This document shows positions 1 to 64,000 of a stretch of DNA of 64,000 bases, in pieces. Within the stretch, counting starts at the first letter, position 1, and every line of letters starts with the position of its first letter. This stretch comes from Phycisphaerales bacterium. GTDB lineage: Bacteria > Planctomycetota > Phycisphaerae > Phycisphaerales > UBA1924. The notes under the pieces are model-generated. The model was not told the DNA's origin. It saw only the letters and a list, made by a program, of their open reading frames with translations, and made no database searches. Position numbers and translations under genes: made by a program. The stretch is taken from positions 62,001 through 126,000 of the forward strand of contig JADLCM010000019.1 of the NCBI GenBank assembly GCA_020847175.1, written 5' to 3'.

Positions 1-1
1 C

Positions 2-436
2 AAAGTGCTGCTGATGGGCAACCTGACCCGGGATGTCGAGCTTCGCCACACCACCAACAACAACGCCGTGGCGAAGTTCGGCCTCGCCGTCAACCGGCGC
101 TTCTCGGTGGGCGAGGGGGCCAACCGCGAGCAGCGCGAAGAGACGACCTTCGTCGATTGCGAAGCCTGGGGACGCACCGCCGAGGTCATCGCCCAGTACC
201 TCTCCAAGGGGCGCCCGGTCTTCATCGAGGGGCGCCTCAAGCTCGACCAGTGGCAGGACAAGGAGTCCGGCCAGAACCGCTCCCGCCTCCTCGTCGTCGT
301 CGAGAACTTCCAGTTCGTCGACAGCCGGGGCCAGGGCGGGCCCGGCGGTGAAGACGACGGGGGCGCACCCCGGCGCACCCAGGCCCCGCGCCCGGGCGCC
401 GGCCAGAAACCCGACGAAGATGACATCCCGTTCTGA
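2..436 (+). CDS. ssb: Single-stranded DNA-binding protein, 5' end cut by the window edge
   Basis: This is the C-terminal part of SSB, which coats single-stranded DNA in replication, repair and recombination. The reading frame is already open at base 2 (Lys-Val-Leu-Leu-Met-Gly-Asn-Leu-Thr-Arg-Asp), which matches the start of the OB-fold just after the usual first 5-7 residues, so only a few codons are missing. The FVDCEAWGR segment and the GRPVFIEGRLKLDQW strand are typical of the family. After about residue 110 the protein becomes a Gly/Pro/Arg-rich linker and ends in Asp-Glu-Asp-Asp-Ile-Pro-Phe, the acidic tip that recruits partner proteins. It lies 139 bp upstream of rplI, matching the rpsF-ssb-rplI order common in bacteria, with rpsF presumably off the left edge. 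Confidence 0.96.
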   Translation, partial: KVLLMGNLTRDVELRHTTNNNAVAKFGLAVNRRFSVGEGANREQREETTFVDCEAWGRTAEVIAQYLSKGRPVFIEGRLKLDQWQDKESGQNRSRLLVVVENFQFVDSRGQGGPGGEDDGGAPRRTQAPRPGAGQKPDEDDIPF

Positions 437-543
437 TGATCCTCCGCGTTCACCCCGCGGCACGCGCCCGTCGGCCCGTGTCCGCGCCTCTTGCCCCGCC
501 CGTGTGCGGCGGGCCACGCTGGGGCGGCGACCCGCTCCTCAAC

Positions 544-570
544 TTGCGCGGGATTGATCCCGCAAGGACA
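544..570 (+). promoter_or_regulatory. Hairpin next to the rplI ribosome-binding site
   Basis: An inverted repeat (GCGGGA, TTGA, TCCCGC, extended by TTGC on the left and AA on the right) lies directly before the AAGGA Shine-Dalgarno site of rplI. The last AA of the right arm is also the first AA of AAGGA, so folding would partly hide the site. It could be a terminator remnant or a translational control element. The sequence shows only the fold and its position. Confidence 0.35.
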
Positions 571-575
571 GCCTC

Positions 576-1283
576 ATGAAGAAGACCGTGAAACTCCTCC
601 TCACCGAAACCGTTGACAACCTCGGCATCGTGGGCGACGTCGTCACCGTGCGCGCCGGCTACGCCCGCAACTACCTCCTCCCCCGGTCGATGGCGACCGA
701 GCCCTCGGAGGAGCTGGTGGCGCAGCTCGCCGCCAGGCGCGCCGAGGCCCAGAAGTTCCTCGCCGAGCAGCGCAAGCACCGCGAGGCGATGCTCCAGAAG
801 ATGATCGGGTTCTCCACGAACGTGGCGCGTTCGTGCAACGACCAGGGCATCCTCTACGGCGCGGTCACGCAGCAGGACCTCTCCGATCTCCTCGCCAAGC
901 ACGGGTTCACGGTCAAGCCGCGCGAGATCCGCATCCCGCAGGTCATCAAGCGCGTCGGCGACTACGACGTGCACATCAAGCTCGACAGCGACCTGCAGAC
1001 CGACATCAAGCTCCACGTCGCGGCCGACCGCGTCATCCACGAGGATGACGAACGCGAGGAGATGGACTTCGACAACGAGGGCAACCTCATCGAGAAGCCC
1101 AAGGGCGAGAAGCGTGCCAAGGGCCGCGAGGGCGACAAGCCCGCCGAGGCCGCCGAAGCCCCCGCCGCCGAAGAAGCCCCCAAGGCCAAGCCCCGCAAGG
1201 AAGGCAAGAAGGACTTCAACCCCGACGACGTGGCCGTCGAAGTAGCCCCCAAGGCGGGCAAGGCCAGGGCCAAGAAGAGCTGA
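576..1283 (+). CDS. rplI: 50S ribosomal protein bL9 with a long charged C-terminal tail
   Basis: This protein binds domain V of 23S rRNA and bridges the ribosome surface. It begins with the bL9 N-domain (VKLLLTETVDNLGIVGDVV, then VRAGYARNYLLPR, residues about 4-42). A helical connector and the C-domain follow, ending near residue 150 (LYGAVTQQDLSDLL, VGDYDVHIKL). Normal bL9 is about 150 residues. This one has 235, and the extra 80 or so residues are rich in Glu, Lys, Ala and Pro and look disordered. The ATG is preceded by an AAGGA site. It follows ssb, probably in one transcript. The tail may be a lineage feature, and its function is unknown. Confidence 0.96.
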   Translation: MKKTVKLLLTETVDNLGIVGDVVTVRAGYARNYLLPRSMATEPSEELVAQLAARRAEAQKFLAEQRKHREAMLQKMIGFSTNVARSCNDQGILYGAVTQQDLSDLLAKHGFTVKPREIRIPQVIKRVGDYDVHIKLDSDLQTDIKLHVAADRVIHEDDEREEMDFDNEGNLIEKPKGEKRAKGREGDKPAEAAEAPAAEEAPKAKPRKEGKKDFNPDDVAVEVAPKAGKARAKKS

Positions 1284-1319
1284 ACCCGGCCGAGCACCCC
1301 GCGCCGAACCTCGGGAGCC

Positions 1320-1711
1320 AAACCTCAGGTACCGAACTCCGGCTACCAAACTTCGGGTCCCGAACCTCGGGCGTGGAACCTCGGGTGTGGAACTTCGGGT
1401 GCCCGCAGTCCGCCGGCTCTGCGGCGAGACTGCGGCGTTTCCAATCACCCGCGCCAAACCTCGGGTACCGAACTCCGGCTACCAAACTTCGGGTCCCGAA
1501 CCTCGGGCGTGGAACCTCGGGTGTGGAACTTCGGGTGCCCGCAGTCCGCCGGCTCCGCGGCGCGACTGCGGCGTTTCCCATCACCCGCGCCAAACCTCGG
1601 GTACCGAACTCCGGCTACCAAACTTCGGGTCCCGAACCTCGGGCGTGGAACCTCGGGTGTGGAACTTCGGGTGCCCGCAGTCCGCCGGCTCTGCGGCGCG
1701 ACTGCGGCGTT
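1320..1711. repeat. 136-bp tandem repeat, about 2.9 copies, each with a 32-33 nt hairpin
   Basis: Three copies start at about 1320, 1456 and 1592, exactly 136 bp apart. The third lacks its last bases. Copies differ at very few positions. Inside each unit a degenerate 12-14 bp motif (AACCTCGGG or AACTTCGGG plus a short spacer) is repeated about six times. The right part of each unit forms a hairpin: CCGCAGTC, CGCCG, a 6-base loop, CGGCG, one unpaired base, GACTGCGG. A partial unit precedes the array from about 1304. The array fills the gap between the convergent rplI and pdxH genes. Bases 1712-1751 show nothing further. It is not a CRISPR because there are no unique spacers. Confidence 0.9.
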
Positions 1712-1751
1712 TCGTCCCAGGCGTTCTTCGTCACCCGCGCGCCGGTGCTTT

Positions 1752-2453
1752 TCAGGGCGACAGCCGGGTGCTTGTCCACGTGGATTCGCGCGGGCCCGGG
1801 CGGCGCCACTCCGCCCGGTCGTGCAGGCGTCCGAGCACGTTCGCCCACAGTTCCACCCGCATCATCCGCAGCCGGTAGCCGCCCCACCAGTCAGGGCGCG
1901 GCACGCGGGCCCGCGGGCTCTCGGTCATCACGTCGGCGACGCTCACGCCGAATCGGTCCATCACCTCGCGCACCCGTTCCACCAAGGCCGTGCGCGACGC
2001 GATCGGCTGACTCTGCTCGCTCGCCCATGCGCCCAGCCGTGACAGCAGCGGCCGCGTGGCGAAGTACCGGTCGCTCGCCTCGGCCTCCAGCCGCTCCACC
2101 GGGCCCTCGACGCGGATCTGCCTCCCGGCGTGGTTCCAGAAGAACAGCCCCGCGGCCCAGGCGTTGCCCTCGATCTCTCTGCCCTTGCGGCTCTGGTAGT
2201 TCGTGAAGAACGTCAGCGCCCCGGCAACGGAGTCCACGTCCTTGCACAGCACCACGCGCGACGAAGGCAGCGCGATGCACGCCAGCGAGTCCGCCTCGAT
2301 CGGGGCGCACGTGCTCAGCACCATCGCGTTGGGGTCGGGCTGGTCCGCCGCCCGGTGCGCCTCCGCCCACCACTGCGAGAAGATCTCGAACGGCGCGGGG
2401 GGCAGCGGGTCCGGCAGCGCGCCGGGACCGAACAGCGAGAACACGTCAGCCAT
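1752..2453 (-). CDS. pdxH: Pyridoxine/pyridoxamine 5'-phosphate oxidase
   Basis: This FMN enzyme oxidises pyridoxine or pyridoxamine phosphate to pyridoxal 5'-phosphate, the last salvage step for PLP. Family signatures are FFTNYQSRKGREI and the following AGLFFWNHAGRQIRVEG strand (FMN and phosphate contacts), then the YFATRPLLSRLGAWAS segment, and a C-terminal half ending in Leu-Ser-Pro, close to the usual Leu-Ala-Pro terminus. Its length of 233 residues is normal. The start has no Shine-Dalgarno site. On the minus strand TACCCT ends five bases before the ATG, so the mRNA is probably leaderless. PLP users in this window include the cysteine/cystathionine synthase and the decarboxylase. Confidence 0.93.
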   Translation of the reverse strand: MADVFSLFGPGALPDPLPPAPFEIFSQWWAEAHRAADQPDPNAMVLSTCAPIEADSLACIALPSSRVVLCKDVDSVAGALTFFTNYQSRKGREIEGNAWAAGLFFWNHAGRQIRVEGPVERLEAEASDRYFATRPLLSRLGAWASEQSQPIASRTALVERVREVMDRFGVSVADVMTESPRARVPRPDWWGGYRLRMMRVELWANVLGRLHDRAEWRRPGPRESTWTSTRLSP

Positions 2454-2531
2454 GCCCGAGGGTAGCCGGGGGCCATTGCCCCGCGAAGCGGGCCCCGGGG
2501 CGCCCCCCGGCTCGCACCCCTAAACTCCCTC

Positions 2532-2834
2532 ATGCCGACGTACGTCTACGAAGTCCTGACCCCCGCGGGCGAGGGCACCGGGCGGCACTTCGAGTGTGTG
2601 CAGTCGATGTCCGACAAGGCCCTGACCAAGCACCCCCAAACCGGCGAACCCGTGCGCCGCGTGCCCGTGCTCCCCGCGATCTCGGGCCAGATGAGCGACC
2701 TCCGCAAGGGCAAACTCAGCGACCGCAAACTCGAGAAACTCGGCTTCACGCAGTACGCGCGCCAGCGCGACGGCTCGTATGAGCGCCGGTTCGGAAAGTT
2801 CGGCACCCCGACCATCCCCAAGGCCGATGAGTGA
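2532..2834 (+). CDS. FmdB-like small protein that has lost its zinc-ribbon cysteines
   Basis: The start (MPTYVYE), the QSMSDKALTKHP stretch and the EPVRRV segment follow the layout of the FmdB/CxxC-CxxC regulatory-protein family. The two Cys pairs that bind zinc there are absent: Val/Leu replace the first pair and His/Thr the second, and the only cysteine is Cys22. The second half is a basic, Arg/Lys-rich region. It is 100 residues long. TAAACT (2521-2526) ends five bases before the ATG and there is no Shine-Dalgarno site, suggesting a leaderless start. Its stop overlaps the start of the next gene, so the two are likely co-transcribed. The role is unknown. Confidence 0.75.
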   Translation: MPTYVYEVLTPAGEGTGRHFECVQSMSDKALTKHPQTGEPVRRVPVLPAISGQMSDLRKGKLSDRKLEKLGFTQYARQRDGSYERRFGKFGTPTIPKADE

Positions 2835-3444
2835 ACCTCGTCGTCGGTCTCCGTGCCCGTCTCCCGCGCGCATCTTCGCGTGGTGCATGCTGCTCGTCCT
2901 CGGCGCCTGCTCGGGGCCGCGTGCCCTCGACGCGGCCTCGATCACCGACCCGGACCTTCGCTCGATCGTGCATGCCTACCGCGAGGCGGTCGATGCCGCG
3001 CGTGCCGACCCGGATGTCGAATGGCACGCCGGGTGGTTCGGGAATCTCTGGGTCAATCTCTCCGGGCGCCGGCACGCCGGGCTCTGCTGGGAATGGCGCG
3101 ACCTCGTCGATGCCGCCGTCCGCCCCGTGGCCGAAGCGGGGGGCTGGCAGGTGCTCGGCATCCACGTCTTCCGCGGCACACCAAGCGAGCACAACGCGGT
3201 GGTCGTCTTTGACCCGCGCATCGCGCCCCGTGCCTTGCTCCTGCCGCGAAATACCCGGGGCGACCTCATCCCCCGGGAAGGCCATCCGGTGCCGGCCTGG
3301 GTGCTCGACCCCTGGCGATCCGGGGAAGCCCGGGTCTATGCGCTGGACGAGTGGGTCGCGCAGGCGCGGCGCAGGCGCTGGCCCGTCGGCCTTGAAGACC
3401 CCCCGTTTGCGGTGGGCGCCCGCACGTACGGCGGATCGCGCTGA
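2827..3444 (+). CDS. Hypothetical lipoprotein with a possible Cys-His-Asp hydrolase core
   Basis: The start chosen is the ATG that overlaps the stop of the preceding gene. An Arg-rich n-region and a hydrophobic stretch (FAWCMLLVLGACSG) end in a lipobox (Leu-Gly-Ala-Cys), so the product is probably a membrane-anchored lipoprotein of 205 residues. Downstream come a Cys-Trp-Glu-Trp motif, a SEHNAVVVFDPR strand containing His and Asn, and a WVLDPWRSG segment with Asp. That order (Cys, His, Asp) resembles transglutaminase or papain-like folds. This is inference from motif order only. An upstream in-frame start at 2779 would lie inside the FmdB-like gene. Confidence 0.7.
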   Translation: MSEPRRRSPCPSPARIFAWCMLLVLGACSGPRALDAASITDPDLRSIVHAYREAVDAARADPDVEWHAGWFGNLWVNLSGRRHAGLCWEWRDLVDAAVRPVAEAGGWQVLGIHVFRGTPSEHNAVVVFDPRIAPRALLLPRNTRGDLIPREGHPVPAWVLDPWRSGEARVYALDEWVAQARRRRWPVGLEDPPFAVGARTYGGSR

Positions 3445-3460
3445 GCCCCCAAACGAAATC

Positions 3461-3481
3461 GCCCCCGGCGATGCCGAGGGC
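3461..3481 (-). terminator. Hairpin terminator after tRNA-Gly(GCC), possibly bidirectional
   Basis: GCCCCCGGC, loop GAT, GCCGAGGGC form a 9-bp stem with one C-A mismatch. Read on the minus strand (downstream of the tRNA) it is followed by the T-rich run GATTTCGTTT. Read on the plus strand it sits 16 bp after the lipoprotein stop. It probably serves the tRNA, and perhaps both genes. Confidence 0.6.
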
Positions 3482-3491
3482 TGATTCCAAG

Positions 3492-3563
3492 AGCGGGTGA
3501 CGCGATTCGAACGCGCGACTTCTACCTTGGCAAGGTAGCGCTCTACCACTGAGCTACACCCGC
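3492..3563 (-). tRNA. tRNA-Gly, anticodon GCC
   Basis: The reverse complement folds into a complete cloverleaf. The acceptor arms are GCGGGTG and CACCCGC. The D-arm contains GCTCAGTGGTAGAGC. The anticodon loop TTGCCAA gives anticodon GCC, and the T-arm holds TTCGAAT. The discriminator base is T and CCA is not encoded. A second glycine tRNA (UCC) lies at 19997-20068. Confidence 0.97.
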
Positions 3564-3708
3564 CTGACAACGGCCCCGCGGCCGGGAAGGAAACGTAGCC
3601 GGGGGGTGGGGGAGTGTCAACCGATTCGCGCCCCGGGGGCCGCCGGGCGCCCGTGTGCCGGCCCGCGCCGTTGGCGCGCGCGGCGCAACCCGCTACATTC
3701 CCTCCCCC

Positions 3709-4533
3709 ATGCCCACGCCCCGCAAGGTCCCATTACCCACCGCCCGCACCGCCGACCGGCACGACCTCTACCAGCGGGCGGTCCAGTCGCCCGAGGCCGA
3801 AATCGACTTCGTCGACAGCCGCTTCAAGGCCATCCGCGGACGTCGTGCCTCGACCCTTCGCGAAGACTTCTGCGGCACCGGGTACACGAGCTGCGAATGG
3901 GTGCGCCGGCGGGCCGCCAATCGTGCCTTCGGGCTCGACCTCGACCAGCCCACGATCGACTGGGGCCTCGCGCACAACGCGGCGGGCCTCACCGATGAAC
4001 AGCGCGCCCGCCTGCACCTCATGAACGCCGACGTGCGCACGCCCCCCCGCGAAGCCCGGGGCGTGGACATCGCCCTCGCGATGAACTTCTCCTACTGGAT
4101 CTTCAAGACCCGCGACGATCTGCGCGGCTACTTCTCCGTGGTCCGGCGCTCCCTCGCCCCCGACGGCGTCTTCTTTCTCGACCTCTACGCGGGCTACGAG
4201 GCGATGAAGGTGACGCAGGAGCGCCGGCGCATCGCCGGAGGCTTCACCTACGTCTGGGACCAGCACGCCTACAACCCCGTCAGCGCCGACATGGAGTGCC
4301 GCATCCACTTCGAGTTCCGCGACGGCACCCGCCTCCGCAACGCCTTCACCTATCACTGGCGGCTCTGGACCATGCCCGAGGTGCGCGAACTCCTCCTCGA
4401 GGCGGGCTTCAAGAACGTCGTGACCTACTGCGAGGGCGAGAACGGCAACGGGGGCGGCGACGGGCGCTTCCGCGCCGCGTCACGCTGCCCCGCCGATGCC
4501 GGCATCATCGCCTATCTCTCCGCCGCGAAGTAG
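3709..4533 (+). CDS. Class I SAM-dependent methyltransferase
   Basis: This is a probable small-molecule or protein methyltransferase. The glycine-rich SAM-binding motif reads EDFCGTGYTSCEW at about residues 50-62, followed by FGLDLDQ, where the acidic residue would contact the ribose. ALAMNFSYWIFKTR and GVFFLDLYAG match later strands of the Rossmann-like fold. It is 274 residues long, and the substrate cannot be read from the sequence. The start chosen (ATG at 3709) avoids an Arg/Ala-rich upstream extension. TACATT lies at 3694-3699, nine bases before it, so a very short leader is possible. It stands alone between a tRNA and a flippase gene. Confidence 0.85.
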   Translation: MPTPRKVPLPTARTADRHDLYQRAVQSPEAEIDFVDSRFKAIRGRRASTLREDFCGTGYTSCEWVRRRAANRAFGLDLDQPTIDWGLAHNAAGLTDEQRARLHLMNADVRTPPREARGVDIALAMNFSYWIFKTRDDLRGYFSVVRRSLAPDGVFFLDLYAGYEAMKVTQERRRIAGGFTYVWDQHAYNPVSADMECRIHFEFRDGTRLRNAFTYHWRLWTMPEVRELLLEAGFKNVVTYCEGENGNGGGDGRFRAASRCPADAGIIAYLSAAK

Positions 4534-4722
4534 CACCCGGAACGTGCCTGTGCCCCCGCCGCGCGGGGTCGGCGCCGGCGATTGGCCTCTCCCGTGAGTG
4601 CGCGGTCCCCGGCCCCGCCGCCCCGGTTCCCTCTCGCGGGATCGCCCGGGACGTGCCGATAATGGCCCTTCGTGCCCCCGGTCTCACGGGCCGGGGTTGT
4701 CGCCGCCCTCCCGGACCTCACC

Positions 4723-6408
4723 ATGGCCAATGAAGTCAAACGCGGGGCGGTGCGGCTCATCACCAACTACGCCCGCCTCTTCTCAACGCTTGCCATCGGG
4801 TTGCTCGAAGTCCCCCTCCAGATCTACTGGCTGGGCAAGAACGGCTTCGGCCTCATCGGTCTGCTCGGTCCGACCATCGGCCTCACCGCGATCCTGCAGG
4901 ACATGGTCACCCGCTCGATGGTGCGCGAACTCGGGGCCGCCTACCACGATCCCGACCCGTCGCGCTTCCAGCGGGTCTCCGCGGCGTGCTGGTTCATCTC
5001 CACCCTCGCCGCCGGCCTGAGCGCCGTCCTCTTCGCGGCGGTCACCATCTGGGTCATCCCGCTCCTGGAGATTCCGCCCGATCTCGTGCGCCCGGCGCAG
5101 TGGTACGCCGCCGCCGGGGGCGTGATGAGCTGCATGCTCGTCCTCTTCACCCCGGCCGCGAACATGTACATCGTGATGGAGCGGTTCACTCTCCAGAACA
5201 TCTGGCTCGTCGGACGCCGGCTGTGCATCTTCCTCGCCGCCGCGGGCCTTCTCCTCGTGCTGGGGCGCGACGATCCCCCCCGCTCGGTGATGCTCTACGG
5301 GGTGTGGTCCGCCGGGGCCGTCATCGCCCTTCTGCTCCTCTCGGTCGCGATCATCTGGGCGGGTGACCGGCGCACCTGGCCCCGCCCGCACCGTGCGGAG
5401 CGTGCCGTGCTCGCCGAGATCTTCGGCACCTTCGGCTGGAACAGCCTGGTCACCCTGGCCCTCAACCTCGCCGACAAGGTGCCCGCGCTCATCGTGAACA
5501 AGTACTTCTCCCTCGACGGCAACGCCGCCTACGGCCTCGCCCGGCGGCTCAGCGCCTACGCGCGCATGATCACCGTCGGCGCGACCTACGGCCTGGAGGC
5601 TGTCTCCACGCGCATCTCCTCCGCGACGGACGACTCCGCCGAGGCCCTGCGGACGCTTCTCAAGCACTCCACGCGCCTGCACACCGTCGTCGCCGTGCCC
5701 GCGGGCATCGCCATCGGCGTGCTCGCCCTGCCCATCCTCCATCACTGGGCGGGCGGCGCGATGGAGCCCGACGAGTACACCGCGGTCATCCCGATCGCCG
5801 TGGTCGTCGTGCAGATTCTCACTCTCGCGACCGTCTGCCGGGGTATCAGCGAGGGTTGGATGCGCCTGCTGTACGGCGCGGGCTTCGTCCGCAACTACGC
5901 CCGGCTCGTCATCGTCTCGTCCTTCGCCACGCCCGTGCTCTCCTGGCTCGGGGTCGTGCTCCTCCTGGAGCAGACGTGGGCCGTCTATCTGCCCGCCTGG
6001 GTCTACACCGTGCTCTTCGTCGGCTCGTACATGCTCATCCTGCCCCTGATCGGCGCCAGGAGCCTCGGCGCCCGCCCCGGAGAGTTCCTGCGCCCCATGC
6101 TTCGCCCCGCATGCGCGGCAATCGCCTGCGCCCCGGCCCTCTGGCTCCCCGGGTTCACGGGGCCCCTCACCGACGGGGCCCGGGGCGCCGCCCGGCTCGC
6201 CGCTGCGGCGCTCCTGTACGCCGCCGCCTACGGGGCCGCCTGCTGGCTCGTCGTGCTCAGCACCGAGGAGCGCGCGAAGGCGATCGCCGTCATCAGGCGC
6301 CGGGGCCGGCCCGTGCCCGGTGAAGCCCCCGCCCGAGCGCCCCGGCGCGCCGGGCGCCGGCGCAGCGGCGACGAGGGGCCCGACTTCAGCGCCCCCGACG
6401 GGTTCTGA
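4723..6408 (+). CDS. Polytopic membrane protein of the polysaccharide flippase (MOP/MATE) type
   Basis: A protein of about 561 residues with 12-14 hydrophobic segments, laid out like Wzx-type lipid-linked oligosaccharide flippases of the MOP superfamily. After the first helix comes EVPLQIYWLGKNGFGLIGLL, a conserved-looking loop-helix start for this group. The C-terminus is a basic, Arg/Pro-rich cytoplasmic tail of about 60 residues. The ATG at 4723 gives the natural-looking N-terminus MANEVKRGAVRL. An in-frame GTG at 4672 with GATAAT eight bases upstream is the alternative start. It probably moves glycan precursors across the inner membrane. The glycan genes at 24.9-29.7 kb and 48-50 kb are possible partners. 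Confidence 0.8.
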   Translation: MANEVKRGAVRLITNYARLFSTLAIGLLEVPLQIYWLGKNGFGLIGLLGPTIGLTAILQDMVTRSMVRELGAAYHDPDPSRFQRVSAACWFISTLAAGLSAVLFAAVTIWVIPLLEIPPDLVRPAQWYAAAGGVMSCMLVLFTPAANMYIVMERFTLQNIWLVGRRLCIFLAAAGLLLVLGRDDPPRSVMLYGVWSAGAVIALLLLSVAIIWAGDRRTWPRPHRAERAVLAEIFGTFGWNSLVTLALNLADKVPALIVNKYFSLDGNAAYGLARRLSAYARMITVGATYGLEAVSTRISSATDDSAEALRTLLKHSTRLHTVVAVPAGIAIGVLALPILHHWAGGAMEPDEYTAVIPIAVVVVQILTLATVCRGISEGWMRLLYGAGFVRNYARLVIVSSFATPVLSWLGVVLLLEQTWAVYLPAWVYTVLFVGSYMLILPLIGARSLGARPGEFLRPMLRPACAAIACAPALWLPGFTGPLTDGARGAARLAAAALLYAAAYGAACWLVVLSTEERAKAIAVIRRRGRPVPGEAPARAPRRAGRRRSGDEGPDFSAPDGF

Positions 6409-6414
6409 CTCGCG

Positions 6415-6897
6415 TTACGCCGCCTCGCGGGCGGGCGGTACATCCCCGAGACCCTGGTCGATCCGGCACCACGCGCCCCAGCGCTCGGCCCGCACGTTGG
6501 AGGGGGCGTGAGGCGGCTCGCGCCAATCCTCGGCGCTGGACAGGCTCAGTTCGCTCGGCATCGTCTTGCGATACCCCAGCAGGCGGATCACTTCGAGAAT
6601 GTCCGTCCAGGTGGGAAACGCCCTCTGGTTGACCTTCTTGAACTTGTCGATCGCCATCACGAACAGAAACTGCTCGCGGTTCAGTTCGCCCTCTTCCGCG
6701 GCCTTGGAGAAGTCCGAGAGGCGCCGACCCGGGCCGCGACGGCGCTCCAGCCCGGTGGCTTCGCCCCCCTGGGCCGCCTGCGCATCGCGCCGGTCAATAC
6801 CCGACCGCCGGTCCACCAGCGGGAAGTGCGCATCGGGCCGCGCCGCGCCGCGCGCGTCAGAGACCGGGGGCGTCGAAGGCGGGGTACGGTCAGGCAT
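6415..6897 (-). CDS. Hypothetical protein with a conserved C-terminal helical region
   Basis: The N-terminal half is polar and low in complexity, with a repeated Asp-Arg-Arg pattern (VDRRSGIDRRDAQ). The second half holds a compact region (EQFLFVMAIDKFKKVNQRAF then PTWTDILEVIRLLGYRK) of a kind I associate with planctomycete proteins of unknown function. It is 160 residues long. The start chosen (ATG at 6897) has a GGGAG site upstream. It ends six bases after the convergent flippase gene and is followed upstream by a hyperacidic small gene on the same strand. No catalytic motif is visible. Confidence 0.65.
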   Translation of the reverse strand: MPDRTPPSTPPVSDARGAARPDAHFPLVDRRSGIDRRDAQAAQGGEATGLERRRGPGRRLSDFSKAAEEGELNREQFLFVMAIDKFKKVNQRAFPTWTDILEVIRLLGYRKTMPSELSLSSAEDWREPPHAPSNVRAERWGAWCRIDQGLGDVPPAREAA

Positions 6898-6942
6898 GGG
6901 GCTCCCTCTCTCCCCGCGCCGACCCACGATCAGCGCCGAGGA

Positions 6943-7197
6943 CTAGAAGTCTTCATCATCGTCGTCGGACTTTTCATCGTCATCGCCCGCGTCTTCTTCG
7001 TCGTCTTCGAGGAAATCATCCTCGTAGTCGTCGTCGTACTCGTCATCGTCGGGTTCCTCGTCACCCTCGGATTCGTCGTCCGAAAACTCCTCATCGTCCT
7101 CAAACTCGTCGTCGTCCTCGTCCTTGCTGTCAAGAACGAGCGTCGCGGACGCGCCGTCAACGTCGAGTTCCCAGTGCTTCGGATCGTTCGTGTCCAT
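6943..7197 (-). CDS. Hyperacidic small protein, mostly Asp and Glu
   Basis: An 84-residue product that starts MDTNDPKHWELDVDGASATL and then becomes almost entirely Asp, Glu and a few Ser, Tyr and Phe for about 55 residues to the end. The N-terminal part looks like a short folded strand pair, and the tail is certainly disordered. Such tails mimic nucleic acid or bind basic proteins or metal, but no family can be named. The acidic codons make the opposite strand read as a Val/Ile-rich pseudo-membrane protein, which is an artefact. It lies just upstream of another minus-strand hypothetical gene. Confidence 0.6.
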   Translation of the reverse strand: MDTNDPKHWELDVDGASATLVLDSKDEDDDEFEDDEEFSDDESEGDEEPDDDEYDDDYEDDFLEDDEEDAGDDDEKSDDDDEDF

Positions 7198-7375
7198 GAC
7201 CCCAGCCCTCTGCATGCGTCCGGCCCCTCGTCGGCGCCCTGCGTCGACGCGCGCCCAAGGATACCCACCCCGGCGCTCCCCATCGACGGCGGCAGGGTAC
7301 CCAACTTCTTCGCCGTGTCAACACGCCCCGCCCCCCGACCACGACGCCCCCCTCGCCCGCTACCATGCCCTCCCC

Positions 7376-7945
7376 ATGACCCCCGGCGCGCGACAGCCCG
7401 AACCCGCTGGCCTCGACCCCGCCGCCGGCCTCGTCGCCTTCCTCTTCCCAGGGGCAGGCCACATGATGCGCGGCCAGACCCGGCGCGGCGTCTACATCGC
7501 CATCGGCGTGCTCGGGCTCTTCCTGGGCGGCCTCCTCATCGGCGGCCTGACCGTCGTCGACCGCAAGAGCCCGCGCCTTGAAACCCGCCTCAGTTTCTAC
7601 GGCCAGATGTTCGTCGGCCCCGTCGCCATCGGCGCCGACTTCGTGCACCAGGCTCGCTTCAAGGGCTGGGATGCCCAGTCCCGCACGCGCCGCGAGGCCC
7701 TGCCGGGCGAAACCATCCGCAACGGGAACATCGAGGTCGCCACTGAGGGCCAGCGCCCCCCGATGCGGCGCTCCCTCGGCAAAATGAACGAGATCGGCGT
7801 CCTCTACGCCCTCGTCGCGGGCATGATCAACTTCATCGCCATTCTCGATGCGCTCTTTCCCACGCTCCGGCGCCAGGAGAGAGACCGGGTCACTACCTCC
7901 GGCGCGATCGACGCCGTCCTCTCCGGCGGGGGGGCCAAGGCATGA
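7376..7945 (+). CDS. Small membrane protein, possibly DUF6677-like
   Basis: A 189-residue protein. Residues about 18-30 (LVAFLFPGAGHMMRGQTRRG) resemble the start of TM2/DUF6677-type membrane proteins, with an amphipathic turn followed by a long hydrophobic helix (YIAIGVLGLFLGGLLIGGL). A second membrane helix is near residue 145 (IGVLYALVAGMINFIAILDAL). The N-terminal ten residues are polar. The ATG at 7376 is used. TACCAT is nine bases upstream. Its stop overlaps the next start by four bases (ATGA), so the two small membrane proteins are probably made together and may form a complex. Confidence 0.7.
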   Translation: MTPGARQPEPAGLDPAAGLVAFLFPGAGHMMRGQTRRGVYIAIGVLGLFLGGLLIGGLTVVDRKSPRLETRLSFYGQMFVGPVAIGADFVHQARFKGWDAQSRTRREALPGETIRNGNIEVATEGQRPPMRRSLGKMNEIGVLYALVAGMINFIAILDALFPTLRRQERDRVTTSGAIDAVLSGGGAKA

Positions 7946-8196
7946 GCCTCCTCGCTTCGATCCCCTTCGTCGATCCGCTCAACCTGCACGCCCAGTGGTT
8001 CCTGCTCCTCGTCCCGCTGGCGCTCTTCGTGTCGATGGCGTACAAGGCGGTGCGCCTGCCGACGCTCGCGGGCTATTGGCGCCAGGTCGGCATCATGAGC
8101 ACGCAGATCGTGGTGGGCATGGCGATGCTCGGCCTCGTGCTCTACATGCTCACCCAGTGGATTCTGCCCATGGTCCTGCCCATGCCGGGAACGTGA
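7942..8196 (+). CDS. Small two-helix membrane protein
   Basis: An 84-residue protein with two clear membrane helices (WFLLLVPLALFVSMAYKAV at about 19-37 and IVVGMAMLGLVLYMLTQWIL at about 56-75) separated by a short polar loop. It overlaps the preceding gene by ATGA, so translation is coupled. I do not recognise a family. It converges on the HIT gene, whose end is one base away. Confidence 0.7.
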   Translation: MSLLASIPFVDPLNLHAQWFLLLVPLALFVSMAYKAVRLPTLAGYWRQVGIMSTQIVVGMAMLGLVLYMLTQWILPMVLPMPGT

Positions 8197-8197
8197 C

Positions 8198-8776
8198 TCA
8201 CCCCGCGCGCTCGCGCATCAGCGCCCACGTCGCGCGGTACCGCCGCGCCGCGTGCTCCAGCGCCGCCGGGATCACCCTCACCTGCCCGACCACCGCCATG
8301 AAGTTCACATCCCCGCTCCACCGCGGCACCAGGTGCGCGTGCAGATGCTGCGGCACACCCGCCCCCGCCGCCCGCCCCTGGTTGACGCCGATGTTGATGC
8401 CCTGTGGATTGAGCGCCGCCTGCATCAGTTCCGACGCGAGATCGACCAGCCTCCACAGCGCCGCGCGCTGCGCTGGGTCATAGTCCATCAGCGTCGGGCG
8501 CGGCTCACCCAGCGCCACCAGCAGGTGCCCGTTGGCGTAGGGGTAGCGATTGAGCAGGATCAGCCCCTCCCCGGTGCGCACGATCACCAGGTTGGACTCA
8601 TCCCCCGCCGGGTTCAGCCAGTAGTCCCGCAAAAAAGAACCCGACCCCGACGGGGGCGGCGCCGAATGGGCGGCGGACTCGTCTTCGAGATACCCGATGC
8701 GCCAAGGGGCCTGCAGCGCGGGAGGGCCCGCAGGCGGCAGGTTCGGGCCGGAGGGGGCAGGTGGCGGCTGGTCCAT
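8198..8776 (-). CDS. HIT family hydrolase/phosphorylase
   Basis: A histidine-triad nucleotide-binding enzyme of 192 residues. The triad motif is HLHAHLVP near residue 153, and upstream residues INIGVNQGRAAGAGVPQ match the Ap4A-phosphorylase-like branch found in many high-GC bacteria. ILLNRYPYANGHLLVALGE is the conserved N-terminal core. Likely substrates are dinucleoside polyphosphates or nucleotide adducts. The N-terminal 35 residues are Pro-rich. On the minus strand TACGCT ends six bases before the ATG and there is no Shine-Dalgarno site, so this is another probable leaderless start. Confidence 0.88.
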   Translation of the reverse strand: MDQPPPAPSGPNLPPAGPPALQAPWRIGYLEDESAAHSAPPPSGSGSFLRDYWLNPAGDESNLVIVRTGEGLILLNRYPYANGHLLVALGEPRPTLMDYDPAQRAALWRLVDLASELMQAALNPQGINIGVNQGRAAGAGVPQHLHAHLVPRWSGDVNFMAVVGQVRVIPAALEHAARRYRATWALMRERAG

Positions 8777-8825
8777 GACCCAAGCGTAATGCCGCCTCCG
8801 GCCCCACGCCGGGGCCGCCCGCTCG

Positions 8826-9092
8826 TCAACGCTTGGACTCGTAGTACTCCAGGTTGAGCTGGATGTACCTGTTCCATTCCTGCGGCAGGTCTTCCTGCGG
8901 GAAGATCGCCTTGACCGGGCACTCGTCCACGCACAGCCCGCAGTCGATACAGGTGTCCGGGTCGATGTACAACTGGTCGGACTTCTCGAAGTCCGGGTCG
9001 TTCTTCGTGGGGTGAATGCAGTCGACCGGGCACACCTCGACGCAGGACGTGTCCTTGGTGCCGACGCACGGCTGGGCGATGACATGCGGCAT
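8826..9092 (-). CDS. 7Fe ferredoxin (3Fe-4S and 4Fe-4S)
   Basis: A soluble electron carrier of 88 residues. Cys9, Cys17 and Cys21 (followed by Pro) with Cys58 are placed for the 3Fe-4S cluster. Cys25 with Cys48, Cys51 and Cys54 (CIDCGLCVDECP) fits the 4Fe-4S cluster. The spacing matches FdxA-type ferredoxins of high-GC bacteria, and the C-terminal extension (PQEDLPQEWNRYIQLN) is also usual there. A GGAA element precedes the ATG. It is a single gene, divergent from der, so the redox partner cannot be inferred. Confidence 0.93.
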   Translation of the reverse strand: MPHVIAQPCVGTKDTSCVEVCPVDCIHPTKNDPDFEKSDQLYIDPDTCIDCGLCVDECPVKAIFPQEDLPQEWNRYIQLNLEYYESKR

Positions 9093-9188
9093 GGCGCGGT
9101 TCCGTGGAGTGGCTGTTTCGGATCCAAGCGAACCATAGCCGGGTCGGGGCGCACCCGTGCGGCGCCGCCCGCCTTCCTACCATGATCG

Positions 9189-10772
9189 GTGCCCATTCCC
9201 CGTGTCGTCATCGTCGGTCGGCCCAACGCGGGAAAGAGCTCCCTGCTCAACATGATCGCGCGCGAACTGGTGAGCATCGTGGACCCGACGCCCGGCGTCA
9301 CCCGCGACCGCGTGGCCGTCATCACCGACCTCGACCCCCCCGAAGGTCGGGGCCCGCGCAAGCCCGTCGAGATCATGGACACCGGCGGGTTCGGGGTTTA
9401 CACCGCCGAGGGAAGGCGCTTCGACGAAATCGGCAACGACCTCGCGAAACTCACCCCCGAGATCGAGGCGCAGATCGCCCAGGCCGTCGCCGGGGCAGAC
9501 CTCATCCTGCTTGCCATCGACGCCCAGGCCGGGCTGACCGCGCAGGACGAACTCTTCGCGACCATGCTCCGCGAAGGGCGCATCGGCTCGCGAAGGCGCG
9601 GCGAACTCGGAAGGCTCGCGCGCGTCCAGGTGATCGCGACCAAGGTCGATGACAGCCGGTGGGAGCCCCACGCCCACGAACTGAGCGCCCTGGGCTTCGG
9701 CGAGCCCTGGATGTGCTCAAGCACGACGAACTACATGCGCCGCGACCTCGTTGACCGCCTCTACGCCGCGCTCCCCGACCCGGCCCCCGAAGATGACCGC
9801 GTGGTGCGGGCCGATCTGCGCATCGCCATCATCGGCAAGCGCAACGCGGGCAAGAGCTCACTGGTCAACGCGCTGGCGGGCGAAGCGCGCGTCATCGTCT
9901 CCGAGATTCCCGGCACCACGCGCGACGCGATCGACGTGCGGATCGAGCGCGAGGGCAGGAGCATCGTGCTCATCGACACCGCCGGCCTGCGCCGCAAAAA
10001 GAGCTTCCAGGACCAGATCGAGTGGTACGCCTTCGACCGGGCCAAGCGGGCGATCGCCCGGGCCGACGTGGTCTGGCACGTCATCGACGCCACCGAGAAA
10101 GTCTCGCAGGTGGACGAGCAGCTCGGGCAACTGGTCAACGCCTCGTTCAAGCCCTGTGTCATCGTGGTCAACAAGTGGGACCTCGCCGAAGGCCGGCCCA
10201 CCCCCTCGGGGCGCACCGTCTCCACCGAGGATTACGGCGACTACATCGCCAAGGAACTGGGGGGCCTCGCCTGGGCCCCCGTCGCCTTCTCCAGCGCCGC
10301 GACCGGCCTCAACCTGCCCGCGCTCGTGGGCGTCTCGTTCGACCTGCACGCCCAGGCCTCGCTCCGCGTGGGCACGGGCAAGATCAACCGCCTCCTCCGC
10401 CAGATCATCGCCACCCGCGCCCCCAGCGACAAGCTCGGCAGCCACGCCAAGGTCTACTACGTCGCCCAGGTCGCCACCAACCCGCCCACCATCGCCCTGG
10501 TCGTCAACCGGCCCGAACTCTTCACGGTCAACTACCGGCGCTTCCTCGTCAATCGGCTCCGCGAAGAACTGCCCTACGCCGAGGTGCCCATCAAGCTGCT
10601 CGTCCGGGCCCGCAAGGCCGCCGACCCCGACGAGCGCCCCGGGCGCATGGTCGAAACCGCCGATGTCGATCCTGCCTCGGCGCTCTCCGAGTCGCTCCCC
10701 GAAGGCATGACCGACGCCGACCTGCTCGCCTCCATGCCCGACGACCCCGACGCCTACTTCGACGACGCATGA
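9189..10772 (+). CDS. der: Ribosome-assembly GTPase Der (EngA)
   Basis: This tandem GTPase is needed for 50S subunit maturation. Two G-domains are present. The first P-loop is GRPNAGKSS (residues 10-18) with DTGGF as switch II. The second is GKRNAGKSS with DTAGLRRK and NKWD. The KH-like C-terminal domain follows to about residue 500, then a short acidic tail. At 527 residues it is slightly longer than the E. coli protein. The first domain has TKVD where NKxD is standard. The start is GTG. TACCAT (9178-9183) ends five bases before it and there is no Shine-Dalgarno site, suggesting a leaderless mRNA. Confidence 0.95.
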   Translation: MPIPRVVIVGRPNAGKSSLLNMIARELVSIVDPTPGVTRDRVAVITDLDPPEGRGPRKPVEIMDTGGFGVYTAEGRRFDEIGNDLAKLTPEIEAQIAQAVAGADLILLAIDAQAGLTAQDELFATMLREGRIGSRRRGELGRLARVQVIATKVDDSRWEPHAHELSALGFGEPWMCSSTTNYMRRDLVDRLYAALPDPAPEDDRVVRADLRIAIIGKRNAGKSSLVNALAGEARVIVSEIPGTTRDAIDVRIEREGRSIVLIDTAGLRRKKSFQDQIEWYAFDRAKRAIARADVVWHVIDATEKVSQVDEQLGQLVNASFKPCVIVVNKWDLAEGRPTPSGRTVSTEDYGDYIAKELGGLAWAPVAFSSAATGLNLPALVGVSFDLHAQASLRVGTGKINRLLRQIIATRAPSDKLGSHAKVYYVAQVATNPPTIALVVNRPELFTVNYRRFLVNRLREELPYAEVPIKLLVRARKAADPDERPGRMVETADVDPASALSESLPEGMTDADLLASMPDDPDAYFDDA

Positions 10773-10830
10773 AGACCGCGGCCCGCCGGACGGCGCCCGC
10801 CGCGCCGGCGTGAACGCCCCGCGAGGCGAC

Positions 10831-12324
10831 TCACGGCGCGGGCCACACCCTGAAGAACCCCGCCGGGTCGAGATACTCGATCCTGACCCCCGAATACGGG
10901 TTCTCGTGCTCCGCGATCACCGGCCAGATCGTGCCTTCGTCGAACGTCAGGCCCGTCATCACCAGGCCGCGCGGCAGGCCGAGCACCTCGATGCCCCACG
11001 TCTGCGTGAGCGTCGATGAGAACGCGCACGCGCCGAAGGCGATCTGCCTCCCTGCGTTGACGCGAACGGCCGGGTGCATCGGCACGCCCGCCTCCGCATC
11101 ATCATCGGCGGTGTTGCTGGCGATGAAGTTCGCGGCCGTCACGCTCACGTTCTGGCAGTCGCGCAGCTCCAGCGCGGGCCCGGCGTTGGCGTCAAACGTC
11201 AGGGCCGCGATCGTCACCGCGTTGCACGCCCCGAAGTCCGCCGCCGGAAGATGGGAGAAATCCGGGTCGCGCCCGTTGGCCGTGATCGAGCAGCCGCTCA
11301 GGTTGATGTTGGCGCAGTTCCGGGCGAGGATGGCCCCCGCGCCGTTGGCGTCGAACTGCGTCCCCGTGATGTGCACATCGCGCGGCTGCCACCCCTGGTT
11401 CTTGACATACGTGAGATACCGGCGCAGGCGCAGGCCGTAGTTGCCGTTGGCCCCGAACCCGCACCCGGCGATGTTCATCGTGCCCCCCCAGTACGGGCGA
11501 TACGCGAACGCGCGCAGCCCGTCGCGCCCGTTGTTCTGGAAGAACGACCCGACGCACACGATCGAGCCCCAGTCCTGCAGGAACACCCCGTCCACCGCGT
11601 TGTGCGAGATCTCGCAGTTCTCGATCGTCAGGTGCGTCGCCCGGGCGGCGGCGTTCGCGCTCCGGCGCATCGACCGGATGCCCGTGTGCTGGTTCTCGAT
11701 CCGGCAGTTCCGCACCAGCGTGCGGTACACAAAAGTCTCTCCCCCCGGCGCGTTGTCGATCAGGATCGCCGCCCCGGTCGGGTTCAGGTCCGCGTTCTCA
11801 TCGCCCCCGCCCTCCATCCCCGCCGCCCGCGTGAGCTGCAGGTTCTCAAAGACCGTGCCGTTGGGCGCCCGCCCGCCCCCGAGCACGCCGTCGGCGGTCA
11901 GCGGCGAGACCTTGAACAGCGCGACCCGCGTCGTCGTCGAGGTGATCACCGACCCGAAATCCGCGGAGGCCGGCCCGCCCCCCCGCGCATCTCCCTCGAT
12001 CCGGATCGCCGGGCTGCGGATCATCACGTGCGATTCCGCCTTGGGGTCTGCCGGGTCCGCAGTTTCAAACACCCACGGCGCCCCCGCTGGGACATAGATC
12101 GTCCCTCCCCCCGCCCTCACCGCCGCGGCATACGCGAGCCGGAAGCGCCGCGCATCGTCAAAGGCGAGGTCTTTGGGGTCAAAGTTCGAGGGAGACATCG
12201 GATCAAACTGCGGGCTCGCCACGTCGAACCGATCCGCGCCGGCGCGGGGCGACAGCATCACCGCCGTGCAGAAGACAAGACCAAGCACGGCGCGGGCGGC
12301 GAGAGGGCGCAGGAAAGCGCGCAT
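10831..12324 (-). CDS. Secreted right-handed parallel beta-helix protein
   Basis: An exported protein of 497 residues. The ATG at 12324 has a strong GGAGGT site and opens a signal peptide (MRAFLRPLAARAVLGLVFC, then a cleavage region near ADRF). From about residue 100 the sequence shows the pattern of pectate-lyase/NosD-like beta-helices: short Asn-rich rungs such as LTIENCEISHNAVDG, INLSGCSITANG and VTIAALTFDANAG. TIYVPAGAPWVFET resembles the N-terminal cap of pectate-lyase superfamily proteins. No lyase active-site residues can be assigned. It may bind or cleave polysaccharide outside the cell. It is a single gene, convergent with der. Confidence 0.8.
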   Translation of the reverse strand: MRAFLRPLAARAVLGLVFCTAVMLSPRAGADRFDVASPQFDPMSPSNFDPKDLAFDDARRFRLAYAAAVRAGGGTIYVPAGAPWVFETADPADPKAESHVMIRSPAIRIEGDARGGGPASADFGSVITSTTTRVALFKVSPLTADGVLGGGRAPNGTVFENLQLTRAAGMEGGGDENADLNPTGAAILIDNAPGGETFVYRTLVRNCRIENQHTGIRSMRRSANAAARATHLTIENCEISHNAVDGVFLQDWGSIVCVGSFFQNNGRDGLRAFAYRPYWGGTMNIAGCGFGANGNYGLRLRRYLTYVKNQGWQPRDVHITGTQFDANGAGAILARNCANINLSGCSITANGRDPDFSHLPAADFGACNAVTIAALTFDANAGPALELRDCQNVSVTAANFIASNTADDDAEAGVPMHPAVRVNAGRQIAFGACAFSSTLTQTWGIEVLGLPRGLVMTGLTFDEGTIWPVIAEHENPYSGVRIEYLDPAGFFRVWPAP

Positions 12325-12570
12325 GGCAACCTCCGGGGCGAGATCAGACCTTGGCAATCGCGGTTCTTCAGGCCGCCCCGGGGTGGGTGCGGGGTGGGGG
12401 GCCCGGACATCCCTGTCTCGGACGAGGGTACTGGTCATACGCCCCCGACGCAAGGCGGTTCCCGGCACGCGCTACTTTCTTGCCGACCCATCACTCTGCG
12501 GCCTTCGCCTCGGTCTCGTCGTGCGTTCGCCTCACCTACCCGGCGGAGGCAGGCCAGGCCCGCGCTCCAC

Positions 12571-13029
12571 TCAACCGAGCCCCGTCGAGCCGAACCCGCC
12601 GCTGCCCCGATCGGTCGCATCGAGGGTCTCGACTTCGACGATCGCAGCGCGCGTGACGGGTGCAATCACGAGCTGCGCGATGCGCATGGCGTGCTCGATC
12701 GTGAACGGCTCGCGCCCGAGGTTCTGCAGCGCAACCATCATCGGCCCCCGGTAATCGCTGTCGATCGTCCCCGGCGCGTTCGGAATGGTCACGCCGAACT
12801 TGCTCGCCAGGCCCGAGCGCGGACGCACCTGCCCCTCGAAGCCCGCCGGGATCGCGACCGAAAACCCGAGCGGAATGAGCCGGATGTCTCCGGGGCGAAG
12901 CACGACCGTCTCTCCCGCGGGCAGGCACGCTGCGAGGTCCATCCCCGCCGCACCTGCGGTCTGGTATGCCGGCATCGCCGCACGCGGGTCGAGGCGCTTG
13001 AAGCGAACGACAGTCGGGTCGCTGGTCAT
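12571..13029 (-). CDS. dut: dUTP diphosphatase
   Basis: This trimeric enzyme hydrolyses dUTP to dUMP and pyrophosphate, keeping uracil out of DNA. All five motifs are visible: AGMDLAA (1), RPRSGLA (2), GTIDSDYRG (3, with the catalytic Asp), [10 protein letters not shown] (4) and the flexible C-terminal [10 protein letters not shown] (5). It is 152 residues long, a normal size. On the minus strand TACGCT ends five bases before the ATG and there is no Shine-Dalgarno site, so the start is probably leaderless. The upstream VOC gene has its own terminator, so dut is likely transcribed alone. Confidence 0.96.
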
Positions 13030-13095
13030 GCCGAAGCGTAAGGGCCGGACCACGGGCGCGCCGGCGCTGCGCCCCGCACCTTCGACTCAGAACAA

Positions 13096-13123
13096 GGGCC
13101 TCGCCCCGAACGGGACGAGGCCC
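13096..13123 (-). terminator. Intrinsic terminator after the VOC-family gene
   Basis: GGGCCTCG and CGAGGCCC form a perfect 8-bp stem that continues inward with CCC/GGG around a short loop. Read on the minus strand the stem is followed by TTGTTCT. It sits 24-51 bp downstream of the VOC gene stop and upstream of dut. Confidence 0.65.
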
Positions 13124-13146
13124 TCACGTTCGTCCTTCGCCCGCCT

Positions 13147-13524
13147 TCACCACTGGACCATCGGCTTCCACAGCCCGATGCCGTTCCCTTCGGGGTCGGT
13201 GAACCACGCGAAATGGCCCATGCCCGGCACTTCCTGGGGCGGCACGACCGTCTTGCCCCCCAGTTTCTCTGCCTGCGCCAGGGTCTTGGCGAGGTCCTCC
13301 ACCTGCACATAGACCGTCACGTAATTGTGGGGCGGGTGTCCGAGCTGGTTCAGGTGCCCGCCGATCCCCGGGCCGCCCGTGCCGCCGGGCCCCGGGCCGA
13401 TGTTGGTGATCATCTGCGAGGGGCCCATCAACTCGAACGACCACCCGAACAGCGACGCGTAGAACGCGCTGTTCCGGGCCGCATCCTTGCATCCGATCTC
13501 AAAGTGAACCACGGGTGAGGCCAT
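13147..13524 (-). CDS. VOC (glyoxalase/bleomycin-resistance) family protein
   Basis: A small vicinal-oxygen-chelate fold protein of 125 residues. The N-terminal module begins VVHFEIGCKDAARNSAFYAS and the C-terminal module ends GHFAWFTDPEGNGIGLWKP, the usual closing strand with Glu as a metal ligand. His9 (VHFEIG) and Glu near 117 are likely metal contacts. The specific reaction cannot be assigned. The start has a good AAGGAG site. TATACT on the minus strand (13560-13565) is a likely -10 box, giving a leader of about 30 nt, in contrast to the leaderless neighbours. Confidence 0.85.
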   Translation of the reverse strand: MASPVVHFEIGCKDAARNSAFYASLFGWSFELMGPSQMITNIGPGPGGTGGPGIGGHLNQLGHPPHNYVTVYVQVEDLAKTLAQAEKLGGKTVVPPQEVPGMGHFAWFTDPEGNGIGLWKPMVQW

Positions 13525-13680
13525 CGAAGTCTCCTTGGTACGCCCCCCCGGGCAAATCAAGTATAGCGAAACCGCGCGGTGCGCCGTTGCAGTGCCTGGC
13601 CCTCGCTCCCGTCCCGGCGGGCCCGTCCATATGCTGACCCGTGCCGGGCCGACAGCCGTCCGCCCGGCCGGGAGGTGTTC

Positions 13681-14355
<675 letters not shown>

Positions 14356-14367
14356 CCCGCCCCCGCA

Positions 14368-15735
14368 TCACCGCCCCCGCGTGGACATGTACTCGATCAG
14401 GTCGATCTGCGCCACCACGCCCACCAGCCGGGAGGCATCCACCACGATCGCCACCCGGTCCTGATTGAAGATCGGGTACAGTTCCTCCACCCGCGCCTTG
14501 GGGTACACCAGCCCCGCGATCGGGTTCGCTGCCTCGCGGGCCGGCGAGTGAGCCGTCACCTTGCCGCTCTGGAGCCCCCGCAGCAGGTCAATCTCGTGCA
14601 CGATGAGCCGGGGCAGCGCCTCGCCGTTCACCAGCGGCACCTGGCTCACGCCCCGCTCGCGCAGCAGGTGCACCACCGACTCCACGCTGTCGGTCTCCCG
14701 CGCCGTGATGACCGGGCGCGGGTTGGCGCGCAGCAGGTCTTCGACGAGGCCGAGGCCCCGGTCCGGCTCCATGAAGCCGTGATCGCGCATCCACGAGTCG
14801 GCGAGGAACTTGGTGATGTACCGCGTCCCGCTGTCGGGCAGCACGACCACCACCGTCTTGCCCGGCCCCAGTTCCTTGGCGAGCTCCACCGCCACGTGCG
14901 CCGCCGATCCGCTCGACCCGCCGCAGAACAGGCCCTCCTCGCGCACCAGCCGGCGCGCCATGTGAAAGGACTGCGAATCGTCCACCTGGCGCATGTCGTC
15001 GATGCAGGAGGGGTCAAAGGCGTCGCACTTGATGTCCTCGCCGATCCCCTCGACCTTGTAGACATACGGCGTCGGGAGCGTGCCCGTGTGAAAATAGTGG
15101 TAGTGGACGCTGCCCAGGATGTCCGCCCCGACGATGCGCGCGGGGGCCGCGATGCTCTTGAAGTACCGCCCGATGCCCGAAATCGTGCCCCCCGTGCCCG
15201 CCCCCGCGACCACCGCGTCCACCCGGCCGCCCGTCTGCAACCAGATCTCCGGCCCGGTGGTCGTGGCGTGCGCTTCAATGTTCACCGGGTTGTGGTACTG
15301 GTTCAGGTAGAACCCGCGGCGTTCCCCGGCCACGCGCTTGGCCACGTTCACGTAATGGTCAGGCGAGTCGCCCGGCACGTCCGTCGGCGTGATGATCACC
15401 TCGGCCCCGAAGGCCTTGAGCATGTTCACCTTCTCCAGCGACATCTTGTCGGGCATCGTGAACACCGCCCGGTAGCCCCGCACCGCCGCGAACATCGCCA
15501 CCCCGAGCCCCGTGTTCCCGCTCGTGTTCTCAACCAGCGTTGCACCCGGGCGGATCAGCCCCTCGCGCTCGGCCTTCTCCAGGATGTAGCACGCCATGCG
15601 GTCCTTGATGCTCCCGCACGGGTTCATGAACTCGCACTTGGCGAGCACCGTCGCCGACCCCGCCGGCACAACCTTGTTGAGCCGCACCAGGGGCGTCTGT
15701 CCCACCGCGGCGATGATGTCGGGCTTGATGTCCAT
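14368..15735 (-). CDS. PLP-dependent cysteine synthase/cystathionine beta-synthase with two CBS domains
   Basis: A fold-type II PLP enzyme of 455 residues. NPCGSIKDRMA carries the PLP-binding Lys44, ENTSGNTG binds the substrate carboxylate, and AGAGTGGTISG binds the PLP phosphate. The catalytic domain ends near residue 330. Two CBS repeats follow (VITARETDSVESVVHLLRE and AGLVYPKARVEELYPIFNQ), the arrangement of cystathionine beta-synthase, where the module senses S-adenosylmethionine or nucleotides. Whether it condenses homocysteine with serine or makes cysteine from O-acetylserine is not decidable here. A GGAGG site precedes the ATG, and TACGCT lies upstream as a probable -10 box. Confidence 0.9.
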   Translation of the reverse strand: MDIKPDIIAAVGQTPLVRLNKVVPAGSATVLAKCEFMNPCGSIKDRMACYILEKAEREGLIRPGATLVENTSGNTGLGVAMFAAVRGYRAVFTMPDKMSLEKVNMLKAFGAEVIITPTDVPGDSPDHYVNVAKRVAGERRGFYLNQYHNPVNIEAHATTTGPEIWLQTGGRVDAVVAGAGTGGTISGIGRYFKSIAAPARIVGADILGSVHYHYFHTGTLPTPYVYKVEGIGEDIKCDAFDPSCIDDMRQVDDSQSFHMARRLVREEGLFCGGSSGSAAHVAVELAKELGPGKTVVVVLPDSGTRYITKFLADSWMRDHGFMEPDRGLGLVEDLLRANPRPVITARETDSVESVVHLLRERGVSQVPLVNGEALPRLIVHEIDLLRGLQSGKVTAHSPAREAANPIAGLVYPKARVEELYPIFNQDRVAIVVDASRLVGVVAQIDLIEYMSTRGR

Positions 15736-15825
15736 GCGGGGCCTCCGTGCCAAGCGTACGGCGCCCTCCGCCCCGGACGCCGCAGCCGAGCGTCCGCGCC
15801 CCGGTTCACGGTCCTCACGCGCTCT

Positions 15826-16797
15826 TCACCCGCTCCGCGCCGCCTGGAGACCCGAACTCCCGATCACCCGCTCCGCGTACGCGCTCATCGCGTCGCGCAA
15901 CTGCTCGAAACTCTCCAGCACGTAGTAGATCGGCTGGTAATGGTCGATCTCAAAATCGGTGGCGCAGATGCGTTCCAGGTCGAAGGGACGCCACTCCGGC
16001 ACCGGGCGGGGCGTGCAGTCGGGCGTGTCAGCCCCCTTCGCCTCCCAGCGCCCCGTGAGCGCATACTCGCTCTCGGCGTGGCTTGACACCAGCCCGCTCC
16101 CATAGATCTTCACCTCGCCCTGCTCGCGGATCAGCCCGAACTCGACCGTGAACCAGAAAAGCCGGCCCAGCCGCGTGATGTGGGCGTCGTCCTCGCACAG
16201 CAGCGCCGCCTTGCCGTAGGTCTGCAGAAAGTCCGCGAAGACCCGCAGCGTGTGCAGGGGCACGTGCCCGAAGACATCGTGAAAAATGTCGGGCTCGGGC
16301 AGGTAGTCCATCACCTCGCGCGGCCGGATCAGCACCGTCGTCGGAAACTCCCGCTGCGCCAGGCACGCGAAGAACGCCTTGGCGGGCAGATACCCCGGCA
16401 CGCCGTAACTCGCCCAGCTGCTCTGCGCCTGCAGAAACTTGTTGATCCCGTCCAGCCGCGTGCCCCGCGGCGCCTTCGCCCCGCCCGCGAGCTCGATCTC
16501 CCGCTCGAGCACCAGGTCGTCCAGCAGCGGAATCCGGTCCCGCGTCAGGCGCAGAATCTTCATCCCCTCGATGAACTGGCGGCTCACCTGCTCCTCCAGC
16601 ACAGCCCAGCGCCGGTCGAACATGTCACGCCACACCTCGTGGTCCGCCCGCGTGTACAGGTCGTACCGCTGCGTGATGTAGAACCGGTCCGCATCAATCT
16701 CGGTGTGGCGCCGCGACGGGGCCGTGTCCGCCGCCGCCTGCGCCGCGCGCGCCTCATCCGAGTCGATGATGTTGTTGTACCGGATGTCCTGGCGCAT
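15826..16797 (-). CDS. Iron-dependent aromatic amino acid hydroxylase (phenylalanine 4-monooxygenase type)
   Basis: A biopterin-dependent, non-haem iron hydroxylase of 323 residues, most like bacterial phenylalanine 4-monooxygenase, which makes tyrosine. The iron ligands are visible: His173 and His178 in PDIFHDVFGHVPLH and Glu219 in FWFTVEFGL. The PGYLPAKAFFACLAQREFP region and YYVLESFEQL near the end are family hallmarks. The start chosen (ATG 16797) has a GGGAGG site, and the longer open frame upstream overlaps the guaB promoter. TACAAT upstream on the minus strand is a likely -10 box. An aromatic amino-acid decarboxylase occurs at 57.4 kb, but the two are not linked. Confidence 0.9.
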   Translation of the reverse strand: MRQDIRYNNIIDSDEARAAQAAADTAPSRRHTEIDADRFYITQRYDLYTRADHEVWRDMFDRRWAVLEEQVSRQFIEGMKILRLTRDRIPLLDDLVLEREIELAGGAKAPRGTRLDGINKFLQAQSSWASYGVPGYLPAKAFFACLAQREFPTTVLIRPREVMDYLPEPDIFHDVFGHVPLHTLRVFADFLQTYGKAALLCEDDAHITRLGRLFWFTVEFGLIREQGEVKIYGSGLVSSHAESEYALTGRWEAKGADTPDCTPRPVPEWRPFDLERICATDFEIDHYQPIYYVLESFEQLRDAMSAYAERVIGSSGLQAARSG

Positions 16798-16943
16798 CGG
16801 CCCCTCCCGGGCGTCGTGCTCGGCGCGACCCCCGGGCGACATCGTGCCGCCCCGGCGCGAGCCGTCGAGATTGTAGGGTCGCCCGTGCGCGCTCGGATCA
16901 ACCGCCGGCGCGCGCACCATCCGCGTCACCCGCGCCCGCAGGG

Positions 16944-16971
16944 TTGACTCCCTCTCCCACCCTGCGACACT
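16944..16971 (+). promoter_or_regulatory. Promoter of guaB
   Basis: TTGACT (16944-16949), 16-bp spacer, GACACT (16966-16971), then five bases to the guaB ATG. The expected transcription start falls on or next to the A of the ATG, so the mRNA would be leaderless. No Shine-Dalgarno site is present. Confidence 0.7.
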
Positions 16972-16976
16972 CATCT

Positions 16977-18560
16977 ATGGCGACCTTCACCCAGCGCGAT
17001 TCCGGTTCATCCGCCCAGGGCAGCCCCCGCGCCGCCCACTCCACGCAGACCGAAAAAATCATCGCCGATGCGATCACCTTCGACGATGTCCTCCTGCTCC
17101 CCAGACGCAGCGCCGTCGTCCCCGCGATGGCCCTCACCCGCACGCGCCTCACCCGCAATGTCGCTCTCAACATCCCGATTCTCTCCGCCCCTATGGACAC
17201 CGTCACCGAGTCCGCCCTCGCCATCGCCCTCGCGCTCGAGGGCGGCATCGGCATCATCCATAAGAACCTCTCCCCCGAAGCCCAGGCCCGCGAAGTCGCC
17301 AAGGTCAAACGCTCCGCCAACGGCATCATCGCCGACCCCATCACCCTCGGGCCCGATGATTCCGTCCGGCGCGCCCGCGAACTCATGCGCCAGCACCATG
17401 TCTCCGGCTTCCCCGTCACCGCCGACGGCGCCGCCAACCTCCGCGGCAAGGGCCGGCTCCTCGGCATCATCACCCGGCGCGACCTCAAGTTCGTCGAGAA
17501 CGAATCCACCCCGGTCCGCGAAGTCATGACCGCCGACGCCCTCGTCACCGCCCCCCCGGGCACCAGCCTCGCCGACGCCGAGATCATCCTCAACCGCAGC
17601 AAGGTCGAAAAACTCCTCCTCGTTGACCCCGCCGGCAACCTCTCCGGCATGATCACCATGCGCGACATCGAGCGCAGCGGCAAGTTCCCGAGCGCCAACC
17701 TCGACGCCCGCGGACGCCTCATCTGCGGCGGGGCCATCGGCGTCGACCAGCTCGACCGCGCCCAGGCCCTCATCGAGGCCGGTGCCGACGTCATCGTCGT
17801 CGATACCGCACACGGACACTCCGAGAACGTCCTCCGCACCGTGCGCGAGGTCAAGAAGCACCACGCCATCGACGTCATCGCGGGCAACATCGCCACCGCC
17901 GAAGGCGCCGAGGCCCTCATCGAGGCCGGCGCCGACGCCGTCAAGGTCGGCATCGGCCCCGGCAGCATCTGCACCACGCGCATCGTCACCGGCGTCGGCG
18001 TGCCCCAGATCACCGCCGTCATGAACGCCCTCGACGGCGTCCGGCGCTCGGGCGCCGACGTACCCGTCATCGCCGACGGCGGCATCCGCCAGTCCGGCGA
18101 CATCGCCAAGGCCCTCGGCGCCGGCGCGAGCGCCGTCATGCTCGGCTCCCTCCTCGCCGGGCTCGATGAGTCCCCGGGCGAGGTCGTCATCAGCACCGGC
18201 CGCCGTTACAAGAGCTACCGCGGCATGGGCTCCGAGGGCGCGATGAACGCCGGCAGCGCCGACCGCTACGGCCAGGGCGAGAAGTTCAAGGGCAACGCCC
18301 CCGCCGCCCTCAAGTTCGTCCCCGAAGGCGTCGAGGGCCTCGTCCCCTACCGCGGGTCGCTCGCCGAGTTCATCTACCAGCTCGTCGGGGGCCTCCGGGC
18401 CGCCATGGGTTACTGCGGCTGCCAGACGCTCGAGGAGTTTCGGCGCGAGGCCCGCTTCTGCCGCGTCAGCAGCGCCAGCATGGTCGAAAGCCACCCCCAC
18501 GACATCCGCATCACCAAGGAGAGCCCCAACTACATGGTCGAACTCGGCGAACGCAAGTAG
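16977..18560 (+). CDS. guaB: Inosine-5'-monophosphate dehydrogenase
   Basis: This enzyme catalyses the NAD-dependent oxidation of IMP to XMP, the committed step of GMP synthesis. The 527-residue sequence contains the TIM-barrel start [11 protein letters not shown], two CBS domains between about residues 115 and 245 ([23 protein letters not shown]), VDTAHGHS, and the catalytic loop GPGSICTTR with Cys332. The flap region GMGSEGAM and the monovalent-cation site are also present. The first 25 residues are a polar extension. The start is a leaderless-type ATG under a good promoter. It is divergent from the hydroxylase gene. Confidence 0.97.
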
Positions 18561-18650
18561 GCACCCTCCCCCGGCATCTGCCGGACCTTCCGCCCGCATC
18601 GCGCCGGCGACCTTCCCCTCTCGCGCGTGCCCGCATCCCGGAGCGCGCGC

Positions 18651-19853
18651 TCAGAACGCCTGGTTCGTCGCCTTCATCAGCGGAATCATGATCGAGAGCA
18701 GCAGCGAACCGATCATGACGAAGAGCATCACCAGCAGCAGCGGCTCAAAGGCCGCCAGCAGCCGCGCCGCCCGCCGATCAACCTCGCCCGACATGTCCTC
18801 GGCCAGCGACTCGAACGCCGACTCGAGGTCGCCCGATCGCTCCGCCGCGATCAGCAGCCGCCGCGTCGCCAGCGGCAGCGCCGTCACATCGTCGATGAGT
18901 TTCCGCAGCACGCCTCCCTCGATCAGGCGCGTCCGCAGCGTGCCCAGTTGCTCCTTCAGTTTCGGGTGCCCGATCGCCGCAACGCCCACGCCCAGCCCGT
19001 CCGCCAGCGGCACGCCCGAGCGGGCCATCGCGCCCATCACCGAGAAGAACCGCGCCGACTCCTGCGCCAGCACCACGTCCTTGAGCAGGGGCGTGCGGCG
19101 CATCAGCCGCCGGATCACCGCCGCCAGGCCCTTGCGCCCCGCGACGCACGCCGCCGCGCCCCCCAGCAACGCGAAGAGCACCACGTACCAGTACGTGCGC
19201 AGCGCATCCCCGATCGCCATGAGTGCTTTCGTGTATCCCGGCAGCACCACCCCCGACTGCTCCAGCGCCCCGCCGATCTTGGGCACGATCCACCCCAGCA
19301 TCGCGAAGGCCACCACCACGCCGATCGTCAGCACGATCGCCGGGTAGATCATCAGCGTCGCCGCCTTGCCGCTCACCGCGAGGGTGCGCTTCGCGTTGTG
19401 CGCAAGCTGCGCGCACGCCCCCGCCAGGTCGCCCGTGCGCTCCGCCGCGCGGTACACCGCCGCCGTCACCGCGTCAAACCCGCCCGTCCGCTGGCAGGCG
19501 TCCGCGAACCCCGCCCCCGCCGCCACCGACTCCCGGATGCGCTCGATGCGAGGCCGCGCCGAAGCACGCGCCGCCCGCGACGTCACCTCCAGCGCTTCCA
19601 CCAGCGGCACGCCCCGCCCCACCAGCTGCGACAACTGCTGGTTGAACTGCATCTGGTCCTTGAGCGAAAACCGCGCCTCCGAGGCCATCCACCCGGGCAG
19701 CCGCCACGACCGCAGCAGGATCAGCCGATCGCGCTTCAGTTGCTCCGCCAGCGCCCGCTCAGACCGCGCCTGCTTCACGCCAAACCGCTTCCCCCCCTTG
19801 GGCGAGGCGGCGACATACGCAAAGGGCAGGTTGGTCTGGGCGACGCGGCTCAC
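18651..19853 (-). CDS. GspF/PilC-like inner-membrane platform protein
   Basis: A type II secretion or type IV pilus assembly platform protein of about 400 residues. Two T2SSF domains are visible, each preceded by a helical bundle: FNQQLSQLVGRGVPLVEALE near residue 75 and RFFSVMGAMARSGVPLADGL near 280. Three membrane segments occur, the last at the C-terminus (LLLVMLFVMIGSLLLSIMIPL). The GTG at 19853 gives the expected N-terminus (VAQTNLPFAYVAASPKGG). TACAAT ends five bases before it, and an ATG at 19892 is the alternative. No other secretion genes are nearby, so the rest of the machine must be elsewhere. Confidence 0.85.
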   Translation of the reverse strand: MSRVAQTNLPFAYVAASPKGGKRFGVKQARSERALAEQLKRDRLILLRSWRLPGWMASEARFSLKDQMQFNQQLSQLVGRGVPLVEALEVTSRAARASARPRIERIRESVAAGAGFADACQRTGGFDAVTAAVYRAAERTGDLAGACAQLAHNAKRTLAVSGKAATLMIYPAIVLTIGVVVAFAMLGWIVPKIGGALEQSGVVLPGYTKALMAIGDALRTYWYVVLFALLGGAAACVAGRKGLAAVIRRLMRRTPLLKDVVLAQESARFFSVMGAMARSGVPLADGLGVGVAAIGHPKLKEQLGTLRTRLIEGGVLRKLIDDVTALPLATRRLLIAAERSGDLESAFESLAEDMSGEVDRRAARLLAAFEPLLLVMLFVMIGSLLLSIMIPLMKATNQAF

Positions 19854-19996
19854 GGCAGATTGTACTGCCCAACGCCCGCCCCGCCGCCGCATTGCCGCCC
19901 CCGGGCCCCGTGACGCACAGGTGACAGGCGTGAGCAGATCACACGCTGGATTCGCCGCGACGTCCGGTGGCTTCACACACGGCCGCGCTCCACCAA

Positions 19997-20068
19997 AGCG
20001 GGCGAGGGGATTCGAACCCCTGACGTACAGCTTGGAAGGCTGTCACTCTACCACTGAGTTACGCCCGC
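19997..20068 (-). tRNA. tRNA-Gly, anticodon UCC
   Basis: The reverse complement gives acceptor arms GCGGGCG and CGCCCGC, a D-arm with AACTCAGTGGTAGAGT, anticodon loop CTTCCAA (anticodon TCC) and T-arm with TTCGAAT. The discriminator is T and CCA is not encoded. It is the second glycine isoacceptor in the window and differs from the first mainly in the anticodon and T-arm stems. Confidence 0.97.
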
Positions 20069-20149
20069 GAAGCCCAAGCGTAGGCCCGGGCGCGCGGGCG
20101 AGGCCCGTCCCCGCCCTCGCCATTGGTACCATGTCCCGGGAGGTCCGCC

Positions 20150-21235
20150 ATGACGCACCTGGATCGCCGGTCGTTCGTCCTCGCCGCGGGCGCATCAGCG
20201 CTGGCCGCCGCCGCGGCCCGTTCGCAGCCCACCGCCCCGGGCCCCGCACCCGCCGAGGGCGATGCCCACCGCGGCCCCTGCGTGCTCGCCAGCGGCAACG
20301 GCCAGCGCGCCGTCGACAAGGCCTTCGCCATGATCCGCGCCGGCTCCGACCCCGTCGATGCCGTCGTCGAGGGCGTCGCCATCGTCGAAGACGATCCCGC
20401 CGACATGTCCGTCGGCTTGGGCGGCCTGCCCAACGAAGAGGGCGTCGTGCAGCTCGATGCCAGCGTCATGCACGGCCCCACCCACAAGGCCGGGGCCGTC
20501 GCCGCCCTCGAAGGCGTCCGCAACGCCGCCAAGGTCGCGCTCACGGTGCTCAAGCGCACCGATCACTGCCTCATCGTGGGCGCCGGCGCCAAGCGCTTCG
20601 CCCTCTCCTACGGCTTCGTCGAAGAGAACCTTCTCACCCCCGAGGCCCGCGAGGTCTGGCTCCGCTGGCGCGCCAACCGCTCCACCCAGGACGACTGGCT
20701 CAATGATGACGAGATGGACTTCGCCCCCGAACGCCAACGACAGGCCCGCGCCTCCATCGAGTTCACCTACGGCACCATCCACTGCGCCGGCACCAACGCC
20801 GCCGACGGCGCCGCCGCCAACGTCTCCGCCGTCACCACCACCAGCGGCCTCTCCTGGAAGATCCCCGGACGCGTCGGCGACTCGCCCATCATCGGCGCGG
20901 GCATGTACGTCGACAACGACGTGGGGGCCGCCGGCGCCACCGGGCGCGGCGAGGCCGTCATCGTCAATTGCGGCGGCTTCGCCATCGTCGAACTCATGCG
21001 CTCCGGCATGACCCCCTCCCAGGCCTGCCTCGCCGTCGCCAGGCGCATCGCCGACCGCACCCGCGAAAAGCGCCTGCTCGACGCCTCCGGACGCCCCAAC
21101 TTCAACGTCTCCCTCTACGCCCTGCGCAAGGACGGGGCCTACGGCGGCGCCAGCCTCCACCCGGGCGGCTCGCTCGCCGTGTGCACCGCCCACGGCAGCC
21201 GCGTCATCCCCTGCACGCCCCTCTTCAGCGCATGA
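20150..21235 (+). CDS. Tat-exported glycosylasparaginase-type Ntn hydrolase
   Basis: A protein of the N4-(beta-N-acetylglucosaminyl)-L-asparaginase / isoaspartyl-peptidase family, made as a precursor that cleaves itself before a threonine. The conserved block GLGGLPNEEGVVQLDASVM (about 89-107) is family-specific, and the self-cleavage site is FTYGTIH with Thr209 as nucleophile. SWKIPGRVGDSPIIGAG follows as the substrate loop. The N-terminus (DRRSFVLAAGASALAAAAA) is a Tat signal, so the enzyme acts outside the cytoplasm, perhaps removing glycans from asparagine in scavenged glycoproteins. A GGGAGGT site precedes the ATG. It is 361 residues long. Confidence 0.88.
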   Translation: MTHLDRRSFVLAAGASALAAAAARSQPTAPGPAPAEGDAHRGPCVLASGNGQRAVDKAFAMIRAGSDPVDAVVEGVAIVEDDPADMSVGLGGLPNEEGVVQLDASVMHGPTHKAGAVAALEGVRNAAKVALTVLKRTDHCLIVGAGAKRFALSYGFVEENLLTPEAREVWLRWRANRSTQDDWLNDDEMDFAPERQRQARASIEFTYGTIHCAGTNAADGAAANVSAVTTTSGLSWKIPGRVGDSPIIGAGMYVDNDVGAAGATGRGEAVIVNCGGFAIVELMRSGMTPSQACLAVARRIADRTREKRLLDASGRPNFNVSLYALRKDGAYGGASLHPGGSLAVCTAHGSRVIPCTPLFSA

Positions 21236-21277
21236 GCCCCGGCCGTCCGCACCCCCGCTTCTGACGTATAACCCCGC

Positions 21278-24200
21278 ATGGGACGAAGGCCAGCCAAGAT
21301 CGACGAAGGCCCAAAGCTGTTCGCCCGCGAAGAGGCAGCCTTTCAGCGCCGCTTTCGCCGCCAGCGCGCGATCTTCATCCCGCGGTTTGTCCGCGAGGCG
21401 GCGGCCGATCGCTCGCTCGCCGGTCCGGCCCAGGAATCCGCATACCAGATCCTGCTCCGGTGGGCCGATCTGGAGTCTTCGGGCCATCTGCAACGCGAAA
21501 AAGAGACATCGATCGACACCCAGTTCCTCGAACAGGTGTTCGGAGATGCCCTCGGGTACCTCGTCAAGACGCGCAGCCCCGCCGACTTTCAACTGGACCA
21601 CAAGCACGCCGTGCCGGGCGTCGGCACCGCCGACGGCGCGCTCGGCGCCTTTCCAGGCGCCAGGTCGCCCTCGGTCATCATTGAGCTCAAAGATGCGCTG
21701 ACCGACCTCGATCGCGATCGATCGAACGGACGCACCGCGGTCCAGCAGTGCTGGGACTATCTCAGCGCCCTGCCCGACTGCGACTGGGGAATCGTCTCCA
21801 ACTTCTCGACCATCCGTCTCTACCATCGAAGCAGGTCAAGCCTCAACTACGAGGAGTTCTCACTCCAGGAACTCCGCGACCGCGCCCGCTTCAGCGAGTT
21901 CTACGCGATCTTCGAACGCGGCGGTCTTGTCCCCTCCGCGCTCGGGCAGATCCCGCGTGCGCTCGCGCTCCTTCAGAAGACCGCGCGCCGCCAGAAAGAC
22001 GTGGGCGACGATCTCTACAAGAACTACCAGTGGCGCCGCCTCGAACTCATCGAGCACCTGCACACCGAAGAAGGCAAGAGCCTCGACGAAGCAATCCGCA
22101 TCGCGCAGAAAATCCTCGACCGCATCATCTTCATCGCCTTCTGTGAAGACCGCGGGCTCCTGCCGGAAAACTCACTCTCCGATACCAAGACAGACGTCCG
22201 CCGATACAGCCGCGCCCGCAACCCCGCGTGGGAGAACTTTCTCGACCTCTTCACCGCCGTCGACAAAGGAGCAAAGGGCAAGAAGGAGATCACCGCGTTC
22301 AACGGCGGCCTGTTCGCCGATGACCCCGCGATCAACGCCCTGGACCTCGAAGACGAGAAGTGGACCAACGCGTTCGCCGGGTTCGGCAACTACGACTTCT
22401 CCGAAGAAGTCAACGTCGAAGTGCTCGGGCACCTCTTCGAGCGATCAATTACCGAGCTCGAGAAACTCCGTGTCGGCGGGCTCCTCGCCCTCAAGGGCGC
22501 GGTCGAGGGCGCGAACGGGACCAACCACAGCGCCGCCAGGTCTGCCAAGGGCAAAGCCAAGTCCACGCGCGCACGCAACGCGGGCGACGACGCCCCCCTC
22601 TCCAAGATGCCCAAGAGCGCCCAGCGCAAGCGATTCGGCATCTACTACACGCCACCGGCCTTCACAGGCCTCATCGTTGAACGCACTGTCGACGCCCTCG
22701 TGCGAGATCGCTTCGCGGCACTCGCCAAGAAGCACAAGGTCGATCCCGAATCCCGCGAGCCCCAAGACCCCAGACGCGTCCGCGCGTACTGGACCGCGTG
22801 CCTTGAATGCCTCAAGGCCATCACCATCTGCGACCCGGCCTGCGGCTCAGGCGCGTTCCTCATCCGCGCCTATGACGCCATGGACGCCCACTACAAGGCC
22901 GTCGTCCACGGTCTGGGTGGCGCGGCGGTCCCGCCCGCCGACCTCGCCGCGGTCGAAGACTCCATCCCCGACCTCATCCTCTCGAAAAACCTCTACGGCG
23001 TGGACCTCTCGCGCGAGGGCGTCGAGATCACGCAACTTGCCCTCTGGATCCGCTCGGCCCGCGTTGGCAGGACGCTGATGGACCTCTCCAAGCACATCGT
23101 CCACGGCAACTCGCTCGTGCCCGATCCGGCGGTGGATCGACACGCCATGAACTGGGTCGAGGCCTTCCCCCAGGTGTTCGGCACAGGCCAAGCCGGTGGC
23201 TTCGATTGCGTGATCGGCAACCCGCCGTGGGAGCGGGTCAAGGTGCAGGATCGCGAGTTCTTTTCGCTCACCGACCCTGTAACCGCGCAGGCCGTCAGTG
23301 CCGCCGACCGCAAGCAGCGCATCGCCGCGATGCCCACCGCCGCGCCGGAGTTGCATGAGTCCTATCTCGCTGCGCGCGACCGGGCACAGAGGATGCTCGA
23401 CTATGCGCGCGTACCAGCTTCGCAGGGTGGCCGCTATCCGCTCACGGGCAAAGGTGATGTCAACCTCTACATGCTCTTTGCCGAGTTGGCTCGCGCAATC
23501 GTCGCTCCGGCTGGCATGGTGGGCGTGCTCGTCCCCTCGGGCATTGCAACCGACGACACCACCAAGGAGTTCTTCAACGACCTCATGGACCGCAAGGCCT
23601 TGGTGAGCCTCTACGACTTCGAGAACCGCAACAAGGTCTTCGAGGACGTGGACGGGCGGTTCAAGTTCTCCGCGCTTGTCTTCCACGGCAGCGAGGGGCA
23701 GACCGAGCAAGCCGACTTCGTCTTCTTCGCCCACGGCGTGGACGAAGTGGCGGACACGAACACGCAGCGCCACATCCCCCTCACCGCGGCGGACATGAAA
23801 CTCCTCAACCCCAACACCAAGACCTGCCCTATCTTCCGCACCCGGCGGGACGCGAACCTCACCCGCGCCATCTACAAGCGCGTCCCGATCATGATCGACG
23901 AGAACCGCAAGCAGGGCGGCAACCCGTGGGGGATCAGGTTCGTCAGGATGTTGGACCAAACCAACGACGCCGAACATTTCGCCGAGGCCAAGGTCTGGAA
24001 GAAAAAGGGGTACACGCTCCAGGGCAACGTCTACACCAAGAACAGGAAGCGGGCCTTGCCCCTCTACGAAGCCAAGATGGTGCAGGCCTTCGACCATCGG
24101 GCCGCGAGCGTGGTGGTGGACGACGAGAACTGGGTGCGCCAGGGCCAGAAGGCCGAAACCTCCTTCGTGCAGCACGCCAACCCCGAGTTCGCCGTCCTGC

Positions 24201-24883
24201 CGAGGTGGTGGGTGGCGGAGGGCGTGGTCGAGATAGTGATGGCGGAACAACCTGGCAACAAGCCGTGGTTCATGGGCTTCAAGGACATCACCAGCCCAAC
24301 CAACGAAAGGACGATGATCTCGGCGTTCGTCCCCCGGTCAGCCGTCACCAACAAGTTCGTGCTGATGCTTACCGATACAGAGCCGCGCCGCCACGCCTGC
24401 TTGCTCGGCAACTTCAACTCCTTCGTCTTCGACTACGTGACGCGGCAGAAAATTGGAGCCATCACCCTCAACTTCTTCATTGTCGAGCAACTCCCCACGC
24501 TCCCTCCCGAGACCTACGCCGACAAGTGCCCGTGGTCGAAGCGCGAAACTCTCGAACACTGGATCAGCGAGCGCGTCCTGAAACTCTCCTGCACCGCCGA
24601 AGACATGCTGCCCCTCGCCCGCGCCTGCGACTTCAAGGGGAGCCGGGGCGATGGCGTTCACATCTGGAAGGAACAGGAGCGCGCCGAACTCCGCGCCGAA
24701 CTCGACGCCGCCTTCTTCATTCTTTACGGCATCGAACGGGACGATGTCGAGTACATCCTTGGCACCTTCAGCGGCACGGGCCTGCGACCCGAATCTGAAC
24801 AGATCGATGGCCGTCGCTGGGAGCCCGGCAAGGCGGCGGACCTCATTCTGGAGTGCTATGACCGCTTGTCGGAGCCACAGTGA
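21278..24883 (+). CDS. Type IIG restriction-modification enzyme (Eco57I-like)
   Basis: A single 1201-residue polypeptide joins nuclease, methylase and specificity parts. N-terminal PD-(D/E)xK residues are plausible: Asp119 and Glu136-x-Lys138 in VIIELKD. A helical connector holds FCEDRGLLPEN and GIYYTPP (about 450), typical of these enzymes. The N6-adenine methylase domain has DPACGSGAF (from residue 519) and NPPW (648-651). The C-terminal 450 residues should read DNA, and the target cannot be predicted. TATAAC ends five bases before the ATG, a leaderless-type start. No partner gene is needed. It has more A+T-ending codons than its neighbours, consistent with transfer. Confidence 0.9.
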   Translation: MGRRPAKIDEGPKLFAREEAAFQRRFRRQRAIFIPRFVREAAADRSLAGPAQESAYQILLRWADLESSGHLQREKETSIDTQFLEQVFGDALGYLVKTRSPADFQLDHKHAVPGVGTADGALGAFPGARSPSVIIELKDALTDLDRDRSNGRTAVQQCWDYLSALPDCDWGIVSNFSTIRLYHRSRSSLNYEEFSLQELRDRARFSEFYAIFERGGLVPSALGQIPRALALLQKTARRQKDVGDDLYKNYQWRRLELIEHLHTEEGKSLDEAIRIAQKILDRIIFIAFCEDRGLLPENSLSDTKTDVRRYSRARNPAWENFLDLFTAVDKGAKGKKEITAFNGGLFADDPAINALDLEDEKWTNAFAGFGNYDFSEEVNVEVLGHLFERSITELEKLRVGGLLALKGAVEGANGTNHSAARSAKGKAKSTRARNAGDDAPLSKMPKSAQRKRFGIYYTPPAFTGLIVERTVDALVRDRFAALAKKHKVDPESREPQDPRRVRAYWTACLECLKAITICDPACGSGAFLIRAYDAMDAHYKAVVHGLGGAAVPPADLAAVEDSIPDLILSKNLYGVDLSREGVEITQLALWIRSARVGRTLMDLSKHIVHGNSLVPDPAVDRHAMNWVEAFPQVFGTGQAGGFDCVIGNPPWERVKVQDREFFSLTDPVTAQAVSAADRKQRIAAMPTAAPELHESYLAARDRAQRMLDYARVPASQGGRYPLTGKGDVNLYMLFAELARAIVAPAGMVGVLVPSGIATDDTTKEFFNDLMDRKALVSLYDFENRNKVFEDVDGRFKFSALVFHGSEGQTEQADFVFFAHGVDEVADTNTQRHIPLTAADMKLLNPNTKTCPIFRTRRDANLTRAIYKRVPIMIDENRKQGGNPWGIRFVRMLDQTNDAEHFAEAKVWKKKGYTLQGNVYTKNRKRALPLYEAKMVQAFDHRAASVVVDDENWVRQGQKAETSFVQHANPEFAVLPRWWVAEGVVEIVMAEQPGNKPWFMGFKDITSPTNERTMISAFVPRSAVTNKFVLMLTDTEPRRHACLLGNFNSFVFDYVTRQKIGAITLNFFIVEQLPTLPPETYADKCPWSKRETLEHWISERVLKLSCTAEDMLPLARACDFKGSRGDGVHIWKEQERAELRAELDAAFFILYGIERDDVEYILGTFSGTGLRPESEQIDGRRWEPGKAADLILECYDRLSEPQ

Positions 24884-24892
24884 AGCCCCGCC

Positions 24893-25759
24893 CTACCGCC
24901 CGATCAGCCGCAGCTTCTGAAGCCGCGCCCGCGCCCGCGGCAGAAGTTCGTACACCCACCCGAAGCGCCGGTTGTGCGCCGCGTTCTTCCGCTTGAAGCG
25001 CTCCACTTCCTCCGCGAACCCCTCGCCCGAGGCCGCGATCCGGCGCTCGAAGAGCGCCAGCGCGAACCGGTACAACTCCGCGTCCAGTTCATTGTGGCGC
25101 GCGATGAGCGCCCGGTGCTCCGGCGTGATCTCGTCCTTCTTCTTCCGCTGCTTCGTGACGTTGCTCCGCCCGTACGACACCCGGCGCCACTTCAGCGTGC
25201 GCCGGAAGAGCACCATGCTCTCGTCAAAGCGCTCCATGATCGCGACGTAGAACATGTCCTCCAGGCGCTGCTTCGCCCGCTCCAGGTGCTCGCGCGTCAC
25301 CTCCCCGATCGGCACATCGAGAATCCGCCCCCCCTCCCCCGCGAGATACCGCACCTGCCCGTTGTCCACGTGCCACACGTCCTGGTCCGGTCGGACGGCG
25401 ATCCAATCCTCCAGCCGCGCCTCCCGCGGCAGCTTGCCCTGCTGCTTGCGGAAGAAGAACACGCTCAGAGTCCGGTCCGTCGGCTCGCGGATCACCGTGA
25501 GGTACCGGCTGGGCTCAGGCAGCCGCTCGTGAATCCCCCAGCCGCAGTGCGCCTCAAAGAACCGCACCGCGCGCTTCTTCCGCGCCGGGAGCGCCTCGAT
25601 CCGCCCCACCCGGGCGTCGAGGCCGGGCACGAAGTAATACCCCAGCGTCACCTGGTGTCGCAGCACCCGCCACGGCGGGCGCAGCAGCAGCCGCAACTTC
25701 AGCATGCGGCTGAAGGTCGTTCCGGCGTTCTTCGGCAAATGCAGATGGATGAGCAGCAT
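24893..25759 (-). CDS. Sulfotransferase family protein
   Basis: A PAPS-dependent sulfotransferase of 288 residues. The 5'-phosphosulfate loop is LHLPKNAGTTF at residues 6-16, and the 3'-phosphate site is VIREPTDRTLS near residue 90. This layout is that of carbohydrate sulfotransferases (Sulfotransfer_2 type), so the acceptor is likely a polysaccharide. The C-terminal 70 residues are basic and helical. It is the last gene of a minus-strand cluster of glycan genes and converges on the type IIG enzyme with a 9-bp gap. A 164-bp gap separates it from the deacetylase. Confidence 0.82.
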   Translation of the reverse strand: MLLIHLHLPKNAGTTFSRMLKLRLLLRPPWRVLRHQVTLGYYFVPGLDARVGRIEALPARKKRAVRFFEAHCGWGIHERLPEPSRYLTVIREPTDRTLSVFFFRKQQGKLPREARLEDWIAVRPDQDVWHVDNGQVRYLAGEGGRILDVPIGEVTREHLERAKQRLEDMFYVAIMERFDESMVLFRRTLKWRRVSYGRSNVTKQRKKKDEITPEHRALIARHNELDAELYRFALALFERRIAASGEGFAEEVERFKRKNAAHNRRFGWVYELLPRARARLQKLRLIGR

Positions 25760-25923
25760 GGGAGTGATTCACCACAAGGACGCCGCGACGCCCTTCGGAA
25801 CGCACATCGCATCCGCACGCGGTCCCCGCCCCGTGCAGGGTTCCTGGCGAAACACGCATGGGTTCATCGGCGTCAAGGTCTCGGCGATCACGTTCAGCCC
25901 TTTCTTCGGCACGAGCCCCGCAA

Positions 25924-26853
25924 TCACGCCACCGATGAAGCCCGGTCGATGCCCGCACCCTGGGCCGCCGCTTCGCCCTGCCCCCGCGCCTCGCGGTGAC
26001 GCTCGCCGAGCCCCAGCACCGCCGCGCACGTGTCCCAGCGGTGCCGGCTCAGCATGTGCCGCAGTTTGCCCTCCGTGCTCGCGCACCCGACGTAGCACTT
26101 GAACCTCCGGTGGGGCGGCATGGGCACCCGGGGGCAGTCCGGGGCGAAGTCGCGCGGATGCAGGTAGACGACCGTGGGCCGTCCCGCCTTCGCCTCGTGC
26201 GCCATGCCCTGCTCGATCATCCGGCGCGTGATGAGCCGAAGGTACCCCCCGCCCGAGTAGCACATCCGCTTCCGGAAAGGCCCCACGCCCACCGGCGCCA
26301 GCGACATCGGCAGTTCCGGCAGCGTTCTCCCGCTGGGCGTCGTGATAGTGTGCATCCCCGCCGGGCAGGCGTACCCCCCGTGCCCCCTCGCCCCCGGAAA
26401 CAGGCTCGCGTCGTAGGCGATCCCTTGGTCCAGCAGCACGTCAAAGGCCCATTCGCACCCCCGCGTGATCGAGAACGACGGGGCCCGGAAGCCCCGGATG
26501 CTCACCCCCGGCGCCGCATCGCGCAGCACCTTCATTGAGAGCGCGATGTCCTCGGCGAAGGTCTCGGGCGAGAGTTCGTAGACCTTCCGGTGCCAGTACG
26601 AATGGGTTCCGATCTCGTGCCCCGCCCCGGCGATGCGACGCACCAGCCCGGGGTGACGCTCGGCCACCCACCCGAGCATGAAGAACGTGCCCTTCGCCCC
26701 GTGATCGTCGCAGATCCTCAGGATCAGGTCCGTGTAGCGTTCCACCAACGTCGACCGCGCGTGAAGCTCCGGCCACTTCGACGGATCCTCGACCGCCTTG
26801 ATCTCCACGATGTGAAACCAGTCCTCGATGTCGAAGGACAGGGCGTGGGTCAA
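25924..26853 (-). CDS. Polysaccharide deacetylase (NodB-like, XrtA-associated type)
   Basis: A metal-dependent deacetylase of about 309 residues. The catalytic and metal motifs are LSFDIEDWFH near the N-terminus (Asp-x-Glu-Asp) and GTHSYWH (His-x3-His). RGFRAPSFS and the C-terminal VVYLHPRDF are also conserved. The pattern FDxEDWFH with a C-terminal extension matches deacetylases found with exosortase (XrtA) capsule loci. The start is unusual: no ATG exists, the TTG at 26853 gives the natural N-terminus, and a TTG at 26910 overlaps the stop of the inserted four-helix gene. The repeat at 26881-26903 may have replaced the original start region. Confidence 0.82.
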   Translation of the reverse strand: MTHALSFDIEDWFHIVEIKAVEDPSKWPELHARSTLVERYTDLILRICDDHGAKGTFFMLGWVAERHPGLVRRIAGAGHEIGTHSYWHRKVYELSPETFAEDIALSMKVLRDAAPGVSIRGFRAPSFSITRGCEWAFDVLLDQGIAYDASLFPGARGHGGYACPAGMHTITTPSGRTLPELPMSLAPVGVGPFRKRMCYSGGGYLRLITRRMIEQGMAHEAKAGRPTVVYLHPRDFAPDCPRVPMPPHRRFKCYVGCASTEGKLRHMLSRHRWDTCAAVLGLGERHREARGQGEAAAQGAGIDRASSVA

Positions 26854-26880
26854 GTCGCCGGGTGCGGCCCGGGCGTGAGC

Positions 26881-27347
26881 GGTGAGTGGCGGATGGCGAG
26901 TGGCGTTCAACCTCGGCGCTCCTGAAGCGAACGGATCATCCCTCGCATCATGCGGCCGAGTCGCTCTGAGAGCGCCATCAGGCCTTCGATCTCACTCGCA
27001 TCCGCAAGGCCGATGCGTTCACAGACGATCAGGTGCGTCTCAAGCTCCTTCAGGCTGCCCTGCGCGATCTGGAGAAACCGAACAAACTCGCCCGTGGATT
27101 CCCGGCCGTGGCCTTCCGCGATGTTGGCCGGAACTGATCCGGCCGCACGACGAATCTGCGACGTGAGCGTGAACAACTCTTCCTTCGGAAACCCGCTCGT
27201 GATCTCATAGCACGCGACCGTGAGATCGACGCCGATCTTCCAGATCTCAAGGTCGCGATATGAGCGTATGTCACCCACGCACATCCCCTTGAGCAGGACA
27301 CACTGTTCCAGCGCCGTCTCCCCCCCACTCGCCATTCGCCACTCGCC
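26881..27347 (-). mobile_element. S23-type four-helix gene flanked by an inverted repeat
   Basis: A 23-bp imperfect inverted repeat bounds the element. The left end (26881-26903) is made of GAGTGGCG/GATGGCG units, and the right end (27325-27347) is its reverse complement with two mismatches (CCACTCGCC, ATTCG, CCACTCGCC). The only gene inside is the four-helix-bundle protein. The element lies between the 5' end of the deacetylase gene and the 3' end of the formyltransferase gene, and its edges run into both. No transposase is present, so movement would need help in trans. Confidence 0.6.
26907..27284 (-). CDS. Four-helix-bundle protein, S23/23S-rRNA intervening-sequence family
   Basis: A 125-residue helical protein of the family first seen in intervening sequences of 23S rRNA and related to the Avd protein of diversity-generating retroelements. 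SYRDLEIWKIGVDLTVACYE is the diagnostic start, followed by SGFPKEELFTLTSQIRRAAG and SVPANIAEGHGR, then SLKELETHLIVCERIGL. The start chosen (ATG 27284) has an AAGGGG site. It is enclosed by inverted repeats and interrupts a glycan cluster, which supports a mobile origin. The biochemical role of stand-alone members is not known. No reverse transcriptase or variable repeat is nearby. Confidence 0.88.
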   Translation of the reverse strand: MCVGDIRSYRDLEIWKIGVDLTVACYEITSGFPKEELFTLTSQIRRAAGSVPANIAEGHGRESTGEFVRFLQIAQGSLKELETHLIVCERIGLADASEIEGLMALSERLGRMMRGMIRSLQERRG

Positions 27348-27352
27348 ACTCC

Positions 27353-28381
27353 CTAAAAAAACCTATGCCCCGCCCGCCGAAACCGCTTCACATCCGCCTT
27401 CGTCGGCATCGAGAAATGGCTCTGCTCCGCCTCGGGGTTGGGCATGAGGTCGCCGAGGTCGCCCTCTTCGACCTTCCGCACGCACTCCAGGATCGCCTCC
27501 GCCGCGAGGTCCTTGCCCCGCGCCATGATGTCCTCCAGCGTGTCGTGCGCATGAATGCCGTACGACCTCTGCACCACGATCGGCCCGTTGTCCAGCTTTC
27601 GGTCCACGTAATGCACGCTCACCCCGCCGCGCTTCTCGTCGTTGGCCAGCGTCCAGAAACTCGGCATGAGTCCCCGGTACTTGGGCAGCAGCGCCCCGTG
27701 GCAGTTGACGATCCCGTAGGGTGTCTGCTGGCGCAACGCTTTTTTGTACAACTGCGTGCCGCTGATCGACACGATGAACTCGACGCCCCGCTCGCGCAGC
27801 ATCGCGCGGAATGACTCGCTGTTCACATCCGCCGATTCATCGACCGTCACGCCGTACTTCTTCGCCACCGCCGCCACCGTGTGGCACACCCGCGTCGAGC
27901 CCAGCACCCCGTTGACGATCTTCCCCTGCAGTTTCTTCACGATGAACCGCCGGAACTTCCACTGGAAGTACCACGGCCCGTACATCTTCAGCAGGTCCAT
28001 CGCCGTCTGGAACACCGTGCGCTTGCCCTGCGCCACGCTCTGGATGTTCACGCCCACCGTGCTCCCCGCGTGCTCGCGCAGGTACTTGTCCAGCACCTTG
28101 GGCAGCAGGAACGGGTCGTTCTGGATGAACACGTACTTCTTCAGTGGGCGGGCCTTTCCGTCCGCTCCCGCCTCACGCGCCGTCTCCCACGGGCGCTCCG
28201 TCTCTCCGGGGGCTGGGTCGCGTTCGGGGAGCCGCACCGGCACGCTCGCTCTCGTCGGCGCGCTCGCGCGTTCCGTGGGGCCGCTCCCGGCCTCCCGGCT
28301 CGCCGAGCCCTGCCTCCCCGCCTCCTCCGGCGTCGATCCTCTCGCCGAAGTCTCCGCAACCTGTGCCGTCCCTGCGCTCAT
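27353..28381 (-). CDS. Formyltransferase-domain protein with a disordered N-terminal extension
   Basis: A member of the methionyl-tRNA/GAR formyltransferase fold, 342 residues long. The core begins about residue 80 (KKYVFIQNDPFLLP). The signature is NCHGALLPKYRG (Asn, His) with the Asp in RKLDNGPIVVQ, completing the formyl-transfer triad. In glycan clusters such enzymes usually formylate amino sugars. The first 80 residues are Arg/Ser/Glu/Pro-rich and may be non-coding or a linker, but the ATG overlaps the stop of the GT4 gene (ATGA). The C-terminus Phe-Phe-stop is encoded by a T-run at the edge of the S23 element, so the original end may have been altered. Confidence 0.8.
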   Translation of the reverse strand: MSAGTAQVAETSARGSTPEEAGRQGSASREAGSGPTERASAPTRASVPVRLPERDPAPGETERPWETAREAGADGKARPLKKYVFIQNDPFLLPKVLDKYLREHAGSTVGVNIQSVAQGKRTVFQTAMDLLKMYGPWYFQWKFRRFIVKKLQGKIVNGVLGSTRVCHTVAAVAKKYGVTVDESADVNSESFRAMLRERGVEFIVSISGTQLYKKALRQQTPYGIVNCHGALLPKYRGLMPSFWTLANDEKRGGVSVHYVDRKLDNGPIVVQRSYGIHAHDTLEDIMARGKDLAAEAILECVRKVEEGDLGDLMPNPEAEQSHFSMPTKADVKRFRRAGHRFF

Positions 28382-29748
28382 GCCGCCTCCACTTCGTTCG
28401 GAGTCTCGCTGCCGGGCGCCTCTCGCTCCGTCCGCTCACTCACCGGCGCTCCCTCTCCCGCCCCGCCGCGCGCCGATCCGGCCGCGGCAATCCCGCCCCC
28501 CGGCCCCGGCTTCACGCGCCAGTCCTCCGGCCTCCGCCGCTCCACCACATCCTCCAGCATGAGGCGCCAGCGCTCGCACGCATCCTCCCGGCTGAAGGCC
28601 GACGCCAGCGCCCGCCGGGCGTTCTCGCCCATGGCGCGCGCCTTCGCCCGGTCCGCCGCGAGGTCGCGAATCACCCGCACCAGGCCCTCCGCGTCCCCCT
28701 GCCGCACCGTCACGCCCGCCTCGTACTCCCCCAGCACCCGGCTGAGTTCGCTCGCGGGGTGCCCGATGAACACGCACGGCCGCCCCGCCGCCATGATGCC
28801 GAAGAGTTTGCACGGCACCATGATCCCCTCCACGCCCTCCAGCAGCGTCGCCAGGTGCAGATCCGCCGCGCTCAGCGACGCATCCAGCTTCTCCCGCGGC
28901 TGATACGGCGCCGTCACGCAGTTGCCCAGCCCTTTCTCCTTCACGAACCCGTCCACGATCTCCTTCTTCTTCCCGCCCCCGGCAAACACGAACCGGATCG
29001 AATCGTCATCCCGGAGCATCTCCGCGGCGCGGCACATCGTCTCCACGTCGTGCCCCAGCCCGAAGTTCCCCGAATACATCACCGTGAACCGCTCTCCCAG
29101 GCCCCACTCCGCCCGGTACGGGTTCTCCCCCCGCGCAATCGGCTTCACCTCGTCCTGGTCGCTCCACACCCCGATGTGAATCACCCGGTCCGGCTTCACC
29201 CGCTTCCCGATCACCCGCTCCAGCATGCATCGCCCCAGCACCACCGTGCGGTCGGCCCGGCGCAGGCAGAACCGGTTGATCCCCTCGAAGAACCGCGTCG
29301 AGAGGCCCCTCGGCTTCATCACGCCGCACGCCACCGGCAGGTCCGGGTACAGGTCCATCACCCAGTACACAAACCGCGTCCGTCGCGTCAGCCGAAGCAG
29401 CCACCCCGCCAGCGCAATGAACGGCGGCGTCGTAAAACACACGATCACGTCCTGCCGACGCCCGAACACCACCTTCCACGCCGCGAACACGTAGAACAGC
29501 GCAAAATCCGCGATCCGCGCCAGGATCCCCGCCTTCCCGAACAGGCTCTTTCCCACCCGCTCGATCCGTACCCCGTCCACCACCTCGCGCTTGGGCAGGG
29601 CGGCACCCTTCTGGCCGTACAGGCTCCTGCTCGCAATCGCCGTCACCTCGTGCCCGTGGGCCACCAGGTGCTTCGCGAGGTCGTGGGCGTGCTGGGCCGT
29701 CGCCGCCACGTCTGGGTAAAACACCTGGTTGAGCAGCAACACGCGCAT
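28378..29748 (-). CDS. Glycosyltransferase family 4
   Basis: A GT-B fold glycosyltransferase of 456 residues. The acceptor domain starts MRVLLLNQVFYPDVAATAQH, like WbuB-type enzymes. The donor domain has VMYSGNFGLGHDVETMCRAA and EGIMVPCKLFGIMAAGRP, where the first Glu corresponds to the family nucleotide-sugar contact. VYWVMDLYPDLPVA is also conserved. The last 60 residues are a low-complexity tail. It probably adds a sugar to a lipid-linked precursor at the cytoplasmic membrane. It is the first gene of the minus-strand cluster (GT4, formyltransferase, S23 insertion, deacetylase, sulfotransferase) and is translationally coupled to the formyltransferase. Confidence 0.88.
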   Translation of the reverse strand: MRVLLLNQVFYPDVAATAQHAHDLAKHLVAHGHEVTAIASRSLYGQKGAALPKREVVDGVRIERVGKSLFGKAGILARIADFALFYVFAAWKVVFGRRQDVIVCFTTPPFIALAGWLLRLTRRTRFVYWVMDLYPDLPVACGVMKPRGLSTRFFEGINRFCLRRADRTVVLGRCMLERVIGKRVKPDRVIHIGVWSDQDEVKPIARGENPYRAEWGLGERFTVMYSGNFGLGHDVETMCRAAEMLRDDDSIRFVFAGGGKKKEIVDGFVKEKGLGNCVTAPYQPREKLDASLSAADLHLATLLEGVEGIMVPCKLFGIMAAGRPCVFIGHPASELSRVLGEYEAGVTVRQGDAEGLVRVIRDLAADRAKARAMGENARRALASAFSREDACERWRLMLEDVVERRRPEDWRVKPGPGGGIAAAGSARGGAGEGAPVSERTEREAPGSETPNEVEAA

Positions 29749-29936
29749 GGGATCCCCGATATCGGCCCGCGCGGGCCCGAAAAGCAGAGAACCCTACGCC
29801 TCGCCCCTGGTATTGGTGCGGGTTCCGCACCGCGAAACGGTTCCCGGCAGGCCGCCTCGCCGCGCGCGCGGGAGGTCCCGGCCGCAGGCCTGCGCCCGCG
29901 CGCCGATCCGTGCCGGGGCGGGCCGCTCCCTTCCCA

Positions 29937-29964
29937 TTGACCGGCCGCCGCGTGGTGCTACACT
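29937..29964 (+). promoter_or_regulatory. Promoter of arsR
   Basis: TTGACC (29937-29942), 16-bp spacer, TACACT (29959-29964), then six bases to the arsR ATG. The start of transcription should fall at the ATG. TTGC and GCAA flank the start codon as a small inverted repeat, a possible ArsR operator. Confidence 0.65.
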
Positions 29965-29970
29965 TGCACG

Positions 29971-30420
29971 ATGACGCAAACAAGCAAGCATCGCGCCCCG
30001 GCCACCCCCCGCGCCGCCGCCCGTGCTCGTCGCCCCGTCGATGGCCTCCTCGACCCCGCCTTCTTCAAGGCGCTCGCCGACCCCACCCGCCTCCTGCTCT
30101 TCGCCTGTCTCGCCAAGTGTGCACGTCCTTGCTCGGTCAGCGACGTCGCCGCGTGCTGCAACGTGGACTTCTCCGTCGTCTCAAGGCACCTCGGCACCCT
30201 CGCCGCAGCCGGGCTCCTCACTCCGGAGAAGCGCGGCAAGCACATGTTCTACAGCGTCCGCTTCAACGACCTCTCCCTCCGCCTCCGCGCCCTCGCCGAC
30301 GCCATCGACCAGTGCGGCCCCGGATGTTGCCCCCCGGCCGCGTGCGGGTGCGGCGCTCCCGAGTCAGCCCCCGACCGTCCGCCCGAACCGGCGGCTCGCC
30401 GCCCCCGCGCGCACGCATGA
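29971..30420 (+). CDS. arsR: ArsR-family metalloid-responsive repressor
   Basis: A winged-helix repressor of 149 residues. The fold starts FFKALADPTRLLLFACLAKC, and the recognition region is CNVDFSVVSRHLGTLAAAGLL followed by the wing KRGKHMFYSV. Candidate metalloid-binding cysteines are Cys-Ala-Arg-Pro-Cys near residue 50, the Cys-Cys pair, and a Cys-rich C-terminal tail (QCGPGCCPPAACGCG). It is transcribed from a promoter that puts the start codon at the 5' end of the mRNA, so it is probably leaderless. arsM follows after 65 bp. The product likely represses the pair until arsenite is bound. Confidence 0.88.
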   Translation: MTQTSKHRAPATPRAAARARRPVDGLLDPAFFKALADPTRLLLFACLAKCARPCSVSDVAACCNVDFSVVSRHLGTLAAAGLLTPEKRGKHMFYSVRFNDLSLRLRALADAIDQCGPGCCPPAACGCGAPESAPDRPPEPAARRPRAHA

Positions 30421-30485
30421 CCCGTTCCACTCCGTCGCTCCGTGGCGCCGGGATCCCATACCACCCCCGAAACTCGGAGATTCCC

Positions 30486-31439
30486 ATGGCCGACAATGTC
30501 TCTCGTTCCTGCTGCGACCCCTCCTGCTGCGCCGAGAAGCCCGCCGCCGGGCCTGCCTCTTCGCCCGAGGCGATGGACGCACTCGACACCATCCGGGCCG
30601 GATACGCCGCGATCGCTCGCGCCGGTTCGTGGTCCGCCGCCCACCAGGGCGCGGGCTGTTGCGCGGGTGCCCCCAAGGCCGCGTCGGGCGGCGGATGCTG
30701 CGGTCCCGCCGACCTCGCCCCCGGCGACCTCGCCCGCGCCATCGGCTACGGAGCCTCCGAACTCGCCTCGCTCCCGGAGGGCGCCAACCTCGGGCTCTCC
30801 TGCGGCAACCCCTCCGCCCTCGCAGCGCTCCGGCCCGGCGAGGTTGTCCTCGACCTCGGCTCCGGCGCAGGCTTTGACTGCTTCATCGCCGGCCCCAAGG
30901 TGGGGGCCGGGGGGCGCGTGATCGGCGTCGACATGACCCCGGACATGCTCACCAAGGCCCGCCGGAATCTCACTCGGTACCACGACCTCACGGGTCTCAC
31001 CAACGTCGAGTTCCGCCTCGGCGAAATCGAGCATCTTCCCGTGCCGGATGCCTCCGTCGATGTGGTCATCTCCAACTGTGTGCTCAACCTCTCGCTCGAC
31101 AAGCCCCAGGTATGGCGCGAGATCGCCCGGGTGCTTCGCTCCGGCGGGCGGGTGGCCATCTCCGATCTCGCCCTCCGCAGGCCCCTTCCCCCGGGCCTGC
31201 GCGCAGACCTGGAAGCCCTCGTCGGGTGCGTCGCCGGGGCCGTGCTGTTCGATGAGACCCGCGTCATGGCCCAGGCCGCGGGCCTTCGCGATATCGAGCT
31301 CATTCCTCGCGATGCCTACGTCGATGCGATGACCGATTGGCAGGATCCGCTCTACCAACGCATCGTCGCCGCGCTTCCCGCCGGTGAGAAACCCAGCGAC
31401 ACCATCACCAGCCTCGAAGTTCGCGCCCGGAAGCCATGA
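30486..31439 (+). CDS. arsM: Arsenite S-adenosylmethionine methyltransferase
   Basis: This enzyme methylates As(III) to volatile or excretable forms. The SAM motif is VVLDLGSGAGFDCF, preceded by the diagnostic GYGASELASLPEGANLGLSC with the first conserved Cys. The other two catalytic cysteines are in ISNCVLNLS and LVGCVAGAV. An N-terminal Cys-rich segment (SCCDPSCCAEK, GAGCCAG, GGGCCGP) precedes the fold, as in many ArsM proteins, and may capture arsenite. The start (ATG 30486) has a CGGAGA site, unlike leaderless arsR. It is 317 residues long. It forms a two-gene operon with arsR and converges on the DEAD-box gene. Confidence 0.93.
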   Translation: MADNVSRSCCDPSCCAEKPAAGPASSPEAMDALDTIRAGYAAIARAGSWSAAHQGAGCCAGAPKAASGGGCCGPADLAPGDLARAIGYGASELASLPEGANLGLSCGNPSALAALRPGEVVLDLGSGAGFDCFIAGPKVGAGGRVIGVDMTPDMLTKARRNLTRYHDLTGLTNVEFRLGEIEHLPVPDASVDVVISNCVLNLSLDKPQVWREIARVLRSGGRVAISDLALRRPLPPGLRADLEALVGCVAGAVLFDETRVMAQAAGLRDIELIPRDAYVDAMTDWQDPLYQRIVAALPAGEKPSDTITSLEVRARKP

Positions 31440-31487
31440 GTCGTCCGTCCGGGGCCTGATGCTCCCCCGCGCCCGCCCCCGTCGGCA

Positions 31488-32930
31488 TCACCTTCCACGG
31501 CCCCCCGCTGGGCGGTTCATCGGGCGACGCTCCTGGCGCGCGGGCCTGAAGTCCGCACCCCGGTCGCGCTGCGGCCGCCCGTCGCTGAACGGCGCGGGCG
31601 CCCGCCCGGGCCGGGCCGGGGGTCGCGGCGCGGCGGCCCCTCGCGTCACGTGCCTCGCCCCCGGGCCCACTGGGCCCTGGTGCGCGGGTCGGTGTTCGCG
31701 CTCGTCGCGGTGATACGCCTGGCGGGGTTCCGCGTGGGCCCCCGGGCGCGCGCGGTCCTGCGCCTCCGGCCGCGCCGGGCGCGTCTCCGGGCGCTCAAAC
31801 GCCGGCGCCGGGCGGGTCGGGATGCGCCCGCCCAGCAACTTCTCGATGTCCCGCAGCAGGCCCCGCTCGTCGGCGGCGCAGAACGACACCGCAATGCCCG
31901 TCGCCCCCGCCCGCGCCGTGCGCCCGATCCGGTGCATGTACGCCTCGGGCTCCATCGGCAGGTCGTAGTTGATCACGTGCGACACATCGTCCACGTCGAT
32001 CCCCCGCGCCGCGACATCCGTCGCCACCAGCACCCGCGCCCGCCCCGTCCGGAAGGCGTCGAGCGCCCGCTTCCGCGCGTTCTGCGCCTTGTTCCCGTGG
32101 ATCGTGGCGGCGGACACGCCCGAGCGCTCCAGCCCCTCGCCCACCCGCTCCGCGCCGAACTTGGTCTTCGTGAACACCACCACCCGCGAGGCCCCGGGGT
32201 CGCTCAGCAGGTGGCGCAGCAGCGCCGGCTTGTCCGGTCGGCTCACCATGATGAGCGACTGGTCAATCGCCCGCGCCCGCTCCGGCTCGGGCTGCACCCG
32301 GATGCGCACCGGAGAACGCATCAGCGACTGGCTGAGCTTCGCGATGGGCTCCGAGACCGTCGCCGAGAAAAGCAGCGTCTGCCGGGTCTCGGGGGTCTGC
32401 CCCGCGATCTCCCGGATCGGTTGGATGAACCCCATGTCGAGCATCCGGTCGGCCTCGTCGAGCACCAGCATCTCCACGCCGCCCAGGTGCACGTGCCCCT
32501 GGTCCATGAGGTCCAGCAGGCGCCCCGGAGTCGCGACGATCACGTCCACGCCCCGGCGCAGGTCGCGCACCTGCGCCCCCTGCCCCACGCCGCCGTAGAT
32601 CACCGTCCCCGACACCGGCGTCTCGCGCCCGTACGTCGCGAACGCCTCCGCGATCTGCTGCGCCAGTTCGCGCGTGGGTGAGAGCACCAGCACCCGGGCC
32701 GGGGCGGGCCCGCGCCGCGTCTTGTCGGCAGGCCCCGCGATCAGCCGGTGCAGGATCGGCAGCGCAAAGGCCGCCGTCTTGCCCGTCCCCGTCTGGGCGC
32801 TCGCCAGCACGTCGCGCCCCGCGAGAATCTCCGGAATCGCCCTCGCCTGGATCGGGGTCGGGGTGCGATAGCCCTCAGCCTCCAACGCGCGGAGGATGGG
32901 CTGAGCAAGGCACAAGTTTTCAAATGACAT
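31488..32930 (-). CDS. DEAD-box RNA helicase, RhlE type
   Basis: An ATP-dependent RNA helicase of 480 residues. The Q motif (GYRTPTPIQARAIP), motif I AQTGTGKT (45-52), PTRELAQQ, TPGRLLD, DEAD (158-161), SAT (189-191) and HRIGRTARAG are all in place. The C-terminal 100 residues are Arg/Pro/Gly/His-rich, as in RhlE proteins, and bind RNA without specificity. It probably acts in ribosome assembly or mRNA turnover. A GGAGAA element precedes the ATG. It converges on arsM with 48 bp between. Confidence 0.94.
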   Translation of the reverse strand: MSFENLCLAQPILRALEAEGYRTPTPIQARAIPEILAGRDVLASAQTGTGKTAAFALPILHRLIAGPADKTRRGPAPARVLVLSPTRELAQQIAEAFATYGRETPVSGTVIYGGVGQGAQVRDLRRGVDVIVATPGRLLDLMDQGHVHLGGVEMLVLDEADRMLDMGFIQPIREIAGQTPETRQTLLFSATVSEPIAKLSQSLMRSPVRIRVQPEPERARAIDQSLIMVSRPDKPALLRHLLSDPGASRVVVFTKTKFGAERVGEGLERSGVSAATIHGNKAQNARKRALDAFRTGRARVLVATDVAARGIDVDDVSHVINYDLPMEPEAYMHRIGRTARAGATGIAVSFCAADERGLLRDIEKLLGGRIPTRPAPAFERPETRPARPEAQDRARPGAHAEPRQAYHRDEREHRPAHQGPVGPGARHVTRGAAAPRPPARPGRAPAPFSDGRPQRDRGADFRPARQERRPMNRPAGGRGR

Positions 32931-33261
32931 GGACGAACGTTCTCCGCCGGCGGATCAGGCCTGCTGTGAAAAAGAAGCGCGGCCTGGCACGATCGTGCTC
33001 ACATCAGCCGCCGCCAGCAGGAATCCAGGTACGGAACCACAGGAGCCACCGGCAGATCGACCACATCATAGGCACGCCGAATGCCCGCACGCGCCGCCCC
33101 GCACGGGCGCTCGCTACCCTCGCGCGCGACCTCCATGCAGCAAGGATGAATCGACGAAGCCATCGTCGCGGTGTCGACGATTGTCCTCATTACCGCACCT
33201 GTACTTTCCACAAAGCACGGAATCTCGTTCGGATTTGGTCGGGGTGGGGTACACTCTCCGC
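32931..33261. other. Gap without a recognisable gene
   Basis: These 331 bp lie between the divergent helicase and hypothetical genes. The composition is less G+C-rich than the surroundings. The right end carries TACACT (33250-33255), a -10-like box six bases before the next start, with TTCGGA sixteen bases farther upstream. I see no RNA fold, repeat or coding pattern in the rest. Confidence 0.5.
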
Positions 33262-33651
33262 ATGGACGAAGCCAAGGCAAGGGTTCTGGCCAAACTCGTA
33301 GGCGGCGAGGAATGGCGGATCGGCGAACGCGAATTTGTTGTCGTGCTCCGTCGCCCGGACGGCTCCATCGTCGCCCTTTCCGATGATGTCGTTGCCGAGT
33401 ACCCCGGCGACGGGGCGTTCGATGCGGGCACGCCCTCAACGAACATCCTCCTCCGCGATGACCCCACGGAGTATTGGGTTATTCAGGATGAAGAGGGCGG
33501 GGTCATGCTCGCGGACCCGGACCACGGGCGCGGGTGGCCCAGCGAAGAGGAAGCCGAGCACGAAGCGCGGGGCATCCAATCCCGTACCGGCTTGAAGACG
33601 TGGGCACGTCGTCAGCGCTTGGAAGACACGCTCCCGGCCCGGTCGCCTTGA
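33262..33651 (+). CDS. Hypothetical acidic protein next to the dcm-vsr island
   Basis: A 129-residue protein with a mixed alpha/beta look: EEWRIGEREFVVVLRRPDGS, then DDPTEYWVIQDEEGGVMLAD, and a charged C-terminus. I do not recognise a family. TACACT ends six bases before the ATG, so translation is probably leaderless. Its last 40 bases overlap the 3' end of vsr on the other strand, an unusual convergent overlap. The position at the edge of a restriction-modification island makes an accessory role possible, but nothing in the sequence shows one. Confidence 0.65.
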   Translation: MDEAKARVLAKLVGGEEWRIGEREFVVVLRRPDGSIVALSDDVVAEYPGDGAFDAGTPSTNILLRDDPTEYWVIQDEEGGVMLADPDHGRGWPSEEEAEHEARGIQSRTGLKTWARRQRLEDTLPARSP

Positions 33652-34049
33652 AGAAAGCGGGCGAGCCGCGCCCGGAGCCGCTCCACATTCCGCGTCTGAC
33701 ATTCCCACACCACGAGCACCCGCCACCCCTCGCGCCGGAGCGCCCGCACGGCGCGACGGTCCCGTTCCACGTTCCGCGTCAACTTCGGGAGCCAATACTC
33801 CCGATTCGATTTCGGGAATCGCACACCTCGCGGGCATCGGTGTTGATGCCAGTAGCACCCGTGGACGAACACCACGGTTCTAAGCCGAGGAAAGGTTAGG
33901 TCAGGCGAGCCGGGCAAGTCCCGGCGCTGGAGACGGAAGCGGAAGCCGAGCGCGTGGGCGACGGAACGGACAATCCGCTCGGGCGTGGTGTCGTGCGAGC
34001 GGACGCCCCGCATCGCCCGGCTTCGTGTTCCGGGCGAGAGGTTGTCCAT
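33612..34049 (-). CDS. vsr: Very short patch repair endonuclease
   Basis: This enzyme nicks 5' of T in T:G mismatches that arise when 5-methylcytosine deaminates, protecting sites methylated by Dcm enzymes. The 145-residue sequence has TRSRAMRGVRSHDTTPE at the start, the catalytic PD-(D/E)xK-like block LPGSPDLTFP with Asp, the zinc/structural VHGCYWHQHRC, and RVLVVWECQ at the end. The start chosen lies one base after the stop of the preceding gene, so translation is coupled. Presence of Vsr implies that the neighbouring methylase makes 5-methylcytosine. Confidence 0.93.
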   Translation of the reverse strand: MDNLSPGTRSRAMRGVRSHDTTPERIVRSVAHALGFRFRLQRRDLPGSPDLTFPRLRTVVFVHGCYWHQHRCPRGVRFPKSNREYWLPKLTRNVERDRRAVRALRREGWRVLVVWECQTRNVERLRARLARFLQGDRAGSVSSKR

Positions 34050-34050
34050 C

Positions 34051-35052
34051 TCATTCCTCCTCTCCCTCATTTTCGTCGCCCTCCGCGAGTTCAAGCGCAG
34101 GGGGTACGTCGATTAGGAGACACATATCGGTTTCCACTTCCTCAACCCGTCGGTTGTATTCTGCCACGAGTTGCGCCAACTCATCGCGCAAGCGATCGCG
34201 CTGAAACCCGGACAACTCCGCCAAGTTTTGCCCGACGAATGACTCAATCGGCTCCACCATAATCTTGTCGAGGATGCCTTGTTGCCGAGCCAACTCTCGC
34301 GCGGCGGCCAATCGACCGTCTGGCACCAGGAGTACTGCGGATGTACCTGCCTTCAAGTTGGACTCACACCTAGCGCAGACTGCCGGGGTGGGGCTGATCG
34401 TCACGTGGAAGGCGGCATCACCAATTTGGAAGTCGCCCACGCGCCCAGACTGTTCATCGGCGGCGCTCCCCGCGAAATTTGTGATGGTCGCATTCGGGAA
34501 TCGCAGCGCCAACTTGGCTCCCACAAGATGTTGCGCAACGTAGTCGGCGCGACCCTTCTTCTCGGCTACCGCGAGTATGCCAGCAATGAAAGTGTGGACC
34601 GGACTCGTGGGGTTGAACTCCACCTTGATCCGCTCTTGTTGGAAGTAATCGTTGACACGTTCGACAAGGTACGCTTGCATCGCGTGTAGGCTTGCCGTTC
34701 GCTCCGCTTCCGCGACGCGATCAAGTCGCGCACCGGCCACCGCGTCTAGCAATGAGGCGACGATCGCGTGATTACCGCGATTCGTCCGCCCGCCTTCCTT
34801 CAGGAATGTTCGCGACTCGCCATGCGCCGCGAGCACCTTTTGAATCGCCCCCTTGCCCATCCCCGCAATCTGCCCCTTCTTCTTCGTGACGTGGGCATTC
34901 GGGTCAAGGTCAAAGCGAGCCTTTAGAACTTCCAGCACCACGATGGCCGCCGCGACGGCGCCACGTGGCGGAAGTGGTTTGTATCGCCGATCAGCTTCGA
35001 GGCTTTCAAACCACTCGGCAATCACTTTGCGAGATTCGGTCTCAACGCTCAT
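34051..35052 (-). CDS. Putative restriction endonuclease partner of the cytosine methylase
   Basis: A 333-residue protein between dcm and vsr, overlapping dcm by ATGA. The position is that of the cognate restriction enzyme, and the sequence may belong to the DUF4928 group that I recall next to cytosine methylases, though I cannot confirm this. Features seen: an N-terminal helical region, GQIAGMGKGAIQKVLAAHG, then IKVEFNPTSPVHTFIAGIL, then VGDFQIGDAAFHVTISPTP. A catalytic Asp/Glu-x-Lys set cannot be fixed with confidence. A C-terminal coiled segment and an acidic tail follow. Nuclease activity is inference from context. Confidence 0.65.
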   Translation of the reverse strand: MSVETESRKVIAEWFESLEADRRYKPLPPRGAVAAAIVVLEVLKARFDLDPNAHVTKKKGQIAGMGKGAIQKVLAAHGESRTFLKEGGRTNRGNHAIVASLLDAVAGARLDRVAEAERTASLHAMQAYLVERVNDYFQQERIKVEFNPTSPVHTFIAGILAVAEKKGRADYVAQHLVGAKLALRFPNATITNFAGSAADEQSGRVGDFQIGDAAFHVTISPTPAVCARCESNLKAGTSAVLLVPDGRLAAARELARQQGILDKIMVEPIESFVGQNLAELSGFQRDRLRDELAQLVAEYNRRVEEVETDMCLLIDVPPALELAEGDENEGEEE

Positions 35053-36320
35053 CGACGGTCTCCCACCACCGCAGTGAGGCACGCGTTGCTGCGCACAGAG
35101 GCGAGGACCGGATTCAGATAGTGCTCGGCAATCCACGAGATAGCTGGAACGCAAACCGCATCTCCAAATCCGAAGTATGCCTGATTGGCCGGTACTCCGA
35201 TGATGAACTCGTCCGCCCCCATGAGCCTTGCACACTCGCGGGGCGTGAGCAGCCGAGCGGCAAAACGCCCGTATCCCGCCTTGAAGAGAATCTGTCGCCC
35301 ACTCCCACCCTTCGGCGTGCGGAGGCATCCGGCAATCCCATCCGTGCGGAGTTCACCCATCGACCGTTTCTCCCCGTTCGCCTGCATCCGCACGCGACGG
35401 AACACGGTGGCGTAGGACCACCGGCGTTTCGCGATCATCGCGTCCGCTGTGGTGCGGTGGCGATCAGAAAACTGGTTGTAGAGGTAGTTCGCGCGAACGC
35501 CGCTCCACCACGCGGGTGCATTGTCAGGGAGGTTCTCTAGAATGTCCGCAAGGAGCCGTTCCGACTGCTTCGGTGGGTCGGGCAGACTCCGGAGTTGCCA
35601 TCGGATTCCTGAATGGCTCGCAACGAATCGACTGAGGAGCTTCGGGCGGATACGCGATTCCGGTGCGCTTTCGAGCGCATCTGCGTCCGGGATCATCGAC
35701 CCGACAACGAATAGTCGGGGACGGCTTTGGGGCACGAACCACCGCGCGTCTAGAATGAATGCATCCACCGAGTAGCCGAGTTCATTCAGCGCTTCCATAG
35801 CGGATTGAAAGTCCGATCCTTCATGCGAGGTGAGAAAACCGACCACGTTTTCCAGCATCACGAGTAGGGGGCGCCGGGGGCCCATGCCTCTCAGAGCGGA
35901 GATGAAGCCCCAGAAAGCCGAGGAGTGCTCGCCCTTGAAGCCGAGCCGTGCCCCGGCGAGCGACAAGTCTGTACACGGGAAGGACGCGGTCGCCAGCTCC
36001 ACGTCGGGAAGCGCTGAGCCATCGACGCGGTGAACGTCGCCAAGCTCGAAATGCTCATCAGCGTCCCCGAAATGGGCCTCGTACATCGCCCGCTTCTCTG
36101 GGTCCAAGTCATTGGCGTAGGCGAGGTTCCAGCCTCGCGCTTCCAGTCCCATTCTCACGAGCCCGATTCCAGCGAAGAACTCCGCGAAACGAGGGCCCTT
36201 CCGTTCGTGACCCTTCGTCCGTCTCAATGGAAGTTGGCCGTTCTTCACGGCGGCAGGATATCCGATCCATGCGCCGTGTTCCCACTCTGGGCTTCGATCA
36301 GTGCTGGCGGGGTGGTGCAT
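35049..36320 (-). CDS. dcm: DNA (cytosine-5-)-methyltransferase
   Basis: This is the C5-cytosine methylase of a type II system, 423 residues. Motif I is EFFAGIGLVR (about 47-56), motif IV is ASFPCTDLSLAG with catalytic Cys116, motif VI is LENVVGF, and motif VIII is QSRPRLFVVG. The target-recognition domain lies between about residues 215 and 320, and the protein ends with motifs IX-X (LTPRECARLMG). The first 40 residues are an extra polar segment. A GGAGGA site precedes the ATG. It heads the operon dcm, putative endonuclease, vsr and is divergent from the sugar transporter genes. The lower G+C content than its flanks suggests transfer. Confidence 0.94.
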   Translation of the reverse strand: MHHPASTDRSPEWEHGAWIGYPAAVKNGQLPLRRTKGHERKGPRFAEFFAGIGLVRMGLEARGWNLAYANDLDPEKRAMYEAHFGDADEHFELGDVHRVDGSALPDVELATASFPCTDLSLAGARLGFKGEHSSAFWGFISALRGMGPRRPLLVMLENVVGFLTSHEGSDFQSAMEALNELGYSVDAFILDARWFVPQSRPRLFVVGSMIPDADALESAPESRIRPKLLSRFVASHSGIRWQLRSLPDPPKQSERLLADILENLPDNAPAWWSGVRANYLYNQFSDRHRTTADAMIAKRRWSYATVFRRVRMQANGEKRSMGELRTDGIAGCLRTPKGGSGRQILFKAGYGRFAARLLTPRECARLMGADEFIIGVPANQAYFGFGDAVCVPAISWIAEHYLNPVLASVRSNACLTAVVGDRR

Positions 36321-36336
36321 CTGCTAGTCTTCCTCC

Positions 36337-37194
36337 ATGCGGGCCACGCGCGATGCCTGGGTGCTCCTCGCCCTGCCCCTGGGCACGCTGTTCGTCTTCA
36401 CCCTCGCCCCCACCCTCCTCGCCTTCGGGCTCTCGTTCTTCCGCTGGAGCGGGCGCGGCCCGGGCGAGTTCGTCGGCCTCGAAAACTACCGGCTCCTCTT
36501 CGCCGATGCCCGCTTCGGGCCCGCCCTCCGCAACACGCTCATCTTCACCCTGCTCAGCGTGCCCCTCACCGTGCTCGGTTCCTTCGCCCTCGCCCTCGCC
36601 CTCCGCGCTGAATGGTTCCGTGGTCGCGCGCCGGTCCGGGCCATGCTCTTCGTGCCCACCATCGTCTCCACCGCCGCGGTCGGCTTCATCTGGCGCTGGG
36701 TGCTCAGCGACTCCTCGGGCCTCCTCAACTTCGGGCTCGCGGGCGCCGGCATCGACCACCCGCCCCGCTGGCTCACCCAGCACCCGTGGCCCCTCATCTG
36801 GATCATCCTCATCGGCGCATGGCGCCAGGTCGGGTTCTGCGTCCTCATCTATCTCGCCGCCCTCGCCGGGCACGACCGCGCGCTCCTTGAAGCCGCCTCG
36901 CTCGACGGCGCCTCGCGCCCCAGGTCCATCCGGCACGTGCTCTGGCCCGGCGTGCGCGGCACCACCGCCTTCCTCCTTCTCACCCAGGCCCTCGCGGCGC
37001 TCCAGGTCTTCGATCTGGTCTTCGTCCTCACCGCCGGACAGGAGACCGCGGGCACCACCATGCTGGGCATCGAGGTCTACCGGCGCTTCGGCGCGGGGCT
37101 CATGGGCCCCGCCGCCGCCGCCGGCGTCGTCGCCCTCCTTCTCGCCCTGCCCCTTGGGGCGTGGCACATCCGCGCGACCGGAGCGCGCGCATGA
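36337..37194 (+). CDS. Carbohydrate ABC transporter permease, MalF/UgpA type
   Basis: An inner-membrane permease of 285 residues with six helices. The EAA loop that docks the ATPase is LLEAASLDGASRPRSIRHVLWPGVR, near residue 190. WVLLALPLGTLFVFTLAPT and LIWIILIGAWRQVGFCVLIY are typical of the family. TAGTCT ends six bases before the ATG, a leaderless-type start in the short gap to dcm. Its stop overlaps the next permease (ATGA). The importer operon is permease, permease, binding protein. No ATPase gene is present, so a shared ATPase from elsewhere must be used. Confidence 0.92.
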   Translation: MRATRDAWVLLALPLGTLFVFTLAPTLLAFGLSFFRWSGRGPGEFVGLENYRLLFADARFGPALRNTLIFTLLSVPLTVLGSFALALALRAEWFRGRAPVRAMLFVPTIVSTAAVGFIWRWVLSDSSGLLNFGLAGAGIDHPPRWLTQHPWPLIWIILIGAWRQVGFCVLIYLAALAGHDRALLEAASLDGASRPRSIRHVLWPGVRGTTAFLLLTQALAALQVFDLVFVLTAGQETAGTTMLGIEVYRRFGAGLMGPAAAAGVVALLLALPLGAWHIRATGARA

Positions 37195-38042
37195 TCCCCG
37201 GCACCCGACCGGCGCTCGTCTGGCGGCTCCTGGCGCACCTCGCGGTCTGGGGCGTGGCGCTCTCGATGGCGGCCCCGCTGCTCTGGATGCTCCTGACCGC
37301 CCTCAAGACCGAGCCGGAGACGACCGCCCCGGTGACGTGGGCCTCGCTCCTGCCGCGCTCGCCCCAGTGGGGCAACTTCGTCCGGGCCTGGCGCGAGGCG
37401 GGCCTGGGCGCGGTGCTTTTCAACACGCTGCTCGTGAGCCTGCTCACCACGCTGCTCGCCGTCGCGCACAACGCGCTGGCGGGGTACGCGCTGGCGCGCC
37501 TGCGCTTCCGGGGCGCGCGCGCAGCGCTCTGGGCGTGCATCGGCGCGATGCTGCTGCCCATGCAGGTGACCTTTCTCTTCGCGTACGCCTTCGCGGACCG
37601 GCTCGGGTACACCGACACCCTGGCCGGGCTCATCGTGCCGTTCCTGTCCTCCGGGTTCGGCATCCTGATGATGCGCGAGGCCTGCGCCCGCGTGCCCGCG
37701 TCGCTTCTCGAAGCGGCACGCCTCGACGGGCTCGGCACGCTCGGCGTCTTCATGGTCGCCGTGCGCCCGGCGCTCCGCGCCTCGCTCGCCGCCCTCGCGG
37801 TCATCACCTTTGTCAACGCCTGGAACGCGTTTTTCTGGCCCCTGCTGATGGTCGATTCGGCCTCGAACCGGACCATGAGCCTCGCGGTTGCCGATCTCTC
37901 GACCGGGCTGTACGTGCAGTCGTGGCCCGTGCAGATGGCGGCGGGCACCATCCTCGTGCTGCCCCTCGTGCTGGTGTACCTGGTCGCCCAGCGGGCCTTC
38001 CAGGGCGCGTTCGCGGGCTCGGGCCTCAAGGAGGGCGCATGA
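37191..38042 (+). CDS. Carbohydrate ABC transporter permease, MalG/UgpE type
   Basis: The second permease of the importer, 283 residues with six membrane helices. The EAA motif is SLLEAARLDGLGTLGVFMV near residue 180. NAWNAFFWPLLMVDS and the C-terminal VYLVAQRAFQGAFAGSGLKEG are hallmarks of the MalG/UgpE branch. Both ends overlap neighbours by ATGA, so the three genes are translated in a chain. The substrate is probably a sugar or sugar derivative and cannot be told from the sequence. Confidence 0.93.
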   Translation: MIPGTRPALVWRLLAHLAVWGVALSMAAPLLWMLLTALKTEPETTAPVTWASLLPRSPQWGNFVRAWREAGLGAVLFNTLLVSLLTTLLAVAHNALAGYALARLRFRGARAALWACIGAMLLPMQVTFLFAYAFADRLGYTDTLAGLIVPFLSSGFGILMMREACARVPASLLEAARLDGLGTLGVFMVAVRPALRASLAALAVITFVNAWNAFFWPLLMVDSASNRTMSLAVADLSTGLYVQSWPVQMAAGTILVLPLVLVYLVAQRAFQGAFAGSGLKEGA

Positions 38043-39487
38043 CCGGCGCGCCGGCCAGCCGGCGCACGCCGGGCGCGTGGAGCTTCGCGGCGTTCATGCT
38101 CGCGACGCTGGGCGTCGTGCTCTGGCCCTTCGCGGCGCCGCGCCGCCCCGCGGCGCTCCTCATGACGGTCTGGGGACAGCCATTCGAGGATGCGCTCTTC
38201 CGCGACCGGTACGCCCGGGGGTTCGAGGCGGCGCACCCCGGCACGCGGGTCGAGTATCAGCGCCACGCGGACCTTGAGACGAAGTACCTCGCCTGGCACA
38301 CCCGGGGGCGCGGGCCGGAACTCATGCGCCTCCGCGTGACCGACTATCACCTCATGGTCGAGCGCGGCATGCTGATGCCGCTGGGGGCACGCATCGAGGC
38401 CATGCCCGAGGCCGAGCGCCGGGCGCTGCTCGGGGCCATTCCGCCCGCCCTGCTGGAGCCGCTCCGCATCGGGGGCGACCTCTTCGCGCTGCCCGAGGAT
38501 TCCGCCCAGTTCGGGCTCTACTTCAATCCGGACCTGTTCGATGCCTACAACCGCGAACACCCTCAACATCCGATCTCCTATCCGTCGGAGGCGTGGACGT
38601 GGGAAGACCTGCGCGACGCGGCAGCGCGCCTGACGCGGCGTTCGGAGTCGGGCGATGTGCTGGTCGCCGGGTTCGACATGGTGGTCTGGGAATGGCCGAT
38701 CATGCACTTCATCCTGCAGGCGGGGGGTGAACTCTGGCGCGACGATGGGCTTCGCACGCGCATCGACGGCGAGCCTGCGGCGGCGGCGCTGATGTTCCTG
38801 GCCTCGCTGGTGCGGGACGGGTCGTGGTCGCCGGAGTTCGTGCGGGCGGGCACGATGGGCCCGGATGCGCGGTTCGCCTCGGGGCGCGTGGCGATGTACC
38901 TCGACGGCTCGTGGATGGCGCCGAGCTTTGAGACGCGCGCGCCGGGGCTGCGGTTCGCGGTGGCGCCGCCGCCCCGGGGGGAGCGGGACGTGGCCATCGC
39001 GGGGAGCGTGCTGTGGGGCATCAGCGCGCACGCCCGCGACCCGGAGGGCGCGTGGGAGCTGCTGCGGTTCGTGGTCGCCGACGAGCAGGCGCGGGAGTAT
39101 TGGGACGCGCTGCGGGTGGCCCCGCCGGCGAACCTGAACGTGCTGACGTCGAGGGCGTTTCGATCGGCGTCGGGGCTGCCCGACCCGGCTCGGCCGGGCG
39201 AGTACATCGTGCCGCCGATGCCGGAGGCGGACTTCGAGGCGAAGGCGGCGTGGCTGGTGCGGGCGATGACGCCGGGGCCGGGGGGCGAGGTTCGCGCGAT
39301 CGTGCCCGCGGGGTTGTACCAGCCGCTGCTCGAACGGGAGCTGCGCGGCGTGCTGCAGGCGTTCCTGGAGAGGCCCGAGGCGGCGACCGCCGCGCGGGCG
39401 CGCGATCTGCTTGCGGGGGCGGCAGCGCGGGTGCATGCGCAGATCGATGCGGATCGGAGAGCGAAGGGACTGGCACCGGCGCCGTGA
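38039..39487 (+). CDS. Extracellular solute-binding protein, sugar type
   Basis: The substrate-binding partner of the two permeases, 482 residues. An N-terminal membrane segment (WSFAAFMLATLGVVLWPFAA) has no obvious cleavage site, so it may be a membrane-anchored binding protein. The fold begins LLMTVWGQPFEDALFRDRYA and GFEAAHPGTRVEY, as in family 1 binding proteins, and FASGRVAMYLDGSWMAPSF is the conserved block near residue 280. The C-terminal region is Ala/Arg-rich and helical. It begins inside the stop of the permease gene (ATGA). A hairpin repeat follows its 3' end. Confidence 0.88.
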   Translation: MTGAPASRRTPGAWSFAAFMLATLGVVLWPFAAPRRPAALLMTVWGQPFEDALFRDRYARGFEAAHPGTRVEYQRHADLETKYLAWHTRGRGPELMRLRVTDYHLMVERGMLMPLGARIEAMPEAERRALLGAIPPALLEPLRIGGDLFALPEDSAQFGLYFNPDLFDAYNREHPQHPISYPSEAWTWEDLRDAAARLTRRSESGDVLVAGFDMVVWEWPIMHFILQAGGELWRDDGLRTRIDGEPAAAALMFLASLVRDGSWSPEFVRAGTMGPDARFASGRVAMYLDGSWMAPSFETRAPGLRFAVAPPPRGERDVAIAGSVLWGISAHARDPEGAWELLRFVVADEQAREYWDALRVAPPANLNVLTSRAFRSASGLPDPARPGEYIVPPMPEADFEAKAAWLVRAMTPGPGGEVRAIVPAGLYQPLLERELRGVLQAFLERPEAATAARARDLLAGAAARVHAQIDADRRAKGLAPAP

Positions 39488-39494
39488 GCGGCGG

Positions 39495-39579
39495 GGTTTC
39501 GATTCTGCATGTCGTTTGTGAAGGTTTCGGCGGTTGGGCCCGACTCGCGCCGAGGACGGCGGAGTCGGGGCACCCGGAG
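39495..39579. repeat. Dispersed hairpin repeat, copy A
   Basis: The core hairpin is at 39539-39569: CCCGACTC, one unpaired G, CGCCG, loop AGGA, CGGCG, GAGTCGGG. A less conserved 5' arm (TTTCG and TTCGGCGG) precedes it and CACCCGG follows. It lies between the convergent binding-protein and M24 genes. Other copies are at 41335, 50572, 50683 and 50787. Confidence 0.85.
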
Positions 39580-39607
39580 GAGTCGGGCACCCGACCTGAA
39601 CGGGAGG

Positions 39608-40801
39608 CTACACGAGGATGATCTCGCGTTGGACGGGGCAGGTGACGATGGGGCCGCGCGCGGGGTCGACGTAGACGTTGATTTCACTGCGCACGCCGAA
39701 GTCGGGGAGGTAGAGGCCGGGCTCGATGGTGAAGCCGGTGTCGGGGAGCATGGCGCGGGTGTCGTGCGTTTCGAGGTTGTCGAGGTTCATGCCCACGCCG
39801 TGCACGAGGGGGCCGGGGCTGAGGCTGTGCCCGGTGCGGTGGCGGATGTGCTCGCCCATTTCGGCGCGGAGAAAGACTTCGCGGGCGGCATCGTCGAGTT
39901 GCCAGCCCTGCACGGTCTCGGCGGCGCGGAAGGCGGCCTGGGCGCGGGCGAGGGCGGCGTCGCGCGCGGCGAGCACGAGGTCAAAGACGCGCCGGTGCTC
40001 GCGCGAGGGCTCGCGCCCGGCGAAGCCGGTCCAGGTGACATCGCTGTGGATGTTGTGGTCGCCGGGGAGACGCGCCCAGAGGTCGATGAGGATCCAGTCG
40101 CCGGGGCGGATGGGGGTGGGGCGTTCGGCGCTGGGGCCGTAGTGGGGGTCTCCGGCGTGGGCATTGACACCGACGATGGGGCCGTCGGGGAACTCCAGGC
40201 CGCGCTCGCCGAAGCGCTGCTGGATGAAGGCGGCGACCTCGTGCTCGTGGATGGTGCGTCCCTGGCGCAGGGAGTGCCCGATGAGGGCGAAGGCCTCGTT
40301 CTTGACTTCGTCAACGCGCACGGATGCGTCGAGGTGGGCCTGGAGGGCGGGCGCGCCCCAGCGGGCGGCGGCGACCTGCACGAGGTTGGCGCTGGAGACG
40401 ACTTCGACGCCCGCGAGGGCGCGGACGAGTTCGACGGTGCCGGCATCGACCTGCCCAATGACGGGGAGGGCGTTGCCTGGGGTGTACTCCATGGCGATGC
40501 GGTCGAAGGCGCCAACGCGGGACTGGATCCACTGGTGCAGGTCGCGCCAGCCGAGGTAGCGTTCCTGGCAGAGGAGGTCGGGGCCGATCGAGGCGCCGTT
40601 GAATGATCCGGCGTCGAGGCCGTGGGCGAGGAGGACGGGCTCGGCGCGGGCGGGGATGAGGAGCATGGCGCGCCGGGTGAGGTGGCGCCGGGCGCCGCCG
40701 AGGAGGCGATTGAGGACGGCGTTTGAGCCGCGGAAATCGGCGAGCAGCCAGGCGTCGATGGCGCCCTGGCGCATGTGGGCTCGAATGTCGTCGATGAGCA
40801 T
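39608..40801 (-). CDS. M24 family metallopeptidase (Xaa-Pro aminopeptidase-like)
   Basis: A dinuclear metallopeptidase of the pita-bread fold, 397 residues. The metal ligands fall in WILIDLWARL (Asp), HSDVTWTGF (Asp), GHSLSPGPLVHG (His), FTIEPGLYLPD (Glu) and VRSEINVYV (Glu). The N-terminal creatinase-like domain covers about residues 1-150. It probably removes N-terminal residues before proline or acts on a small peptide. On the minus strand TACCAT ends five bases before the ATG. Upstream lies an open frame that lacks a stop before this gene. Confidence 0.9.
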   Translation of the reverse strand: MLIDDIRAHMRQGAIDAWLLADFRGSNAVLNRLLGGARRHLTRRAMLLIPARAEPVLLAHGLDAGSFNGASIGPDLLCQERYLGWRDLHQWIQSRVGAFDRIAMEYTPGNALPVIGQVDAGTVELVRALAGVEVVSSANLVQVAAARWGAPALQAHLDASVRVDEVKNEAFALIGHSLRQGRTIHEHEVAAFIQQRFGERGLEFPDGPIVGVNAHAGDPHYGPSAERPTPIRPGDWILIDLWARLPGDHNIHSDVTWTGFAGREPSREHRRVFDLVLAARDAALARAQAAFRAAETVQGWQLDDAAREVFLRAEMGEHIRHRTGHSLSPGPLVHGVGMNLDNLETHDTRAMLPDTGFTIEPGLYLPDFGVRSEINVYVDPARGPIVTCPVQREIILV

Positions 40802-40804
40802 GGG

Positions 40805-41166
40805 GGATGGTAGCGCGGGGGGTCGGAAGCCCCGGGGCCGGGCTCCGGGGCCGAAGGCGCGGCGGCACGGAGAAGAGAGGAGGCGGCGCGCCGGGCGATG
40901 TCGTCGGAGGAGGAGAAGCAGAGTCGTTTGAGCGCGGCGATGGCGGTGGCGCGTGCGTCAAGGGTCATGAGTTCGAGGCGCAGGCGGGCGAGGTCGCGGA
41001 GGGCTTCGAGGTGCGCGGCGAGTGCGGGGTCCGCGAGCCGGCGGGTGAGAGCCTGAAGGGAGAGGTCGTGGTTGCGCGCGACCTGCGCGAGTTCGAGACC
41101 GTCGAGGAGGTCGCGGAGAAGCACCTCGGGGTCGTGCGATTGAGGCGTGAGGCGAGGGGCGCTCAT
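40805..41166 (-). CDS. Small helical protein, possibly DNA-binding, with unresolved 3' end
   Basis: From the ATG at 41166 the frame encodes PEVLLRDLLDGLELAQVARN, then HDLSLQALTRRLADP, then a long helix ending RRAASSLLRAAAP, about 110 residues that look like a helix-turn-helix-like planctomycete protein family. It has a good promoter (TTGCAC, 16 bp, GACACT) five bases before the ATG. However the frame has no stop before the M24 start. It stays open as far as 39787, deep inside that gene, so the end given here is where the coding look stops. A single-base indel in the G-run at about 40816-40821 is one explanation. Confidence 0.45.
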
Positions 41167-41171
41167 GCCGG

Positions 41172-41199
41172 AGTGTCGCACGCGGCGGGCGCGGTGCAA
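41172..41199 (-). promoter_or_regulatory. Promoter of the 41166 gene
   Basis: On the minus strand TTGCAC (41199-41194), a 16-bp spacer, GACACT (41177-41172), then five bases to the ATG. The -10 hexamer and spacing are identical to those of guaB. Confidence 0.65.
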
Positions 41200-41289
41200 G
41201 GGGCACGAGGCGCATGACCGCGAAGTTGCGCGCGCGGACGGTCGGTGCAGGGAGAAGGTGAGGTGGTGAAGTCGTGGGGGCGGGCGCTG

Positions 41290-41373
41290 GTTCGGTGTGT
41301 CTCCGAGTTTCGTCTGACGCTTTCGGCGGTTCGGCCCGACTCGCGCCGAGGACGGCGGAGTCGGGGCACCCGG
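41290..41373. repeat. Dispersed hairpin repeat, copy B
   Basis: The core hairpin at 41335-41365 is identical to copy A. The 5' arm (GTGTGTCTCCGAGTTTCG) closely matches copies D and E. This copy lies in a divergent gap, unlike the others, which lie between convergent genes. Confidence 0.85.
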
Positions 41374-41594
41374 CTGCGGGAGCGAGCGTGCGGAAGCGGG
41401 AGTGGGCCGACAAATCTCGGGAAATCTTGGGATGGCACGAAACCGCTTTCATTCCAGTGCGTATCACCCGATAACCCGCCACGTTCCCTGGGCGGCAACC
41501 GGAATCGGGGGAAGGTGTCTCTCTCCTCGCTTTGGCCCTCGGCACGCGAAGCGCGCACGTCGCGTTCCTGACCCGGGCCTTCTCCACCGACCCC

Positions 41595-41690
41595 CGAAGG
41601 GAACCTCCGACCCAGGTTCGGGTGGGTCTGCCCCGAACCGTCGCCCAACCCCATGCCCCCGGCCGTGGGACGTCACGACCGGGGGCTGTT
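41595..41690 (+). ncRNA. Candidate structured RNA or leader with competing hairpins
   Basis: Between the divergent 41166 gene and ybeY, the stretch holds three overlapping inverted repeats that cannot all form at once: GAACCT/AGGTTC (41601-41619), GACCCA/TGGGTC (41609-41628) and GGTTCGGG/CCCGAACC (41615-41639). A separate strong hairpin follows at 41656-41685 (CCCCCGG and CGTG paired with CACG and CCGGGGG) and ends in TGTTGTTG. TATGAT at 41728-41733 could be the ybeY promoter. The rest of 41374-41796 shows nothing I recognise. No known RNA family matches. Confidence 0.35.
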
Positions 41691-41796
41691 GTTGAGTGTT
41701 CTGGGGGCGTGAGGCGGCGTTGGCCCCTATGATCCGGGCGGTTCTCACGAAGGGCCGAGGTGCACGGGGAGTCGTGTGCCGGGGCCGCCCGACGCC

Positions 41797-42309
41797 ATGC
41801 CGCACCGTACGCAGACCGAGCGCAACGACGACCCCGAGCCTCACCGAGGGCTCGTGCTGACGTGTTCGGATCGGGTGGGGCTTCTTTCGACCAAGGAAGC
41901 GGGCTGGCTGGTGGAGCAGTTCGCGGCGGTGGGGGTCGAGTTGGGCCTGGCGGGTGAAGTGCGGGCAACGCTGATTGATGACGCGGCGATGGCGGCGGCG
42001 CACGAGCGCTGGGGTGGCGTGCCCGGGACGACGGATGTGCTGACGTTCAACCTGGCGGAGCCCGGGGAATCACGGGTTGATGCGGATGTGTTGATCGGGG
42101 CGGAGGTGGCGCGGCGGATGGCGTCGGCGCGGGGCATTGCGCCCGCGCGGGAGGTGCTGCTGTACCTGGTGCACGCGGTGCTGCACTGCGCCGGGCATGA
42201 CGACCATGAGGAGGGGGCGTACCGGGCGATGCACGCGGAGGAGGACCGGATTCTGCGGGCGATCGGGGTGGGCGAGACCTTTGCGCTGCCGCCGGAGGAT
42301 GGGCGATGA
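41797..42309 (+). CDS. ybeY: Endoribonuclease YbeY
   Basis: A zinc-dependent endoribonuclease for 16S rRNA 3'-end maturation and ribosome quality control. The 170-residue sequence has the metal site HAVLHCAGHDDH and the preceding GTTDVLTFNL block. The start is uncertain: ATG 41797 gives a normal N-terminus, and GTG 41776 is also possible. TATGAT at 41728 would leave a leader of about 60 nt. It overlaps the CorC-like gene by ATGA, the same ybeY-ybeX order as in many bacteria. Confidence 0.92.
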   Translation: MPHRTQTERNDDPEPHRGLVLTCSDRVGLLSTKEAGWLVEQFAAVGVELGLAGEVRATLIDDAAMAAAHERWGGVPGTTDVLTFNLAEPGESRVDADVLIGAEVARRMASARGIAPAREVLLYLVHAVLHCAGHDDHEEGAYRAMHAEEDRILRAIGVGETFALPPEDGR

Positions 42310-43646
42310 GCAGCGGCGGTTGGAGCGTGCTCGCGCTGGTGTCGCTGGGGCTTGGGTCGCTGTTCGCGGCGCTCCATGCGTCGCTGCGCGGCGCATCGCG
42401 GGTGCGCGCGGAGGAGATCGCGGAGAAGCGCGGGCCTCGGGTGTCTCGGCGCGTGGACGGGGTGTTTCGTGACGTGGAGGGGCACGCGCTGGCGGCGGCT
42501 CTGCCGCGCGTGCTGTTCACGTTTCTGTTCATGATCAGCCTGGTGGCGTGGTCGGCGTCGGTGCGTCATGCGGGGCACCCGGACGTGACAGACGTGGCGA
42601 TCGGGGTGCTGAGCGCGAGCGTGCTGACGTGGGTGTTCGCGGTGGCGTTGCCGATGAGCGTGGCGGACCACGCGGCGGCGGGGACGGTGTGCCGCTTCTC
42701 GCGGCTGATCCGGGTGATGTATGTCGTGCACACGCCGCTGCGCCGGGTGGGGCGGTTCCTGGACGAGGTGGTGCGCCGGTTGAGCGGAGGGAGCGGCGAG
42801 GAGGGGCCGGAGACGCTGCACGCGGAGGTGCTGAGCGTGGTGGAGGAGGGCGAGCGCGAGGGGCAGCTTGACCGGGGCGCCGGGGAGATGATCGAGGCGG
42901 TGATGGGTCTGGGCGACATGACGGTGGAGCGGATCATGACGCCGCGCACGGAGGTGACGGCGCTGGAGTACACGGACGATCTCGGGGCGATCAAGTTGTT
43001 CATGCGCGGGGCGCCGCACAGCCGCATCCCGGTGTACCGCGAGGACCTGGACCATGTGGTGGGGATTCTCTATGCGAAGGATTTTCTGCATCACCTGAGC
43101 GGGCCGTCGAGCGCGGGGCCCTTCCGCCTTGAGCCGCTGCTGAGGCCGGCGATCTTCGTGCCCGAGTCAAAGACGGTGCGCGAACTGCTGAACGAACTGA
43201 TGGAGAACCACGTGCACGTCGCGGTGGCGGCGGATGAGTACGGCGGCACGGCGGGCATCGTGACCTTCGAGGACATCGTGGAGCAGATATTCGGAGAGAT
43301 CCGCGATGAGTTCGAGACGCACGAGGAGCGTCCGAGCGTGGTCGTGGATGCGGAGGCGGGGCGCGCCGAGCTCGATGCGCGCACGCCGGTGGACGAGGCC
43401 AACGATGCGCTGGAGCCGATGGGGGTGCGGCTGCCCGAGGGCGAGGACTACGACACGGTGGGGGGCCTGGTGATCACGATGCTGGGGTATATCCCCGATG
43501 TCGGCGAGGTGGTTCGCGTGGGCGAGGCTTCGGTGGTGGTGATCGAGGCGCAGCCGACGCGGGTGATGAAGGTGCGGGTGGAGGGGAGACCGAAGGTGGA
43601 GTCGGTGGAGATTGTTGAGCCGGGGAGTGAAGAGGTGACGCCGTAG
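42306..43646 (+). CDS. CNNM/CorC family CBS-domain membrane protein
   Basis: A hemolysin-like (TlyC/CorC) protein of 446 residues, linked to magnesium or cobalt homeostasis. The N-terminal CNNM domain has about three membrane segments up to residue 125. Two CBS domains follow (MTVERIMTPRTEVTALEY and MENHVHVAVAADEYGGTAGI), then the CorC_HlyC domain (DYDTVGGLVITMLGYIP). It is coupled to ybeY by an ATGA overlap. The pairing is conserved and suggests a link between metal supply and rRNA maturation. Confidence 0.9.
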   Translation: MSSGGWSVLALVSLGLGSLFAALHASLRGASRVRAEEIAEKRGPRVSRRVDGVFRDVEGHALAAALPRVLFTFLFMISLVAWSASVRHAGHPDVTDVAIGVLSASVLTWVFAVALPMSVADHAAAGTVCRFSRLIRVMYVVHTPLRRVGRFLDEVVRRLSGGSGEEGPETLHAEVLSVVEEGEREGQLDRGAGEMIEAVMGLGDMTVERIMTPRTEVTALEYTDDLGAIKLFMRGAPHSRIPVYREDLDHVVGILYAKDFLHHLSGPSSAGPFRLEPLLRPAIFVPESKTVRELLNELMENHVHVAVAADEYGGTAGIVTFEDIVEQIFGEIRDEFETHEERPSVVVDAEAGRAELDARTPVDEANDALEPMGVRLPEGEDYDTVGGLVITMLGYIPDVGEVVRVGEASVVVIEAQPTRVMKVRVEGRPKVESVEIVEPGSEEVTP

Positions 43647-43746
43647 CGGGAAGGCGAGGAGAGAACGACCCAGGCCCTTGCGGGGCCCGGGGCGGGCGCG
43701 GTGCGTGCGGATCGACGGGCGCGGGTCGTGCGCGGAGCGCGGCGCT

Positions 43747-44091
43747 TCAGGCGGCGAGCGCGGCAGCGCCGTAGGCAAGGCCGAGGCGCCACTGACCGGG
43801 GCCGGAGGGTGCGCAGCGTGCGACTTCGCCTCGGCGCGTGGGCTGGGTGGCGCCGGGGCTGAAGAGATCGACGGGCGTGCCGGGGGCGACGGGGCGGTCT
43901 ATGAAGGCGCCGAGCCCGCCGGTGCTGATGTCGGCAAGTCGAAGCGAGAGGAGTCGAGGCGGGGCGCCGGCTTCGCGGAAGCAGGCCATGGCCCAGCCCA
44001 TGGTGTCGATGCGTTCGCTGCCGCGGCGCTCGAAGCGCACCACGAACTCGATGGGGCTCTGAACCGCTGCATCGGCCAGGACGGGTGACAT
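43747..44091 (-). CDS. PilZ-domain protein
   Basis: A single PilZ domain of 114 residues, likely a cyclic-di-GMP receptor. The arginine box is around FERRGSER and the second motif is DISTGGLGAF (Asp-x-Ser-x2-Gly). The start chosen (ATG 44091) has an AGGAG site. It is a stand-alone domain, so it would act on a partner. It converges on the CorC-like gene 100 bp away. A 21-nt hairpin lies upstream, before the ubiA gene. Confidence 0.8.
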   Translation of the reverse strand: MSPVLADAAVQSPIEFVVRFERRGSERIDTMGWAMACFREAGAPPRLLSLRLADISTGGLGAFIDRPVAPGTPVDLFSPGATQPTRRGEVARCAPSGPGQWRLGLAYGAAALAA

Positions 44092-44198
44092 GCCGCTTCT
44101 CCTGTGCGCGTGGGTGCATAGGGCCATCGGCGCGCAGGTATGCGGACTTGAGCGAAACAGGAGGTGAAGGGCGCGAAGACGGGGCTGCTGGGGAAGCG

Positions 44199-44219
44199 CC
44201 CCCTCACGGAGTGAGGGGG
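44199..44219. repeat. GGA-loop palindrome, one copy
   Basis: CCCCCTCAC, loop GGA, GTGAGGGGG form a perfect 9-bp stem, followed by GTACCCGG. It is the same design as the palindromes at 46082-46167, but a T-A pair replaces G-C at the fifth stem position, a compensatory change. It lies in the gap between the ubiA and PilZ genes. Confidence 0.8.
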
Positions 44220-44236
44220 TACCCGGAGGGTGGGGG

Positions 44237-45163
44237 TCAGGGGGAGAGGGTGAGGTCGAGGAGGCCTGCCGCGCCGAGGATGCAGCTGACGATGCCGTTG
44301 ATGGTGAAGAAGGCGAGGGGGATTCCGGCGAGGCCGCGCCGGGTCAGGATGAGGTGTTCGAGGATGAGCAGGAGGCCCGCGCCGAGGGAGGCGACGAGGA
44401 AGGCGAGGTTGAAGCGGGGTTCGGCGCGCCAAGCGAGCAGGAGGCAGACCCAGCAGGCGGCGTGAAGCAGACGGCTGACCCAGGCGCTCGCGCGGGGGCC
44501 GAGGGCGGCGGGGATGCTGTGGAGGCGGTGGGCGCGATCGAAGTCGGCATCGGCGAGGGCGTAGATGATGTCGAAGCCGGCGACCCAGAGCAGGACCATC
44601 GCGGCGAGGAACCAGAGCGCCGCGTGGTCGATGAGCGCGTGCGGGCGTATGGCGAGCGCAGCGGCGAGGGGGCTGGCTGCGAGCGCGGAGCCGAGGACGA
44701 GGTGGCAGAGCGCGGTGAAGCGCTTGGTGAGGGAGTAGAGAGCGATCCAGGCGAGCACGGGGAGGGCGAGGGCGAGGGGCCAGGGATTTCGGAAGAAGGT
44801 CCAGAAGCCCGCCGCCCCGAGCAGGAGGGCCGCGGCGGCGAAGGCGGCGAGGGTGCGGGCGCGGCGGAGGTCGAGCGCGCCGGAGGGGAGGGCGCGCCGA
44901 GCGGTGCGTGGGTTGCGGGAATCGAAGGAGCGGTCGAGGATGCGGTTGACGAGCATGGCCCAGGTGCGGGCACTGACCATGCACCAGATGATGAGCGCGA
45001 AGCGCGCGGTGATGGAGGGCGCGTCGGCGCCGGGCTCAAGGGCCATGCCCGCGGCAAGGAGCGCGAAGGGAAGGGCGAAGACGGAGTGGGCGAGCTTGAT
45101 GTCGCGCGCGGCGATCGAGAGGCTGCGGCGCCAGGGAACGTCGGGAAGGGCGGGCTCGGTCAT
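44237..45163 (-). CDS. UbiA-type aromatic prenyltransferase
   Basis: An integral membrane prenyltransferase of 308 residues with eight or nine helices, most like 4-hydroxybenzoate polyprenyltransferases or the MqnP branch of menaquinone synthesis. The first Asp-rich motif is NRILDRSFDSRNPRT (NxxxDxxxD), and the second is DIIYALADADFDRAHRLHS (DxxYxxxDxxxD). Both bind Mg-polyprenyl diphosphate. The N-terminus has the conserved RDIKLAHSVFALPFALL. On the minus strand TACGCT ends six bases before the ATG, a leaderless-type start. No other quinone genes are nearby. Confidence 0.9.
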   Translation of the reverse strand: MTEPALPDVPWRRSLSIAARDIKLAHSVFALPFALLAAGMALEPGADAPSITARFALIIWCMVSARTWAMLVNRILDRSFDSRNPRTARRALPSGALDLRRARTLAAFAAAALLLGAAGFWTFFRNPWPLALALPVLAWIALYSLTKRFTALCHLVLGSALAASPLAAALAIRPHALIDHAALWFLAAMVLLWVAGFDIIYALADADFDRAHRLHSIPAALGPRASAWVSRLLHAACWVCLLLAWRAEPRFNLAFLVASLGAGLLLILEHLILTRRGLAGIPLAFFTINGIVSCILGAAGLLDLTLSP

Positions 45164-45227
45164 CGCGAAAGCGTAGTGGGCGAGGCGGAGCGACCCGGGG
45201 CGCCAGCGGTTCGAGGGGAGGGCGGGA

Positions 45228-46016
45228 TCAGGCGTGCGCGGCGGCCTTGGCGCGGCGCGAGGCGTAGATCATGTTGAGGACTTCGACGCCGAGGGAGAAG
45301 GCCATGGCGAAGTAGATGAAGCCGCGGGGGATGTGCTGGCCGAAGCCGTCGGCAAGGAGCATGACGCCGATGAGGAGGAGGAAGGAGAGGGCGAGCATCT
45401 TGACGGTGGGGTGCTTGTCGACGAAGGCGCTGATGCGTCCGGCGAAGGCGAGCATGACGCCGATGGAGACGACGATGGCGGTGATCATGATCCAGAGCGC
45501 GCCGGGGATGTTGCGGGTCATGCCCACGGCGGTGATGACGGAGTCGATGGAGAAGACGAGGTCCATCATGACGATCTGGCCGAGGATGGAGGTGAAGGCC
45601 TTCTTTCCGAGGGGGGCCGCGGCGTCGTGCGGGAGGCCGTGAAGGGGAGATTCGAGTTTCTTGTGGATCTCGTGGGTGGCCTTGTAGACGAGGAAGAGCC
45701 CGCCGAGGATGAGCACGATGTCTCGCCCGGAGAAGGGCCGGCCGAAGAGGGAGAAGAGCTCGGCTTCGAGCGAGGCGAGCCAGGAGGCCGCGAAGAGGAA
45801 GCCGATGCGGGCGACCATGGCGAGGAGGAGGCCGACCTGGCGGGCCTTGCGGGCCTGGTCAGGGGGGAGCCGCCCGGCAAGGATGGAGAGGAAGACGATG
45901 TTGTCAATGCCCAGCACGATCTCCATGAGCGTGAGGGTGAGCAGGGCGGAGATGATGCCGGTGATTGAACCGGTGTTGATGGCGACATCGCCGGCGGCGA
46001 GGGTGAGATAGTCCAC
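45228..46016 (-). CDS. TerC-family membrane protein
   Basis: A 262-residue protein with about seven membrane helices. The family motif LMEIVLGIDNIVFLSIL is at residues 30-46 and the mirror motif QIVMMDLVFSIDSVITAVG near 145, with the paired Asp residues thought to bind metal. TerC proteins export manganese or load metal onto secreted enzymes. The start is GTG with a GGAG element upstream. It lies between the ubiA gene and a palindrome-rich gap. Confidence 0.92.
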   Translation of the reverse strand: MDYLTLAAGDVAINTGSITGIISALLTLTLMEIVLGIDNIVFLSILAGRLPPDQARKARQVGLLLAMVARIGFLFAASWLASLEAELFSLFGRPFSGRDIVLILGGLFLVYKATHEIHKKLESPLHGLPHDAAAPLGKKAFTSILGQIVMMDLVFSIDSVITAVGMTRNIPGALWIMITAIVVSIGVMLAFAGRISAFVDKHPTVKMLALSFLLLIGVMLLADGFGQHIPRGFIYFAMAFSLGVEVLNMIYASRRAKAAAHA

Positions 46017-46081
46017 GGGAGGCTCCTGGGGCGGCGTGGGCGGAGCATATCGGGGCGCGGAGCGGGTGGTTGGGGGGGAGG

Positions 46082-46167
46082 CCCCGCACGGAGCGCGGGG
46101 GTACCCAGACCAAGCCCCCGCACGGAGTGCGGGGGTACTCGGATCAAGATCCCGTGCGGGGCGCGGG
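46082..46167. repeat. Cluster of three GGA-loop palindromes
   Basis: Copies lie at 46082-46101 (CCCCGCAC, GGA, GCGCGGGG, one mismatch), 46115-46135 (CCCCCGCAC, GGA, GTGCGGGGG, perfect) and 46151-46167 (CCCGTGC, GGG, GCGCGGG, one G-T pair). Each of the first two is followed by GTAC. They occupy the gap between the TerC gene and the SLC13-type gene and resemble the single copy at 44199. Confidence 0.8.
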
Positions 46168-46193
46168 GGTCCGCGGGAGGGTGGGGTACGGGG

Positions 46194-48158
46194 TCAGCCG
46201 GCGGTGGGGGTGAGGGGCCAGATGAAGGGGATGAGGGTGCAGGTGATGAGGCCCATGCAGATGTTCATGGGGATGCCGACGCGGAAGTAGTCGCTGAAGC
46301 GGTAGCCGCCGGGGGACATGACCATGAGGTTGGTCTGGTAGCCGATGGGGGTGGAGAAGCAGGCGCTGGCGGCCATCATGATGCCGAAGGCGAAGGGGCG
46401 GAAGTCGGCGCCGACCTGCGTGGACGCGGCGTGGGCGACGCTGAACATGAGCAGGGCGGCGGCGTTGTTGGTGACGATCTCGGTGAGCAGCATCGTGCCG
46501 TAGTAGATGACGAAGAGGAGCATCCAGGGGTTGCTGCCGGCGATGTCCACGAGGCTGGTGCCGATGGCGCCGGCGGCCCCGGAGACTTCGAGGCTCTTGC
46601 CGAGGGCGATGGAGGCGGCGATGACGGTGGCGACCTGCCAGTCGACGGCCTTGCGGGCCTGGCTCGCGGTGCAGCAGCGGGTGATGACCATGAGCCCGGC
46701 GCCGAGCACGGCGGCGTGGAGCATGCTGAAGCCGAAGGGCTCGATGGTGGCGATGGCGATGACGCCGAGCATGATGGCGAGGCTGAGGCCGGCCTTTTCG
46801 TGGCGGACGGCGCGGGAGCCCTCGACCTGGGAGACGAGGAAGAAGTCGCGGCTGTTGCGGTGCTGCTCGACGAAGGAACTGGGGGCTTCAAGGAGGAGCG
46901 TGTCGCCGATGCGGAGCTCGATGTCGCCGATCTTGCCCTGGAGGCGTTCGCCGTTGCGGGCGACGGCGAGCACGACGGCGCCGTAGGTGTTGCGGAAGCG
47001 GCCCTCGCGGACGGTGCGTCCGAGCAGTGGGCAGGAGTTGCTGACGACGGCCTCGATGAGGGTGCGCTGGGGTCGCGGGGCGGCGAGCTTGTGGCTCTGG
47101 TTGTCGGGGGCGCGGAGGCCGCGGAGTTTCTGAAGGTCCACGATGGATTCGAGCATGCCGACGAAGAAGAGGCGGTCGCCGCCCTCGAGTTTTTCTTCGG
47201 GGGCGACGGCGGGGAGAAGTGCCCCGGCGCGTTCGATTTCGGAGAGGAAGAGGTTGGGGAGGCCGCGCAGGCCGGCCTGCTCGATGGTCTTGCCCACCAG
47301 TGCCCCTGAGGGATCGACTTCGAGTTCGACGGTGTAGGAGCGGATGTCCTTGGCGGCGTCGAGGACGGGGACGCGCTCGGGGAGGAGTTTCTGGCCCAGG
47401 GTAAGGATGTAGAGGAGGCCGAAGGCGCAGCAGGGGAGGCCGATGAGGCCGATCTCGAAGAAGCCGATTGGCCCGTTGGACTCGTTGAGCCCGACCTCGG
47501 CCCACTTGCCGACGACGACGAGGTTGGTGCTGGTGCCGATGATGGTGAGGGTGCCCCCGAAGATGGCGGCGTAGGAGAGGGGGAGCATGACCTTGCTCGG
47601 GGAGACGCGGTGCTTGCGGCACCAGTCGCTGAGCATGGGGATGTACATGGCGACCAGGGGCGTGTTGTTCATGAAGGCGCTGATGCAGGCGACGGGGGCG
47701 AGCAGGCGGATGCGCGACCAGAGCCCGGAGCGCGAGCGCCCGAGGATCCGGCCCCCCAGCCACTGCACGGCGCCGGTTTCCTGCAGGCCGCAGACGATGA
47801 CGTACATGACGGCGACGGTGATCATGCCCGGGTTGGACATGCCTTCGAGGGCGTGGCGGGGCGAGAGAAGGCGGTTGGGCTCGCCGGAGAGGGCAGCGCC
47901 GACCTCGCCGATGAAGACCATGAGGGCGACGGCGCCGATGACGAGCACATCGACGGGGAAGCGGTTGGTCGCGAGCGTGACGAGGAGGAGCAGGACGATG
48001 CCGACGGCGGTCCATGCCTGCCAGGTCATGGCGGGTGCGGCGGGCTGAGCCGCGAGGGCGGCGGCCTGATCGGCGCCCAGGGCCTGCCCGACGCAGAGGC
48101 AGAGGGCGAAGGCGCAGGCCAGCGTGAAGAGCCGGCGGAGTGAAGCGGTCTGGGGCAT
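46194..48158 (-). CDS. SLC13/DASS-type transporter with two TrkA-C domains
   Basis: A 654-residue protein built like sodium:sulfate or dicarboxylate symporters. A signal-like N-terminus comes first. Two transport halves have SNT-type motifs: MNNTPLVAMYIP and IGTSTNLVVV in the first, and TNNAAALLMFSV and IGYQTNLMVMSPGG in the second. Between them, at about residues 270-450, lie two TrkA-C (RCK_C) domains (VGKTIEQAGLRGLPNLFL, GRTVREGRFRNTYGAVVL), which bind regulatory ligands. The substrate is an anion such as sulfate, but this cannot be settled. An AGAGG site precedes the ATG. Sulfate uptake would suit the sulfotransferase at 24.9 kb. Confidence 0.87.
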   Translation of the reverse strand: MPQTASLRRLFTLACAFALCLCVGQALGADQAAALAAQPAAPAMTWQAWTAVGIVLLLLVTLATNRFPVDVLVIGAVALMVFIGEVGAALSGEPNRLLSPRHALEGMSNPGMITVAVMYVIVCGLQETGAVQWLGGRILGRSRSGLWSRIRLLAPVACISAFMNNTPLVAMYIPMLSDWCRKHRVSPSKVMLPLSYAAIFGGTLTIIGTSTNLVVVGKWAEVGLNESNGPIGFFEIGLIGLPCCAFGLLYILTLGQKLLPERVPVLDAAKDIRSYTVELEVDPSGALVGKTIEQAGLRGLPNLFLSEIERAGALLPAVAPEEKLEGGDRLFFVGMLESIVDLQKLRGLRAPDNQSHKLAAPRPQRTLIEAVVSNSCPLLGRTVREGRFRNTYGAVVLAVARNGERLQGKIGDIELRIGDTLLLEAPSSFVEQHRNSRDFFLVSQVEGSRAVRHEKAGLSLAIMLGVIAIATIEPFGFSMLHAAVLGAGLMVITRCCTASQARKAVDWQVATVIAASIALGKSLEVSGAAGAIGTSLVDIAGSNPWMLLFVIYYGTMLLTEIVTNNAAALLMFSVAHAASTQVGADFRPFAFGIMMAASACFSTPIGYQTNLMVMSPGGYRFSDYFRVGIPMNICMGLITCTLIPFIWPLTPTAG

Positions 48159-48242
48159 GTCGAACCTCTGGACGGGAGAGTGCTCCGCGGCTGGACAGGC
48201 GACGAGGGGACCGAGTGCGGCGAGCGGACGCCCGTGCCGGGT

Positions 48243-49295
48243 TTACTGGTCGTGGCCGGCGGAGTCTGGAAGCTTGTGCCCGGCATCGCGCAGGGTTTTT
48301 TCGCGCCTGGCGAGTTCGAGATCGTGCTCGACCATCATCGCGGCGAGCTGTTCGACGGTGGTGGTGGGGACCCAGCCGAGCTTCTTCCTGGCCTTGGCGG
48401 GGTCGCCGAGGAGCAGGTCCACCTCGGCGGGGCGGAGGTAGCGCGGGTCGAACTCGACGTGGCGCTTGAAGTCGAGGCCCGCGTGCCGGAAGGCCATCTC
48501 GGCGAACTCGCGGACGGTGATGGTGCGCCCGGTGGCGATGACGTAGTCGTCGGGCGTTTCCTGCTGGAGCATCATCCACATCATCTTCACGTAGTCGCCG
48601 GCGAAGCCCCAGTCGCGCTTGCTGTCGAGGTTGCCGAGGAAGACTTTATCTTGGAGGCCCATCTTGATTCGTCCGACGGCGCGGGTGATCTTGCGGGTGA
48701 CGAAGGTCTCGCCGCGGCGCGGGGACTCGTGGTTGAAGAGGATGCCGCAGGAGGCGTGGAGGCCGTAGGACTCGCGGTAGTTGACGGTGGCCCAGTGGGC
48801 CATCATCTTGGCGCAGGCGTAGGGGGAGCGCGGGTAGAAGGGGGTGGTCTCTGTCTGCGGCGTCTCGACGACCTTGCCGTACTGCTCGCTGCTGGAGGCC
48901 TGGTAGTAGCGGACTTTCCTGCCGCTCTGCTGCTGGTGGTCGCGGACGGCTTCGAGGAGTTTGAGCGCGCCCATGGCGACGGTCTCGGCGGTGTAGACGG
49001 GCATGTCGAAGGAGACGCGCACGTGCGACTGGGCGCCGAGGTTGTAGACCTCGTCGGGGTTGACCTCGCGCATGAGCTTGGCGAGCACGTTGGCGTCGCA
49101 GAGGTCGCCGTAGTGGAGTTTGAGGGTGCCGCCCTTGACGTGGGGGTCGAGGTAGATGTGGTCGATGCGCTGCGTGTTGAACGAGCTGGCGCGCCGGATG
49201 ATGCCGTGAACTTCGTATCCCTTGGCGATCAGGAACTCGGCGAGGTAGCTGCCGTCCTGGCCGGTGACGCCGGTGATGAGTGCCTTCTTACCCAC
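48243..49295 (-). CDS. gmd: GDP-mannose 4,6-dehydratase
   Basis: This enzyme converts GDP-mannose to GDP-4-keto-6-deoxymannose, the first step to GDP-fucose. The 350-residue extended SDR has [15 protein letters not shown] at the NAD(P) site, [15 protein letters not shown], the catalytic Thr/Glu region [19 protein letters not shown] and YACAK (Tyr-x3-Lys). The start is GTG 49295 with a strong GAGGAGG site. It is head to head with the GDP-fucose synthase gene. Confidence 0.96.
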
Positions 49296-49551
49296 GCGGT
49301 CCTCCTCGAAATCGGTCGCCCTGAGCGGCGGGGCGGACCCCGCCGGTTTCGGGGGGGTGATTCTCAGGCCCCTTCTCACTATCGGTCCTTTGGCCCCGGT
49401 ACTCCACTCCGGCGGGGGGGAAGGCTGGTACGCCCCGGGGGGTGCGGAGTTCGGCAGCGCGGCGCGGCGGACCCGGGGGCGCGTACGGTCGGGGGTGCAG
49501 GGCGCGGGCGCGCGTGCCGATACCTCTCCGCGTCACGGCGATGGAGTCATC
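49296..49551. other. Divergent regulatory gap between gmd and the GDP-fucose synthase gene
   Basis: These 256 bp separate two divergent genes of one pathway and must hold both promoters. GAGGAGG just before the gmd GTG is the only clear element. I see no strong -35/-10 pair and no repeat. Confidence 0.4.
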
Positions 49552-50514
49552 ATGCCACTTGATCTTTCATCCAAGCGGGTTGTCGTCACCGGGGGGGCGG
49601 GGTTCCTGGGGCGCGTGGTGTGCGAGCGGCTCCGCGTGCGCGGCTGCCGGGAGGTGATGATCCCGCGGCGTGGGCAGTATGACCTGACCACCGAGGCGGG
49701 CGCGCGAAGGGTCTATGAGGCTTGCCGGCCGGACGTGGTGCTGCACCTGGCGGCGGAGGTGGGGGGGATCGGGGCGAACCAGATGAATCCGGGGCGCTAT
49801 TTCTTCGCGAACATGGCGATGGCGCTGCACCTGATCGAGCAGGCGCGGGTGCGGGGGCTGCAGAAGTTCGTGCAGGTGGGCACGATCTGCGCGTATCCGA
49901 AGTTTGCGCCGGTGCCGTTCAAGGAAGATGATCTGTGGGTGGGGTACCCGGAGGAGACGAACGCGCCGTACGGGGTGGCGAAGAAGGCGGCGATGGTGAT
50001 GCTGGACGGCTACAACCGGCAGTACGGGCTCAAGAGCGCCTATGTGCTGCCCGTGAACCTGTACGGCCCGCACGACAATTTTGACCTGACCACGAGCCAC
50101 GTGATCCCGGCGCTGATCCGCAAGTGCGTGGAGGCGCAGCGGACGCGGGCGGACCACATCGTGTGCTGGGGCACGGGGAGCGCGAGCCGGGAGTTCCTCT
50201 ACGTGGACGACGCGGCGGAAGGGATCGTGCGGGCGGCGGAGGTGCTGGAGCAGCCCACGCCGGTCAACCTGGGCACGTCGATGGAGATCACGATCAAGGA
50301 CCTGGTGCAGCTCATCTGCCGCCTGACGGGGTTTGCGGCGACGCCGGGGGAGTGGGAGAGGAAGATCCGGTGGGACACGAGCAAGCCCGACGGCCAGCCG
50401 CGCCGGATGCTCGACACGCGCCGGGCGAAGCAGTTGCTGGGCTGGCAGGCGCAGGTGGGGTTTGAAGAGGGCCTGAAGCGCACGATCGAGTGGTACCGGG
50501 GACAGGCGGGCTGA
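49552..50514 (+). CDS. fcl: GDP-L-fucose synthase
   Basis: This bifunctional epimerase/reductase turns GDP-4-keto-6-deoxymannose into GDP-L-fucose. The 320-residue SDR has [18 protein letters not shown] at the NADPH site, [18 protein letters not shown] (the substrate-binding Asn region), [20 protein letters not shown] and YGVAK (Tyr-x3-Lys). [20 protein letters not shown] is diagnostic. The ATG at 49552 is used, and longer starts add a low-complexity tail over the promoter. Gmd and this enzyme together supply fucose for the surface glycan. Confidence 0.95.
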
Positions 50515-50525
50515 GCGCGCCGGGG

Positions 50526-50840
50526 CGAGTTTCGGTGGGTGCGCGACTCGTGTGAGACTTCGGCGGTTCGGCCCGACTCGCGCCGAGGACGGCGGTGTCG
50601 GGGCACCCGGAACCCGGAGAAGGATCAAGCGCGATTGATTCTCTGTGTCTCCGCGTTTCGGGTGAGATGTTCGGCGGTTCGGCCCGACTCGCGCCGAGGA
50701 CGGCGGAGTCGGGGCACCCGGAGAGGAAAGGCGCGCCGTCGAGTTTGTGTGTTTCCGAGTTTCGTGTGAGATGTTCGGCGGTCTGGCCCGACTCGCGCCG
50801 AGGACGGCGGAGTCGGGGCACCCGGAACCCGGAGAAGGAA
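50526..50840. repeat. Three tandem copies (C, D, E) of the dispersed hairpin repeat
   Basis: Core hairpins lie at 50572-50602 (one mismatch in the outer stem), 50683-50713 and 50787-50817, spaced about 105-111 bp. Each has the 5' arm (TTTCG, GTGAGA, TTCGGCGG) and CACCCGG after the hairpin. C and E also share AACCCGGAGAAGGA. They fill the gap between the convergent GDP-fucose synthase and hrpA genes and may terminate both. Nothing else is visible in 50515-50860. Confidence 0.9.
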
Positions 50841-50860
50841 CGCGCGCCGGGGGCGGGGGA

Positions 50861-53800
50861 TCACGCGGGGGCGGGGCGGGGGAGCCTGGCGCGCTGGTCA
50901 TCGAGGCGCTTGAGCGAGATGGGGATGCTCGTTCGGAGTTCCTGGGCGAACATCCAGACGCGGCATTCTTCGGTCATCCAGCGGTAGTGCTCGGTTTCGG
51001 GGTCGGGGAAGCGGTGGCCCCGGGTGAGTTCTTCCGCCGCGCCGAGCGCGGCGAGGTGGGGGGCGAGGTCGGCGAGGTGGCGTCGGTCGCGGTCGAGGCC
51101 GCCCTCGGCGAGTTTGCGGAGGCGGAGGGCGATGGCGCTGAGAAACCTCGGGAGGTGGCGCAGCCACGGGCCGGGGGTGGCGCTGAGGAAGCCGGGGCGC
51201 ACGAGGCGGGCGAGCTGGGCGCGCATGTCGCGGATGGAGGGCTCGAAGGCCGGGGGGAAGGTGCGGGAGAGGTCGAGCGCGACGCGCTGCTGGGCATCGA
51301 GGATGGAGGAGACGAGGTCGAGCACGTCGCGCCGGGCGTCGGGGATGCGGTCCTGCCCTCCGCGGAGGCGCCGGGCGAAGTCGGCGCCGGTGCGCGGGGC
51401 GGGCCCCTGGGCGAGGAAGGCGCGCTCGGCGATGAGGCGGGTGAGGTCGCGGGCGAGGTCATCGGGGGAGCCGAGGGTGGCGAAGAGGAGTTTGAGTGAT
51501 TCGACTTCGTGGGCGCCGCGGAGGGCGAGTTCGAGTTCGCGCCGGGATTCGAGGATGAAGAGGCGGAGCACGCCGCGCTCGTGTTCGCGTGCGGCGTCGG
51601 AGGCGTTGTCGAGGACGCGGAGGCTCGCGGAGGCGCCGCGGTCGAGGAGGGCGGGGAAGACATCGAAGGTGGCGCCGCGCCGGGTGATGGTGAGGCGTTC
51701 GGGGAGGTCGGGGATATCCCACTCGGTGAGGGCGTCGCGGGTGTAGTGCTCGCTGGCGATGGCGCCGGCTTCGCCGCCGAGCTGACCGGCGACCTCGCGC
51801 CGGAGGGAGGAGAGGTCGCGTCCGTGGGCGAGTTCGCGTCCGGCGTCATCGACGACGCGGTAGCGGAGGCGGAGGAACTCGGGGGGGGCGGAGCGGGCCC
51901 AGACATCGGGCTCGATGATGACGCCGGTGGTGGTGCGCAGGTGGTCGTTGATCGCGTCGGTGAGGGGCTTGGCGCGGGAGGGGTTGGCGGCGAGGAAGGC
52001 GTCGGCGAACTCGGGGGCGGGGCCGATGAGTCGTCGGTGGCTCTTGGGGAGGGCGCGGACAAGCGCGAGCACCTTTTCGCGCACGAGGCCGGGGATCATC
52101 CAGTCGGCGCGGGAGGGGTCCATGCGGGCGAGGACTTCGACGGGGACGGTGACGGTGGCGCCGTCGTCGGATTCGCCGGGGGAGAAGCGGTACCGGACGG
52201 GGAGGTCGGCGCCGTCGATCTCGACGCTGGCGGGGAAGCGTGAGAGGGCCTCGGCGGTGGGGCCCTGGTTCATCAGGTCTTCGTGGCGCATGAAGAGGAG
52301 TTGGGGGTCGGCGCGTTCGGCGGAGCGGCGCCAGAGTTCGAAGGCGGCGCCGGTGTAGATCTCGGCGGGGACGCGCGCGTCGTAGAAGGCGAAGCGGTGC
52401 TCGGGGGCGGCAAGGAGGTCGCGCCTGCGGAGGCGTTCTTCGAGCATCTCGACTTCCTGGACGAGGCGCCGGTTGTGGCGGGCCCAGGGTGCGCCGGTGC
52501 GGTAGTCGCCGTCGACGAGGGCCTTCTGGATGAACATCTCGTGACAGACGGCGGGCTCGATGGGCCCGTAGTGGACCTCGCGCCCGGCCATGATTTCGAG
52601 GCCGTGGAGGCTGATGCGTTCGAAGGCGTTGACGCGCCCGCGCCGGGCCTCCCAGAAGGGTTCGTAGTAGGTGCGTTTGACGAGGTGGCCGGCGGCGGCC
52701 TCGACCCACTCGGGCTTGACCTTGGCGACGGTGCGCGCGTACAGGCGCGTGGTCTGGACGAGTTCGGCGGCCATGATCCAGGCGGGGCGTTCTTCAAAGA
52801 GCCCGGAGCCGGGGTGGATGAAGAAGCGGATGCCGTGGGGGCCCTGGTACTCGGCGTTCTCGGCCTTTCGCCCGACGTTGGAGAGGAGGCCGGTGAGCAG
52901 GGCCCGGTGGATGAGGTCGGGGTCGAACCCGTGCGCGGCGAGGCGCAGGCCCTGCGCCGAGGCCATCTCGCGGAGCTGCCGGTGGACATCGTGCCACTCG
53001 CGGAGGCGAAGGTAACTGAGAAAGCGGTCGCGGGCCCAGGCCCGGGCGCGGCTGTGGCTGAGGCGTTTTTCGGCGTCGTGGTAGGCGTTCCAGAGGGCGA
53101 GGAGGCCGAGAAAGTCGCTCTCGGGGTGCTTGAAGGGCGCGTGGGCCTCGTCGGCCCGGTCCTGCTTGTCGAGGGGGCGGTCGCGCGGATCGGGCACGGC
53201 GAGGCCCGCGGCGATGACGAGGACATCGTCGAGCGCGCCGAGCTCGGCGCCGGCGACCACCATGCGGGCGAGGCGCGGGTCGATGGGGAAGCGGGCGAGG
53301 CGGCGGCCGAGGTCGGTGATCTCGCCCGCCTCATCGACGGCGCCGAGTTCGTGGAGGGTGCGGTAGCCCTCGCGCACCTGGCGGCCCTCGGGGGGCTCGA
53401 TGAAGGGGAAGGTCTCGACGCGCCCGAGGCCGAGGGCCTTCATCTGGAGGATGACGCCGGCGAGGTTGCTGCGGAGGATCTCGGGCTCGGTGAAGGCGGG
53501 GCGCGAGGCGAAGTCGTCCTCGGCGTAGAGGCGGATGCAGATGCCGGGGCCGACGCGTCCGCAGCGCCCGGCGCGCTGGCGGGCGCTGGCCTGCGAGACA
53601 GGCTCGATGGCGAGGCGCTGGACCTTGGTGCGCGGGTTGACGCGGCTGATGCGGGCGAGGCCGGAATCGACGACCGAACGGATGCCCGGCACGGTGAGGG
53701 AGGTTTCGGCGACGTTTGTGGCGAGCACGACGCGGCGCCCGCGGGAGGGGGAGAAGACGCGCTGCTGCTCGTCGTTGGAGAGCTTGGCGTAGAGGGGGAG

Positions 53801-54748
53801 GATCTCGGTGCCGCGCGGGTGGTGCTTGCGCAGGGCCTCGGCGGCTTCGCGGATCTCGCGCTCTCCGGGGAGGAAGACGAGCACATCGCCGGGGCCTTCG
53901 CGGGCGAGTTCATCGACCGCGCCGAGCAGGCCCTCGATGAGCAGATCGTCGTCTTTTTCGCCGCGGTCTTCGGGAAGGGGGCGATGGCGCACCTCGACGG
54001 GGTAGGTGCGTCCGCTGACTTCGATGACGGGGGCGCCGCCGAAGTGCCGGCTGAAGCGCCCGGGGTCGATGGTGGCGCTGGTGATGATGAGTTTGAGATC
54101 GGGGCGGCGCGGGAGCAGGCCGTGGAGGTAGCCGAGGAGGAAGTCGATGTTGAGGCTGCGCTCGTGGGCCTCGTCGATGATGAGCGAGTCGTACTGGGAG
54201 AGGACGGGGTCGCGCTGCGTCTCGGCGAGCAGCACGCCGTCGGTCATCACCTTGATGAGCGTGTCGGGCCCGGTGGCGTCGCTGAATCGCACCTTGGCCC
54301 CGACGCCCCGCCCGAGCGCGAGGCCGAGCTCGTCGGCGAGGCGGGCGGCGATGCTGCGGGCGGCGAGGCGCCGGGGCTGCGTGTGCCCGATCATCGCGCC
54401 CACGCCCCGCCCGAGGGAGAGGCAGATCTTGGGGAGCTGGGTGCTCTTGCCCGAGCCGGTCTCGCCGCAGATGACGACGACCTGGTGGGCGGCGATCGCG
54501 CCGGCGATTTCGTCGCGCCGGGCCGAGACGGGCAGGTCGGAGGGATGCCGGACCGCGGGGACGGAGAGGCGGCGGCGCTCGCGCCGGGCGGCGGAGTCTT
54601 CGGCATCTCGCCGGATTTCGGCCGCGGCGCGGTCGAGGGTGTCGCCCCGCGTTCGGCGCAGGCCGCGGAGGCGACGGCGCAGGCGGGGCTGGTCGGCGAG
54701 CATCGCGCCGTCGATCAGGCGGGCGAGTTGGTCGAGCGGGCGGTCCAC
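50861..54748 (-). CDS. hrpA: DEAH-box ATP-dependent RNA helicase HrpA
   Basis: A 1295-residue helicase linked to mRNA processing and rescue of stalled ribosomes. Motif I is CGETGSGKSTQLPK near residue 95, motif II is IIDEAHERSLNIDFLL, motif III is SATID, and motif VI is QRAGRCGRVGPG. The HA2, OB-fold and long C-terminal DUF3418 regions follow, giving the full HrpA length. The start is GTG. TAGGCT ends six bases before it on the minus strand with no Shine-Dalgarno site, so this may be another leaderless start. Antisense open frames across it are codon artefacts. Confidence 0.95.
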   Translation of the reverse strand: MDRPLDQLARLIDGAMLADQPRLRRRLRGLRRTRGDTLDRAAAEIRRDAEDSAARRERRRLSVPAVRHPSDLPVSARRDEIAGAIAAHQVVVICGETGSGKSTQLPKICLSLGRGVGAMIGHTQPRRLAARSIAARLADELGLALGRGVGAKVRFSDATGPDTLIKVMTDGVLLAETQRDPVLSQYDSLIIDEAHERSLNIDFLLGYLHGLLPRRPDLKLIITSATIDPGRFSRHFGGAPVIEVSGRTYPVEVRHRPLPEDRGEKDDDLLIEGLLGAVDELAREGPGDVLVFLPGEREIREAAEALRKHHPRGTEILPLYAKLSNDEQQRVFSPSRGRRVVLATNVAETSLTVPGIRSVVDSGLARISRVNPRTKVQRLAIEPVSQASARQRAGRCGRVGPGICIRLYAEDDFASRPAFTEPEILRSNLAGVILQMKALGLGRVETFPFIEPPEGRQVREGYRTLHELGAVDEAGEITDLGRRLARFPIDPRLARMVVAGAELGALDDVLVIAAGLAVPDPRDRPLDKQDRADEAHAPFKHPESDFLGLLALWNAYHDAEKRLSHSRARAWARDRFLSYLRLREWHDVHRQLREMASAQGLRLAAHGFDPDLIHRALLTGLLSNVGRKAENAEYQGPHGIRFFIHPGSGLFEERPAWIMAAELVQTTRLYARTVAKVKPEWVEAAAGHLVKRTYYEPFWEARRGRVNAFERISLHGLEIMAGREVHYGPIEPAVCHEMFIQKALVDGDYRTGAPWARHNRRLVQEVEMLEERLRRRDLLAAPEHRFAFYDARVPAEIYTGAAFELWRRSAERADPQLLFMRHEDLMNQGPTAEALSRFPASVEIDGADLPVRYRFSPGESDDGATVTVPVEVLARMDPSRADWMIPGLVREKVLALVRALPKSHRRLIGPAPEFADAFLAANPSRAKPLTDAINDHLRTTTGVIIEPDVWARSAPPEFLRLRYRVVDDAGRELAHGRDLSSLRREVAGQLGGEAGAIASEHYTRDALTEWDIPDLPERLTITRRGATFDVFPALLDRGASASLRVLDNASDAAREHERGVLRLFILESRRELELALRGAHEVESLKLLFATLGSPDDLARDLTRLIAERAFLAQGPAPRTGADFARRLRGGQDRIPDARRDVLDLVSSILDAQQRVALDLSRTFPPAFEPSIRDMRAQLARLVRPGFLSATPGPWLRHLPRFLSAIALRLRKLAEGGLDRDRRHLADLAPHLAALGAAEELTRGHRFPDPETEHYRWMTEECRVWMFAQELRTSIPISLKRLDDQRARLPRPAPA

Positions 54749-54990
54749 GCGGAGAGCCTACGCGAGGATGCGGGCGGAAGCAGAGCGCACCGATCTCCGG
54801 GAGAACCGGAGATCGGCGGCGCGGGCGACGAGCGCCAAAGGGCCAAAGCACTTCTGCATCGTGCGGCACGCCAGCGATTCTGTGCTTCCATGCCGCTGGT
54901 TCTCTGTAACTCCGCGCTTCCGCACAGCTTCACGGCTTCACTTCCGCACCGCTCCACCGGCCCTCGCGGTGTGCGGCCGGGGAGGGCGGT
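54749..54990. other. Gap between hrpA and the dockerin-anchored gene
   Basis: These 242 bp hold the hrpA upstream region on the right side for transcription to the left. Near the left end CCGGCC (54957-54962) and GGCCGG (54975-54980) form a stem that could terminate the dockerin-anchored gene. Pyrimidine-rich CTCTGT and CTCCGCG strings resemble the arms of the hairpin repeats, but no full copy is present. Confidence 0.4.
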
Positions 54991-57321
54991 TCAGCACCCT
55001 TGGACGAAGAGGTCGAGGTAGTAGAAGAAGTCGGCGGCATCGATCATGCCGTCGGGGGTTCCGTAGGCGGGATCGTTGGGGTCGCTGGAGCCGGTGAGGT
55101 CGGCGACGGCGAGGTTCTGGGCGACGAACTGATCGAGGTAGTAGAAGAAGTCGGCGCTGTCGGCCTGGCCGTCGGGCACGCCGTAGGCGGGGTCGTTGGG
55201 GTCGCTGGAGCCGGAGAGGTCGGCGGCGCAGGCGTCGTCGCACGTCAGCGCGACGAGTTCGACCCCGTCGATGGCGCCTTCGACGACGGAACCTCCGGCG
55301 AGGTCGGAGGCGGTGAAGCGGACGCGGAACTGGTCAGACGGGGTGGCGAAGGTGTCGCGGACGCGGAAGCTCTTGCGGAACCATCCGCCGCTGACCTCGG
55401 GGCCGTCGGGGCCGACGACTTCGAGGACGCTCCAGGTGGAGCCGTTGTTGTTTGAGACTTCGACGACGAGGGTGTCTTCAAAGGGGGCGGAGCCGAAGGA
55501 GTTGTTGAACCAGCGCCAGTATTCGATGTAGGTTTCGCCCTGGGAGGCGTCCATCGTGGGGCTGGTGAGGGTGGTGGAGCCGCCGTCGATGTCGGAGTTT
55601 CCGGCGAGGTTGTGGGTGAGGTAGCACTGCCCGGAGCCGTCGGCGTCTGCGCCGGGGTCGCCCCGGCCGCCGTTGGCGGGTACGCCGCGGTCCCACGCGC
55701 CGTCGGTGAGAGAGCCGGAGTTGGAGACGGTCCAGCCCATGTTGGTTTCAAAGTTGTCGGAGAAGATGTCTGCGGAGCCGCTGGCAACGGTCGCGCTGAA
55801 GCGTTCGGCGAGCACCTGGGTTGCGAGGGGCGGATCGGTGAAGACGTCGTTCGTGGTGGTGCGGGCCTGGATGTAGTACGTGGGGGTTGCGGAGCAGTCG
55901 AGGCGCGGAGTGGTGAAGACGAAGCGCCCGGGCTGGCCGGTGGGCACGCCGGTGATCTGGGTGCTGGAGATGCCGTCGGAGAGCACCATGCGGACGGTGG
56001 AGGCGTCGAGCGTGGCGCGGATCTCGGCGATTTCCACGGTGAGTTGGGTGCCGCCGGCGGGGTCGAAGATGTCGGGGGCGCCGAGGGGGTATGAGAACTC
56101 AAGGCGGTTGGGGAAGACCTTGCAGACGATGAGCCCCTGCTGGATGTCGCTCATGAGGACGGTGCCGCTCTCGAAGTAGGGGAAGGTGCTCCACGTGCCG
56201 TCAAACTGGGCGGCATCGTCGGCGGGGTAGGTGTCGAGCCAGGCGACCTGGGTGGGGCTGAGGGGGTTTGAGGCATAGTCGAAGACGCGCATGCCGGAGC
56301 GGTAGTTGGCCTGGTAGACGTAGCCGTCGTGGGTGTACTGGTTGTGGTCGATCGCATTGACGCCGGAGCTGAACTCGCCGACCTGAATCGGGGCGGCGGG
56401 GTTGGAGACATCGATGATGCGGGTGCGGGTGGTCCAGCCGAAGGTCTGCTCGTCGAGTTCGTCATCGAGGTAGAGATAGTGCTGGTCTTCGGTGAGCCAG
56501 CCCTGGTGGCTGTAGGCGGGGGAGGCATACTGGTAGGTGCAGATGAGAACGGGGGCGGCCTTGTTGGTGACATCGACCACGCGGAGGCGCGGGTTGCTCG
56601 AGCCGTTGCCGCACGTGTCGCCGCAGAACATGAAGGCGAGTTCGTGGCCGAGGTAGGGGCCGGGACGGTTCCAGATGACGACCTGGGCGTCGTGGACGTA
56701 GTAGTCCTGGAACTCGCCTTCAAAGACCGGGGCTGCGGGGTTGGCGCGGGCGTTGTACCAGCGCAGGCCGGTGGTATTGCAGCCGGTCGCGCCTCCCACG
56801 CGGAAGACATAGCCGGTTTCGGGGTTGGAGACGATGTTGTGGGAGGGGCCGCTTCCGATGAAGCCCGGGCTCGTGACGATGCCCTGGTCGATCAGGCGGA
56901 GGTCCATGACGCGGATGCCGCCGCCCGCCTCGGTGACGCCGTAGGCCCAGTCGTCGATGACCTTGACGTCGGCCCAGACACTCGACGAGGGGTGCGGGAA
57001 GTGAGCGAGTTGCACGGGGGCGAGGGGATTGGTCACCTCGACGACCGAAATGCCGTTGGAGAGGCCCATGAGGGCGTATTCGCGCCCTGAGGGCGAGGTG
57101 TAGCCCCAGCAGTCGTTGCCGGTGGAGGGTGGGCCGGGGAAGGCGCTGAGGGGGATGTGGGAGTAGACGACGACGCCCGAAGCGATCCAACCGTTGGGCG
57201 TGCTAGCCCCGGGCCGGCCGCCCGCGTAGGCCCCTGCGTGACCTGGGTGGGCGAGGGCGAGTCCGGCCAACGCGAAGATCCCGCCGCATGACGCGGCGGC
57301 CGACAACCCGAAGTTCGACAT
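54991..57321 (-). CDS. Secreted choice-of-anchor B (LVIVD-repeat) protein with C-terminal dockerin-like repeats
   Basis: A 776-residue exported protein. A signal peptide (SAAASCGGIFALAGLALA) is followed by a beta-propeller of LVIVD-type repeats, seen as GISVVEVTNPLAPVQLAHF, LRVVDVTNKAAPVLICTYQ and IIDVSNPAAPIQVGEFSSG. A Cys-rich jelly-roll region (about 530-680) follows. It ends in two near-identical dockerin-like repeats (SSDPNDPAYGVPDGQADSAD and SSDPNDPAYGTPDGMIDAAD) and a terminal Gly-Cys. This arrangement is typical of surface proteins in Phycisphaerae. A GGGGGG-type site precedes the ATG. The ligand is unknown. Confidence 0.9.
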   Translation of the reverse strand: MSNFGLSAAASCGGIFALAGLALAHPGHAGAYAGGRPGASTPNGWIASGVVVYSHIPLSAFPGPPSTGNDCWGYTSPSGREYALMGLSNGISVVEVTNPLAPVQLAHFPHPSSSVWADVKVIDDWAYGVTEAGGGIRVMDLRLIDQGIVTSPGFIGSGPSHNIVSNPETGYVFRVGGATGCNTTGLRWYNARANPAAPVFEGEFQDYYVHDAQVVIWNRPGPYLGHELAFMFCGDTCGNGSSNPRLRVVDVTNKAAPVLICTYQYASPAYSHQGWLTEDQHYLYLDDELDEQTFGWTTRTRIIDVSNPAAPIQVGEFSSGVNAIDHNQYTHDGYVYQANYRSGMRVFDYASNPLSPTQVAWLDTYPADDAAQFDGTWSTFPYFESGTVLMSDIQQGLIVCKVFPNRLEFSYPLGAPDIFDPAGGTQLTVEIAEIRATLDASTVRMVLSDGISSTQITGVPTGQPGRFVFTTPRLDCSATPTYYIQARTTTNDVFTDPPLATQVLAERFSATVASGSADIFSDNFETNMGWTVSNSGSLTDGAWDRGVPANGGRGDPGADADGSGQCYLTHNLAGNSDIDGGSTTLTSPTMDASQGETYIEYWRWFNNSFGSAPFEDTLVVEVSNNNGSTWSVLEVVGPDGPEVSGGWFRKSFRVRDTFATPSDQFRVRFTASDLAGGSVVEGAIDGVELVALTCDDACAADLSGSSDPNDPAYGVPDGQADSADFFYYLDQFVAQNLAVADLTGSSDPNDPAYGTPDGMIDAADFFYYLDLFVQGC

Positions 57322-57384
57322 GTGAATACCCCCCAAAGGCGGAAGTCAATCTACCACGAAGCGCCTGGGACGCCAAGGCGATTC

Positions 57385-58884
57385 TCAGCCCTGGGCCTCG
57401 GATGCGTGTTTCTGGATGCACGCCCACGCCTCGCGGACATGGCGCTCCTGCGTGAACGCGCCCCCGATGGCCATGCGCAGGAGGGTTCGGGGCGGTTGCC
57501 CCGGGGGGTGAAGAACGGTGGAGGTGAGGTACAAAAACCCGGAGGCGTTGAGGCGCCGGGCGAGTTCGGCGTTGCGGGCATCGGCGCGGGCGGGGGTTTC
57601 CCCGGGCGAAGGGGTGAGCCGGAAGCAGACCAGGTTGAGGGTTCGCGGGGTGACCACCTCGAAGCGGGGGTCGGCGCGGACGGCGTGCTCGAAGAGTGCG
57701 GCGAGGCGGACGTGCTCCCGAATGTGGGCGCGGAGGCCTTCGAGGCCGTAGTGGCGCATGACGAACCAGAGTTTGAGGGCGCGGAAGCGTCGCCCGAGTG
57801 GGGCCTGCCAGTCGCGGTAGTCGAGCACTCGGCCGCTGGCGCTGGCCTCGTTGCGGAGGTAGGCGGGGGTGATGCTCATGGCCTCGATGAGCGGGGCGCG
57901 GTCGCGGAGGAAGAAGACATCGCAGTCGAAGGTGGTGAGCAGCCACTTGTGCGGGTTGACGCAGAGCGAGTCGCAGAGTTCGAGCCCGTCGAGGATGGCG
58001 CGGAATTCAGGGGCGAGGGCGGCGACGCCGGCATGGGCCCCGTCCACGTGGATCCAGGCGCCCGGGGACTCGGCGCGCACGACGCGGGTGATGGCGCGGA
58101 GGGGGTCGATGGCGGTGCTTGAGGTGGTGCCCACGGTGGCGGCGACGTAGATCGGGGTGCGCCCCGCGGCCCGGTCAGCGCGGAGGGCGGCTTCGAGGGC
58201 GCCGGGGTCCATCGCGAAATCGGCGTCGGTGTCGATGAGGCGAACGTGGGTGCGGTCGTCGGGGCCGTGGGCGAGGCCGGCGATCATGGCGGCCTTCACG
58301 ATGGAGGAGTGCGCCTGCGTGGAGGTGTAGAGCGTGGGGTGAAAGGGGCCCGCGCCGGCGCGGGTCCTGGCGCGGTGCCGGGCGGCGAGCAAAGCGGTGA
58401 GAGAGGCTTCGCTCGCGGTGGTGTGGATGACGCCCCCGCCGGGGCCGGAGCGGGAGAGGAAGGGCTCGGGCAGACCCAGCGCCTCGCCCAGCCAGTCGGT
58501 GACGAGGGTTTCGAGTTCGGTGGCGGCCGGGGACGTGACCCACAGGAAGGCGGGCGTCGCAAGGGCGGAGGCGAGGAGTTCTGCGAGGATGGCGGGGTGG
58601 GAAGTGTTGGCGGGGAAGAACCCGAAGAAGCGAGGGTGCTGCCAGTGGTTGAGGTTGGGGAGGATGGTGTCGCGGAGGTCGCGGAAGACGGCCTCCCACG
58701 AGTCTGCGCCCGCGGCGATGCCCTGCTCGGGCGGGTGCGCGGGGAGGGCGCGGAGGACGTCGCCGGGGGTCACGGGGCCGAGCACGGGGCGCGATTCGAC
58801 GGAGTCGAGGTAGTCGGCGATGAAGTCGATCATCTCGCGCCCGCGTGCGCGGAACTCGGCGCTGGTCATGTGGGGCGCGGGCAT
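57385..58884 (-). CDS. Pyridoxal-dependent aromatic amino acid decarboxylase
   Basis: A group II PLP decarboxylase of 499 residues, like aromatic-L-amino-acid or glutamate/tyrosine decarboxylases. PLP binds Lys313 in NPHKWLL. His192 (QAHSS) stacks on the ring and Asp281 (VDGAHAG) pairs with the pyridine N. HPRFFGFFPANTSHPAIL is the substrate-site segment. The start may be ATG 58884 or 58869. It follows the M28 gene by 15 bp, so the two may form an operon. The hydroxylase at 15.8 kb could supply tyrosine, but the genes are not linked. Confidence 0.9.
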   Translation of the reverse strand: MPAPHMTSAEFRARGREMIDFIADYLDSVESRPVLGPVTPGDVLRALPAHPPEQGIAAGADSWEAVFRDLRDTILPNLNHWQHPRFFGFFPANTSHPAILAELLASALATPAFLWVTSPAATELETLVTDWLGEALGLPEPFLSRSGPGGGVIHTTASEASLTALLAARHRARTRAGAGPFHPTLYTSTQAHSSIVKAAMIAGLAHGPDDRTHVRLIDTDADFAMDPGALEAALRADRAAGRTPIYVAATVGTTSSTAIDPLRAITRVVRAESPGAWIHVDGAHAGVAALAPEFRAILDGLELCDSLCVNPHKWLLTTFDCDVFFLRDRAPLIEAMSITPAYLRNEASASGRVLDYRDWQAPLGRRFRALKLWFVMRHYGLEGLRAHIREHVRLAALFEHAVRADPRFEVVTPRTLNLVCFRLTPSPGETPARADARNAELARRLNASGFLYLTSTVLHPPGQPPRTLLRMAIGGAFTQERHVREAWACIQKHASEAQG

Positions 58885-58899
58885 GAAGGCGTCCGAGGA

Positions 58900-61047
58900 T
58901 CAGTTGGCGCTGGCGGTCGGGGCGGGCTCGGCGACCTGGCGCGGGAGCATGTCGGGGGCGCAGGCGAGGTTGTAGGCGGTGATGGCCATGCAGGTGGAGG
59001 ACTGCTGGAGGTATTCGGGGATGGCCTGGTCGAGCCGGTCGAACTGGGTGTGCCAGCCGTGCTGGTAGTCAGCGCGGCCGACTTCGTCCCAGAAGAAGCC
59101 CGGGACGCCGCGCCGGTTGAAGGAAGCATGGTCGGAGCCGCCGCCGCGGGGCATGCGTTCTCCGATGCGGACATTGACGTTCATCCACTTGTTCTCTGAG
59201 GCGTCGAAGAACTGCCCGTTGACGGGGGCGGTGGCGGCGGCGAGATAGTCGCGCATGGGCCCGATGGCTTCGAGCCCGCCCTCGTAGTTGGTGCCGCCGT
59301 CATCGACGAAGACGGCGGAGACGCGGCTGAGCTCGTCGCCGAGGTGTTCGGCGTAGGCGGCGGACCCGAGCAGGCCCTGTTCTTCGCCGGTCCAGAGCAC
59401 GAAGCGGATGGTGCGCTTGGGCTTCGCGCCTGCGGCCATGAGGAGGCGGGCGGTTTCGAGCACGACGCTGCTGCCCGTGCCGTTGTCCACGCACCCCTGC
59501 GAGCCGGGGCCGTTCCACGAGTCGAGGTGGGCGGAGACGATGACGACTTCGTTCTTGAGGACGGGGTCGGAGCCGGGGATCTCGGCGATGGTGTCGTAGC
59601 AGGCGATGGGACCGGGCGTGATGACGTGGTTGAGGTCGAACTCAAGATCGAGGGCCATGCCGTCGGCGAGGCGCGAGTTGATGAAGTCGTAATCGGGGCC
59701 GGTCATGGTGATTTCAAGATCGGCGGGGTAGGCGGCGGCCTCGCGGGTGCGCCACTCGTTGACGCTGCTGGTCCACACGCGCTCGTCTTCGCTTGAGGAG
59801 AGGAACCCCGCGGGGCCGGCCTCGAGCACCTTCTGGAGGATGTAGTCCGAGAGGTTGCCCGGGTCGGGGGCGGTGGGGGTGTCCGGGGGGAGCTTGCGGG
59901 TGAGGGTCATGGTGACGGGCTCATCCATGTAGGTGGTGCCGCCGGTGAGGGTTTCGCCGGCGCGCTTCATGGAGAAGGCGAAGTCCATGCCGTTGGCGTT
60001 CCAGTTGAAGGTGAGGGTGTCTCCCTCGACCTTGACGTTGGTGATGGGGCTCTCGGCGCCGAAACTGGAGGCTTTGCCGCCGACCTGACCGTCGGTCTCG
60101 GTGAGTGTGAGGGCGAAGTCGCCGGGCTGGGCCATGACGGTGACGGGCCCGGTCCAGTCGCCCGAAAGGCCGGGGATGGGCTCGGTGGGGACGGGATCGA
60201 GGCTGGGCCACTCGCCCTTGGCGAGGCGGTCGCGTGCCTCGGCGCGCCGGTTGAAGCGGATGGTGGCGCCGTCGCGCTGGGCGCGGATGCCGCCGCCGGA
60301 GCGACCGCGCGGGGTCTGGATGATCCAGGCGCCCTTGTAGGACTCGAAGTTGGCGTTGGCTTCGTCGAGCGTGGCAGGCATGGTGACAGCGCGGCCGCGG
60401 ACGGGGCCCTGGGTGCCGTTGGTCCAGGCGAGGGTGGAGAACTGGAGTTCACGGATCGGGCCGCGCTGCCCGCCCGGGGCGCCCGGCATGCGTCCGGGGC
60501 GCTGGGCGCTCTGCGGGCGGGCGTCGTAGACGTTGCCGGTGCTCGGGCCGCGGTCAAAGCGTGCGGCGATGGTGCCCCATTCCCAGAGGTGGGCGTTGGC
60601 GAGGCCCCAGGATTCGAACTGCTGGCGGGTCCAGTTGTTGGCGGCCTCGGCGTTGGAGGAGCCGGTGAGACGAGGGCCGATCTGCTGGGTGAGGTGGGTG
60701 AGGTGGTCCATCACGTGGTTGTCGGTCTTGCCCAGGGTGAGGAGACGCTTGATGGTTGCGGGGTCGCCCATCGGGATGACCGGGGGATCGACGCGAACGC
60801 CATCGACGATGGCGTACGGCGTGGTCGCGACGAGGCGCCCGTCATCGTCGTGGCGCATGGGGGTGACGGAGTGCATGAGGTCGTCCCACGCGGGGACTTC
60901 GAGCGTGCCGGTCTCGGTGGTGACGACGGCGGCGGGGGCGACGGAGCGCTGCTCGAGTTTCGCTTCTTCGCGCGAGGCACACCCGCCCGCGATGGCGAGC
61001 AGTGAAGCGATGACGAGCGAACGGCGCACGGCAGCGGAGACTTGCAT
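58900..61047 (-). CDS. Lipoprotein M28-family aminopeptidase with an inserted beta domain
   Basis: A 715-residue exported peptidase. The N-terminus is a lipoprotein signal (ASLLAIAGGC, lipid on Cys23). The M28 zinc core is in the C-terminal third: His507 (VSAHLDSW), Asp521 (CVDNGTG), Glu555/Glu556 (WTGEEQG), Asp582 and a His near 660 (HGWHTQFDRLD). A PA-like region precedes it and is interrupted at about residues 294-384 by a small beta domain (SGDWTGPVTVMAQPG to DEPVTMTLTRK). It probably degrades peptides at the cell surface. A longer upstream frame is not used. Confidence 0.88.
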   Translation of the reverse strand: MQVSAAVRRSLVIASLLAIAGGCASREEAKLEQRSVAPAAVVTTETGTLEVPAWDDLMHSVTPMRHDDDGRLVATTPYAIVDGVRVDPPVIPMGDPATIKRLLTLGKTDNHVMDHLTHLTQQIGPRLTGSSNAEAANNWTRQQFESWGLANAHLWEWGTIAARFDRGPSTGNVYDARPQSAQRPGRMPGAPGGQRGPIRELQFSTLAWTNGTQGPVRGRAVTMPATLDEANANFESYKGAWIIQTPRGRSGGGIRAQRDGATIRFNRRAEARDRLAKGEWPSLDPVPTEPIPGLSGDWTGPVTVMAQPGDFALTLTETDGQVGGKASSFGAESPITNVKVEGDTLTFNWNANGMDFAFSMKRAGETLTGGTTYMDEPVTMTLTRKLPPDTPTAPDPGNLSDYILQKVLEAGPAGFLSSSEDERVWTSSVNEWRTREAAAYPADLEITMTGPDYDFINSRLADGMALDLEFDLNHVITPGPIACYDTIAEIPGSDPVLKNEVVIVSAHLDSWNGPGSQGCVDNGTGSSVVLETARLLMAAGAKPKRTIRFVLWTGEEQGLLGSAAYAEHLGDELSRVSAVFVDDGGTNYEGGLEAIGPMRDYLAAATAPVNGQFFDASENKWMNVNVRIGERMPRGGGSDHASFNRRGVPGFFWDEVGRADYQHGWHTQFDRLDQAIPEYLQQSSTCMAITAYNLACAPDMLPRQVAEPAPTASAN

Positions 61048-61185
61048 GATGAACCCCTCAGCGTTGCCGGGGCCGCGCGGACGATCGCCCGGACCCGGGG
61101 TGGACATGATACCGGAAGGGCCGGGTCCGGCTGCGGGGGGCCTCGCGGGGCCCGGCCCGCGCCCCCGGGGGCTGTACACTCCGCC

Positions 61186-62409
61186 ATGCCCATCGAGTTC
61201 AACGAGGCGCGGCTGGCGAACGGCCTGACCATCATCGGCGAGATCGACCCGGACGCGGCCTCGGCGGCGGCGGGGTTCTTCATCCGGGCGGGGACGCGCG
61301 ATGAGACCCCCGGGGTGATGGGGGTGTCGCATTTTCTTGAGCACATGATGTTCAAGGGCACCGATGATCTCTCCGCCGAGGAGATCAACAAGGGCTTTGA
61401 CCGCATCGGCGCGAGCAACAATGCCTACACCAGCCACGAGATGACGGTGTACCACGCCCACGTGCTGCCGGAGATGCTGCCGACGGCCCTGGACCTGCTG
61501 GGGCGCATGATGCGTCCAGCGCTGCGCCTGAGCGATTTCGACACCGAGAAGGGCGTGATCCTTGAAGAGATCGCGATGTACAAGGACAACCCCTTCTGGG
61601 TGCTGTACGAGGAGGTGAGCGCCCGCCACTTCGGGGCTCATCCCATGGGATACCGGGTGCTGGGCACGACCGAGAGCATCGCGGCGCTGACTTCGGCGCA
61701 GATGCGGTCGTACTTCGGCGCGCACTACGCCCCGGACGTGATGACCCTGGCGCTGGCGGGGAGGGTGGACTTCGGCGCGGCGGTGGCGCAGGCCGAAGCG
61801 CTGGCGGGGGAGTGGCCGGCGGCCCGCCCGACGCGCGACACGGGGCGACCGAAGGTGTCGGGCGCGCGGTTCGAGATGCGGCAGGGCAACGTGACGCGCG
61901 GGTACATGCTGGGGCTCGCCGAGGCTCCGTCGGTGGACGACCCGCGCCGGTACGCGGCGACGCTGCTGATGCAGGCGCTCGGGGCGGCGGACAACAGCCG
62001 CCTGCACTGGGCGCTGATCGAACCGGGGATCGCGGAGGAGGCGCAGACGTCGTTCGACCCGAGCGAGGGCACGGGGCAGTACCTGGTCTTCGCCTCGGGC
62101 GACCCGGACCGGGCGGGAGAGATCTGGGGGATCGTGGAGCGCGAGATCAGGGCGCTGCGTGACGGGGTGAACGATGATGATCTTGCGCGGCTGCGGGCGA
62201 AGCTCCTGACCAGCGTGACGCTCGCGGGGGAGCGACCCGAGGGCCGGATGCAGCGGCTCGGGAGGCAGTGGACGCTGGAGCGGGCGTACCGGTCGCTCGA
62301 TGACGAGCTCGCGGCGATCGGACGGGTGACGGTGCGCGACCTCCGCGACCTGCTGGACGCGTTCCCGCTCGATGGGATGACGGTGGGCACGCTGTTGCCG
62401 GAGGCGTAG
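61186..62409 (+). CDS. M16-family zinc peptidase
   Basis: An insulinase/pitrilysin-type peptidase of 407 residues. The inverted zinc motif HFLEH is at residues 49-53 and the third ligand is Glu near 128 in EKGVILEEIAM. The segment FDRIGASNNAYTSHEMTVYH is conserved. It is one half-size subunit (two M16 domains), like the mitochondrial-processing-peptidase-like bacterial enzymes. It is cytoplasmic or periplasmic, but no signal peptide is seen. TACACT ends five bases before the ATG, a leaderless-type start. Confidence 0.92.
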   Translation: MPIEFNEARLANGLTIIGEIDPDAASAAAGFFIRAGTRDETPGVMGVSHFLEHMMFKGTDDLSAEEINKGFDRIGASNNAYTSHEMTVYHAHVLPEMLPTALDLLGRMMRPALRLSDFDTEKGVILEEIAMYKDNPFWVLYEEVSARHFGAHPMGYRVLGTTESIAALTSAQMRSYFGAHYAPDVMTLALAGRVDFGAAVAQAEALAGEWPAARPTRDTGRPKVSGARFEMRQGNVTRGYMLGLAEAPSVDDPRRYAATLLMQALGAADNSRLHWALIEPGIAEEAQTSFDPSEGTGQYLVFASGDPDRAGEIWGIVEREIRALRDGVNDDDLARLRAKLLTSVTLAGERPEGRMQRLGRQWTLERAYRSLDDELAAIGRVTVRDLRDLLDAFPLDGMTVGTLLPEA

Positions 62410-62536
62410 CGCGGGCGGGTGAGGTGCTGCGTCGGAGGGGGGCGGGCCTACGCTCCTGCCGGTCAAGCCCTGGCCGCTGTGCCCGCGCCTGCGGGCGGCG
62501 CGTGAATGACGGCGCGCCTGTGGACGGGGGAAATCC

Positions 62537-64000
62537 ATGTTTGAGCGGCTTTCCGAGGGGTTTTCGAGCGTTTTCCGCAAACTGAGCGGTCAGGGCAAGA
62601 TTTCAGAGGCGAACGTCCGCGAGGCGATGGGCGAGGTGCGTTCGGCGCTGCTGGAAGCCGACGTGAACCTGGGCGTCGTGGACCGCTTCTGCGCGCGCGT
62701 GCTGGAGGATGCGCTGGGGCGCGAGGTGACCAAGAGCGTGTCGCCGGGGCAGGAGATGATCGCGATCGTCCACGCGGCGCTCGTGGACTTTCTCGGCGGG
62801 CCCGCGGGGGAGGGGTCCGGGGGCGTGATGCGCGTGAGCCCGGGGCCGACGGTGGTGATGATGTGCGGCCTGCAGGGGAGCGGGAAGACGACGACGTGCG
62901 GCAAGCTGGCGGCGTACCTCAAGAAGCGGGGCCGGAGCGTGATGCTCGCGGCGGCGGACCTGCAGCGGCCCGCGGCGGTGGAGCAGCTGGAGACGATCGC
63001 GCGCCAGGTGCAGCACGAGGCGCCGGGCGGGGCGCAGGTGCATTTTCACGGCGAGCCGGACAAGTGCGCGGCGTACGGGCAGGCGGTGGGCGTGGCGGTG
63101 GAGGTGTGCCGGCGGGCGTACAAGGAGGCGCAGCGGCTGGGGGTGGACACGCTGATCCTGGACACGGCGGGGCGCCTGCACGTGAACGACCAGTTGATGG
63201 GCGAGCTGCAGCAGGTGAAGCGGGCGGTGCCGCCGCACCAGGTGTTCCTGGTGATCGACGCGATGACCGGGCAGGACGCGGTGAACAGCGCGAAGGCGTT
63301 CCATGAGCGCCTGGAGGTGGACGGGCTGATCCTGACGAAGTTCGACAGCGACACGCGGGGCGGGGCGGCGCTCTCGGCCAAGCAGGTGACGGGGGCGCCG
63401 ATCGCGTTCATCGGGGTTGGAGAGAAGATCGACGCGATCGAGGAGTTTCACGCGGAGCGCATGGCGGGGCGCATCCTCGGCATGGGCGACGTGGTGAGCC
63501 TGGTGGAGAAGGCGCAGCAGGAGGTGAGCGAGGAGGAAGCGAAGCGCCTGGAGGCCAAGATGGCCAAGGGCGAACTGACGATGGATGACTTCCTGGGGCA
63601 GCTCAAGAGCCTGCGGCGGATGGGCCCGCTCAAGCAACTCATGGGCCTGCTGCCGGGGGTGGGGGCGGCGCTGAAGGACGTGCACGTGGATGACAAGCAA
63701 CTCGACCAGGTCGAGGCGGTGATCCGCAGCATGACGCCGCGCGAGCGCAGCCGGCCCGAGCTCATCGACCTGAGCCGTCGGAAGCGCATCAGCAGGGGCA
63801 GCGGCACGAAAGAGCAGGACGTGGGGCAGTTCGTGAAGCAGTTCATGGGCGTGAGCAAGATGATGAAGCAGATGTCGCAGGGGACCATCGCGCAGCGGGT
63901 GCGAGCGGTGAAGGAGATGGGGGCCGGGGGGATGGGGGGGATGCTGCCGGGGGTGGACGGGCTGCCCAACTTCGGCAAGGCGGGCGCCGGTGCGGGGCCC
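62537..64000 (+). CDS. ffh: Signal recognition particle protein Ffh, 3' end cut by the window edge
   Basis: The GTPase that targets ribosomes making membrane proteins. The N-domain begins MFERLSEGFSSVFRKLSGQG. The G-domain has GLQGSGKTTT (111-120), DTAGRLH, TKFD and GVGEKIDAIEEF. The M-domain follows, with GPLKQLMGLLPG and GVSKMMKQM, and continues into a Gly/Met-rich tail at the edge. About 488 codons are present, so little is missing. A short GGGGAAA purine stretch lies ahead of the ATG. It follows the M16 gene by 127 bp and is probably independent. Confidence 0.96.
   Translation, partial: MFERLSEGFSSVFRKLSGQGKISEANVREAMGEVRSALLEADVNLGVVDRFCARVLEDALGREVTKSVSPGQEMIAIVHAALVDFLGGPAGEGSGGVMRVSPGPTVVMMCGLQGSGKTTTCGKLAAYLKKRGRSVMLAAADLQRPAAVEQLETIARQVQHEAPGGAQVHFHGEPDKCAAYGQAVGVAVEVCRRAYKEAQRLGVDTLILDTAGRLHVNDQLMGELQQVKRAVPPHQVFLVIDAMTGQDAVNSAKAFHERLEVDGLILTKFDSDTRGGAALSAKQVTGAPIAFIGVGEKIDAIEEFHAERMAGRILGMGDVVSLVEKAQQEVSEEEAKRLEAKMAKGELTMDDFLGQLKSLRRMGPLKQLMGLLPGVGAALKDVHVDDKQLDQVEAVIRSMTPRERSRPELIDLSRRKRISRGSGTKEQDVGQFVKQFMGVSKMMKQMSQGTIAQRVRAVKEMGAGGMGGMLPGVDGLPNFGKAGAGAGP

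Follow-up and report, generated by a model that had tools for sequence, protein, structure and literature searches.

Genes of the S23 family (PF05635) are found in many bacteria. In Coxiella burnetii one such open reading frame lies in an intervening sequence (IVS) of the 23S rRNA, an insert of 428-444 nt with terminal inverted repeats; ahead of the frame, its RNase III-cut 5′ end carries the heptamer GACAGAT three times in tandem (PMC4990558). More than 25 years after rRNA IVSs were discovered, their function and origin were still described as unclear (PMC4990558). Dispersed short palindromic doublets between genes, together with a cognate gene that carries the same repeats and to which the repeat type is tied, are known as the REPIN/RAYT system (PMC3116915). 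Arrays of a G-rich heptamer occur in Xanthomonas and Nostoc; the GGGAATC arrays of Xanthomonas, often present as inverted pairs, have been treated as G-quadruplex repeats; the surrounding regions were reported to be of raised stability, and no link to mobile elements was seen (PMC4692102). Finally, homology between PF05635 and Avd, the accessory protein of diversity-generating retroelements (DGRs), has been remarked on (PMC10053308).

Here, we describe an S23 element between two genes of a glycan cluster in a stretch of 64,000 nucleotides (the window) from a Phycisphaerales bacterium, and compare it with its relatives. It shares with the Coxiella IVS the protein family, a similar size, and terminal inverted repeats and tandem heptamers around the S23 frame. 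The IVS is situated inside an rRNA, whereas the window element stands between protein-coding genes of an operon, and no Rfam rRNA match was found at its locus (L001). Furthermore, two features of the S23 elements reported below, arrays that serve as common ends and derivatives without the gene, are not described in the cited sections of PMC4990558. The likeness to REPINs and RAYTs is seen in relatives, where palindromes and a bracketed gene both occur; in the window's own genome, the search recovered the bracketed gene only. In contrast to RAYTs, which are tyrosine (HUH) transposases, the gene of the S23 elements encodes a PF05635 four-helix bundle, and their arms are tandem arrays of 7- or 8-nt units. 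The arrays of Xanthomonas and Nostoc are likewise built of 7-nt units and often paired in inverted orientation, but were not tied to mobile elements (PMC4692102). Avd has the same fold as the modelled window protein; unlike a DGR, however, the element carries the S23 frame alone, with no reverse transcriptase or template/variable repeat within it, and unlike a DNA transposon or insertion sequence it lacks a transposase domain. A search limited to the open-access literature found no paper linking S23 genes to heptamer arrays.

The S23 element of the window

The element spans about 450 bp and consists of a left array of about four heptamers, one S23 gene and a right, inverted array. A repeat search of the window identified the arms at 27325-27351 and 26877-26903, each 27 nt long and 89% complementary to one another. 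The 5′ arm (27325-27351; sense strand GAGTGGCGAGTGGCGAATGGCGAGTGG) follows directly after the formyltransferase stop codon and comprises inverted repeat I1 and direct repeat D1, whose spacing of 14 equals two units; the 3′ arm (26877-26903) is the inverted array and is translated as part of the deacetylase, whose N-terminus it encodes. The 23-bp inverted repeat with two mismatches that the preliminary description placed around the gene is present within these arms. Its sequence is no unique 23-mer but part of a tandem array of the 7-nt units GGCGAGT and GGCGAAT. The arm score at the locus is 19.5, compared with a maximum of 14 when 700 control positions were scored in identical geometry. That description had named a lack of further genomic copies as refuting its proposal, and we found no second copy of the window repeat in the genome (G000); two further PF05635 matches there are without clear arms.

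The S23 gene is listed as a frame of 142 amino acids on the reverse strand (26907-27335), and its identification as an S23-type four-helix gene is borne out by profile and structure alike. The frame matches PF05635 with an E-value of 9.1e-36 and 122.8 bits against a curated cut-off of 33.8, and the structure model (pLDDT 85) has the fold of 2gsc and 2rld (TM to target 0.86-0.91). The next-nearest fold is that of DGR Avd (4dwl, 8ub7; Foldseek probability 1.00). The listed ATG at 27335 falls within the array. Since aligned homologues begin at about residues 18-22, and residues 1-22 of the listed frame are modelled with pLDDT below 50, translation probably begins at the ATG at 27284. Among solved structures the closest is Xcc0516 of Xanthomonas campestris, which, to go by the title of a reference in PMC10053308, forms a pentamer of four-helix bundles.

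The profile search of the element frame returned PF05635 alone, with no transposase domain and no Y1 (HUH) transposase, and no established nuclease or transposase was found among the nearest folds (2gsc, 2rld and DGR Avd). We know of no catalytic domain in PF05635. At the sensitivity used, S23 was not found in phages. In the eleven close pairs tested at sites other than the window's, S23 is under purifying selection, with dN/dS ranging from 0.045 to 0.31 and below 0.1 in eight, which is consistent with a working protein. The value of 0.42 for the pair formed by the window genome and G001 at the window site suggests that constraint has been relaxed in G001.

Some other window genes may be mentioned: a 1201-residue Eco57I/MmeI-like restriction-modification methylase (21278-24880, forward strand; profile match) that adjoins the glycan cluster and, judged by eye, a putative ArsR regulator followed by a putative arsenite methyltransferase (29971-31439, forward strand), and a putative Vsr-type very-short-patch repair endonuclease (33612-34094, reverse strand).

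History of the formyltransferase-deacetylase junction

Upstream of the element lies a formyltransferase gene (PF00551; 27353-28381, reverse strand; profile match), and downstream a polysaccharide deacetylase gene (PF01522/PF11959; 25924-26910, reverse strand) whose TTG start overlaps the S23 stop codon (TTGA). This gene pair is conserved among relatives, and comparison of filled and empty sites confirms that an S23 gene within an inverted-repeat unit was inserted between the two. Six genomes are without the element (G003, G012, G007, G015, G016 and G018), their aligned gene ends lying 15-63 nt apart; the gap is wider in G008 and G004, where S23 is also absent. S23 with arms is present in four genomes, namely the window genome and G001, which belong to one genus, and G017 and G019, which represent two more genera of the same family. 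At the junction, the arms match each other within each site and differ between sites, with a period of 8 in G017 and of 7 elsewhere; those of G001 are degenerate. Where G007 has the junction without S23, a short gene-less palindrome of AGGCACC-type heptamers is found (L128).

Both neighbours had been thought to bear marks of the insertion. The Phe-Phe-stop end of the formyltransferase was attributed to the element, but the element-free loci L118 and L122 also end in GHRFF*, and this end is therefore native. The deacetylase does begin with TTG in the window, as had been observed; its filled relatives, however, offer ATG or GTG at that place, the likely starts in the four genomes being TTG, TTG, ATG and GTG, each overlapping or just ahead of the S23 stop. 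In all four (G000, G001, G017 and G019) the deacetylase reading frame runs through the right arm.

The S23 copies at this junction are monophyletic in the S23 tree (support 83/91), and filled and empty sites are intermingled in the tree of the flanking genes, so that the simplest history would be a single insertion followed by losses. As the insertion is shared by four genomes from three genera of the family, it is old, and the window copy is an old, vertically kept member of its element class.

Matched inverted arrays around S23 genes

S23 genes were taken from relatives and from GTDB genomes. The sample was drawn by similarity to the window protein and is therefore weighted towards the alphaproteobacterial nuoC-nuoD site. 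Inverted repeats in the flanks exceeded the 99th percentile of 700 control positions at 94 of 107 S23 loci, and the best self-match at these 94 had a lag of 7 in 88 cases and of 8 in six. When arrays were sought independently in each flank, periodic arrays were found on both sides of 109 of 129 S23 elements, with equal periods throughout (7 and 7 in 103, 8 and 8 in six, mixed in none). Across the 109, the similarity of left to right arm is 0.755 in inverted and 0.025 in direct orientation, and the left arm is purine-rich in 104. S23 genes within matching arrays occur in four phyla, and the unit varies among elements (GCGAATA, GGCGAGT, AGGCACG, TTCCGAAG, GGGTTAG and GGGATTC). In two genomes with GGGAATC units (G461 and G334), S23 lies at accB-accC between arrays of the GGGATTC type; a third (G304) carries a single array but lacks S23. 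The suggestion that array-less S23 loci might be located in rRNA was discarded, as Rfam returned one tRNA there and nothing else.

Array type and S23 protein vary together. Across 100 elements, array distance correlates with S23 distance (r 0.709, 0/2000 permutations), and at the nuoC-nuoD site it does so given NuoD distance (partial Mantel r 0.377, 0/2000 permutations), the correlation between array and NuoD being 0.002. Different S23 lineages are found at the same junctions: two are present at nuoC-nuoD in Methylobacterium, one with GGCGAAT and the other with AGCGAAT arrays. By these distances, array type follows the S23 sequence and not the host gene. With arrays found independently, only 27% of left arms are matched best of all by the right arm of the same element, because units are common to related elements; an earlier comparison of own arms with those of the nearest relative was biased because the arms had been picked to match each other.

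Position within operons

The downstream gene is in sense with S23 in 90 of 91 elements at classified junctions, and the remaining one has nuoD upstream, also in sense; orientation was settled for these 91 and for annotated plasmid loci, with 42 elements of other sites left out. The junctions are nuoC-nuoD, groES-groEL, accB-accC, a dcd-like gene and ribonucleotide reductase, formyltransferase-deacetylase, and an alpha-E gene, where names other than those at the window junction were assigned by eye from translations. Annotated cyanobacterial plasmid loci agree, with co-directional upstream genes in 12 of 12 and downstream genes in 11 of 12. The left arm often adjoins or overlaps the stop codon of the upstream gene. 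In a type I-D CRISPR-Cas operon on plasmid pANA02 of Anabaena sp. 90, an S23 gene separates cas6 from cas4 (L327).

Signs of movement on plasmids

In plasmids of Nostocales, a single S23 subfamily is found at three unrelated junctions (L314, L315 and L329), and the main homology of these non-allelic copies is confined to arm-S23-arm, a segment of 416-419 nt. At one junction (junction A), filled sites (L314/L319) can be set against empty ones (L316, L317 and L325) with flanks 97-99% identical: the empty sequence AAAAA-GTAAT-TAACAAAT becomes AAAAA-GTAAT-(element)-GTAAT-TAACAAAT, with a 5-bp duplication of GTAAT. This is the only plasmid junction with a clean target duplication, the others being ambiguous and too diverged to define one. 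In one strain, two homologous plasmid regions differ in their S23 elements, which occupy neighbouring junctions; the junction filled in one region is empty in the other. At L315 the element cuts short the upstream gene and provides its stop codon. Derivatives consisting of both arms 170-185 nt apart with no S23 between them are found on other plasmids. In the multi-copy genomes examined, the S23 copies are diverged and no burst of near-identical copies was seen. The view that arm-S23-arm is a moving unit is well supported.

Gene-less palindromes

Convergent pairs of the same array without S23 are present in S23-bearing genomes, with loops of about 10-150 nt and occasionally longer; the reversed control pattern gave no match in those 16 genomes. 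In Methylobacterium, S23 occurs in 11 of 111 genomes, as one copy each at nuoC-nuoD. Arrays elsewhere, mostly gene-less palindromes, are found in all 11 of these compared with 20 of the 100 S23-negative genomes (Fisher 1.8e-7, uncorrected for phylogeny), at a mean of 9.1 against 0.5 array matches per genome. Each genome's palindromes are similar to its own S23 arms (4/720 permutations), and palindromes recur at the same few junctions, such as nusG-rplK and mdh-sucC (names by eye).

Two apparent cases of gain did not hold. The nearest empty relative of G158 at nusG-rplK is G100, but the outgroups are filled there, and a loss is the better reading of the empty site in G100. A pair of equal palindromes in G114 lies in a 3.6-kb duplication of 99.8% identity that includes a heptamer palindrome at nusG-rplK (L210/L211), and was rejected as a case of transposition. 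Palindromes in G158 (L241) and G066 (L214) have one arm grown to about 13-15 heptamers and the other short, which suggests that only one of the arms has slipped. Species free of the heptamer palindrome often have a different, unrelated hairpin at nusG-rplK (L300, L302, L303 and others).

A candidate mechanism and its alternatives

We consider it probable, at roughly 0.6, that these are REPIN/RAYT-like mobile elements in which the S23 protein stands in place of a transposase and acts on the arrays. The architecture, the co-variation of array and protein, the sense location in operons, the enrichment of gene-less derivatives with S23, the non-allelic copies bounded by arms and the empty sites, all read from sequence, point in this direction; that S23 itself would bind the arrays and drive movement, and with what chemistry, we infer. 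The element would insert in sense, beside stop codons, between co-transcribed genes, and S23 would then be expressed together with the operon, in the window via the stop/start overlap. The protein would bind the arrays, probably in hairpin or single-stranded form, and would thereby cause any segment with matching arrays at its two ends to be copied or inserted; the cutting enzyme may be the host's. Gene-less palindromes would be non-autonomous derivatives, as REPINs are with RAYTs. The window copy would have inserted in the common ancestor of the three genera and now be inherited vertically. The mobile-element idea of the preliminary description gains support from the wider family, with its inverted arrays of matching type, its derivatives without the gene, its non-allelic copies and its empty sites, but at the window itself the insertion is old and no second copy was found in the genome. 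Many of the sites are of old date and vertically maintained, and purifying selection acts on S23, so that a host role for the protein is also possible.

An unlikely alternative, though the best of those weighed, is that the element is an intervening sequence of mRNA: the arms would pair in the transcript and RNase III would cut the stem between cistrons, and the element would persist because this split is as harmless as that in 23S rRNA, with movement incidental. The sense position within operons, a predicted stem closed by the arms over the whole element (z -3.56) and the heptamers at the RNase III-cut 5′ end of the terminal repeat in Coxiella, as given in the cited sections of PMC4990558, fit this account. 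RNA pairing that kept the arms alike should, however, have left an excess of G.U over A.C mismatches; the counts of 130 and 107 show no clear asymmetry, and selection on the arms at the RNA level was rejected. Nor would it explain the co-variation of array and protein or the gene-less copies linked to S23.

Slightly less probable again is that the palindromes are regulatory hairpins of the host, REP- or attenuator-like and favoured after stop codons, which spread by ordinary recombination or replication slippage, with S23 as a passenger that got into one of them. Their return to the same few junctions, the non-heptamer hairpins of other species at nusG-rplK, and the regional stability and absent mobile-element association reported for GGGAATC arrays (PMC4692102) are all in keeping with such a role, but it is S23 and not the host that predicts array type, S23 lies within matching arrays across four phyla, and non-allelic copies lose homology at the arms. 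A recent insertion-sequence-like event peculiar to the window genome, as first proposed from the inverted repeats and the altered deacetylase start, is most improbable, being contradicted by the shared site in G001, G017 and G019 and the monophyly of the S23 copies there, with no other copy in the genome and no transposase domain found.

Implications

The interest of the result lies in the element class more than in the window copy. The intervening sequences of rRNA seem to be this same element, placed within rRNA. More tentatively, and with rather less than even odds in our estimate, there may be a large mobile class across phyla, moved by a non-catalytic-looking protein of the S23/Avd type that recognises inverted tandem 7- or 8-nt arrays, perhaps using nucleic-acid hairpins and a host or borrowed enzyme, and uniting rRNA IVSs, the heptamer repeats of cyanobacteria and Xanthomonas, and operon-borne S23 genes. 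If the reading as a REPIN/RAYT-like element is true, a role would be suggested for PF05635/S23, a family long listed as of unknown function, and one type of element would account for S23 genes, for the intervening sequences of rRNA and for the heptamer repeats that abound in cyanobacteria and Xanthomonas. It would also pair a protein with a DNA site in a concrete way that can be tested, and would add a REPIN-like system whose protein has no known transposase domain and is related in fold to a DGR accessory protein.
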